Shown here: piece after piece, positions 1 to 33,667 of the stretch
How positions within the stretch are numbered: the first letter of the stretch is position 1
Layout of the letters: each line of letters starts with the position of its first letter
Source of the DNA: Elusimicrobia bacterium CG_4_9_14_3_um_filter_62_55
Lineage (GTDB): Bacteria > Elusimicrobiota > Elusimicrobia > UBA1565
DNA: 33,667 bases
Assembly: GCA_002790095.1 (NCBI GenBank)
Contig: PFUL01000010.1
Span: 1 to 33,667 of the forward strand
Direction of reading: 5' to 3'
Notes under the pieces: model-generated
What the model was told of the DNA's origin: nothing
Database searches by the model: none
The model's input: the letters and a program-made list of their open reading frames with translations, nothing else
Program-made: the position numbers and the translations under genes

Positions 1-85
1 TGAGTCGAATAGCTCATGCACGGTTAGAAAGGGGGGCTCAGGAAACCGGAGGCAGTGCGCCCACCGGCGCCTGAGCCCTACCAAT
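1..85 (+). mobile_element. 3' end of a group II intron (part of domain V, domain VI)
   Basis: Bases 1-26 fit the 3' two-thirds of a group II intron domain V: an upper stem TGAG/CTCA (1-4 with 13-16) capped by a small loop containing CGAA, a short bulge, then CACGGTT (19-25), which is the usual 3' strand of the lower stem; its 5' partner would lie outside the window. A short purine linker leads to a domain VI-like helix, GGGCTCAGG (34-42) with CCTGAGCCC (70-78), followed by TACC. A80 could be the bulged branch-point adenosine, which would put the 3' splice site at about 85. The intron-encoded reverse transcriptase would be upstream, off the window. Alternatively this is only a stem-loop. The exact 3' boundary is uncertain. 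Confidence 0.5.
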
Positions 86-809
86 GGGAGTCCCCAAACC
101 CACGGATCGAAAGGCGCCGCGAGGCGCCGAGACTTCCTGTCTGCTTTGCGCGGAGGCGTCCTTCGGCCCGTTTACTGGAGTCCCGACGAAAACCGTCGGC
201 TCGATGAACGACGGGCGCGCCGCTTGCCGGTATAAGCGCGGTCAAGTTCTTTTTCAGGAAGGGAATCCTCCTCATGGCGTGTTCTGCATTCGCCGCGGGT
301 TGGTGAAGCTGCTCCGTTACGGACGCGACGGGGTTGAGCATATCGTCGGACTCGCCGGACCGGGAGACCTCGTCGGACATTGCGCGCATTTGACGGGAGG
401 GCCGCTCGATCACGGCGCGGAGGCCGCGACCGAGCTGGAGGTCTGCCATTTAACCGAGGCCGCCTACGCTTGCGCGCTCAACAAGGAGCCCGCGCTGCTC
501 AAGCATGCGGCGGCCGCCGTCGCCCGCGAGTTGGGGGAGATGAGAAACCGCTGGATCGAACGCAGCGAGAAAACGGTCCCGGAGCGCCTGCTCGAACTTC
601 TGGTCAGGCTTCCGCGCAAGAAAAAGGAGGGCGGATTATTCGTCGAGGTTCCGCTCAGCCGGCAGGAACTGGCCTCGTACTTGGGGACCGCGCCGGAAAC
701 CGTCATGAGAGGACTCAAGAAACTGGCCGACGCCGGCTGCATCGCAACCCACGGGCGCACCATTCGACTGCTTGTGGACTCGAACGAAGAGCGGAGCACT
801 TATGCCTGA
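84..809 (+). CDS. Crp/Fnr-family transcriptional regulator, FNR-like
   Basis: A 241-residue one-component regulator. The cyclic-nucleotide-binding-type beta-roll spans about residues 48-135, followed by a dimerisation helix and a winged helix-turn-helix at about 190-212 (SRQELASYLGTAPETVMRGL), the typical Crp/Fnr recognition element. The N-terminus has a C19-x2-C22 pair, and C121 lies where E. coli FNR has its essential C122, so an oxygen- or redox-sensing Fe-S cluster is possible. The third N-terminal cysteine of FNR, expected near residue 28, is absent; C48, C68 and C100 are other candidates. The start at 84 is uncertain because it abuts the presumed intron end; an ATG at 204 would remove the CxxC. 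The gene overlaps the next by 8 bases and probably regulates its own operon. Confidence 0.85.
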   Translation: MGVPKPTDRKAPRGAETSCLLCAEASFGPFTGVPTKTVGSMNDGRAACRYKRGQVLFQEGNPPHGVFCIRRGLVKLLRYGRDGVEHIVGLAGPGDLVGHCAHLTGGPLDHGAEAATELEVCHLTEAAYACALNKEPALLKHAAAAVARELGEMRNRWIERSEKTVPERLLELLVRLPRKKKEGGLFVEVPLSRQELASYLGTAPETVMRGLKKLADAGCIATHGRTIRLLVDSNEERSTYA

Positions 810-1107
810 GCGACTTGAGTGGAGCGTCGACGCCGAGGTCTATTCACGGGAAACCGTGTTTGCCTCCTGCCGCCGCTGGTCCGCGGAGGCCTCGTTTAAG
901 ATCACGAAGAAAGGGAAAAAGCTCTGGCGCGTCGCCGCCGCGGCGAAGCCCGGCGTATCCAAGGAGCGCCTGGCGGAAATTCACGATGGATTCGAAGACG
1001 AGGCGATGCATCAGGAACTCCGCGCCGGGGCGCTGCGAGACGCGGGGAAGGTCCGTGAGGCCGTGATCCTGCGGGCGCTGCTATCGGCGTCCCAGGATCC
1101 GCAATGA
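802..1107 (+). CDS. hxsD: HxsD-like protein of a His-Xaa-Ser-type system
   Basis: A 101-residue protein starting at ATG 802, inside the end of the regulator gene, with GGAG five bases ahead. It resembles HxsD: an N-terminal stretch with 'VYSRETVFASCRRW' (the family has a tyrosine-containing helix here), a short beta region, and a C-terminal helix 'HQELRAGALRDAGKVREAV' that parallels the LLNDYxLRE-type signature of the family. HxsD occurs with the radical SAM maturases HxsB and HxsC; its biochemical role is not established. It overlaps the following hxsB-like gene by ATGA at 1104-1107, so the two are translationally coupled. The assignment rests on motif resemblance plus the HxsB-like neighbour. 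Confidence 0.65.
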   Translation: MPERLEWSVDAEVYSRETVFASCRRWSAEASFKITKKGKKLWRVAAAAKPGVSKERLAEIHDGFEDEAMHQELRAGALRDAGKVREAVILRALLSASQDPQ

Positions 1108-2534
1108 GTCGTCCGGCCCCGTTCAACTTCCGGCTTCGAGGCGACCGGGTGTTGATTTCCAACGATTTCGGACATTTCCTCTGGCTCGACGAGGAGGCCT
1201 TCTCCGCCTTTGCGAAAGGGACGCTGCCGGAGAGCGACCCGCGGTTCGGGGAGTTGTGCGCCAAGGGGTTCATGGCCGAACGGATGGATTTGACCGCCTT
1301 GACCGAACGTTGGCGCGCGCGGAACACTCATCTTTGGGACGCCTCCTGCCTTCATATCCTCGTCGTTACGCGCAACTGCAACATGCGCTGCGTGTACTGC
1401 CACGCGCAGGCCCAATCGGGTTCGCAGTGGGACATGAGCGAGGCGACGGCGGCGAAGATCGTTGATCGAGTCTTCGAGACGCCGAACAAGGTTTTGACGA
1501 TCGAGTTTCAAGGCGGAGAGCCGCTGACGAACTTCCCGGTGGTTCTCTTTGTCGCCGACCGCGCCAGGAGACTCGCCAAGAAGACCGGCAAGGAACTGCG
1601 CTTGAGCCTGATCACCAATTTGAGTCTGATGGACGAGGAGAAGTATGCGGCCCTCCGCGAGCGGAACATCGAAATTTGCAGTTCGCTGGACGGCCCCGCC
1701 GCCTTGCACGACGCGAACCGTCTCCTCTTCGGGGGCTCCAGCTATCGCCGCGTGATCCGGTGGTGGAATCGGCTGCGCCAAGACGGCGTCGTCCCCGCCG
1801 CGCTGCTGACGGTCACGCGAAAGACGCTCGATCACGCGGACGCGGTGGTCGAGGAATACCGCAAACGGGGCGCGACCTCGATCGCTCTGCGGCCGTTGAA
1901 CCCGTTGGGATACGCGAAGACGGTTTGGAACAAGATCGGCTACACGCCGGAGGAGTTCCTGGCGTTTTACCGCCGGGCGCTCGACCGCGTGATCGCGGCA
2001 AACCGGCGAGGAAGGATATTTCCGGAAACGACGGCGAAGGTATTTCTGACGAAGGCGCTGGCCGCGCGAGAACCGAATCACATGGACCTGAGATCGCCGT
2101 GCGGGGCCGGGATCGGGCAGATCGCCTATGATTATGACGGCGAGATTTATTCGTGCGACGAGGGGCGCCTGCTGCGGGCGATGGGAGACGATCTCTTTCA
2201 CCTCGGGCATGTGGACGCGATGGGACCGAAGGAATGCGCGCTGCATCCTACGATCCGCACGCTGGCGCAGGCCTCGTCGTTGGACGCCCAGTCGGGGTGT
2301 TCCCGCTGCGTGTACAAACCGACCTGCGGCGTCTGCCCGCTGTTGGAATACGTCGAGAACGGGGATCTCTTCACGCGCGCGCCGGATTCGCGGCGGTGCC
2401 GGATCCTGATGGGAATCCAAGACGACCTGTTCGAGCGTTTGCGTGATCCCCGCCAGCGCAAGGTTCTCGAAACCTGGGTGGATGGGGAGATGGAGCGCCG
2501 CGGCGACCCCGCCGCGCTCTATCAAAGGACCTGA
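1104..2534 (+). CDS. hxsB: HxsB-type radical SAM/SPASM maturase
   Basis: A 476-residue radical SAM enzyme. The N-terminal 90 residues form a cofactor-free domain of the kind seen in HxsB. The 4Fe-4S/SAM motif is C92-x3-C96-x2-C99, followed by the GGEP motif. The C-terminal third carries many cysteines in a SPASM-like arrangement: 'SPCGAGIGQ', 'YSCDEGRLL' and a GCSRC...CGVC...C series, which would hold auxiliary Fe-S clusters. Such enzymes modify ribosomally made peptides; HxsB is known by association with His-Xaa-Ser repeat peptides, and its exact reaction is unknown to me. ATGA overlap with the HxsD-like gene upstream supports a functional pair. No HxsC and no repeat peptide lies beside it. 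Confidence 0.8.
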   Translation: MSRPAPFNFRLRGDRVLISNDFGHFLWLDEEAFSAFAKGTLPESDPRFGELCAKGFMAERMDLTALTERWRARNTHLWDASCLHILVVTRNCNMRCVYCHAQAQSGSQWDMSEATAAKIVDRVFETPNKVLTIEFQGGEPLTNFPVVLFVADRARRLAKKTGKELRLSLITNLSLMDEEKYAALRERNIEICSSLDGPAALHDANRLLFGGSSYRRVIRWWNRLRQDGVVPAALLTVTRKTLDHADAVVEEYRKRGATSIALRPLNPLGYAKTVWNKIGYTPEEFLAFYRRALDRVIAANRRGRIFPETTAKVFLTKALAAREPNHMDLRSPCGAGIGQIAYDYDGEIYSCDEGRLLRAMGDDLFHLGHVDAMGPKECALHPTIRTLAQASSLDAQSGCSRCVYKPTCGVCPLLEYVENGDLFTRAPDSRRCRILMGIQDDLFERLRDPRQRKVLETWVDGEMERRGDPAALYQRT

Positions 2535-2536
2535 AC

Positions 2537-3454
2537 ATGCTCGACGCCGTCAAGCGCATCGACATCAAGCTGGGCTTTTCCTGCAACAACCGCTGCCGCT
2601 TTTGCGTGCAGGGCGACAAGCGGGAACGTTTCCAATCCCGTCCGCTGGAACGCGTTTTAACGGATCTGCGCGAGGGCCGGGAGGGCGGGGCGTGCGAGGT
2701 GGTTTTGACGGGGGGAGAACCTACTTTGCAGCCGACGTTGCTGCAGGCGATTCGCGAAGCGAAGCGATTGGGATACTCCAACATCCAGGTCCAGACCAAT
2801 GGAAGACGCTTTTTCTACGGGAATTTCTGCGACGAACTCATCGAGGCGGGGGCCAACGAATTCGCTCCCGCCGTCCACGGGTCGCGCCCGGAAATCCACG
2901 ATTATCTGACGCGGGCGCCGGGATCCTGGGCTCAGACGGTCGGGGGCATCCGGAACCTGAAGCGCCGCGGGATGCGCGTGTCCGTAAATACGGTCGTGAC
3001 GCGGGGGAACTACCGGGATCTCCCGGAGATCGCCCGCCTGCTCGTGAAGCTGCGGGTGCGGCTCTTTCAGTTCGCCTTCGTTCACGAGGTGGGAGAAGCC
3101 GGGAAGAACAGCCGGTGGCTGACCGCGCGCTATTCGCGCTGCGTGCCGTTCATTCACGAGGGCCTGCGAATCGCCCGCGAGGCGGACACCCCGAGCTTCA
3201 CCGAGGCCGTCCCGCTGTGCTTTATGCGGGGATATGAGAATCACGTCGCGGAGCGCGTGATGCCCCGCACCAAAATCCACGACGCTGAGGGGACAATCGC
3301 CGATTACACGCGCTACCGGCTGGGCGAGGGGAAAACGAAGGGCCCGCCCTGCGAAACCTGCCGGCGGGAAAATCGCTGCGAGGGACCGTGGCGCGAATAC
3401 CCCGAGCAATTCGGTTGGAAGGAGTTCGTTCCCTTTACGGAGGATCCATGCTGA
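2537..3454 (+). CDS. Radical SAM enzyme with C-terminal cysteine cluster
   Basis: A 305-residue radical SAM protein, starting two bases after the hxsB stop and preceded by AAAGGA. The SAM-cluster motif is C16-x3-C20-x2-C23, followed by a GGEP motif. Near the C-terminus C272-x2-C275-x5-C281 followed by EGPWREY probably binds a second Fe-S cluster; this ending recurs in several uncharacterised radical SAM families. It sits where HxsC would be expected in a classical His-Xaa-Ser locus, but its cysteine motif context (NNRCRFCVQGD) differs from HxsC, so I do not give it that name. Its stop overlaps the start of the next gene. Substrate unknown; role inferred from its position in the operon. Confidence 0.8.
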   Translation: MLDAVKRIDIKLGFSCNNRCRFCVQGDKRERFQSRPLERVLTDLREGREGGACEVVLTGGEPTLQPTLLQAIREAKRLGYSNIQVQTNGRRFFYGNFCDELIEAGANEFAPAVHGSRPEIHDYLTRAPGSWAQTVGGIRNLKRRGMRVSVNTVVTRGNYRDLPEIARLLVKLRVRLFQFAFVHEVGEAGKNSRWLTARYSRCVPFIHEGLRIAREADTPSFTEAVPLCFMRGYENHVAERVMPRTKIHDAEGTIADYTRYRLGEGKTKGPPCETCRRENRCEGPWREYPEQFGWKEFVPFTEDPC

Positions 3455-4404
3455 AAAACGAGGACGACCTGTCGTGGCTGGCGCGCAAGGCCGACGCTTT
3501 GCGCACGGAGGACTCTTTGGAGACGCGCAAGGAGGACGAACGGATCAGGGCCCGGGTGGACTCTTTGCTGTTTTCACTCAAGGTGGAGGGGGTCCTCGGT
3601 TCTCTCGAGGACCGGACGATGTACACGAAGCGTCTCCCCCCGGGATGCGTCGGCTGCCTCGACGGGGAAGGGAGCAACCTTTACGTGACCGGCAAATGCA
3701 CGCGCGACTGCTTCTTCTGCTTCAACACGAAACCGCGGACCGATGAGACGGTCGTGCATGGAATTAAAATCGCGGAGCCGGAAGAGGCGGCCGCGATCGT
3801 GGAGCGGTTCGGGCTTACCAGCATCGGGATCAGCGGCGGGGAACCGCTCCTATATCCGGAGCGCGTCGTGCGCATCCTTCGTTCGCTGCGGAGCCTGAAA
3901 AGGCCTCTTCGCATCGATCTCTATACCAACGGGGATTTGGCCTCCGACGAACGACTCGAAGAGCTCAAGAGCGCCGGTCTCGACAGCCTCCGGTTCAATG
4001 GGGTCGCCCGAGAGTTTGATCTTGAACCCGTTTTCCGCGCGCTCCGGGTCTTTCCGGAGACGACCGTCGAGATACCGGTCGTCCCCAAACGGATGGATGA
4101 GTTGAAGGAGATGGTCCTCGCGCTGGACCGGGGGGGCGTGCCGTTCTTGAACATCCACGAGCTTTTCGCCTGCCGTGAGAACGACGCGCGCGTCGCGGGG
4201 CGGGGCTACGCCGGGAAAGAGGGCGCTCAGAGCGAGACGCTTCAATGGAAGCCCGTCGCCGAGGGGGAGGCCGCCGCGTTGGAGCTCTTGCTCTTCTCGC
4301 TTCGAAACGCTAAAACCCTTTCGACGTACTACTGTTCCTGCCGCACGCAGGAACTGATCGGACGCCGCGGGCTCGAGCGAAGGCTCTCGGACCCCCGCCC
4401 CTGA
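3448..4404 (+). CDS. Radical SAM protein resembling the PFL-activase-like COG2108 group
   Basis: A 318-residue protein starting at ATG 3448 behind GGAGG; the upstream in-frame extension lies inside the previous gene and is not needed. The radical SAM motif is C84-x3-C88-x2-C91. It is preceded by an unusual C67-x2-C70 pair and followed by a SGGEP motif; near the C-terminus 'YYCSCRTQ' gives C296 and C298. The combination GCxxC...TGKCxxxCFFC...YCS recalls the uncharacterised COG2108 proteins related to pyruvate formate-lyase activating enzyme. It is the third radical SAM enzyme in a row and is coupled to its predecessor by overlap (3448-3454). No substrate can be read from the sequence. Confidence 0.75.
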   Translation: MLKNEDDLSWLARKADALRTEDSLETRKEDERIRARVDSLLFSLKVEGVLGSLEDRTMYTKRLPPGCVGCLDGEGSNLYVTGKCTRDCFFCFNTKPRTDETVVHGIKIAEPEEAAAIVERFGLTSIGISGGEPLLYPERVVRILRSLRSLKRPLRIDLYTNGDLASDERLEELKSAGLDSLRFNGVAREFDLEPVFRALRVFPETTVEIPVVPKRMDELKEMVLALDRGGVPFLNIHELFACRENDARVAGRGYAGKEGAQSETLQWKPVAEGEAAALELLLFSLRNAKTLSTYYCSCRTQELIGRRGLERRLSDPRP

Positions 4405-4415
4405 CGGAGGCTGTT

Positions 4416-5303
4416 ATGAACCATTGGAAGTGCCGGAAGATCGCCGCGGCGGTGGACTTATCCGAGCCTTCACTGGCCGCGCTGGAGACCGCGAAGGGAT
4501 TGGCCCGCCGCTGGAAGGCGTCGCTGGAACTCGTCTATGTGTTCGAATATCCGCCTGCCTACGGCTTCGGCGGGGAGGAGACGCTCGCGTTGCGCAGTCA
4601 ATGGCAGGAACACGGCGCCTGGGTGCGCGAGGAACTCCTCAAACGGATGACGGATTTTCCCAAAAACCGCTGCCGCTGCAAGGTCCTCGAGGGGAACGCG
4701 GCGTTGGTGCTCGAACGCTTTACGAAAAGGCAAGCGGTGGATCTGCTGGTCACCGGGACCCACGGGTATACCGGCGTAAGGCACGCGCTCTACGGCTCGG
4801 TGGCGGAAAGCCTCGTCCGTTCTTTGAAGGTTCCCGTCTTAACCGTTCGCGCGGGGCAGCCTCTCACCGTTCCGCGCGCCGTACTCCTCCCGTTCAACCA
4901 GGCCCGGCACGCGGAGGACGCGCTCTTGGCCGGGTTTGCCTGGTGCGAGGCGTTCGGCGCGCGGGCCGTCGTGATGCAGATCGTGGAAGATCCGCGCGAT
5001 GAGATGGCGACCTATGTGCAGTTGAAGGCGCACCTCGCCGTGCTCGCGGGACGCTCCTCCAAGCTGGATCCGAAGATCATCGTGCGTACGGGAAACCCGC
5101 AGCGGGCGATCCTCGAAGAGACGCGGTTCGGCGGGCACGACTTGCTGGTCCTATCGGCGCATCATAAGGCCTTTTGGCAGGATCTCGTCCTGGGGACGAC
5201 GGCCGAACGCGTCCTTCGTCACTGCGAAATTCCGGTTCTTTCGCTGCGATCGGAAGAGAAGCGGGGCGTCGTCAACAAGAAAAAGAGGGCTAAGAAGCGC
5301 TAG
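4416..5303 (+). CDS. Tandem-domain universal stress protein
   Basis: A 295-residue cytoplasmic protein with two UspA domains, about residues 5-145 and 150-275. The first has an intact nucleotide-binding signature, G-x2-G-x9-G-S (GTHG...GS), so it probably binds ATP. In the second the corresponding stretch (SAHH...GT) has lost the glycines, so that half is probably non-binding. The tail is lysine-rich. GGAGG lies six bases before ATG 4416, and the gene begins 11 bases after the radical SAM gene, so it is likely the last member of the operon that begins with the FNR-like regulator. Tandem Usp proteins often serve low-oxygen or redox stress, which would fit that regulator; this link is inference. 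Confidence 0.9.
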   Translation: MNHWKCRKIAAAVDLSEPSLAALETAKGLARRWKASLELVYVFEYPPAYGFGGEETLALRSQWQEHGAWVREELLKRMTDFPKNRCRCKVLEGNAALVLERFTKRQAVDLLVTGTHGYTGVRHALYGSVAESLVRSLKVPVLTVRAGQPLTVPRAVLLPFNQARHAEDALLAGFAWCEAFGARAVVMQIVEDPRDEMATYVQLKAHLAVLAGRSSKLDPKIIVRTGNPQRAILEETRFGGHDLLVLSAHHKAFWQDLVLGTTAERVLRHCEIPVLSLRSEEKRGVVNKKKRAKKR

Positions 5304-5321
5304 GTGCGGTTTTGTAAAAAG

Positions 5322-5360
5322 AAAGACGCCCGGTCCTCGATCGGATCGGGCGTCTTTTTT
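5322..5360. terminator. Bidirectional rho-independent terminator
   Basis: The inverted repeat AAAGACGCCCG/CGGGCGTCTTT encloses a 14-base loop and is followed by a T run on the plus strand and, read the other way, by TTTC. It closes the radical SAM-Usp operon and can also serve the converging cold-shock gene. Confidence 0.85.
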
Positions 5361-5398
5361 GGGTGCGGCCGAAACAAGCTCGGCCGACGCCGCCTGGT

Positions 5399-5608
5399 TT
5401 AGGCGGTCGTCAGGGGCTTAACGTTCGCGGCGCGCGGACCCTTGTCGGTCTGCTCGATTTCGAACTCGACCTGCTGGTTCTCCGCCAGAGTCTTGAAGCC
5501 GTCCATGGTGATGGCCGAATGATGCACAAACACATCCTTGGAGCCGTCCTCAGGGGTGATGAACCCGAATCCTTTCTGGTCGTTGAACCACTTTACAGTA
5601 CCTTTCAT
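5399..5608 (-). CDS. Cold-shock protein, CspA family
   Basis: A 69-residue single cold-shock domain of normal family length. RNP1 is KGFGFIT and RNP2 is DVFVHHS, and the N-terminus MKGTVKWFN is the family hallmark. It binds single-stranded RNA or DNA and acts as an RNA chaperone in the cytoplasm. It is monocistronic: it converges on the operon to its left and ends ahead of the shared terminator. A good extended -10 promoter lies about 85 bases upstream, leaving a leader of roughly 75-80 bases, as is common for cold-shock genes whose leaders regulate translation; leader function is not shown here. Confidence 0.97.
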
Positions 5609-5691
5609 ATGCTTACTTCACCTGTTTACGTCTCGCAAGCCTTTGAATTTGAAGACGTCACGTCGTGAGACTTCTAGCTTGCGACGCTTCC

Positions 5692-5697
5692 ATTATA
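5692..5697 (-). promoter_or_regulatory. -10 element of the cold-shock gene promoter
   Basis: On the minus strand the sequence reads TGTTATAAT, a consensus TATAAT with the TG extension. No good -35 hexamer was found at 16-18 bases. Transcription would start near 5685. Confidence 0.6.
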
Positions 5698-5785
5698 ACA
5701 TGTTTCCGTCGGCCTAGGACCCTCGGCCCCCGGAAGGGGCCTAGAGGCCCTGGGGTCGCCCCGGTTCTCCGTCACCCTATTAAGG

Positions 5786-7228
5786 ATGGCCCGCTTTGTT
5801 TGCGCCGTATTCCTGTTTCTCGCGTTCGGCCTGGACGCTTCCGCCGGACCGAACGCGGGGCGCGGCCCGGTATCCGGTCGGATCGGGGGCGTATTTGCGC
5901 CCGCGCCGGCGATGTCCCTGGCTCCGGCGGAGGGGTTCTCATTCTCCTTATCCGCCCCCTTGGGCGACATCGCTCTGCAATCGTCCTTCTCTGTTCCCGA
6001 GCCCGCGGGACTGCCGACGGCCCCCGCATTAGCCGAGGCTCGCACGCTGCCCGTGATACGGCCTCAAAGCCTCGTCCCGCAGTCGCAGGCCGTCGGGATG
6101 CGCTTCGCCGATCGGCCGCGGAAAGCGCCCGAAAAAACGCGCGCGGGATCGGGGCTCCGGGAGCGTCTGGGAAAGACCCCCTTGGAAACCGCGGCGCAGT
6201 TCTCCTCCTTCTTCGACGGGACCCCAAACGCGGCGGATGCCTCCGGCGACTCGGGGTGGTCGCTGATTCCCAGCGGCGTTCGCCGTTGGTGGGCCGGGCG
6301 GCGGGAGCGTTCCGCGCTTCGCCGCAGCGAACGCCGGGCGCTCGACACCGCCCCGTTCGGCGCGCGGATTCGCGCGAATTACGCCGGCGGCGAATTGCTG
6401 GGGAAGCTTGCGAAGGTCGACGACACGGTCGTGCTCGTCGTGAGCGAGGACGGGACTCAGCGCACGGTGAAGCGAACTTCCCTTTCCGAGATCGAGATCG
6501 GGGATTCACCGGGAGAGATCGAGGGGATCTCCACTGTCGCGCGCAGGCGATTCGAAGACCGACGCGCCTTTTACGAATTTCGCGGGAGGGATTTATGGGC
6601 CGGCATCGCCGAGCCTGTCCGCACCGAGATCGAGGGGTTGAGAGCGCTTCCTAACGCGGCTGAACGGAAGGCCCGCCTGCGCGAGATCGGCGATCGGATC
6701 GTCGAAGGGATCAAGCGCAAGAGAGGCATCCGCGAGATCGGCTTCCACTACAATCTGCACGGCGGGAACGCCGAGGGATATGTGAAGGGCGGGGGGATTC
6801 GCGCCGGGCGAGGCGACATCGCGCTGCAGTATTCCACGCAGGGGGACATGGCCTACAAGGTCTATTTGTTCCGCTCCGCTCAGGTGAACCTTTACGATAT
6901 CCTCGACACAAGCAACCCGAACCTGGTCAGTCCCCGGATGGGCCATGTTCTCAATATCTTCGACGGGGATTCCGAGTATCTGCGCGACGCGTTCGCCAAA
7001 GGCGGGGCGCTCAAGCCGACGGCCATTTCCATCGATTTCGAGGAAGGCTGGCTGAATAAGAGGGGGATGATCGGAATTCCGTACTCCACCTATCTCGCGC
7101 CTCCAATCGAGCCCTTCGGCCGCTCGGGCGTCCGCTTCGGGTTGAAGGGACGGCTCACCAAGGACGAAGAAACCCTCGCCGCGATGCGTTATCTTGAGGC
7201 GGCGGTCCTGCTCAATCATAGGCCTTAA
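5786..7228 (+). CDS. Secreted protein of unknown function
   Basis: A 480-residue protein with an apparent signal peptide at residues 1-20 (hydrophobic FVCAVFLFLAFGL, cleavage near ASA-GP). Residues 20-110 are a Pro/Ala/Ser/Leu-rich low-complexity stretch. The region from about 190 to 290 is charged, with arginine-rich helices. The C-terminal domain from about 305 looks folded and contains 'FHYNLHGGNAEGYVKGGG' and 'RMGHVLNIFDGDSEYL'; I do not recognise it. Its histidines and glycines could be functional, but no known active site can be claimed. It is a single gene between the cold-shock gene and the repeat protein. An AAGG just before ATG 5786 is a poor ribosome site because it is too close. 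Confidence 0.75.
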   Translation: MARFVCAVFLFLAFGLDASAGPNAGRGPVSGRIGGVFAPAPAMSLAPAEGFSFSLSAPLGDIALQSSFSVPEPAGLPTAPALAEARTLPVIRPQSLVPQSQAVGMRFADRPRKAPEKTRAGSGLRERLGKTPLETAAQFSSFFDGTPNAADASGDSGWSLIPSGVRRWWAGRRERSALRRSERRALDTAPFGARIRANYAGGELLGKLAKVDDTVVLVVSEDGTQRTVKRTSLSEIEIGDSPGEIEGISTVARRRFEDRRAFYEFRGRDLWAGIAEPVRTEIEGLRALPNAAERKARLREIGDRIVEGIKRKRGIREIGFHYNLHGGNAEGYVKGGGIRAGRGDIALQYSTQGDMAYKVYLFRSAQVNLYDILDTSNPNLVSPRMGHVLNIFDGDSEYLRDAFAKGGALKPTAISIDFEEGWLNKRGMIGIPYSTYLAPPIEPFGRSGVRFGLKGRLTKDEETLAAMRYLEAAVLLNHRP

Positions 7229-7243
7229 GGCCCCAACGTTTGA

Positions 7244-7249
7244 TACAAT
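7244..7249 (+). promoter_or_regulatory. Extended -10 element ahead of the repeat protein gene
   Basis: TGATACAAT is a TG-extended -10 (TACAAT) about 67 bases before ATG 7317. The -35 is weak. The leader between them is GC-rich and can fold (GGGCGGGTCGCCCGGGC and neighbours). Confidence 0.4.
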
Positions 7250-7316
7250 GGGCGGGTCGCCCGGGCGGGCGGCCCGCGCCGCGTCGCGGGATGCCGTTTA
7301 AGACGAGGAATCGCCG

Positions 7317-8153
7317 ATGAGACCGTTCTCTTTGCCGGCCGCCGTTATCATCCTTCTGTCCGCCGTTCCGGTGTTCGCCTCCGGGACGATTGAATCGATG
7401 CGCGCCGCCTCCGGGTCCGGCGTGAACGCCGCTTTCGCGGCGCTCTCGAAGGACATCTCCGTTGAGCAGGCCGCCAATTCCCGCCGTCGCCGCATCCGCA
7501 GGCTCAATCCCGCGGCGATCGACCGCAGCGAACCCTACGACTGCTCGAACCTGCCGGTCGTCGACCTCCGCAACGGGCGCCTCTACAAGAACGGGCAAGA
7601 GATCGGCCGCGCGAGCTCGTTTCAAGCGGCATGCACGGGTCAGGTCGCGTGGATGGATTCCTACGGCCGGCTGCATAAGGACGACCGAGAACTCGGCCGC
7701 GCGTCGCGCTACGAGATTTCGAAGTTCAACGGCGTCGTCGTCTGGACGGATTCCTACGGGCGGCTTCACCGCGACGAGGAGGAACTCGGACGCCATCAGA
7801 ACTATTACTTCGCCTACGCGAGCGGCGTCGTGGTCTGGACCGACAGCAGCGGCGATCTGCACCGGAACTCCGAAGAAATCGCCAGCCGCCCGCGCGACTA
7901 TAAGGTCGCGGATTTCACGGGCGACGTCGTATGGCGCGACAGTTGGGACGATCTCTATAAAAACGGCGAGAAGCTCGGCCGGGCTCAACGATACGAGGTC
8001 TCCTACCGGACCGGCGACGTCGCTTGGACCGACAGTTGGCGCGGTCTGTACAAGAACGGACGCAAGGTCGCCGACGGCGTGAACTCGTTTAGTCTGCGCT
8101 CCGACGGCATCGTGACCTGGCGCGACAGCCGCGGCGAATTGCACTACGCCTGA
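7317..8153 (+). CDS. Secreted protein with seven ~31-residue Trp/Asp repeats
   Basis: A 278-residue protein. Residues 1-21 are a signal peptide (cleavage near VFA-SG). A basic linker (RRRRIRR, about 56-62) follows. From residue 81 to the end there are six full repeats and one partial repeat of about 31 residues, consensus VxWxDSxGxLxKNGxELGRAxxY, ending each time with a Gly before the next strand. The count and length suggest a small seven-bladed propeller or a beta-solenoid; the family is not one I recognise. C76 and C106 are the only cysteines and could form a disulphide. Its gene starts behind GAGGAAT and ends 20 bases before a strong terminator, so it is monocistronic. Confidence 0.8.
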   Translation: MRPFSLPAAVIILLSAVPVFASGTIESMRAASGSGVNAAFAALSKDISVEQAANSRRRRIRRLNPAAIDRSEPYDCSNLPVVDLRNGRLYKNGQEIGRASSFQAACTGQVAWMDSYGRLHKDDRELGRASRYEISKFNGVVVWTDSYGRLHRDEEELGRHQNYYFAYASGVVVWTDSSGDLHRNSEEIASRPRDYKVADFTGDVVWRDSWDDLYKNGEKLGRAQRYEVSYRTGDVAWTDSWRGLYKNGRKVADGVNSFSLRSDGIVTWRDSRGELHYA

Positions 8154-8172
8154 AGCCGTTCTTCGTCCTGAA

Positions 8173-8210
8173 GGATTCCCGCCCCCCCGGAGGGGACGGG
8201 AACCTTTTTT
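8173..8210 (+). terminator. Rho-independent terminator
   Basis: A GC-rich hairpin, TTCCCG-C-CCCC with GGGG-A-CGGGAA, is followed by CCTTTTTT. It ends the repeat-protein transcript. A TATGAT directly after it (8212-8217) may be the -10 of the following gene. Confidence 0.85.
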
Positions 8211-8240
8211 GTATGATGGCCGTAGTTCCACCGACCCCGT

Positions 8241-10286
8241 ATGCTGATCGCCTTCACCCATAATCTCAAACGCTCGGATTCCGAGGCGGAAGCGGAATTC
8301 GACGCCCCGGAGACGGTCGCCGCGATCAGCGAGGCGCTCGAGCGTCTCGGCCACAGGGTCGAGCGCATCGATGTCGGGGGACCGCCCTCGCGCGTCCTTT
8401 CCCGCTTGGAGGCCCTGGTTCCGGACCTGGTGTTCAATACGGCAGAGGGAAGCGGAGGACGCTTTCGCGAGGCCTTTTTCCCCGCCGTGTTCGACCGTCT
8501 CGGCCTGCCCTTTACCGGCTCGGACGCGTATGTCTGCGCGCTGACGATGGACAAGGCGATGGCCAAGCGGGTCGTCTCGGAGGCCGGGGTTCCGACCCCG
8601 AAGGCCGCGCTCGTCACCGGAGAGGATTCCCTCAACGCGCTGGAGTTGTCTTTCCCCGTCATTTTGAAGCCGAACTTCGAAGGCAGTTCGGTCGGCGTCA
8701 GCGCCGATTCCATCATCAAAACCAAGGAGGCGCTCGCGCCCGCGATCCGGGCGATGCTCGCGCGCTTCCCGGACGGCGTTCTCGTCGAGGAATTCGTGGT
8801 CGGCCGGGATTTCAGCGTCGGATGGTTGGAACGGGCGCCGGGTTCGGGAATCCTCGCTCCGGCGGAATACGAGTTCGCTCCGGGATCGGCGGGTGAACCC
8901 GGATTCGAGATTTACGACTTTAAATTGAAGAACGAAAACCCGGACGCCGTGACGGTGCGGGTTCCGGCGAACCTGGAGGCGGGTGTCCTCGCCGAATTGG
9001 AAAGATTCGCCGGCATCGCGGTACGCACGCTCGGTTTGCGCGATCTGGCTCGGGTCGATTTCCGCGTCACCGCCGAGGGCGCGATCCGCTTTATCGAAGT
9101 GAACGCCCTTCCGAGTTTGGAGCCCGGCGCGAGTCTCTACGAGGCCGCGAAACTTCGCGGCCTTGATTCGATCGATCGGGTGCTGGAGTCCGTCGTCTCC
9201 AGCGCCGCGCTGCGCTTCGGCGCGGATCTTCGCCCGAGGACCGCGCGGCGTTCCCGGAGGGCTCTGCGAGTCGGATTCACCTACAACGAAAAGCGCGTGA
9301 CCCCGGGCTACGATCCCGTGACCGATGCCGAAGTGGAATTCGACGCTCCGAAAACGCTCAACTCGATCCGGGGCGCCATCGCGTCCTTCGGCCATACGGT
9401 GATCGACCTCGAGGCCACTCCGGATCTCTCTCACAAGCTCATCGACGCCGACGTGGACGTCGTTTTCAACATCGCCGAGGGGATTCAGGGACGAAACCGC
9501 GAGTCTCAGGTACCGGCGCTCTTGGAACTGGTGGGAATTCCCTACACCGGTTCGGACGCGACGACCTTGGCGTTGACGCTGGATAAAGGACTCGCGAAGC
9601 GTCTCGTGTCCGAAGTGGGCGTTCGGACGCCCGCGTTCCAGTTGTTCATCACCGGGAAGGAGAAGCTGTCCCCCGGGTTGAGCTTCCCGCTGGTCGTCAA
9701 GCCGTTGGGGGAGGGAAGTTCGAAAGGGGTGCATCGCTCCAGTGTCGTCTACGATGAAGCGGCGCTCCGTAAGGAAACGGGGGAATTGATCGACCGCTAC
9801 GGCCAGACCGTGATCGCCGAGGAGTTCCTTCCCGGACGCGAATTCACCGTCGCGCTGTTGGGTGAGAAGCGGCCTCGGGTGCTTCCGCCTATGGAGATCG
9901 TGTTTTCACCGGCCGCCGGCAAGGACCCGGTATACACCTACGCGCATAAGCTCGATGTGAACGAGGAGGTCCGCTACGAAGCGCCGGCGAAATTGGAACC
10001 CGCGCTTCGCGCCCGATTGGAGCGCGCCTCCCGGGCCGCCTTCCGGGCTCTCGGCTGCCGGGACGTTGCCCGCGTCGATTTACGCCTCGACGCGAAAGGG
10101 CACGTGAATTTTATCGAATGCAACCCGCTCCCAGGCCTCACGCCGGGCTGGTCGGATCTATGCCTGATCGCCGAGGGCGCCGGAATGGATTACCCGTCCT
10201 TGATCCGTGAAATTATGGATCCCGCGATTCGGCGCTACAAAGACGCGACCAAGCAGCTTCTGAAAGCGGAAACTCCCGCGAGTTGA
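8241..10286 (+). CDS. Fused double D-alanine-D-alanine-ligase-like ATP-grasp protein
   Basis: At 681 residues this is about twice the length of a normal Ddl ligase. Two homologous halves (about 1-325 and 345-670) each show the Ddl layout: an N-terminal Rossmann-like part ending in FNTAEG / FNIAEG, then PFTGSDA...LTMDK / PYTGSDA...LTLDK, the ATP-grasp core (ILKPNFEGSSVGV / VVKPLGEGSSKGV), and the metal-binding ending IEVNALPSLEPG / IECNPLPGLTPG. The second half keeps the Ddl-like LPGLTPG; in the first the glycine is Ser (LPSLEPG). Both halves keep many ligase residues, so both may act, perhaps on different substrates. True DdlB would be single-domain. It lies one base from an aminopeptidase gene, suggesting joint synthesis and breakdown of a small (D-)peptide; that is inference. 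Confidence 0.9.
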   Translation: MLIAFTHNLKRSDSEAEAEFDAPETVAAISEALERLGHRVERIDVGGPPSRVLSRLEALVPDLVFNTAEGSGGRFREAFFPAVFDRLGLPFTGSDAYVCALTMDKAMAKRVVSEAGVPTPKAALVTGEDSLNALELSFPVILKPNFEGSSVGVSADSIIKTKEALAPAIRAMLARFPDGVLVEEFVVGRDFSVGWLERAPGSGILAPAEYEFAPGSAGEPGFEIYDFKLKNENPDAVTVRVPANLEAGVLAELERFAGIAVRTLGLRDLARVDFRVTAEGAIRFIEVNALPSLEPGASLYEAAKLRGLDSIDRVLESVVSSAALRFGADLRPRTARRSRRALRVGFTYNEKRVTPGYDPVTDAEVEFDAPKTLNSIRGAIASFGHTVIDLEATPDLSHKLIDADVDVVFNIAEGIQGRNRESQVPALLELVGIPYTGSDATTLALTLDKGLAKRLVSEVGVRTPAFQLFITGKEKLSPGLSFPLVVKPLGEGSSKGVHRSSVVYDEAALRKETGELIDRYGQTVIAEEFLPGREFTVALLGEKRPRVLPPMEIVFSPAAGKDPVYTYAHKLDVNEEVRYEAPAKLEPALRARLERASRAAFRALGCRDVARVDLRLDAKGHVNFIECNPLPGLTPGWSDLCLIAEGAGMDYPSLIREIMDPAIRRYKDATKQLLKAETPAS

Positions 10287-10287
10287 C

Positions 10288-11415
10288 ATGATCAACCCGA
10301 CGCCTCCGCCCCCGCCTTCTCCCCGCAAACGCTTTCGCGAACTCGGATTGTCCTTGGGCCGCTTTAAGACCGGCCGCTACAACGCGATCACCGATGTCCG
10401 CGGCGTACGCGTCGGCCACTGCACGCGGATCGGCCGTTCCCACCGGCGGGGCGTCAATAAAGGCGCGATTCGCACGGGGGTCACGGCCATCCTCCCCAAT
10501 GAGGGAAACGTTTACATGGACCGAGTCGTCGGCGGCGGTTTCGTGCTCAACGGGGCCGGCGAGGTCGCCGGTCTGACCCAGGTGATGGAGTGGGGGATGA
10601 TTGAGACCCCGATCATGCTGACGAATACGCTCTCGGTGGGCGCCGTTTCCGAGGCGGTCGTCCGCTATATGGTTCAGCAGCACCCGGACATCGGGATCGA
10701 TAAGGACGTGATGATCCCCTTGGTCGGCGAATGCGACGACTCGTGGATGAACGACATCGGAACGCGGAGCATTTTGCCCTCTCATGTGGTTCAGGCGATG
10801 GAATCGGCGCGTTCAGGACCTGTTCCAGAAGGGAACGTCGGCGGCGGAACGGGCATGATCACCTGCGACTTCAAGGGGGGGATCGGAACCTCCTCGCGGA
10901 AGATTCAAACGGGCGGTGGGGACTATACCATCGGTATTTTAGTGATGAGCAACTTCGGGGAGCGCAAAGATCTCCGCGTGGACGGGCATCCGGTCGGACG
11001 CATTTTGGACGATCGGTTCAAGGAGATCGCCGTTCGGCGCACGAATTATGGGAGCATCATCGCCGTGCTCGCCACCGACGCGCCGCTCATGCCCAACCAG
11101 CTCAACCGATTGTCCAAGCGGGTCGCCTTGGGGATCGGGCGGGCCGGTTCCTACGCGGGGCACGGATCCGGGGAGATCGTCCTCGGATTTTCGACCGCGA
11201 ACCGCGTCCCGCGCGGCGGCGAGAAGCGGGTTTACAAGATGCGCGTCCTTCAAGATGAGGCGATGAATCCGCTCTATGAAGCGTCCATCGAATGCACGGA
11301 AGAGGCGATTCTCAATGCGCTGTGCATGGGCGAGGACATGGAAGGAATCAACGGGAATTTCTCCCCGGCCTTGCCCCTCGACGAGATCGTCGAGATTCTC
11401 TCTAAGCGGTTTTAG
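10288..11415 (+). CDS. P1-family (DmpA/BapA-type) self-cleaving aminopeptidase
   Basis: A 375-residue protein of the DmpA fold. Family motifs are GAIRTGVTAILP (about 59-70), GNVGGGTGM (182-190), KGGIGTSSR (196-204) and YGSIIAVLATDAPL (254-267). In the family a Gly-Ser bond in this last motif (Gly249-Ser250 in DmpA) is cut autocatalytically to expose the serine nucleophile; here this would be Gly255-Ser256. DmpA and BapA release N-terminal D- or beta-amino acids from small peptides. No signal peptide is seen; the N-terminus is proline-rich. It starts one base after the double ligase stop and overlaps the converging hemerythrin gene by 14 bases at its 3' end. Confidence 0.92.
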   Translation: MINPTPPPPPSPRKRFRELGLSLGRFKTGRYNAITDVRGVRVGHCTRIGRSHRRGVNKGAIRTGVTAILPNEGNVYMDRVVGGGFVLNGAGEVAGLTQVMEWGMIETPIMLTNTLSVGAVSEAVVRYMVQQHPDIGIDKDVMIPLVGECDDSWMNDIGTRSILPSHVVQAMESARSGPVPEGNVGGGTGMITCDFKGGIGTSSRKIQTGGGDYTIGILVMSNFGERKDLRVDGHPVGRILDDRFKEIAVRRTNYGSIIAVLATDAPLMPNQLNRLSKRVALGIGRAGSYAGHGSGEIVLGFSTANRVPRGGEKRVYKMRVLQDEAMNPLYEASIECTEEAILNALCMGEDMEGINGNFSPALPLDEIVEILSKRF

Positions 11416-11875
11416 CTTCGAACGCCGCGTCGGACGCCGCGAATTCCTTTTCGAGCTCCACTTGATCGGTTTCGGTCAAGATCTGATCGGCCATGCGGAA
11501 CAGGATCATCTCCTCTTTCTTGATGTGTTCGCGAAGCAAAGAAACGAACTGAGAGAGGCACGTTTTGACCTCCGCTTCGTCGCCGGCATGGAGCGCTTCC
11601 GCAGCGCGGCGGATCAGCGCACGGCCCGTTTGATGCTCGTCGATCATGCAGCCGATCGGACCGCCTTCCTGGGGCATGCCCCGTTTGACGAGCAGAGGGA
11701 ACAACCGATCCTCTTCCTTGCCGTGATGGCGTTTGTCGGAGAAGTCGCGAATGAACTCCAGGCAATCCGCGATCGCGGTACGTTCGAGCGAGTGTGCGCG
11801 GCAGAGTTCGGAAACGCGATCCAAGGTCTGTTCGATTTTTCGGTGTTCGCCGCTCAGGGTATCGGTTGCTTTCAT
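11402..11875 (-). CDS. Hemerythrin-like domain protein
   Basis: A 157-residue four-helix protein starting at the ATG ending at 11875, behind GGAGG; an ATG six codons upstream has no such site. Candidate iron ligands are H11, the HH pair with the following EE (about 50-55, RHHGKEED), H81 in DEHQTG, and H116 with E in REHIKKEE, matching the H-HxxxE-H-HxxxE(D) pattern of hemerythrins. Such cytoplasmic proteins bind O2 or respond to NO and oxidative stress. It is preceded on the same strand by the FecR-like gene, 51 bases away, and ends inside the converging aminopeptidase gene. Confidence 0.93.
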   Translation of the reverse strand: MKATDTLSGEHRKIEQTLDRVSELCRAHSLERTAIADCLEFIRDFSDKRHHGKEEDRLFPLLVKRGMPQEGGPIGCMIDEHQTGRALIRRAAEALHAGDEAEVKTCLSQFVSLLREHIKKEEMILFRMADQILTETDQVELEKEFAASDAAFEAKTA

Positions 11876-11926
11876 GAGTCCTCCATACAACAATAAGCAA
11901 CAGAATAGCCGCCGTCGGGGGACGGT

Positions 11927-13207
11927 TTAGCGGCGGCGCCCGCCTCCGCGCGGAGAGCCCCTTCTCTGATTTTGCGGCCGGCGGCGATTCTGGGTCGGGG
12001 CGCGGGAGGGGCCTTGGCGGGGCTGCCGTGCCCCGGGATTGCGTCTGTCGGGCCGTCGCTCGGGTGTGCGGTTTTCGGGCCGTCTTTGCTCAGGAGACCG
12101 TCGTTTTTGCTCCTTGGGGCGCGTGCCGTCCTGCCGCGGCCGGCGCATTTCGCGCGTCGGCGACTTGGGCGTCGCGAACTCCTCCCGGCGTTTTTGCATC
12201 CGACGCTGCATCCTCTCGCGCGTTGCGGGATCGCGCATGCCGCGTTCGAACGCGCGGCGCCGCGCTTGGCTCCGTTCCCGCGCGGGCATGCGCCGCCAAT
12301 TCTCTTTGAGAAACGCCTGACGCCCGTTCATATGGGCGACGCGATCCCTGTGTCCGCGCAAACGGCGCAGTTCCCGAATCTCCGGAGGCGCGCGGCGCGC
12401 GCCGCGTTCGAAGCGGATTTCCTGGCGGGGCGCGAGCATCCGTTCGGGAGATTTTTCGTCCGCCCGGTCGGTAACCGCGACTCTTCCCTCGTCGAAGACG
12501 CCGATGTCCGTCTCCCCGTTCTCTGCGACCTGGACGGCGAATTCGGTTCCCCGCACCGCGGCGACGGCTACGGGACTGCGTATGCGCATGCCGTAGCCGC
12601 GGCGCTTCGCCCAATTGAGCTTCGCGACCACCGTCCCAACGGCGAGATCGATGAGGGAATCCTTCTTCTCGATCGATCCTACCGTCACGCGCGATCCCGC
12701 GGAAAATTCCATAACGCTGTCGGAGGCGAGGGCGATTTCGACCCGCCCGGAGGAAGACACGTCCAGACGGTCTCCCGCCTGCAAAGGCGCGTCGGCTTGC
12801 GCGAACGAGGCCTCTCCCGCGGCATTGGTGAGCAGGACTTTGCCTTCCACGGCCGTGATTCGGGCGTCCCAAGAGGAAGATTCTTCCTCTCCCTCCGCGT
12901 CGGGGGCGGCGTCGCGGGCGGCCTCGGGAGGCGTCGCGGCGGGCGGCGCCGGGATTTCCTGAGGGGTCTTCGCGATGAGGGGCTCGCGGGGCGCATCGGC
13001 CGGGCGACGGGAAATCCAAACGGCGACCGCGAGCGCCGCGGCGGCGGGGACGGCGGTCCAAATGAGAAAACGCCGCCCGTGAGGGCGTTCCGGATGGATG
13101 CGCGCGAATACGGCCGTGCGCTGCTTCAGCCAGCCTTGCGGGCCGCGCCGGACCATGACCGCGCGGGCGAGGCCCTTCCAGAAACCGGCGTCGTGCTCGT
13201 CTTTCAC
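11927..13207 (-). CDS. FecR-domain membrane protein with long arginine-rich tail
   Basis: A 426-residue protein starting at GTG 13207, whose GTGA overlaps the stop of the ECF sigma gene; longer in-frame starts would lie inside that gene. Layout: a cytoplasmic N-terminus of about 45 residues, one membrane segment (47-65), a Pro/Ala/Glu linker, a FecR domain (about 117-250, with VAAVRGTEFAV typical of the family), then about 160 residues extremely rich in Arg, Pro and Gln. The position behind a sigma factor suggests it regulates or senses for it, as FecR-type anti-sigma proteins do. The tail would lie outside the membrane and could bind anionic polymers such as peptidoglycan, LPS or nucleic acid; that is inference. 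A small hairpin, CCGTC/GACGG, follows the gene. Confidence 0.85.
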   Translation of the reverse strand: MKDEHDAGFWKGLARAVMVRRGPQGWLKQRTAVFARIHPERPHGRRFLIWTAVPAAAALAVAVWISRRPADAPREPLIAKTPQEIPAPPAATPPEAARDAAPDAEGEEESSSWDARITAVEGKVLLTNAAGEASFAQADAPLQAGDRLDVSSSGRVEIALASDSVMEFSAGSRVTVGSIEKKDSLIDLAVGTVVAKLNWAKRRGYGMRIRSPVAVAAVRGTEFAVQVAENGETDIGVFDEGRVAVTDRADEKSPERMLAPRQEIRFERGARRAPPEIRELRRLRGHRDRVAHMNGRQAFLKENWRRMPARERSQARRRAFERGMRDPATRERMQRRMQKRREEFATPKSPTREMRRPRQDGTRPKEQKRRSPEQRRPENRTPERRPDRRNPGARQPRQGPSRAPTQNRRRPQNQRRGSPRGGGRRR

Positions 13208-13803
13208 GCGCTCCCCCGACCGCCGCCCGCGAGCGGTTCGAGTTTCCTGCGGACCGCGTGCAGATGGGCTTTCACGGTGCCTTCCGCGACTCCCATCGCC
13301 TGCGCGATTTCCTTGAGTTCCATCCCGGCGGCGCGCATTAACGCGGCGGTTCTCTGGCGGAGGGGGAGTTCGGCGATGCCTCGGCGCACCGCGGCGTCGT
13401 GTTCGGCCGAGAGGGCGCCTCCTTCCGGATTCGCTTCGAGCGCGGGGTCCCGGAGCGACTCGACCCAAGACCGCCGGGCCTCGTCGGCGGACGCGTCGAG
13501 CCGGACGAAGCGGCGAAGGCGGTCCCAGCGCATCGCCGAGTGCGTTTTATTCACGAGAATACGGCAAAGCCAGTTGCGGAATTTGGCGTCCCCCCGGAAT
13601 TTCGGGAGCGCGCGCCACGCGGAGACGAAGGCGTCTTGGACGATATCCTCGCTTTTGGCTTCATCATGGGTCATGGCGAATGCAAGGCTTGTGAGCAGGC
13701 GCTGATGCCGCTCGATCAGACTCCCGAAGGCTTCTTCATCCCCGAGCCGGGCCTGGGCGACCAGGTCGCCGTCCGGATCGGGTTGTTGTTGATCGCCGCT
13801 CAA
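13204..13803 (-). CDS. ECF-type RNA polymerase sigma factor
   Basis: A 199-residue sigma-70 family factor with region 2 at about 20-90 (DEEAFGSLIERHQ...DIVQDAFVSAWRALPKF) and region 4 at about 140-190 (LPLRQRTAALMRAAGMELKEIAQAMGVAEGTVKAHL). Region 3 is absent, as in ECF factors. The start is TTG, with AAGGA at proper spacing upstream; no ATG fits. It is coupled by GTGA overlap to the FecR-domain gene and begins about 90 bases after the outer-membrane-factor gene, with a promoter between them, so it may be a separate unit from the pump operon. Confidence 0.93.
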   Translation of the reverse strand: MSGDQQQPDPDGDLVAQARLGDEEAFGSLIERHQRLLTSLAFAMTHDEAKSEDIVQDAFVSAWRALPKFRGDAKFRNWLCRILVNKTHSAMRWDRLRRFVRLDASADEARRSWVESLRDPALEANPEGGALSAEHDAAVRRGIAELPLRQRTAALMRAAGMELKEIAQAMGVAEGTVKAHLHAVRRKLEPLAGGGRGSA

Positions 13804-13850
13804 AGCTCTTCCTTAGGACGCGCGCAGGAGCGCGAAGGTTTAGTCCCTAA

Positions 13851-13880
13851 GATATAACGGATTGTCTTTCAAAAGACAAT
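13851..13880 (-). promoter_or_regulatory. Promoter with palindromic operator ahead of the sigma-FecR genes
   Basis: On the minus strand TTGTCT (13879-13874), a 17-base spacer and TATATC (13856-13851) form a plausible sigma-70 promoter. The -35 lies in an inverted repeat, ATTGTCTTT/AAAGACAAT (13861-13880), which could be an operator. No T tract follows it in either direction, so it is unlikely to be a terminator. Confidence 0.5.
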
Positions 13881-13891
13881 GGCAGTTCGTT

Positions 13892-15262
13892 TCAGCGGAC
13901 AACGGCGTCGTCGACCAAGGAATCCGTCAGGCGCCGCCATTCAAGATTCAGGCGGCGCCATTGCACGAAACGGTCGATTTCCTCGAAGCGCACCGAGTCC
14001 AGGCGATTGACCGATTCGATATAGTCGTTGAGGGACACCTTCCCGAAGGTGTAGTTTTCCGTTTCCTCATCCAGGACCGAACGGGCCAACCCGATCTTCT
14101 GCGTGGCGACGTCGAGCAGTTCCTTTTCACGGCCGATGAAGAGAGCGAGATTATCGAGATCGGCGCTCAGCCTCCAGTCCGCGTTGACGGTGCCGAGCGC
14201 GCGTTTTCGCTCCGCGATTTTGGCGGTCTCGGCCTCGGCGCGGTCGACCTGATTGCCCAGAGGAAACAGCAGAGAGAACCCGCCGAGCGCCCTGTCTTCC
14301 CGGGGACGGTCGATCCCCCGCGAGAAACCGGTTCGCTCGACGCCCGCGAAGAGTTCCAGAGACGGCAGGAGGTCGTCCAATTCGCGGGCGGTGGTCAGCG
14401 CGCTTTGGCGTTCGAGCAGGCGCAGGATGCGGAAAGTCCTGCCGGATTCCCGAAAAGCCGCCGCGGCCGCGGCGCGGTCCTCGGGCGCCGCGAACGCGCC
14501 TTCGGGGCGTACCGGGACCCAGTCGATCGGGGCGCGTTCGCGCAGCGCGCGGCGAACCAGATTGAGACGGCTCGCGTGGCGTTCCTGGAATTGGATCAGG
14601 CGTTCCTTCTTCGCGAGCACCTGCAGCGTGATCTTATCGACGTCGATCCGGTCGGCCACGCGGGCCTTGCGCCGCGCGCGCATGTTGTCGAGCAGCTTTT
14701 CGTTTTCCTTGTACGACGATTCGGCGATCCTCAGGTTCTCGTAGGCCTCGTACCAGTCGAGATAGAAGCCGGTGATCGCCGCGAAATAGTCCTCGTAGGC
14801 TTCGACGATCTGGTGGCGGGCGACCTCGACTTCGACGCCGACGAGCTTCGAGAGCAGGCGGGTCGACTTTCCGAACGCGTTTTCGGCGATCGGCTGGGTT
14901 AAAGTCAATCCGGCCGAGGAGGAAGCGCGTCCCGAGGCTCCGACCGGATTGAGGTCGTAGGACGCCTCGACGCTCGTCCCGGCTTTGGGAAAGAGCTTCG
15001 AAACGGAGACCGAGAGATCGTCGTCTCCCCCGTTTGGGTCGAGCCGCACGCCGAGTTCCTCGCGCACCGAGAACACCAGGTCGCGTGCGGGGAGGCGCGC
15101 GTCTTCGCGATAGCGCAGGGAAAGGCGGTCGACCAAAATTTCTTCGAAGCGCGTATCGTTCGCCGCCGCGTTGCGAAGGAAATCCTGCAGGGTCAGGGTT
15201 TGAGTCGACGCGCACCCCGGGGCGCCGAAGGCCAGCGCCAACGCGAGAAGAGGACCGGTCAT
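13892..15262 (-). CDS. TolC-like outer-membrane efflux lipoprotein
   Basis: A 456-residue outer-membrane factor starting at ATG 15262, which overlaps the pump stop by ATGA. Residues 1-17 look like a lipoprotein signal (LLALALAFGAPG-C17), though without the usual basic N-terminus. The body is alpha-helical with long amphipathic and coiled-coil stretches (about 140-235 and 315-430) and a pseudo-duplicated architecture, as in TolC/OprM; 'ASGRASSSAGLTLTQPIAENAFGKS' resembles the beta-barrel strand regions. It would form the trimeric outer-membrane channel for the RND pump encoded just before it. The longer reading frame upstream of 15262 lies within the pump gene. Confidence 0.85.
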   Translation of the reverse strand: MTGPLLALALAFGAPGCASTQTLTLQDFLRNAAANDTRFEEILVDRLSLRYREDARLPARDLVFSVREELGVRLDPNGGDDDLSVSVSKLFPKAGTSVEASYDLNPVGASGRASSSAGLTLTQPIAENAFGKSTRLLSKLVGVEVEVARHQIVEAYEDYFAAITGFYLDWYEAYENLRIAESSYKENEKLLDNMRARRKARVADRIDVDKITLQVLAKKERLIQFQERHASRLNLVRRALRERAPIDWVPVRPEGAFAAPEDRAAAAAAFRESGRTFRILRLLERQSALTTARELDDLLPSLELFAGVERTGFSRGIDRPREDRALGGFSLLFPLGNQVDRAEAETAKIAERKRALGTVNADWRLSADLDNLALFIGREKELLDVATQKIGLARSVLDEETENYTFGKVSLNDYIESVNRLDSVRFEEIDRFVQWRRLNLEWRRLTDSLVDDAVVR

Positions 15263-18200
15263 ACCTGGGCGATCTCTTCCTCGACGACGCGCCGCCGTCG
15301 CGAGCGCGCGGTCCAGTCGATTCCAACTCGAAACAAGCAGGGGATCATCACCAAGGTGATCGCAGTGCCGAAGACGAGACCCCACGCCAATGAGAGCATC
15401 ATCTCGGCGAGCATCGCGTCGTAGCCGGCGAAGCCGTAGGCGGTGGGCAGCACGCCGGCGACCGTGGTCAAGGTCGTCAGCGTGACCGCGCGCAGGCGCG
15501 TCTGCGACGCCCGGGCGATGGCCCGGTCGAAGGTCTCGGCCGGCGCGTCCGGGTCCACGTCGTCGTTGAGCTTGCAGAGCATGACGATGGAATCGTTGAT
15601 GACGACTCCCACCAAGCCCAGCACGCCGACCGCCGCGTAGAAGCCGAAGAGAACCTTCCCGTGCGCCCAGAACGCCATCACCACCCCGACGATCCCGAAC
15701 GGGATCGCGACCATGATGACCAACGGCTGCTTCACCGAGTCGAAGAGAATCGCGAGGATCGCGTAAATCAAAAACAGGGCCAACAGCCCGGCGTTGCGGA
15801 AATCGCTGCTCGACTCCCGCGTGTCCTTGATCTCCCCGTCGAAGGCGAAATTGCCGTTGGGATGGCGGCTCAGGATGTCGGGAAAGACCTTCGTTTCCAT
15901 GAACTCCGCCGCGTCCAGCGGGGTCATTTTCGCCCCCTCGCGGATGTCGGCGTCGACGACGGTGGTCCGCTTGAACTCGCGCCTCGCGATCGAGGTGGGG
16001 GAGCGCACCTTCTCAACGCTCACGAGATCGCCGAGCGGAACCAGGTAGTTGCGCTGATTCTCAACAGGAATCGCGAGCACCTTCTCGATGTTGTTCTTCG
16101 CCCCGTCGGTGGTCGTCAGGCGGACGCGAATCTCTTCGTCTCCATTGGAGAACTGAAACAAGACCGTCCCCTCCAAGGCGGCGCGAAAGGTCTTGGCGAC
16201 GTCGCCGGGAGCGATCGAGAGCCGCTTCACCTTCTCCCGATTGATGCGCACTCGGTATTCGTCGGTAAAGAATCCCTCCTCGATCTCGGGGTCGGCGATG
16301 TCCGGATGCGCGTGCAGCGCGTCGCGCAATTCGCGAGACATCTTCTGGCGGGCCGGGTCGTCATTGTTCTGGACTAAAATGGTCAGCGGGCTGCCGGATT
16401 CGGAACCCCAGCGGCTTTTGCTGAAGCGGAGCTTCGAAAAGCCCTTTAGCCGCGCGAGTTCCTTTTCGAACTCCTGAACCAGCGCGTCGGCCGACTTCTC
16501 CCGCTGATCCTTGGGAACGATCTCAATGCCCAGGCGGAAGTTGTTCTGCTGCGCCGCCCCGCCGCGCCGGCTGCGGCCGACGCTGGTGCGGGTGCCGACG
16601 ACCTCCTTGCCGATGTAGGGGGTGAAGAGATCTTCGATTTCCTGAACCTTTCGTGCGGTGTCCAGCCGCGTCATCCCTTGCGCGGTAAAGCCCGTCAAGG
16701 TGATGTCGCGGGTCTCTTCGTTGGGAAACATCACGAATTTCATCTTGTTTTTCGCGCTCCAGCCGCAAAACGCGATCAGACCCAGAGAGAGGGCGAAGAA
16801 GGCCCAGCGCCAAGGAAGCACGCGTTCGAGGGCGCGGCCGTACCAGCGTTCGACCGCGTCGAACCAATGGGCGTGGGGCTCCAGCGCCCGCTTCGCCTTG
16901 GATCCCGGCAGGTCGAGCAGCATGTGCCCGGGCAGCAGGTAAAGCGATTCAAAGAGGCTCGCCGCGAGCACCAGGAAGATGATCGGGGGGATGAAGCTGA
17001 CGAACTTGCCGAAATGTCCGGAGAAGAAGAAAAGCGGGATGAACGCGACGCAGGTGGTGGCGACCGAGGCGACGACGGGGAGGGTCACGTACGCGGTGGC
17101 CCGGACGACCGCGACGGAGCGCTCCACCCCCTTCTGCGCCTCGCGGGTGATGTTTTCCGCGACGACGATGGCGTCGTCGACGATGATGCCCATCACGATG
17201 ATGACCGCCGCCAGCGTCGTTCCGTTGATGGTGTAGCCCAGCAAAGCCCCCCCGATCATCGCGAAACAGAGCGTGAAGGGGATTCCCATCGCCACCCAGA
17301 TGCCTGAGCGCTTGTCTAGAAAAGTGAACAACGACAGCAGGATGAGGATGAAGCCGAGCGCGCCGTTTTGCGCGATCAGATTGATGCGGTTGCGCACGTC
17401 GAAGGATTCGTCGTCGAGAGCGACGGCGCGGATGGAGCTGCCTTTCAGCGTCGACTCTCGAAAACGCGCGAGGGCCTTGCGGACCGAGTCGATCGAGTCG
17501 AGAATTCCGGAGGAGGCGGTTTTCACGACCGAGAACATCACGGCCTCGTGGCCGTTTACCTTCAGGATGTGGTCCGGTTTCTCGAACCCGGCCTCGATTT
17601 CGGCGACCTCGCGAAGCCGGACGACCCGGCCTTCAAACCCGCCTTGGACCGCGAGTTCGCCCAGTTTCTGCGGCGTGTCGAGTTCCGAGAGCAGCGTAAC
17701 CTTGGGTTCCCCTTCGGACTCGATGGTTCCGGCCGGCTGGCGGATGTGGTTGGCGCGGATTTGGGTTTGAATCGAATTAAATGGAATCTTGAACTTGACC
17801 AAATCCGGCGGCCGGACCCGGATCTGCACCTCTTCCTGGAGATAGCCCTGGCGGTCGATGCTGTTGACCTCTTTCAGCGGGAGTAGGCGGTTTTCCAGCG
17901 CGAGGGAGTAGCGCTGCAATTTTTGGCGGTCGTCGATCGAGAGCAGGTTCTTCCCTTCATGGTAAAGCGCGACGTCCATGATCGCCTTCTTGTCGGTCTT
18001 AAAGACGCGTACGACGGGATCATCAACGACCTCTTCAGGCAAACGCGTGTCGAGCACCGCGTTGCGCACCTCCGCGACGACCTCATCGACGTTGGAGAGT
18101 TCCGGCTCCAGTTCCACCCGGACGCTGCCTTGGCCGACGCTCGCGGTGCTGTCGAGCGAGTGGACGCCGTCGATGCCGCGGATCTTCTCTTCGAGCGGCT

Positions 18201-18399
18201 TGGTGATGTAGTACTCGACGTCTTCCGCCGGAGCGCCCGGATAACGCACGGAAATGCGGACGAAGTCGAAGGTGACCGAGGGCATCTCCTCCTTGCTCGT
18301 GGCGCGCCAGGCAAAAACGCCCCCGATCAGGACGCCCAAGAAAATCATGTTCGCCAGAAGGTGGCGCTTGACGAAGAAGCGGATGGAGTCGGTGATCAT
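15259..18399 (-). CDS. RND-family efflux pump, HAE1-like
   Basis: A 1046-residue inner-membrane pump of normal length, starting at ATG 18399 with ATGA overlap of the gene before it. The N-terminal membrane helix (about 13-30) is followed by a large periplasmic loop, helices from about 345, a second loop and C-terminal helices. TM4 holds the proton-relay pair D408-D409 (GIIVDDAIVV), corresponding to D407-D408 of AcrB; this is the HAE1/multidrug pattern and not that of heavy-metal (HME) pumps. It is followed by its outer-membrane factor. No membrane-fusion adaptor gene is present, which is unusual for such a pump. The surrounding ECF/anti-sigma/Spy-like genes suggest induction by envelope or metal stress. 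Confidence 0.95.
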   Translation of the reverse strand: MITDSIRFFVKRHLLANMIFLGVLIGGVFAWRATSKEEMPSVTFDFVRISVRYPGAPAEDVEYYITKPLEEKIRGIDGVHSLDSTASVGQGSVRVELEPELSNVDEVVAEVRNAVLDTRLPEEVVDDPVVRVFKTDKKAIMDVALYHEGKNLLSIDDRQKLQRYSLALENRLLPLKEVNSIDRQGYLQEEVQIRVRPPDLVKFKIPFNSIQTQIRANHIRQPAGTIESEGEPKVTLLSELDTPQKLGELAVQGGFEGRVVRLREVAEIEAGFEKPDHILKVNGHEAVMFSVVKTASSGILDSIDSVRKALARFRESTLKGSSIRAVALDDESFDVRNRINLIAQNGALGFILILLSLFTFLDKRSGIWVAMGIPFTLCFAMIGGALLGYTINGTTLAAVIIVMGIIVDDAIVVAENITREAQKGVERSVAVVRATAYVTLPVVASVATTCVAFIPLFFFSGHFGKFVSFIPPIIFLVLAASLFESLYLLPGHMLLDLPGSKAKRALEPHAHWFDAVERWYGRALERVLPWRWAFFALSLGLIAFCGWSAKNKMKFVMFPNEETRDITLTGFTAQGMTRLDTARKVQEIEDLFTPYIGKEVVGTRTSVGRSRRGGAAQQNNFRLGIEIVPKDQREKSADALVQEFEKELARLKGFSKLRFSKSRWGSESGSPLTILVQNNDDPARQKMSRELRDALHAHPDIADPEIEEGFFTDEYRVRINREKVKRLSIAPGDVAKTFRAALEGTVLFQFSNGDEEIRVRLTTTDGAKNNIEKVLAIPVENQRNYLVPLGDLVSVEKVRSPTSIARREFKRTTVVDADIREGAKMTPLDAAEFMETKVFPDILSRHPNGNFAFDGEIKDTRESSSDFRNAGLLALFLIYAILAILFDSVKQPLVIMVAIPFGIVGVVMAFWAHGKVLFGFYAAVGVLGLVGVVINDSIVMLCKLNDDVDPDAPAETFDRAIARASQTRLRAVTLTTLTTVAGVLPTAYGFAGYDAMLAEMMLSLAWGLVFGTAITLVMIPCLFRVGIDWTARSRRRRVVEEEIAQV

Positions 18400-18794
18400 T
18401 CCCGGGTCTTCTTCCCGGAACGACTGCGCCACCGCTTTCGGCGGGACTCCCATTTCTCGATGAAAGCGTCAAAACGCGTCTTCTGCTCGTCGTTGAGCAG
18501 TTCGCGAATCTCGGCCCGAGCCTCCTTGTGGAGCTTCTCATGCACACCGCGGGCGTTTTCGAACGAACGGGTCATTTCCGCCTGAGTGCGGTTGATGATG
18601 GCGGCGACCTTTTCCGTTTGCCCGGAGTCCAACTCCAGTCCCTTTTGGAGCCGTTGGACCATGCGGGTTTTATGCGCCTGCGGGTCTTTAAAACGGCGAA
18701 AGGCGGATTTCGCGAACAACCCGATAAAAATCGCGCCGACCAAGACTCCCAGGGCGAATCCGGCGAAGAACTGCTTCTTGTCGATGCGGTTCAT
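18396..18794 (-). CDS. Membrane-anchored Spy/CnrX-like periplasmic protein
   Basis: A 132-residue protein starting at ATG 18794 (ATGA overlap with the anti-sigma stop). One N-terminal membrane helix (about 9-30, FFAGFALGVLVGAIFIGLF) is followed by an all-helical charged domain with 'GLELDSGQTEKVAAII' and 'ELLNDEQKTRFDAF'. Those are the two L-x-x-x-Q-type signatures of the Spy/LTXXQ and heavy-metal-resistance (CnrX, ZraP) group. By analogy with CnrX it could sense periplasmic metal or misfolding and signal to the anti-sigma factor upstream. It has few Met or His residues (H in AHKTRM and GVHEKLHKE), so metal binding is uncertain. Confidence 0.75.
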   Translation of the reverse strand: MNRIDKKQFFAGFALGVLVGAIFIGLFAKSAFRRFKDPQAHKTRMVQRLQKGLELDSGQTEKVAAIINRTQAEMTRSFENARGVHEKLHKEARAEIRELLNDEQKTRFDAFIEKWESRRKRWRSRSGKKTRE

Positions 18795-19183
18795 GGGGCG
18801 TCTTCCCAAATCGCCGCGAGCGGGGAGGCGTCGGCCACTAATTCAGCGTCGGAGGCCAGCGCGGACGAAATCATCGGAGTCCAGACGACGATCGTCAGGG
18901 CGAAGGCTGCGCAAAAGGCCGGAACCAGCCAGTGCAGGGGCAACGCCGGGGGTTCTTCCGGCGGGAGGCGATCGAGCACGCGCTGCACGAAATCCTCGGA
19001 CCGTGCGGGCGGCCGCTGCGCCCGAAAAAGAGCTGCGGACGCCCGCACCGAGGCGGAAAACGCGGCACATTCCGGACAGGCCCGCAGATGCCCGGAGAGT
19101 GCGTCTTTCTCGGCGTCAGGAAGAAGGCCGTCCGCTTCCAGGGAAATCCGATCTCGAATCGCTTCGTGGTTCATCGCTGCCAT
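18791..19183 (-). CDS. Zinc-finger anti-sigma factor
   Basis: A 130-residue protein whose ATG follows directly on the sigma stop (TAAATG). The N-terminal half has the ZAS-type zinc-binding motif H-x3-C-x2-C (GHLRACPECAAF, about 31-40), which in this family clamps the cognate ECF factor. One membrane helix lies at about 83-105. A short periplasmic tail ends the protein. It probably holds the sigma factor encoded just upstream inactive at the inner membrane until a signal arrives, perhaps through the Spy-like protein encoded next. A second ATG four codons in is also possible as the start. Confidence 0.88.
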   Translation of the reverse strand: MAAMNHEAIRDRISLEADGLLPDAEKDALSGHLRACPECAAFSASVRASAALFRAQRPPARSEDFVQRVLDRLPPEEPPALPLHWLVPAFCAAFALTIVVWTPMISSALASDAELVADASPLAAIWEDAP

Positions 19184-19717
19184 TTAGACGCCCGGGGGGG
19201 CCTCAAAGTGTCGGATTTTCTCAGACAATTTCTCACGGGCTCTCCTTAGGCGCGCCTTGACGGAATCGAGGGTCCACCCCGTTGTCTCGCAGATTTCCTC
19301 ATAGGAAAAACCTTGTAATTCCCTCAAAATTATCGCCGTGCGCTGGTCCTCGGGCAGGAGAGCAAGCAAGGCGGAGATCTCTTCCTTCGCGTCGGAGGCG
19401 CGCCTGCCGGCCTCATGATCCGAGAGTTCCACGCCTTCAAGGCTCCCCGCTTTTTCGCGCGCGCGGCGGCGAAGCAGATCCAGGCACAGATTCACAGAAA
19501 TGCGATGAAGCCAGGTCGCCAGGCGGGAGCGTCCATCGAATTCTTCGAGTTTTTGGAACGTTTTGAGGAAGACTTCCTGCGCCGCGTCGTCCGCCTCGGC
19601 GTCGTTGCCCAACATCGAGCGGCATAAGAGGATGACCCTCGGGTGGTGTTCGCGAACCAGGTTCGCGAACGCGTTCCGGTCGCCCTCGCGGGCCTCCTTA
19701 ACGAATTCCTCTTCCAC
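19184..19717 (-). CDS. ECF-type RNA polymerase sigma factor (pump operon)
   Basis: A 177-residue RpoE-like ECF factor with region 2 (about 10-75, ADDAAQEVFLKTFQKLEEF) and region 4 (about 115-165, LPEDQRTAIILRELQGFSYEEICETTGWTLDSVKARL). It starts at GTG 19717. It is first in the minus-strand operon sigma, anti-sigma, Spy-like, RND pump, outer-membrane factor. A TG-extended TAGAAT lies six bases before the GTG, so the mRNA may be leaderless. The divergent soluble Spy-like gene may share its regulation, but I could not identify a shared ECF promoter in the 100-base gap. Confidence 0.93.
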   Translation of the reverse strand: MEEEFVKEAREGDRNAFANLVREHHPRVILLCRSMLGNDAEADDAAQEVFLKTFQKLEEFDGRSRLATWLHRISVNLCLDLLRRRAREKAGSLEGVELSDHEAGRRASDAKEEISALLALLPEDQRTAIILRELQGFSYEEICETTGWTLDSVKARLRRAREKLSEKIRHFEAPPGV

Positions 19718-19723
19718 CTCCGA

Positions 19724-19729
19724 ATTCTA
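19724..19729 (-). promoter_or_regulatory. -10 element directly before the ECF sigma gene
   Basis: The minus strand reads TGCTAGAAT, six bases, GTG. This is a TG-extended -10, with the expected transcription start at or next to the start codon. Confidence 0.45.
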
Positions 19730-19817
19730 GCAGTTCGCCGGGACCGACACTTTCGCCGCGATTCTTGCGTCCAAGCAAGTAGACGGGTCGACACGGTCGC
19801 CCGAGGGAGGAAGAACG

Positions 19818-20279
19818 ATGACGAAAAAAATGACGATGTTCGCGGTGATCGCGTTGTTGGCGGCGGCGGGGACGCTGCAGGCCAAAGGGATGGGGCGCCA
19901 GGGAGCGGGGCCCGGGGTCTCCGGAGCATGGCACGGGAAAGGCGGTTTCGGGCAAAAGTTCGGCAAGCGGATGGTGACGCATATGCGCGATCGTTTGTCG
20001 GAAAAACTCGACTTGAGCGCCGAACAGGAAAAGAAGGTCGAGGAGATCCTGACCGCCAAGGCCGAGAAGGCGAAGGCCCTTTTGGAAGAGGCCCGCAAAA
20101 AGGGAGACGCGCTGCGCCAAGAGGGCTCCGTTGAAATTCGTGCGATTCTCGACAAGGAACAGGCGAAGACCTTCGACAAGTTGAAGAGCCGCATGGAGCG
20201 GCGCCGAGACGAACGCCGCGCGCGTCGGCTCGGCGACGGCGGAAATGCCGAAGGGCGCGGCGAACAGGGCGGCGACTGA
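19818..20279 (+). CDS. Soluble periplasmic Spy/CpxP-like protein
   Basis: A 153-residue protein with a signal peptide at residues 1-22 (FAVIALLAAAGTLQA-K). A Gly-rich segment follows, then a charged helical domain: LDLSAEQEKKVEEILTAKAEKAKALLEEARKKG and ILDKEQAKTFDKLKSRMERRRDE, the paired LTXXQ-like motifs of Spy/CpxP/ZraP proteins, which act as periplasmic chaperones or stress sensors. GGAGGAAG lies before ATG 19818. It is divergent from the ECF-pump operon and is a likely co-regulated target. Confidence 0.82.
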   Translation: MTKKMTMFAVIALLAAAGTLQAKGMGRQGAGPGVSGAWHGKGGFGQKFGKRMVTHMRDRLSEKLDLSAEQEKKVEEILTAKAEKAKALLEEARKKGDALRQEGSVEIRAILDKEQAKTFDKLKSRMERRRDERRARRLGDGGNAEGRGEQGGD

Positions 20280-20329
20280 GCGGCGGACGCGGGCGCCGAC
20301 CCCCGTTCGGCGCCCGTGTTCTCCATCCC

Positions 20330-20358
20330 TTGCGCGGGCGTTCGTTGCGGCCTACACT
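20330..20358 (+). promoter_or_regulatory. Promoter of the patatin-like gene, leaderless type
   Basis: TTGCGC, a 17-base spacer, then TACACT, ending seven bases before ATG 20366. Transcription would start at about the ATG. Confidence 0.4.
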
Positions 20359-20365
20359 GAGGGCA

Positions 20366-21184
20366 ATGGAATTTAAGAGACCGCTCGGATTGGTCCTGAC
20401 GGGAGGGGGCGCGCTCGGCTCCTGGCAGGCGGGGTGTCTCCAGGGGCTGCTCGACGGCGGGCTCCGGCCCGACCGGGTTCTGGGCTACAGCTCAGGGGCG
20501 TTGGCCGGTGCCGGTGGGTTTCTCGGCGTGATGCCGGAACTGGTGCGGCGCTGGCGCCGGATCGATGAAGGACGGATCCTGCGTTTTTCCCCGAAGTTCT
20601 CCCCGTTCAGCCTGTTTTCAGGAGCCTCGCTGTTTGAATCCGCCAGCGCCGCGCGCGATGAGACCGCCGCCCGACGTTCGGCTTCGTTTGATTTTACGGT
20701 GGTGACCGTCGATCTTGGACGCGATGAGCCGGCGTATCATCGATTTTCGCCTTCGGGGGAATGGGACGGTCCTCTTGAACACCGCCTCGTGGCGAGCGCG
20801 TCGATTCCCGTCATCTTTCCACCGGTCGAAATCGGGGGATGCGTGTTTTCGGACGGAGGCATTCCTTGCGGGAAGCCGTTGAGCTACGCGTCGCTGGAGG
20901 GGTGCCGCGAAGTGATCGTGATCGAAATGGTGCGTCCCGAGGAGAGAGGGAGACGGTATTGGAACCCGCTGCGGCGCTATGAACAGCAGGGACGCGAAGC
21001 GGCGTTGGATCAGGCCGAACGCGGGATCGCGTCCTTGAGGGCGCTCCCCGATCCTCCGCGCGTGCATCGCCTCCGACCGTCCAGGATTCTTGAATTCTCG
21101 ATGCTCGATTTCAAATCGGCCTACTGTTCTCCGGCTCTGGATGGGGGGATCGCGGACGCCCGCCGCTTTCTGGATTCACTCTAG
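20366..21184 (+). CDS. Patatin-like phospholipase
   Basis: A 272-residue protein starting at ATG 20366; the 12-codon extension upstream overlaps the presumed promoter. The oxyanion-hole motif GGGALG spans 13-18, the nucleophile elbow G40-Y-S42-S-G44 follows, and the catalytic Asp is D163 in SDGGIP, the DG(G/A) motif. Together these are the Ser-Asp dyad of patatins, lipid acyl hydrolases. There is no signal peptide, so a cytoplasmic or membrane-associated lipase is likely. It is short for the family, with no extra domains. Confidence 0.92.
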   Translation: MEFKRPLGLVLTGGGALGSWQAGCLQGLLDGGLRPDRVLGYSSGALAGAGGFLGVMPELVRRWRRIDEGRILRFSPKFSPFSLFSGASLFESASAARDETAARRSASFDFTVVTVDLGRDEPAYHRFSPSGEWDGPLEHRLVASASIPVIFPPVEIGGCVFSDGGIPCGKPLSYASLEGCREVIVIEMVRPEERGRRYWNPLRRYEQQGREAALDQAERGIASLRALPDPPRVHRLRPSRILEFSMLDFKSAYCSPALDGGIADARRFLDSL

Positions 21185-21192
21185 AATTTGGC

Positions 21193-21198
21193 TAGAAT
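21193..21198 (+). promoter_or_regulatory. -10 element directly before the 21205 gene
   Basis: TTGGCTAGAAT then six bases then ATG. An additional TAGAAT lies 11 bases upstream (21182-21187), overlapping the previous stop. The -35 is poor. Confidence 0.45.
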
Positions 21199-21204
21199 GC
21201 GGTT

Positions 21205-21642
21205 ATGCGCATCGAACTGAGCGAAGAGGACTACCGTTTTCTGGTCGATCTCGCGTATCTGGGCGAGTGGATGATCAACGCCTACCGGGATCCGATGCGG
21301 ACGCTTCCCGAATACGAGGACGCGCTGCGCCAACTGCTCGTTTTCTGCGAGGAGGCGGGTTTCCCGGAACTCGCGGATGAGGAGACTCACGATCCCACGT
21401 CGGTGCTCGAAAACGACCGCGAGGTCCGCCGGTTCATCGAAGGCTACAACGACGAGAATTTCTGGCACGAACTGCTGGAGCGTCTGGCGTATCGCGATTT
21501 GGAAAAAAAGATGGGGTTTCGCACGGTGCGCGACCTGCCCCCGGAGGAGCGCGACCGCCTGCTTGAGGAAATCGAAGACAAATACCTCGAGGAATTGGAG
21601 AAGAACGGGATCGACAATCTGGAATTCAAGGGAACCCCATGA
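21205..21642 (+). CDS. Acidic helical protein of unknown function
   Basis: A 145-residue protein, strongly acidic and predicted all-helical, with no signal or membrane segment. The N-terminus (EEDYRFLVDLAYLGEWMINAYRD) and the middle (FIEGYNDENFWHELLERLAYRDLEKKMG) look like a conserved small-protein family, but I cannot name it. Its stop overlaps the ATG of the receiver-domain gene (21639-21642), so the two are co-translated, and it could be a partner of that receiver. No ribosome-binding site is visible; the -10 just before ATG suggests a leaderless mRNA. Confidence 0.75.
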   Translation: MRIELSEEDYRFLVDLAYLGEWMINAYRDPMRTLPEYEDALRQLLVFCEEAGFPELADEETHDPTSVLENDREVRRFIEGYNDENFWHELLERLAYRDLEKKMGFRTVRDLPPEERDRLLEEIEDKYLEELEKNGIDNLEFKGTP

Positions 21643-22046
21643 TCAGGAAGAAGATCCTCCTCGCCGATGACGAAGACGATTTCCGCGAGTTGATGACCCT
21701 CTACCTCATGCGCGTGGACCGGTACGAACTCTTCGAGGCGCGGGACGGGGGGGAAGCGCTCGAAAAGGCGATTGCGGAGTCTCCGGATTTGATTTTGCTC
21801 GACTTGATGATGCCCGTGCTCGACGGGTTTCAAGTCGCGTCGGAGCTCACGGCGCGCCTGGGCGTCAGCGCTCCTAAGATTTTGATCGTCACGGGGCGCA
21901 ATCTGGTCGAGGAGGACGCCGCGATCCTGCTCAGCGGCGCCATCGGCATTATGCGCAAGCCGGTCAAAATGGAACAGCTGTTGAAAAACGTCGAGCGGGC
22001 CCTGGCCGGAGACCCGCTCGATGCCGATTGGTCGGCGATTCAGTAA
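21639..22046 (+). CDS. Stand-alone response-regulator receiver domain
   Basis: A 135-residue CheY-like protein. The acidic pocket is D10-D11, the phospho-acceptor is D55 (LLLDLMMP), the switch threonine is in ILIVTGR, and the conserved lysine is in MRKPVK. There is no output domain, so it probably works by protein contact. No histidine kinase gene is in the window. It is coupled to the unknown acidic protein upstream by ATGA overlap and converges on the acyl-CoA dehydrogenase gene with a 15-base gap. Confidence 0.93.
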   Translation: MIRKKILLADDEDDFRELMTLYLMRVDRYELFEARDGGEALEKAIAESPDLILLDLMMPVLDGFQVASELTARLGVSAPKILIVTGRNLVEEDAAILLSGAIGIMRKPVKMEQLLKNVERALAGDPLDADWSAIQ

Positions 22047-22061
22047 GCCCTTTCCCGGTGC

Positions 22062-23732
22062 TTATTCCTCGGCTTTGTAGACCTCGACTAATTTCCCCGC
22101 CACGAGGTCCATGTCCGCCCGGTCTCCCTTGAGGACGGCCGAGAGCTTCTCCAGTTCCATCGTCCGCGCGAAGTCCGGCGCGTCACCGTAGCCGCAGACG
22201 AGCTTGATTCCTTCACTCGCGATATGCGACGCGGCTTGCCGCGCGTAGATGCGGGCCATGGCGCGCCAGGTCTCGCGGTCGAACGCGACCCCTTCGGAAT
22301 ACTTATCCTTGGCGGCGGCGCGGGAGAACGCGAGGGCGACCTCTGCCCAGGCGAACAATTCGCCGAGCTTAAAGGTCACGGCCTGATTTTCAGTCGTGAT
22401 CTTCTGATCGTAGCAGGACTTGAGCGTTTTCGAGAGCGCCCGGCAGGCGACCGCCGCCGCGTCGGCCCCGACCTGAGCGTCCTTGGCGTGAAGGGCGTCC
22501 ATCTCCTCGGCGAGCTTGTCGTACACCGTGAGTTCGCCGTTGACGTTCTCCAGCCAGCGCTTGCCGTAGGTGGTCATCTGGAGGATTTCACTGGTTCCCT
22601 CGTAGATGCAGGTGATCTTGATGTCGCGCTTAAGCCGTTCGACCGGGAACTCCTTGCTGTAGCCGTTGCCGCCGAGGGACTGGATGGCCGCGTCGGCCGC
22701 GAGGTTCGCGGTTTCGGTCGTCAGGTACTTGGCGATCGCGCCCTCGACCTGCAGGCCGGCTTCGCCGCCGTCGAGCCGCGCGGCGCACTCCTCGATGAAC
22801 GCTCGGCAGGCTTCCAGGCGCGCTGCGAACCCAACGATGAACTTGTGGTTGTAGCCCTGCATCTCCTTGAGCAGGCCGCCGCGGACCTTTCGCATTTGGC
22901 TGTAGCGAATCGCGTGCTTCACCGATTCCCAGCCGGTACCGAGCGCGAGCGAGGCGACCATCAGGCGCGTATAGCCGAACACGGCCTGCGCCTGACGCAT
23001 GCCTTTTCCTTCCTCGCCGCCGACCAGGTTCTCGACCGGAACGAAGACTTCGTTGAGTGAGAGCGGGGTGGTGTTGCTGATGCGGATGCCGTGCTTGTCC
23101 TCGTGTTTATCGGCGACGAGACCCTCGGTCCCCTTCTCCACGATGAACCACGAGACGCCCTTCTTCGTCTTCGCGAGAATCGTGTAGAGACCCGCGACCC
23201 CGCCGTTGGTGATCCACATCTTGCTTCCGGTGATTTTGTAACCCTTAATCGTCTCCCCGTCCATCACGCGCTCCGCGCGGGTGGCAAGGTGGAGCAGGTC
23301 GCTGCCGGCGTCGGCTTCGGTGGCGCCGTAGGCGACAAGCAGCCCTTCCTTCGCCGCCTTGGTCAGCCACTTATCCTTCTGCTCCTGGGTGCCGCCGACC
23401 ATGATCGGGTCCAAGCCCAGGAAGGTGGCGAACACCGAGGTGGCGACGCCGAGGTCGATGCCCGCGAGCACTTCGCAGGCCCGGGCGATGTCGTAGGTAT
23501 TGCCGCCGAGTCCGCCGTACTGCTCGGGCAAAAGCATCAAGTGAATGCCGACCTTTTCCTCGTCGTAAAGATCCTTCATGATCTCTGCGGGGAATTCGTT
23601 CTTTTCGTCGAGTTCGGCGAGAACCTTCTGCGTGAGGTTGCGTCCCGCGTATTCCTTCAGCGTCTCGAAGACCATTTCGCGGGTCTCGGGGTCGAGTCCC
23701 TTGCCTTTCACAAGCTGTTCGATCACGGCCAT
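22062..23732 (-). CDS. Acyl-CoA dehydrogenase with C-terminal extension
   Basis: A 556-residue FAD-dependent dehydrogenase that introduces the alpha-beta double bond into acyl-CoA. The N-terminal helical domain, central beta domain (GATEADAGSDLLHLATRAE...KMWITNGG) and C-terminal helical domain are all present. E378 in CIYEGTSEI corresponds to the catalytic base of MCAD (E376). About 150 extra residues follow the dehydrogenase core, as in the longer ACADs such as VLCAD/ACAD9-like or bacterial AcdA groups. It is monocistronic. GAGAGG precedes ATG 23732. An electron-transfer flavoprotein would be needed but is not encoded here. Confidence 0.95.
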   Translation of the reverse strand: MAVIEQLVKGKGLDPETREMVFETLKEYAGRNLTQKVLAELDEKNEFPAEIMKDLYDEEKVGIHLMLLPEQYGGLGGNTYDIARACEVLAGIDLGVATSVFATFLGLDPIMVGGTQEQKDKWLTKAAKEGLLVAYGATEADAGSDLLHLATRAERVMDGETIKGYKITGSKMWITNGGVAGLYTILAKTKKGVSWFIVEKGTEGLVADKHEDKHGIRISNTTPLSLNEVFVPVENLVGGEEGKGMRQAQAVFGYTRLMVASLALGTGWESVKHAIRYSQMRKVRGGLLKEMQGYNHKFIVGFAARLEACRAFIEECAARLDGGEAGLQVEGAIAKYLTTETANLAADAAIQSLGGNGYSKEFPVERLKRDIKITCIYEGTSEILQMTTYGKRWLENVNGELTVYDKLAEEMDALHAKDAQVGADAAAVACRALSKTLKSCYDQKITTENQAVTFKLGELFAWAEVALAFSRAAAKDKYSEGVAFDRETWRAMARIYARQAASHIASEGIKLVCGYGDAPDFARTMELEKLSAVLKGDRADMDLVAGKLVEVYKAEE

Positions 23733-24003
23733 GACCAGTACCTCTCTCAGAAGGGTTTTACTCCCCGAAAAGATACTAAAATGGGGGCTCTATGGACTAT
23801 GCAACAAGGTATCCAGGATGTGCCTAAAATGGCCTGGCGTCCTCAGCGCTATTTGAATATTCTACCGGGGTGAGGCGTCGGCGCTACGCCCGCGGGCCAG
23901 AAGTCGAAGCAGTGGGGCGATCTCTGGATGGCCTGCTCGCATACCGACAGCAAGGGCTCGGTCTGGACCACTTACTGAGCGCCCCGACGGCCCCGCTCCC
24001 CTG
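23733..24003. other. Intergenic stretch with possible gene remnant
   Basis: This gap between the acyl-CoA dehydrogenase start and the small-RNA terminator has no complete gene. Its left part holds the dehydrogenase leader. An open ATG frame of 24 codons (23799-23873) has no support as a gene. Its right part contains the pilin-like fragment described separately. Confidence 0.5.
23874..23978 (+). pseudogene. Possible C-terminal remnant of a pilin-like secreted protein
   Basis: After a TGA at 23871-23873, an open frame of 34 codons runs to TGA 23976-23978 and reads, in part, ATPAGQKSKQWGDLWMACSH and SKGSVWTTY. This has a natural protein composition and the Trp-rich, single-Cys, TTY-ending look of type IV pilin-like C-termini. 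No start or N-terminal methylation motif precedes it, so it would be a decayed gene end. The match is by eye only. Confidence 0.3.
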
Positions 24004-24035
24004 AAAACACAAAGCCCCCGGTTTTCACCGAGGGC
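24004..24035 (-). terminator. Rho-independent terminator of the small RNA
   Basis: On the minus strand, GCCCTCGGT-GAAA-ACCGGGGGC is a stem with a GAAA tetraloop and one mismatch, followed by TTTGTGTTTT. Confidence 0.75.
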
Positions 24036-24081
24036 GCTGGCCAGATATTTCTAGTTACTGGTTCGAAAGCTGAACGTCTGC
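24004..24081 (-). ncRNA. Candidate small RNA of about 78 nt
   Basis: A near-consensus promoter on the minus strand (-35 TTGACT, 17 bases, -10 TAGAAT) is followed within 80 bases by a strong terminator hairpin, with no open reading frame between. The predicted RNA starts near GGCAG at about 24081 and can form GUUC/GAAC, CCAG/CUGG and then the terminator stem GCCCUCGGU-GAAA-ACCGGGGGC. It lies between the acyl-CoA dehydrogenase gene and the divergent AraC-type regulator gene. It does not match 6S, tmRNA, SRP or tRNA as far as I can tell. It could instead be an attenuated leader of the dehydrogenase gene. Confidence 0.5.
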
Positions 24082-24085
24082 CTTA

Positions 24086-24114
24086 ATTCTAGCAAGTCCC
24101 GGCTCCCGAGTCAA
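24086..24114 (-). promoter_or_regulatory. Sigma-70 promoter of the small RNA
   Basis: TTGACT (24114-24109) and TAGAAT (24091-24086) are separated by exactly 17 bases: five of six consensus bases at each hexamer. This is the best promoter in the window. Confidence 0.7.
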
Positions 24115-24228
24115 TGATTATTTCGCGTCAATTCGATGAAGCCCCTATGGGTCTTTAGTCCTAGGGTGAGCGGCCCGGAACACCCATGCCGCGGCAACCA
24201 CCCCGCCTCAGACTATGGGTTGAAGACC

Positions 24229-25086
24229 ATGAAAATGAAGAAGACCCCCTTGGCGTTCAACGCGGCTTTGTCGCCGTTCGTGCGCTACTGCAACGTTAAA
24301 ACGATCTCCATCAAGCACGGTGAAACCGTGCGCAATAAAACGCAGGCGGACCCTTGGCCGTCCATGGTCGTGTCTTTGGGCTCGCCCGTTCACCGGATTC
24401 GGGGCGGAAGAACCGGTCCGGCGCTCCCGAAGGTCGCGGTCTTCGGCGTCGCGGAGGGCCCCGACGAGATCGAAATGCGCCCCGGACACAGCCATCTGAC
24501 GATTTCCTTTAATCCCGGCCGCGCTCATCCGTTTTTCGGAACGACGCTTAAGGAATTCTCCGACCGGGAGTTTTCACTCGGAGATGTTTGGGGAAGAGAG
24601 GGGCGCGAGATCGAAGAGCGGATCGCCCACACGGGCTCCTCCGCCGCGGTCAAGTCCATCCTTGAGTCCGCGCTATTAAAACGCCTCCCTCTGGAGTCCG
24701 GCTATCCCGCGGGGGTGCTCGAAGCGATGCGCGCGGCGCTTCGCCACGGGGGGAAGGTCTCGGTCAACGAGATGGCCCAAACGGCGGGGATGAGCGCGGT
24801 GCATTTGAAGCGCCTTTTCACGCAATGGGTGGGAATGGCCCCGAAAATCTTCTGCCGCATCATCCGGTTTCAGAGCTTATGCGCGAGTCTCTCCTCGCAG
24901 CGAAAACCCGAATGGGCCGGTCTCTCCTACGAGAGCGGATACGCGCACCAGTCCCACATGATTCGGGACTTCCTCGCGTTTTCCGGAGAGACGCCGTCGA
25001 GTTTTTACGACAGCGTCGTCGTCCCCTCCGCCGGGCCCGGCTCACCGCTCAAGGCCTTCCAGCCGGACCCGACCTTCCACGCATAA
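24229..25086 (+). CDS. AraC-family transcriptional regulator
   Basis: The probable start is ATG 24229 (MKMKKTPLAFN), giving 285 residues; a longer frame from 24136 adds 31 residues of unlikely composition. The C-terminal AraC-type DNA-binding domain with two helix-turn-helix units lies at about residues 175-265 of the shorter form: VSVNEMAQTAGMSAVHLKRLFTQWVGMAPKIF and LSYESGYAHQSHMIRDFLAFSGETPSSF, both family hallmarks. The N-terminal part (to about 150) resembles the effector domain that precedes it in DUF6597-type regulators. It is divergent from the candidate small RNA. The effector is unknown. Confidence 0.88.
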   Translation: MKMKKTPLAFNAALSPFVRYCNVKTISIKHGETVRNKTQADPWPSMVVSLGSPVHRIRGGRTGPALPKVAVFGVAEGPDEIEMRPGHSHLTISFNPGRAHPFFGTTLKEFSDREFSLGDVWGREGREIEERIAHTGSSAAVKSILESALLKRLPLESGYPAGVLEAMRAALRHGGKVSVNEMAQTAGMSAVHLKRLFTQWVGMAPKIFCRIIRFQSLCASLSSQRKPEWAGLSYESGYAHQSHMIRDFLAFSGETPSSFYDSVVVPSAGPGSPLKAFQPDPTFHA

Positions 25087-25202
25087 TTACGTTAGGTCTA
25101 ATTGCCCGTCCCGACCCGGGCCGGGCCGCCTAGGGTATGTTCGTTTCGTGCAATACAAAAAGCGGCCTATCTCCCATACTATCGAGACGCAGCGGAGGGA
25201 CT

Positions 25203-25394
25203 ATGAGAAACGGACAAAACGACGACGGAAACGCAATCGTGAAGATCGACGAAGTCTCGGATCGGATGCGCAGGCGCTGGGCGAAGAGCATCTCCGATGG
25301 GGTTACGAAACCGGTGCTCCTCTATGTGGGGGGACAATGGTCGTTGAACGTCACGCGCGGCGGAAAGCGCTCCATGCGCATCAGCGTCGCGTAG
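25203..25394 (+). CDS. Small protein of unknown function
   Basis: A 63-residue open frame starting at ATG 25203 behind a good GGAGGG at eight bases' distance. It is hydrophilic at the N-terminus, with a helix (IDEVSDRMRRRWAKSI) and a compact C-terminal part (LLYVGGQWSLNVTRGGKRSM) with no membrane or export signal. It stands alone between the AraC-type gene and the converging HipBST-like operon. I do not recognise it. The ribosome-binding site and plausible composition favour a real gene. Confidence 0.5.
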   Translation: MRNGQNDDGNAIVKIDEVSDRMRRRWAKSISDGVTKPVLLYVGGQWSLNVTRGGKRSMRISVA

Positions 25395-25464
25395 CGCGGG
25401 GAGGGGGCGCAAGGGCGCTGCCCTTACTACCGGCACGGGCGCATCTAGGATTGTACGCTCGAGT

Positions 25465-26385
25465 TTACCTGCCGAACAATCTCGCGAAACGCCCCGCCAT
25501 AACATCCTCGAATTTCGCCCGCATCGAGGGATTGAGTTCGGAATTAACGCAAAGTTCGCGCAGCCGCTCTTGGGCATCCTTAAACTTGTTGAAGACATTC
25601 GCAGCGGCTTTAGGGTCGATCTTGAGATAGTCAGCAAGAGCCTCGAAGTCCCGCCGCTTGAGCTTGTTTTTCTTCGCGTTGAGCATCAGCGCGGAGTCTT
25701 CCTCCTTCGCCAAGTAGACCTTCGAGGAGACGAGGTCATAGCAGGGGGCTAGAGAGGGCTTCTTGTCTCGGATGAGAAGCGCCCAGTTTTTCATGTGCAT
25801 GTCGCCGTTTCCGATGATAAAACAGAAGAGGACCCGCTCGAAGAAGTCGATCGTATCGAGACCGACATTTTCTGCGTGAGAGCGGACGGCCTTGCCGACG
25901 GATTCGAGCGAGCCCGAATACTTGTCGGTGGAGCCCAGCAACTGAAACATCGTTTCCGTCTGAATTTTACCGCCGCCCACAGTCCGATCGAAGCGCTTGA
26001 CGATGTAGCAAAGTCTCCCGTCCGACATAGGGAACAGGCCGTGAGGGGGGACGGGGAACTCGAGCGCCGCGGCCATGCTCATGCACGTGTTCTCCATTGC
26101 GGGCAGCCCGGGATATTCGCCGGGCTCGGGTTTGAGGATGTGGGTGCTGCCGCTCGGCGCGAACTCGATCTCGGAGGAATCGTCGTTCAGCCGGACCAGC
26201 GCCTTTGCCTGGACTCCCGAGATGGACATGTGATCCTTCGATGACGTGACCTTCTCCGGCAGGTCCTTGGCGGCGAACGGTATCTTGGGGGCGATTGCCT
26301 TGTTCCAAAGCCTCCGCAAGCACTTCGAATGGTAGCGGCCGTCCTCTTCGCACGTCTGGCCGCAGCAGAGGCATCTATTTGCCAT
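25465..26385 (-). CDS. hipT: HipT-like serine/threonine kinase toxin
   Basis: A 306-residue HipA-superfamily kinase lacking the N-terminal subdomain that full-length HipA carries; that part is encoded separately just upstream. The glycine-rich loop is S54-I-S56-G-V-Q, the SIS-type loop of E. coli HipT whose serines are autophosphorylated. D195 in GNGDMHMKN is the catalytic base and D217 in CYDLVSS binds Mg2+. A C5-x2-C8...H19-x2-C22 cluster at the N-terminus may bind zinc, as in several short HipA proteins. HipT of enteropathogenic E. coli phosphorylates tryptophanyl-tRNA synthetase; the target here is unknown. The start could also be the in-frame ATG at 26397. It overlaps the preceding gene by 11 bases. 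Confidence 0.85.
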   Translation of the reverse strand: MANRCLCCGQTCEEDGRYHSKCLRRLWNKAIAPKIPFAAKDLPEKVTSSKDHMSISGVQAKALVRLNDDSSEIEFAPSGSTHILKPEPGEYPGLPAMENTCMSMAAALEFPVPPHGLFPMSDGRLCYIVKRFDRTVGGGKIQTETMFQLLGSTDKYSGSLESVGKAVRSHAENVGLDTIDFFERVLFCFIIGNGDMHMKNWALLIRDKKPSLAPCYDLVSSKVYLAKEEDSALMLNAKKNKLKRRDFEALADYLKIDPKAAANVFNKFKDAQERLRELCVNSELNPSMRAKFEDVMAGRFARLFGR

Positions 26386-26722
26386 GGGTCTTCTCATCGA
26401 CGTGACGTACGCTGATCGCGCCGATCGGGTCCTTGCCCGTGTACATCAGCAAACGGAACTTGTCGGTCTTGTCGATCTTCGCGGAGGCGGATGTCAGTTC
26501 GAGCAACCAGCCCTCGGGCAGCAGTCCGTCAAAGAAAGGAAAGAGCTTGGAGGATTCATACGGTGTCTCCGTCAGAGGCATCGCAAGGCTGATCGGCATC
26601 GCGTCGGGATCGCGCAGGTACTCGGGTTTGTAGGTAAATTCGTATCCGGCCGGCTTTTTAATGAGATCGCCGGCCGCTTTGTCTCCATAGAAAACGAAGG
26701 CGTGTTCCTCTCGGTTTTCCAT
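26375..26722 (-). CDS. hipS: HipS-like antitoxin (HipA N-terminal subdomain)
   Basis: A 115-residue protein corresponding to the HipA N-terminal subdomain-1 (couple_hipA): 'FVFYGDKAAGDLIKK', 'FTYKPEYLRDPDAMPISLAMPL' and 'FPFFDGLLPEGWLLE' are typical. In the three-part HipBST system this separate small protein, HipS, is the antitoxin for HipT. The ATG at 26722 shares a base with the HipB stop (TGATG); a GTG one codon earlier is also possible. The order hipB, hipS, hipT is that of the E. coli system. Confidence 0.85.
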   Translation of the reverse strand: MENREEHAFVFYGDKAAGDLIKKPAGYEFTYKPEYLRDPDAMPISLAMPLTETPYESSKLFPFFDGLLPEGWLLELTSASAKIDKTDKFRLLMYTGKDPIGAISVRHVDEKTHGK

Positions 26723-26937
26723 CACTCCTCATCGCGCGGCAGGTCGATGGGTCCGAGGCATTTTCCAAAGAGGACGAGGACCTTGTTGATTGTGTCGGTC
26801 CGCAACGACGCCTTTCCTTGCTCCAGATCGCGGATGAAGCGCAAGCCAACGCCGGCTTTTGCCGCGAGCTGAGGTTGAGTGAGTTTAGCGCTGCGTCGTC
26901 TCTCTTTAACGAGGGAAGCTGTCGAGTTTAATTTCAT
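26722..26937 (-). CDS. hipB: HipB-like HTH regulator
   Basis: A 71-residue Xre/Cro-type DNA-binding protein; the helix-turn-helix is at about 18-45 (LTQPQLAAKAGVGLRFIRDLEQGKASL). It starts the toxin-antitoxin operon and should repress it by binding the repeated TATACCCGAT sites just upstream. The C-terminus is short, without the long HipB tail. A TATAAT ends eight bases before the ATG, so the mRNA is probably leaderless or nearly so. Confidence 0.88.
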   Translation of the reverse strand: MKLNSTASLVKERRRSAKLTQPQLAAKAGVGLRFIRDLEQGKASLRTDTINKVLVLFGKCLGPIDLPRDEE

Positions 26938-26945
26938 TTGCCTAT

Positions 26946-26951
26946 ATTATA
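26946..26951 (-). promoter_or_regulatory. -10 element of the hipBST-like promoter
   Basis: On the minus strand TATAAT ends eight bases before the hipB ATG and overlaps the first operator copy. The -35 (TTCGTG, 16-base spacing) is weak. Confidence 0.5.
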
Positions 26952-27029
26952 CCCGATCGGATGCATTCACGAAATTTGCGATAGAAAACAGGCTTGATCG
27001 GGTATATATATTAATAAAATATACCCGAT
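26948..27029. promoter_or_regulatory. Operator array upstream of hipB (three TATACCCGAT sites)
   Basis: TATACCCGAT occurs at 26948-26957 and 27020-27029, and its reverse complement ATCGGGTATA at 26997-27006. The last two form an inverted repeat with a 13-base AT-rich spacer. The first overlaps the -10. The layout fits autorepression by HipB with looping or cooperative binding. The stretch is far more AT-rich than the surroundings. Confidence 0.6.
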
Positions 27030-27125
27030 AGAGCCTCTTTGTCAAGTGCTTGGTGACGTTTTGTGACGCTTCTCCCTTACGGTTGAGGCATGGCTGTCGC
27101 GATGGTCTCACTGGCGTTGCGTTGG

Positions 27126-27131
27126 TATAAT
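27126..27131 (+). promoter_or_regulatory. Extended -10 element directly before the HEAT-repeat gene
   Basis: TTGGTATAAT, five bases, ATG 27137. Consensus TATAAT with TG extension; the transcript would begin at the start codon. Confidence 0.55.
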
Positions 27132-27136
27132 CAACC

Positions 27137-29998
27137 ATGGCGCCTTGGGAATCCAGACTCAGGCCGGCTCTTTTCTCTCTCGTGCTCGGGGCGGCCGCCT
27201 GCTCCACTGCGCCCAAATCGGGACTCGGCGCGGGGATCGCGCCTCTGAACGCTGGGACCGATACACTCGAGTCCTTTAAGCTGAATGCCATCAAGCCGAT
27301 TCCGTACATCCCGACGTTGAGGTTCGTTTCCGAGTACAGCCGCTTTGACACTCCGCGTCCGGATGCTTGGGGGGCGGGAAAAGCCTTGGGGGCGCTCTGG
27401 CGTTACGATCTCCCTTATGAGAGCGAGGTCCGGGGCCTCGCCGTCGACTCGCAGGGGCGGACGCTTTGTCTAGGACGTCCGAAGAGGGGGCCGGATTCGG
27501 TACTCCATGTGCTCGATGGGAGCGGGCGCTCCAGCGATCGGATATCCTTGCCCGGGGACACGCGCGAGATCCGGAGCGGCGTCCTCGCTGGAACGGAGGT
27601 TTTGATCTCCATGAACTCAGGGGCCCTCGAGATTCGGGATCTCGCCGCCGAGACCGGCTATCGGGTCCCGGTAGACGTGGCGGATTACGCTCTTGCGGAC
27701 CTCGACGGGAATGGGAACACGGGATTGGCCGTCATCGGGGGATTCGAGGAAAAGTCGGTTCGGGTCTACGATAGCGATGGGAGTGAGATCTGGGCCGGGA
27801 GCCCCATAAAGTCGCCTGCGGGACTCGCCGCGGGACGCTTGTTCGGCATGGATTCCGAGTCACTCGTGGCCTTCGGCGGGGGGTATCGGGGAACCGAGGC
27901 GAAGATCCTAAGCCGGACGGGCGCGGCGCTCGGGTCCATCGAACTTCCCAGTTGGCCGCGGGTCAAGGCCATCGCCGATCTAGGCGGCGGGGTTGCGAAG
28001 TTCGTGATGGTGCGCGGCGGGAGCGGGGGAAAGCACGACACCTTGGATGTCTGGAACATCGGCCGAGACACGATGACCCTCGAGGCACGGGGGGACCTCG
28101 GATGGGCTGAGGCCGAGCTGATGACTTTCGCCGATCTCGACGGCGACGGCAGAAAGGAGATTCTTCTTGGGACCAAGACCGGTTGGTTGCTGGTGTTCTC
28201 CTCCCGAGCCGAACTGATAGCCCAGTACAAGTTCGTCCAAGAGGTCACGCATTTGGCGGCAGGCGACTTCACCAGTGACGGAATCGACGACGCGGTCGTG
28301 GCGATCGCAGGGATCCCGCCGCAAGTTTTCGGTCTCAGTGTCGGCCTTATCCCGGAGAACGAGACTCCGGAAGGCGCGGCCTCGGAACCGCTCGTCGCGC
28401 GCTTGACCTCGGGGCACTACGCCGTCAGCAAGGCGGCAGGAGAAGAGGCGCTTGCCATGGACGAGACCGCGCGGCGCGAGATCGCGGCGGAACTCTCCGC
28501 CGTGATCGCGGGCGGGAAGGGGGAGACCCGCTGGTTGGCCGCCTTCGCCCTGCAGAAGCTGGGGCCCTCGGCCTCCGCCGCGGCGGACATCCTGATCGCG
28601 GCGTCCCGCGAGGGCGACCACTCTTTATGCACGGCCTCGCTGCGCGCGCTCACCGCTGCCGCTCCCGACCACAAAGGGACGATCCCTGCCTTGTCGGAAG
28701 CCTTGGCCGATCCGCAGTGCCGCTACACCGCGGTCACCGAACTCCGGAACCTGGGCCCGAAAGCGAAAGGGGCCGTGCCCGCGCTCATCGAGCGGATCAG
28801 GGAGAACGACATCTCCTGCCTGTGCGCTGGGGTGCTCAAGGTCGTGGGGAAGGCCGCCAAACCCGCGATCGCGGAACTGGTCGGGATCGTGGAACGCGTT
28901 CCAAGCTGCCGCGACGCCGGTGCCGCGCTGCGGCGCATCGGACCCGACGCCTTGGACGCCCTTCTGCCCCTGCTCGCCCATCGCCGGACGGAGGTCCGCG
29001 TCGAAGCTGTCCGGATCCTGGATTCCTACGGCCCCGAAGCCGAGGCAGCGCTCCCTGCCTTCGAATCCCTCCTGAGGGAGCAGGGACAAGATTCCTTCGA
29101 AATCTACATCGAAGTCGCTGCGGCGCTGGGCTCAATCGGGGAGAAGGCCGTTCCGATCCTGGTGCGGGCCCTCGATACTAAAGACGCGGACCGCCGATCC
29201 CGCGCGGCCTACGCCGTGTCCCGTATCGGACGGCCTGCTGTTTCCAAGTTGATCGAGACCCTCGAGAGCGGAACCCCCGATGCCCGTGAGGGCGCGGCCC
29301 AAGCCTGTATCAACCTTGGACCGGACGCCGTCGGAGCGGTCCCCGCTCTCATCGCAGCGTTGTCCCACGAGGACCCGGAACTCCGGACCCGAGCGGCCGA
29401 CGCATTGAGCGTTGTTGGCCCGGCGGGAAAGAAGGCCGTCGCGGCCTTGGAGCGGGCCGCGGAGGACAATATTCCGGAGGTCCGGGAGGCTGCTAAGCGG
29501 GCGCTGCTCGCAACTCGGCGGGTGCATCCGGATCCTGCAGCCGCGAGGAAGAACGCCGCAAAAGCCCTCGCCGATGATTCCTCGCAAAGAGATGCCTCCC
29601 GGGCTTTCAAGGACGAGAATTGGTATGCCCGACAGACGGCCGCTGCGGGCCTCACCGGCGCCGGGCCGGGCGGGGTCAAAGCCCTGACTTATCTACTCGA
29701 AGACGGCAACTGGCAGGTCCGCCACGAAGCGGCCAGGCGGCTCGCGTGGTCCGAGGCCCCGGCCGTCGCGGCGATCCCCAAGCTGATCCGGCTCCTTGAT
29801 GACCCCAGCCTCGACGTGCGCGCACGAGCGGCGCTGACGCTGGGGAAGCTCGGGCGCGACGCGATGAAAGGGGAAGGCCGTGAGGGAGCCGGGATCCAGG
29901 CGACACTCAAAGCCTTGGGTCAAGCGGCCAAGGATGCGGACCCCGATGTATCCTCTGCGGCGCTCAGGGCCCTGGCGTCGATCCAGCGAAAACCCTAG
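27137..29998 (+). CDS. Large lipoprotein with propeller-like and HEAT repeats
   Basis: A 953-residue protein. Residues 1-22 form a lipoprotein signal ending LVLGAAA-C22. Residues about 85-410 form a propeller-like domain with FG-GAP-type calcium-loop motifs: DLDGNGNTG near 190, DLDGDGRKE near 335 and DFTSDGIDD near 377. From about 435 to the end there are many HEAT-like repeats (patterns such as RAAYAVSRIGRPAVSKLIETL and RARAALTLGKLG). HEAT arrays bind proteins. It would be a membrane-anchored, extracytoplasmic scaffold of unknown partner. No ribosome-binding site is seen; a -10 lies directly before the ATG. It is monocistronic and follows the HipBST-like promoter region divergently. Confidence 0.85.
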   Translation: MAPWESRLRPALFSLVLGAAACSTAPKSGLGAGIAPLNAGTDTLESFKLNAIKPIPYIPTLRFVSEYSRFDTPRPDAWGAGKALGALWRYDLPYESEVRGLAVDSQGRTLCLGRPKRGPDSVLHVLDGSGRSSDRISLPGDTREIRSGVLAGTEVLISMNSGALEIRDLAAETGYRVPVDVADYALADLDGNGNTGLAVIGGFEEKSVRVYDSDGSEIWAGSPIKSPAGLAAGRLFGMDSESLVAFGGGYRGTEAKILSRTGAALGSIELPSWPRVKAIADLGGGVAKFVMVRGGSGGKHDTLDVWNIGRDTMTLEARGDLGWAEAELMTFADLDGDGRKEILLGTKTGWLLVFSSRAELIAQYKFVQEVTHLAAGDFTSDGIDDAVVAIAGIPPQVFGLSVGLIPENETPEGAASEPLVARLTSGHYAVSKAAGEEALAMDETARREIAAELSAVIAGGKGETRWLAAFALQKLGPSASAAADILIAASREGDHSLCTASLRALTAAAPDHKGTIPALSEALADPQCRYTAVTELRNLGPKAKGAVPALIERIRENDISCLCAGVLKVVGKAAKPAIAELVGIVERVPSCRDAGAALRRIGPDALDALLPLLAHRRTEVRVEAVRILDSYGPEAEAALPAFESLLREQGQDSFEIYIEVAAALGSIGEKAVPILVRALDTKDADRRSRAAYAVSRIGRPAVSKLIETLESGTPDAREGAAQACINLGPDAVGAVPALIAALSHEDPELRTRAADALSVVGPAGKKAVAALERAAEDNIPEVREAAKRALLATRRVHPDPAAARKNAAKALADDSSQRDASRAFKDENWYARQTAAAGLTGAGPGGVKALTYLLEDGNWQVRHEAARRLAWSEAPAVAAIPKLIRLLDDPSLDVRARAALTLGKLGRDAMKGEGREGAGIQATLKALGQAAKDADPDVSSAALRALASIQRKP

Positions 29999-30020
29999 AA
30001 ACACAACGCCCCCGGCTTCT

Positions 30021-30060
30021 CGAGCAAGGACGTCGCCTGCTCGCGACTGATCCTTGCTCG
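30021..30060. repeat. Long imperfect inverted repeat downstream of the HEAT gene
   Basis: CGAGCAAGGA (30021-30030) pairs with TCCTTGCTCG (30051-30060); inside, GTCGC pairs with GCGAC. No T tract follows on the plus strand, so it may be a factor-dependent terminator or mRNA 3'-end stabiliser, or a protein-binding site. The rest of the gap to 30230 holds a smaller hairpin, GGCCCT/AGGGCC (30164-30188), and the CsbD ribosome-binding site. Confidence 0.7.
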
Positions 30061-30230
30061 GCTTGTTCCCGTCGGAAACGAGCTCGAAGCATCCCTGGAT
30101 AAAAAAAAACTTACCTCGCCGCGATGGTCGGCGCGCGGCTCCATTTATAAATCTCTTCATTGAGGCCCTGTTGTCTTTCGCAAGGGCCGCCGCATTTTAG
30201 GGCAGCAAATTACTCGAAGGAGGCGAAGTC

Positions 30231-30467
30231 ATGAACAGGGATCAACTCAAAGGAAGATGGACGCAGTTCAAAGGCGAGCTAAAGAAGAAGTGGGGAAAGT
30301 TCACCGATGACGACTTACAGCAGATTGAAGGCGACTACGACAAGTTCGCCGGCAAAACTCAAGAACGCTACGGCGACAAAAAGGAAGAAGTCCTGAAATG
30401 GGCCGATCAATGGAAAGAGCAGCCCCAACAGACGAAAGAGGAACCCGTAGCCCGGCGGACTCGGTGA
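30231..30467 (+). CDS. CsbD-like stress protein
   Basis: A 78-residue highly charged protein with the CsbD signature MNRDQLKGRWTQFKGELKKK...LQQIEGDYDKFAGKTQERYG. This family is induced by general, osmotic or nutrient stress in many bacteria; molecular function is unknown. GGAGG lies before ATG 30231. It is followed 23 bases later by a BON-domain gene, a common pairing, so both are probably one stress-response unit. Confidence 0.95.
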   Translation: MNRDQLKGRWTQFKGELKKKWGKFTDDDLQQIEGDYDKFAGKTQERYGDKKEEVLKWADQWKEQPQQTKEEPVARRTR

Positions 30468-30490
30468 AGTCATAGGTAAAGGAGAAAAAC

Positions 30491-31048
30491 ATGAAGAAAG
30501 GAACAAGCGTAGTGTCGTTAGGGGCGGCAATGCTGATCGGAGCGGCGTTGGCCCCTTGGGCGATGGCGGCGTCGGTAGGATCCACGGTGTCCGATTCTTG
30601 GATCACCGCCAAAACCAAATTGTCCTTGGCGGCAGATGGCCGCGTCAAGGGACGGCAGGTCGAGGTCGATCCCAAGAACGGCCGAGTGATCCTGAGCGGA
30701 AAAGTGGATACAGCGGAGAGCAAAGCCGCGGCGGAAGAAATCGCCGAGGGGATCAACGACGTCAAAGGCGTCAAAAACGATCTGCAGGTAGTGGATCCTT
30801 CCCGCCGCGAGGCTGTGGACGACAAAGACGAGGTCATCACCGAGCGGGTGCAGAAGCGCTTCTCCAAGGATAGCGCCTTGCGCGAAGCCGACATCGACGT
30901 GACGACGAATGCCGGCGTGGTTTCATCGACGGGCGAAGTCCCCAGCTTGATCACGAGCTCAAAAGCGTCGTGGGAAGCTTGGAAGACATCCGGGGTCAAG
31001 TCCGTCAAAAATCGACTGGCGATCGAGGACGAAACCGAAGGGTATTGA
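30491..31048 (+). CDS. Periplasmic double-BON-domain protein (OsmY-like)
   Basis: A 185-residue protein with a signal peptide (about 1-26, cleavage near AMA-AS). Two BON domains follow: about 35-105 (WITAKTKLSLAADGRVKG...GRVILSGKVDTAESKAAAEEIAEGINDVKGVKNDL) and about 118-180. BON domains bind phospholipid surfaces; OsmY is induced by osmotic stress. The second domain is more divergent: its second half is short of the typical V-x-x-V-x-N-x-L start but ends VKSVKNRLAIE. AAAGGAG lies before ATG 30491. It ends ahead of a shared terminator. Confidence 0.92.
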   Translation: MKKGTSVVSLGAAMLIGAALAPWAMAASVGSTVSDSWITAKTKLSLAADGRVKGRQVEVDPKNGRVILSGKVDTAESKAAAEEIAEGINDVKGVKNDLQVVDPSRREAVDDKDEVITERVQKRFSKDSALREADIDVTTNAGVVSSTGEVPSLITSSKASWEAWKTSGVKSVKNRLAIEDETEGY

Positions 31049-31055
31049 GACGTCG

Positions 31056-31102
31056 TCTGCATCCCTCGCGGGCTTAGTTCAAAAGCCCGCGGGGATTGCA
31101 GA
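31056..31102. terminator. Hairpin between converging genes
   Basis: TCTGCA...TGCAGA enclose a long GC-rich stem (CGCGGGCTT/AAGCCCGCG) with a small loop. There is no T run on either side; it sits between the BON gene and the converging AI-2E gene and probably ends both transcripts. Confidence 0.55.
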
Positions 31103-31125
31103 TGGCGGCCTCTGATCGCAGGCTG

Positions 31126-32205
31126 CTAGGAGAGTGATCCAACCTTGGGGAGGTCGTCTTTGAATGCGGCCCCGTAGATGTCCCAGACGCTGAGAAACAG
31201 CGCCGCGAGCAGCGGTCCAAAGAGGAGTCCCGCGAAGCCGAAGAACGTGAGACCGCCGAGCGTTGAGAGCAGGATCATGAGCTCGTGCATCTTCGTGTCC
31301 TTGCCGACGAGGATGGGGCGCAGGAGATTGTCGGAGCCGCCGACGACGACCGCGCACCACAGGAAAACGAGCGCTGCCGCGAGCAGCCGTCCCGAGAACG
31401 CGAGCCATGCGACCGCGGGCGCCCAGATGAGGGCCGAGCCGATGTTCGGGATCACCGAGCAAATCGCCATGAGCGTCGCCCAAAACAGCGAACTCGGAAC
31501 GCCCGCGGCTGCCAGCGCGAGCCCGCCGAGCCCGCCCTGGATGACGCCGATGACGAAGGTTCCCTTGACCGTCGCGCGGGCCATCGACCGAAAGCCGTCG
31601 AGGAGGCGCCTCTCCTCGTGATGGCGCAGCGGCATGTAGTAGAGAAGCCGCTTGAGCATCGCCGGGCCGTCCATGAGGAAGAAGAACATCGCGTAGAGCA
31701 TGATCGCGAATTCGAAGAAGAACGAGACCGTGCCCGCGGTGATCGACTTGATGTTGGCGAGGAAGAAGTTGCCGACGCCGCTTACGGCCGAGCCGAGCTT
31801 TGAGACGATCTGCTCCTGATGCGCGACGAGGTGCGGCTCTAGGCGCGAGACGACCGGGTAGCCGCGCACCATCGCGGCGAGATCGCCCTTCTTTGCGAGC
31901 TTCTCCTGAACCCACGGCGTGACCGCCTGCGTGACCTTCACCGCCTGATTCGCGACGATGCCGAAGAAGGACGCGACCGGGCCGAGCACGAGGACGAATA
32001 CGATCGCGATCGTCGCGAGCGACGCCGCCGCTGGGCGGCCTTCGAACCAGCGATCGAAGCGTGCGTACATCGGGTAGGCGAGGGTCGCGAAGACGGCCGC
32101 AAGCGCGACCGGGACGAAAAATCCCCGCACCATCCACAGGAAGACGCCCGAGACCGCAAGCGTGAAGGCGATGAGAAACACCCGCCGAAGGTCGAATTCC
32201 TTCAT
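31126..32205 (-). CDS. AI-2E-family transporter-like membrane protein
   Basis: A 359-residue inner-membrane protein of the AI-2E/PerM family, normal length. About eight membrane segments are visible, in pairs near 10-45, 63-85, 150-185 and 215-340. Family landmarks are the first helix pair (FLIAFTLAVSGVFLWMVRGFFVPVALAAVFATLAYPMY) and the C-terminal PNIGSALIWAPAVAWLAFSGRLLAA...FFGFAGLLFGPLLAALFLSVWDIY. Members export autoinducer-2 or act as Na+/H+ antiporters; the substrate here is unknown. A TG-extended TAGAAT lies six bases before the ATG, suggesting a leaderless mRNA. It converges on the CsbD/BON unit. Confidence 0.93.
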   Translation of the reverse strand: MKEFDLRRVFLIAFTLAVSGVFLWMVRGFFVPVALAAVFATLAYPMYARFDRWFEGRPAAASLATIAIVFVLVLGPVASFFGIVANQAVKVTQAVTPWVQEKLAKKGDLAAMVRGYPVVSRLEPHLVAHQEQIVSKLGSAVSGVGNFFLANIKSITAGTVSFFFEFAIMLYAMFFFLMDGPAMLKRLLYYMPLRHHEERRLLDGFRSMARATVKGTFVIGVIQGGLGGLALAAAGVPSSLFWATLMAICSVIPNIGSALIWAPAVAWLAFSGRLLAAALVFLWCAVVVGGSDNLLRPILVGKDTKMHELMILLSTLGGLTFFGFAGLLFGPLLAALFLSVWDIYGAAFKDDLPKVGSLS

Positions 32206-32211
32206 GAGCGC

Positions 32212-32217
32212 ATTCTA
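32212..32217 (-). promoter_or_regulatory. Extended -10 element before the AI-2E-family gene
   Basis: The minus strand reads TTGGTAGAAT, six bases, ATG. Confidence 0.5.
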
Positions 32218-32284
32218 CCAACTTTGCTGGGACGCACGGGACCTACCGGTAAGGTCCTGAATCCTTTAAGTTCAGCGCAAGCCC

Positions 32285-33652
32285 TTAGTAAGGGTTTAGG
32301 CCGACGAGGTTCAGGGCGCGGAGCGGTTCGGGGTTGGCCATGAACCAATGCCAGACGGAGCCGTTGCGAAGGTTCTCCGCGCTCAGCAAAGTGATGCCGG
32401 CATCGATGCCCAGAACGTCCGGGCCGGTCCATCCTGTCCGGGGATTGAAAGCGTCCGCGAAGCCGTAGCGGCCGTAGATCCTGCCGCCAAAGCGGTCCTT
32501 CATGGCCCGCAGAGCCCGCACGGAGAGCTCCGGCGTGAACATGAGCGACCCCGCGGCGGCGCAGGGAACGACGGTGCCGTCGATTGCGGGATGCCGGGGC
32601 GGGCCTCCCCAGGCGACGTAGCCCTTGGCGCTGTCCGAGGCTGTGACGCCCCAGAGCTCCGCGTACCAGGGGAACTCCGTCGCCATGCTCGCGCAGAAGG
32701 CGCGATGGGCGCGGGTGGCGAGGACCGAGTTCAGAAAGTAATCTGTGTTCGGCGGTGCGGCCTCCCGGCGCCGGCGAAAATCCACCCAGGCGTGGGAGTA
32801 TTGGTGCGTAAAAAGGGGGGTGCCGGCGCTCAGGTAGCGCTCCTCTTCAAACTCGGCCCAGCTTCGCCGCCAGGCGCGCCAGGCCGCCGGAGGCACCGGA
32901 TGGGTGCGTGAGCCGATGGCGAGCAGGTCCAACAGCAGATGCTCGCTGTAGGTGTCCCAGCGGGTGGGGATGAACCCCGACTCGGGCCGCCAGCCGTGCG
33001 AAAACATGGCGGGATGGCCGGCGAGCATCCACGGGAAGTCCACCCGGTCGTAGATCCCGTCCGCTAGCCGAACGATCTCCGGGTCGTCGCCGAAGCAACT
33101 TCGCACGGTGAGCACGCCGCCCAAAAGGAATGCGGTGTCGATGGAGGAAACCTCGCTCTTCCAGCGCCGGGCCCCGGTGGCCGGGTCCATGAAATGATAG
33201 AACCAGCCGTGCTCCTGCGGGCATTCCTCGGTCAAGAACCGCAGGGCCGCGCGCGCCCGTGCAACCGCCTCCTCGCGGGGCGCCCAGCCCCGGGCCGCGC
33301 CGACGCAGAGCGCGCTTAGGCCGAAGCCTGTGGCCGCGCTGCTGGCCACCGAACCCGCATCGTCGGGATGCGGGGATCCGTCGGCCCGGGCTCGGTCTCG
33401 CACGAGTCCCGTGCGTCCGTCAGTCTGCTCCCAAAAGTAAGAGAAGGAGCGCCGGGAAAGGTCCTCCAGAAACGCCCGGTCGGAGGGAACAAGACCGCTG
33501 CCGCGGACGCGCGCCGCGCCCGGCTGCGCGCAGCCTGCCGCGGACAGCGCGCAGGCCAGGAGCAAGGAGATAGCACCGGACGCTGCCTGAGCGTCCGGCA
33601 CAGCGGCCCTGCCGGGACCGCTAGCACCGGACGCTGCCTGAGCGTCCGGCAC
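32285..33652 (-). CDS. Glucoamylase-like lipoprotein, N-terminus uncertain
   Basis: A protein of up to 455 residues, open to the window edge. After a hydrophobic stretch ISLLLACALSAAG-C (lipoprotein-type cleavage site), the mature part is an alpha-helical (alpha/alpha) barrel glucoamylase-like domain (PF10091/GH144-type): RRSFSYFWEQTD at the start, SSIDTAFLLGGVL, TRWDTYSEHLLLDLLAIGS and GWTGPDVLGIDAGITLLSAENLRNG are family landmarks. The enzymes cut beta- or alpha-glucans. The only start codons are GTG, at 33600 and 33652, in successive copies of a 51-bp repeat; a TTG near 33571 is too short a signal. The true start may lie beyond the window. The gene begins 80 bases upstream (minus strand) of the AI-2E-family gene. 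Confidence 0.82.
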   Translation of the reverse strand: MPDAQAASGASGPGRAAVPDAQAASGAISLLLACALSAAGCAQPGAARVRGSGLVPSDRAFLEDLSRRSFSYFWEQTDGRTGLVRDRARADGSPHPDDAGSVASSAATGFGLSALCVGAARGWAPREEAVARARAALRFLTEECPQEHGWFYHFMDPATGARRWKSEVSSIDTAFLLGGVLTVRSCFGDDPEIVRLADGIYDRVDFPWMLAGHPAMFSHGWRPESGFIPTRWDTYSEHLLLDLLAIGSRTHPVPPAAWRAWRRSWAEFEEERYLSAGTPLFTHQYSHAWVDFRRRREAAPPNTDYFLNSVLATRAHRAFCASMATEFPWYAELWGVTASDSAKGYVAWGGPPRHPAIDGTVVPCAAAGSLMFTPELSVRALRAMKDRFGGRIYGRYGFADAFNPRTGWTGPDVLGIDAGITLLSAENLRNGSVWHWFMANPEPLRALNLVGLNPY

Positions 33653-33667
33653 AGCGGCCCTGCCGGG
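33571..33667. repeat. 51-bp tandem repeat with internal palindromes (window edge)
   Basis: Almost two copies of one unit begin at 33571 and 33622, each starting TAGCACCGGACGCT. The unit has two inverted repeats: CCGGACGCT/AGCGTCCGG with a five-base loop, and CCGGCA/TGCCGG. Repeats run in frame with the glucoamylase-like gene (17 codons per unit) and continue to the window edge. Confidence 0.85.

Follow-up and report, generated by a model that had tools for sequence, protein, structure and literature searches.

The window analyzed here, the first 33,667 bases of contig C12 (46,481 bases) of the source genome, carried six genes arranged head to tail on the forward strand: a CRP/FNR-family transcription regulator (positions 84-809), an HxsD-like protein of 101 amino acids (802-1107), the radical SAM/SPASM maturase HxsB (1104-2534), two further radical SAM proteins, rS2 (2537-3454) and rS3 (3448-4404), and a tandem-domain universal stress protein, Usp (4416-5303), with two stretches matching PF00582 (3e-41). 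All neighbors in the operon overlapped or sat close together; the stop of hxsD and the start of hxsB overlapped in the sequence ATGA (1104-1107), and HxsB and rS2 were separated by 2 bp. The genes were followed on the same strand by a Rho-independent terminator (AAAGACGCCCG...CGGGCGTCTTTTTT) at about 5319-5358, which on direct reading of the sequence was an inverted repeat, perfect over 11 bp, that runs into a T tail, and of which the scanner picked up the piece 5336-5350. The six-gene operon is real, with genes, order, overlaps, and gaps as described in an earlier note on this DNA.

The first 83 bases (1-83, forward strand) formed the 3' end of a repeated, group II intron-like element that abutted the start codon of the regulator gene. 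Eight copies of this element were present in the genome, every one at a contig end and each directly preceding an ATG, and an Rfam search of the repeat returned no group II intron call. Since C12, and with it the window, begins inside this repeat, the absence of HxsA could be checked on the downstream side only.

The regulator contained a cNMP-binding domain (PF00027) and a Crp HTH domain (PF13545). Its score against the FNR equivalog NF008365 was 40.9 bits (cut-off 228), and no FNR or CRP equivalog cut-off was reached in the profile search. At the N-terminus, C19 and C22 were present, and the third Cys of the intact relatives was replaced by Thr (GPFTGV vs. GPFCGL). With this incomplete set of FNR cluster cysteines, direct oxygen sensing by the regulator was not supported. 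Orthologues of the regulator were found at the Hxs loci of four genomes of the same family (G002, G003, G005, and G007). Thus, of the earlier proposal that an FNR-like protein places this operon under oxygen or redox control, the CRP/FNR family and the association with Hxs loci stood, but the assignment to FNR itself did not.

HxsB and HxsD

Judged from its sequence, the HxsB of the window is certainly a member of the family. The profile search gave 450.9 bits against TIGR03978 (cut-off 370) over positions 2-466 of the 466 in the profile, and the radical SAM and SPASM cysteines were in place. The CxxxCxxC motif (C92, C96, and C99) and seven C-terminal cysteines (C333, C351, C399, C402, C408, C411, and C432) were invariant in 12 aligned sequences. 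All reading frames of the operon were intact, as were the radical SAM and SPASM cysteines. The best structural neighbors of the predicted HxsB model were CteB (PDB 5wgg) and the anaerobic sulfatase-maturating enzyme anSME (4k36-4k39). In residues 8-73 of this model, three strands (8-12, 15-19, and 25-29) were followed by three helices (30-37, 46-53, and 63-73) ahead of the radical SAM domain, which is the topology of an RRE. On the HxsB tree, the protein sat on a long branch (1.12) in a clade made up mostly of HxsA4-linked HxsBs (26 of 35 rows), and the absence of a local HxsA had arisen many times on this tree.

The HxsD-like protein matched TIGR03976 over positions 1-88 of 90 with an E-value of 2e-9 and 37.7 bits, which is under the cut-off of 50; its gene adjoins hxsB. 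By its profile match, it is a divergent relative of HxsD below the curated cut-off, so that the earlier naming of the two proteins held in full for HxsB and, for HxsD, as a significant match short of membership. Its predicted fold was a compact beta-alpha-beta-beta-alpha arrangement (pLDDT 90.5), for which a search of the PDB returned no close fold (best E 0.0085). The predicted folds are consistent with HxsB being a peptide maturase guided by a leader and with HxsD being an accessory protein rather than a substrate.

rS2 and rS3

The best profile for rS2 was HxsC4 (NF038332; 153.7 bits, cut-off 500), followed by HxsC (TIGR03977; 99.8 bits, cut-off 267.9). rS2 is therefore a member of the HxsC superfamily but not a curated HxsC. 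It carried the motifs FCVQGDKR and CEGPW[RK]EY, was 51-56% identical to homologues, had relatives in several phyla, and was the only rS2 orthologue in the source genome. rS3 matched the radical SAM core alone (PF04055, 3e-15), with 45 bits against HxsC (TIGR03977), short of the cut-off of 267.9. Ahead of the SAM cluster motif, it has an extra conserved CxxC, and the residues C67, C70, C84, C88, C91, and C296 were invariant in 25 sequences. Homologues of rS3 occurred in 43 of the 341 genomes from the phylum, and the closest to the window copy, at 59-64% identity, came from its own family. A scan of named genomes with the single rS3 protein gave no matches, whereas the rS2 profile did give matches. 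The two proteins had been described as unrelated radical SAM enzymes in the place of HxsC, a description that suits rS3 but not rS2.

The rS2 of the window grouped with that of genome G036 (support 99/91), whose neighbors are rS3 and cytochrome genes; G036 has neither HxsB nor HxsA4. On the rS3 tree, five or more changes in the adjacency of rS2 and rS3 were counted, which suggested functional coupling of the two proteins. We had considered that rS2 and rS3 were plain pieces of an HxsA4 cluster; this was weakened by the rS2 tree because the nearest rS2s sit outside Hxs loci.

The His-Xaa-Ser peptide of the genome and the gene order of relatives

No tandem His-Xaa-Ser units were found in any ORF of the window, and HxsA4 was absent from C12, downstream of the contig end, by profile, pattern, and leader searches. 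The earlier observation that no repeat peptide lies around the operon therefore held for the window and C12, while the upstream side lies beyond the contig end. The leader profile was searched because the H-G/A-S repeat pattern had missed the His-Xaa-Asn peptide of genome G028, which makes absence by pattern alone weak evidence. In the source assembly (4.31 Mb, 95% complete), profile, pattern, and leader searches, in line with the genome-wide scan for His-x-Ser repeats that the earlier note had proposed, found exactly one HxsA4 peptide, at C58:11965-12291, with at least eight HGS units and 70.3 bits against NF038313 (cut-off 55). The leader-profile search of the genome revealed no second HxsA-like peptide; the leaders of C58 and G028 are rows of that profile and match it by construction. 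The classic HxsA model (TIGR03979) gave weak matches only, control genomes matched it too, and it was the HxsA4 model that fitted. Contig C58, which is 17.9 kb long and truncated on one side, carried HxsA4, HxsD, several HxsC/HxsC4-like radical SAM proteins, an HExxH-type peptide beta-hydroxylase, and a B12-binding radical SAM protein, but no HxsB. The HxsB genes of the genome lay on C12, in the window, and on C67, which encoded HxsD with HxsB (470 bits) and, divergently, HxsD with an HxsB without CxxxCxxC.

Among 147 related genomes, HxsB exceeded the cut-off in 51 and HxsA4 was present in 52, with both in 48 (Fisher p 3e-30, a statistic that ignores kinship). HxsA4 lay within 15 kb at 71 of 94 HxsB loci. 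At 16 of the 94 no HxsA4 was found on the contig, and 13 of these 16 belonged to genomes with HxsA4 elsewhere; a fourteenth, in G028, had beside HxsB a peptide in which an HxsA4-like leader is joined to a core of His-Xaa-Asn repeats. Only three genomes with HxsB lacked HxsA4, namely G028 and two that are 73% and 81% complete. From the co-occurrence in 48 of 51 genomes, the peptide of G028, and the incompleteness of the other two, HxsB seems to depend on the genome encoding an HxsA-like peptide.

Gene order was also compared with that of relatives, as had been proposed. Locus L117 of G002, a genome from the same family, consisted of CRP, a 254-aa protein, HxsD, HxsB, a 273-aa protein, a B12 radical SAM protein, HxsA4, an rS2-like protein, two HxsC-like proteins, and rS3, an order of modules that the window shares except for the missing HxsA4. 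Of the named genomes compared, G003 (Elusimicrobia bacterium GWA2_69_24) is the nearest, so that the source genome belongs to the Elusimicrobiota and to the family of G003. In G003, rS2 lay immediately upstream of HxsD-HxsB-HxsA4. The operon genes were absent from a genome of the same genus. The operon at L192 of G043 had the order rS3-HxsB-rS2 beside genes for copper nitrite reductase and DUF2249, without HxsA at the locus. G043 and the source genome are the two genomes known to hold HxsB, rS2, and rS3 in one HxsA-free operon, and both carry HxsA4.

Discussion

With no peptide at the operon and a single HxsA4 on another contig, the likeliest reading is that the operon is a module detached from the Hxs system. 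The genome-level co-occurrence of HxsB with HxsA4, together with the 13 of 16 loci whose HxsA4 lies elsewhere, favors a redox- or CRP-linked satellite of an HxsA4-type His-Xaa-Ser system that would act on HxsA4 in trans; we give this reading about an even chance. HxsB, with the accessory HxsD, would recognize the leader through its N-terminal RRE-like domain and modify the His-rich repeat core of the HxsA4 encoded on C58; the HxsC/HxsC4-like rS2 and rS3 may perform further steps or assist, and the CRP-family regulator and Usp could place the set under redox or stress control. In keeping with this, C58 has HxsA4 and no HxsB, while the HxsB genes sit on C12 and C67. The HxsA4-linked clade of the window's HxsB, the gene orders of G002 and G003, the lack of another rS2 orthologue in the genome, and the HxsB model speak for it as well. 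The earlier suggestion of a distant peptide as the substrate gained support from the single HxsA4 on another contig and from the co-occurrence of HxsB with HxsA4. Against the satellite reading, the nearest kin of the window's rS2 are partners of rS3 at loci that have no HxsB, so that rS2 and rS3 need not serve HxsA4. The long branch of its HxsB, the presence on C67 of other HxsBs that could serve HxsA4, and the room for an HxsA4 upstream of the contig end also weigh against it.

The main alternative is that HxsB and HxsD were recruited to an rS2-rS3 pair whose substrate is not HxsA but something such as a respiratory protein or cofactor peptide, within a CRP-controlled nitrite/NO or redox-stress regulon. 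We consider it less likely than the satellite reading. The nearest relatives of the window's rS2, that of G036 and, nearby, those of G008 and others, are paired with rS3; pairs of this type adjoin c-type cytochromes, a heme-synthase-like (AhbD-like) radical SAM protein, CRP, DUF2249, and RIC-type proteins, and neither G036 nor G008 has HxsB or HxsA4. The operon of G043 adds a second case beside nitrite genes, several clusters among the sampled rS2 loci pair HxsB with rS2 with no HxS peptide visible, and the repeated changes in rS2-rS3 adjacency point the same way. However, both genomes with such an HxsA-free operon carry HxsA4, the two genomes checked that have only rS2-rS3 pairs of the nearest kind have no HxsB, and no homologue of those cytochromes was found on the contig of the window. 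In its fuller form, HxsB, known only with His-Xaa-Ser peptides, would have been coupled more than once to the rS2-rS3 pair of such a regulon, with a joint substrate other than HxsA, which we consider unlikely.

The position of the window at a contig end, within the eight-copy repeat, and the long, multi-part Hxs clusters of relatives would also agree with an ordinary locus split by the assembly, with HxsA and other Hxs genes just upstream of the break. This is improbable: the Hxs genes follow this CRP at its loci in G002, G005, and G007, and the genes that precede it there are not Hxs, the only peptide with an HxsA4 leader in the 95%-complete assembly is that on C58, and the HxsA4 of G002 occupies the interval from HxsB to rS2, which measures 2 bp in the window. 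An HxsA4 cluster in decay after the loss of its peptide would match the gene order, which resembles a reduced G002 cluster, the long HxsB branch, and the mobile element at the 5' end of the operon, but the intact reading frames and cysteines and the tight packing of the genes with translational overlaps make it very unlikely. That the HxsD-like protein is itself the substrate, as the earlier note had suggested, is scarcely credible even though it is the sole small protein in the operon, given that HxsB has HxsD relatives at its side even when HxsA4 is present, that the confidently predicted compact fold has no flexible core, and that the window copy has no repeat or tail motif.

The source genome splits the Hxs system into separable parts, namely one peptide, several HxsB/HxsD pairs, and an enzyme-only operon with its own regulator, which makes a direct test of the roles of the enzymes and of action in trans possible. 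CRP and Usp here, and the nitrite/NO genes in relatives, provide a testable hint to when the modified peptide is needed.

One paper names HxsB and HxsC as putative maturases only (PMC9062424), and our search of the open-access literature found the Hxs system mentioned only in passing, with no assigned product or function. The operon resembles the Hxs system (TIGR03976-TIGR03979) in its HxsB over the cut-off, the adjacent HxsD-like protein, and a radical SAM protein of the HxsC superfamily. It differs in the scores of HxsD, rS2, and rS3 below the cut-offs, in the CRP regulator and Usp within the operon, and in the lack of HxsA at the locus, the His-Xaa-Ser peptide being encoded in the genome on C58 and not within the window or C12. 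With the HxsA4/HxsC4 variant (NF038313 and NF038332) it shares the single HxsA4 of the genome and an rS2 that scores best to HxsC4, and relatives hold HxsD-HxsB-HxsA4 with arrays of HxsC-like radical SAM proteins; here, in contrast, HxsA4 lies on a separate contig and rS2 reaches 154 bits against the 500-bit cut-off. CteB, the SCIFF maturase, and anSME are likewise radical SAM proteins with SPASM domains that modify peptides or proteins, but they are about 20% identical to HxsB, and the likeness comes from a predicted model. Where rS3-rS2 pairs adjoin cytochrome and NO/nitrite genes (L156-L159, G036, and G008), rS2 and rS3 are likewise neighbors with CRP nearby, whereas HxsB is absent from those loci and their rS3 is about 42-45% identical to that of the window. 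The parts of the operon are of a known kind, that of the Hxs system, and its HxsA-free, CRP-led HxsD-HxsB-rS2-rS3 arrangement is a variant.

Repeated element and other genes in the window

The contig starts within a repeated element, the 3' end of which occupies positions 1-83 and resembles that of a group II intron. Eight copies were found, including those at loci L136-L144 and at other contig starts; no full-length copy was present in the assembly, and Rfam made no call for the element. An ATG exactly abutted the 3' end in all eight copies, and for at least six of them this ATG was the start of a long protein-coding gene. This pattern suggests that the element inserts immediately upstream of start codons.

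Elsewhere in the window, a secreted protein (7317-8153) contained imperfect repeats of the type VVWTDSYGRLHRDEEELGR, and a 681-aa protein (8241-10286) apparently consisted of two fused ATP-grasp (D-Ala-D-Ala ligase-like) domains.

Variant Hxs proteins and the rS2/rS3 families

In genome G028, a peptide gene next to HxsB and HxsD (L236:9101-9523, minus strand) encoded an HxsA4-type leader and a core of His-Gly-Asn/His-Ser-Asn repeats, and it was detected neither by the HxsA4 model nor by the HxS pattern search. Two 66-aa HxsD_rel proteins (NF038315) lay between HxsD and HxsB in Elusimicrobia bacterium GWA2_69_24 (L047:7153-7353 and 16084-16284), one scoring above the NF038315 cut-off and one below. 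Three HxsB homologues lacked the CxxxCxxC motif (pseudo-radical-SAM; L066:6316-7806, plus; L054:8040-9215, minus; L162:1234-2646, plus), two adjoining HxsD and one an intact HxsB.

The family of rS2, a radical SAM protein of the window operon, ranged over Elusimicrobiota, Myxococcota, Patescibacteria lineages, Omnitrophota, and Woesearchaeota (L156-L235), and most of its genes were clustered with further radical SAM genes. Genes of the rS2/rS3 type were also adjoined by nitrogenase-like NifH and NifD/K paralogues at L118:4979-13519, L160, L175, L181, and L237, where B12-binding radical SAM proteins were present too.
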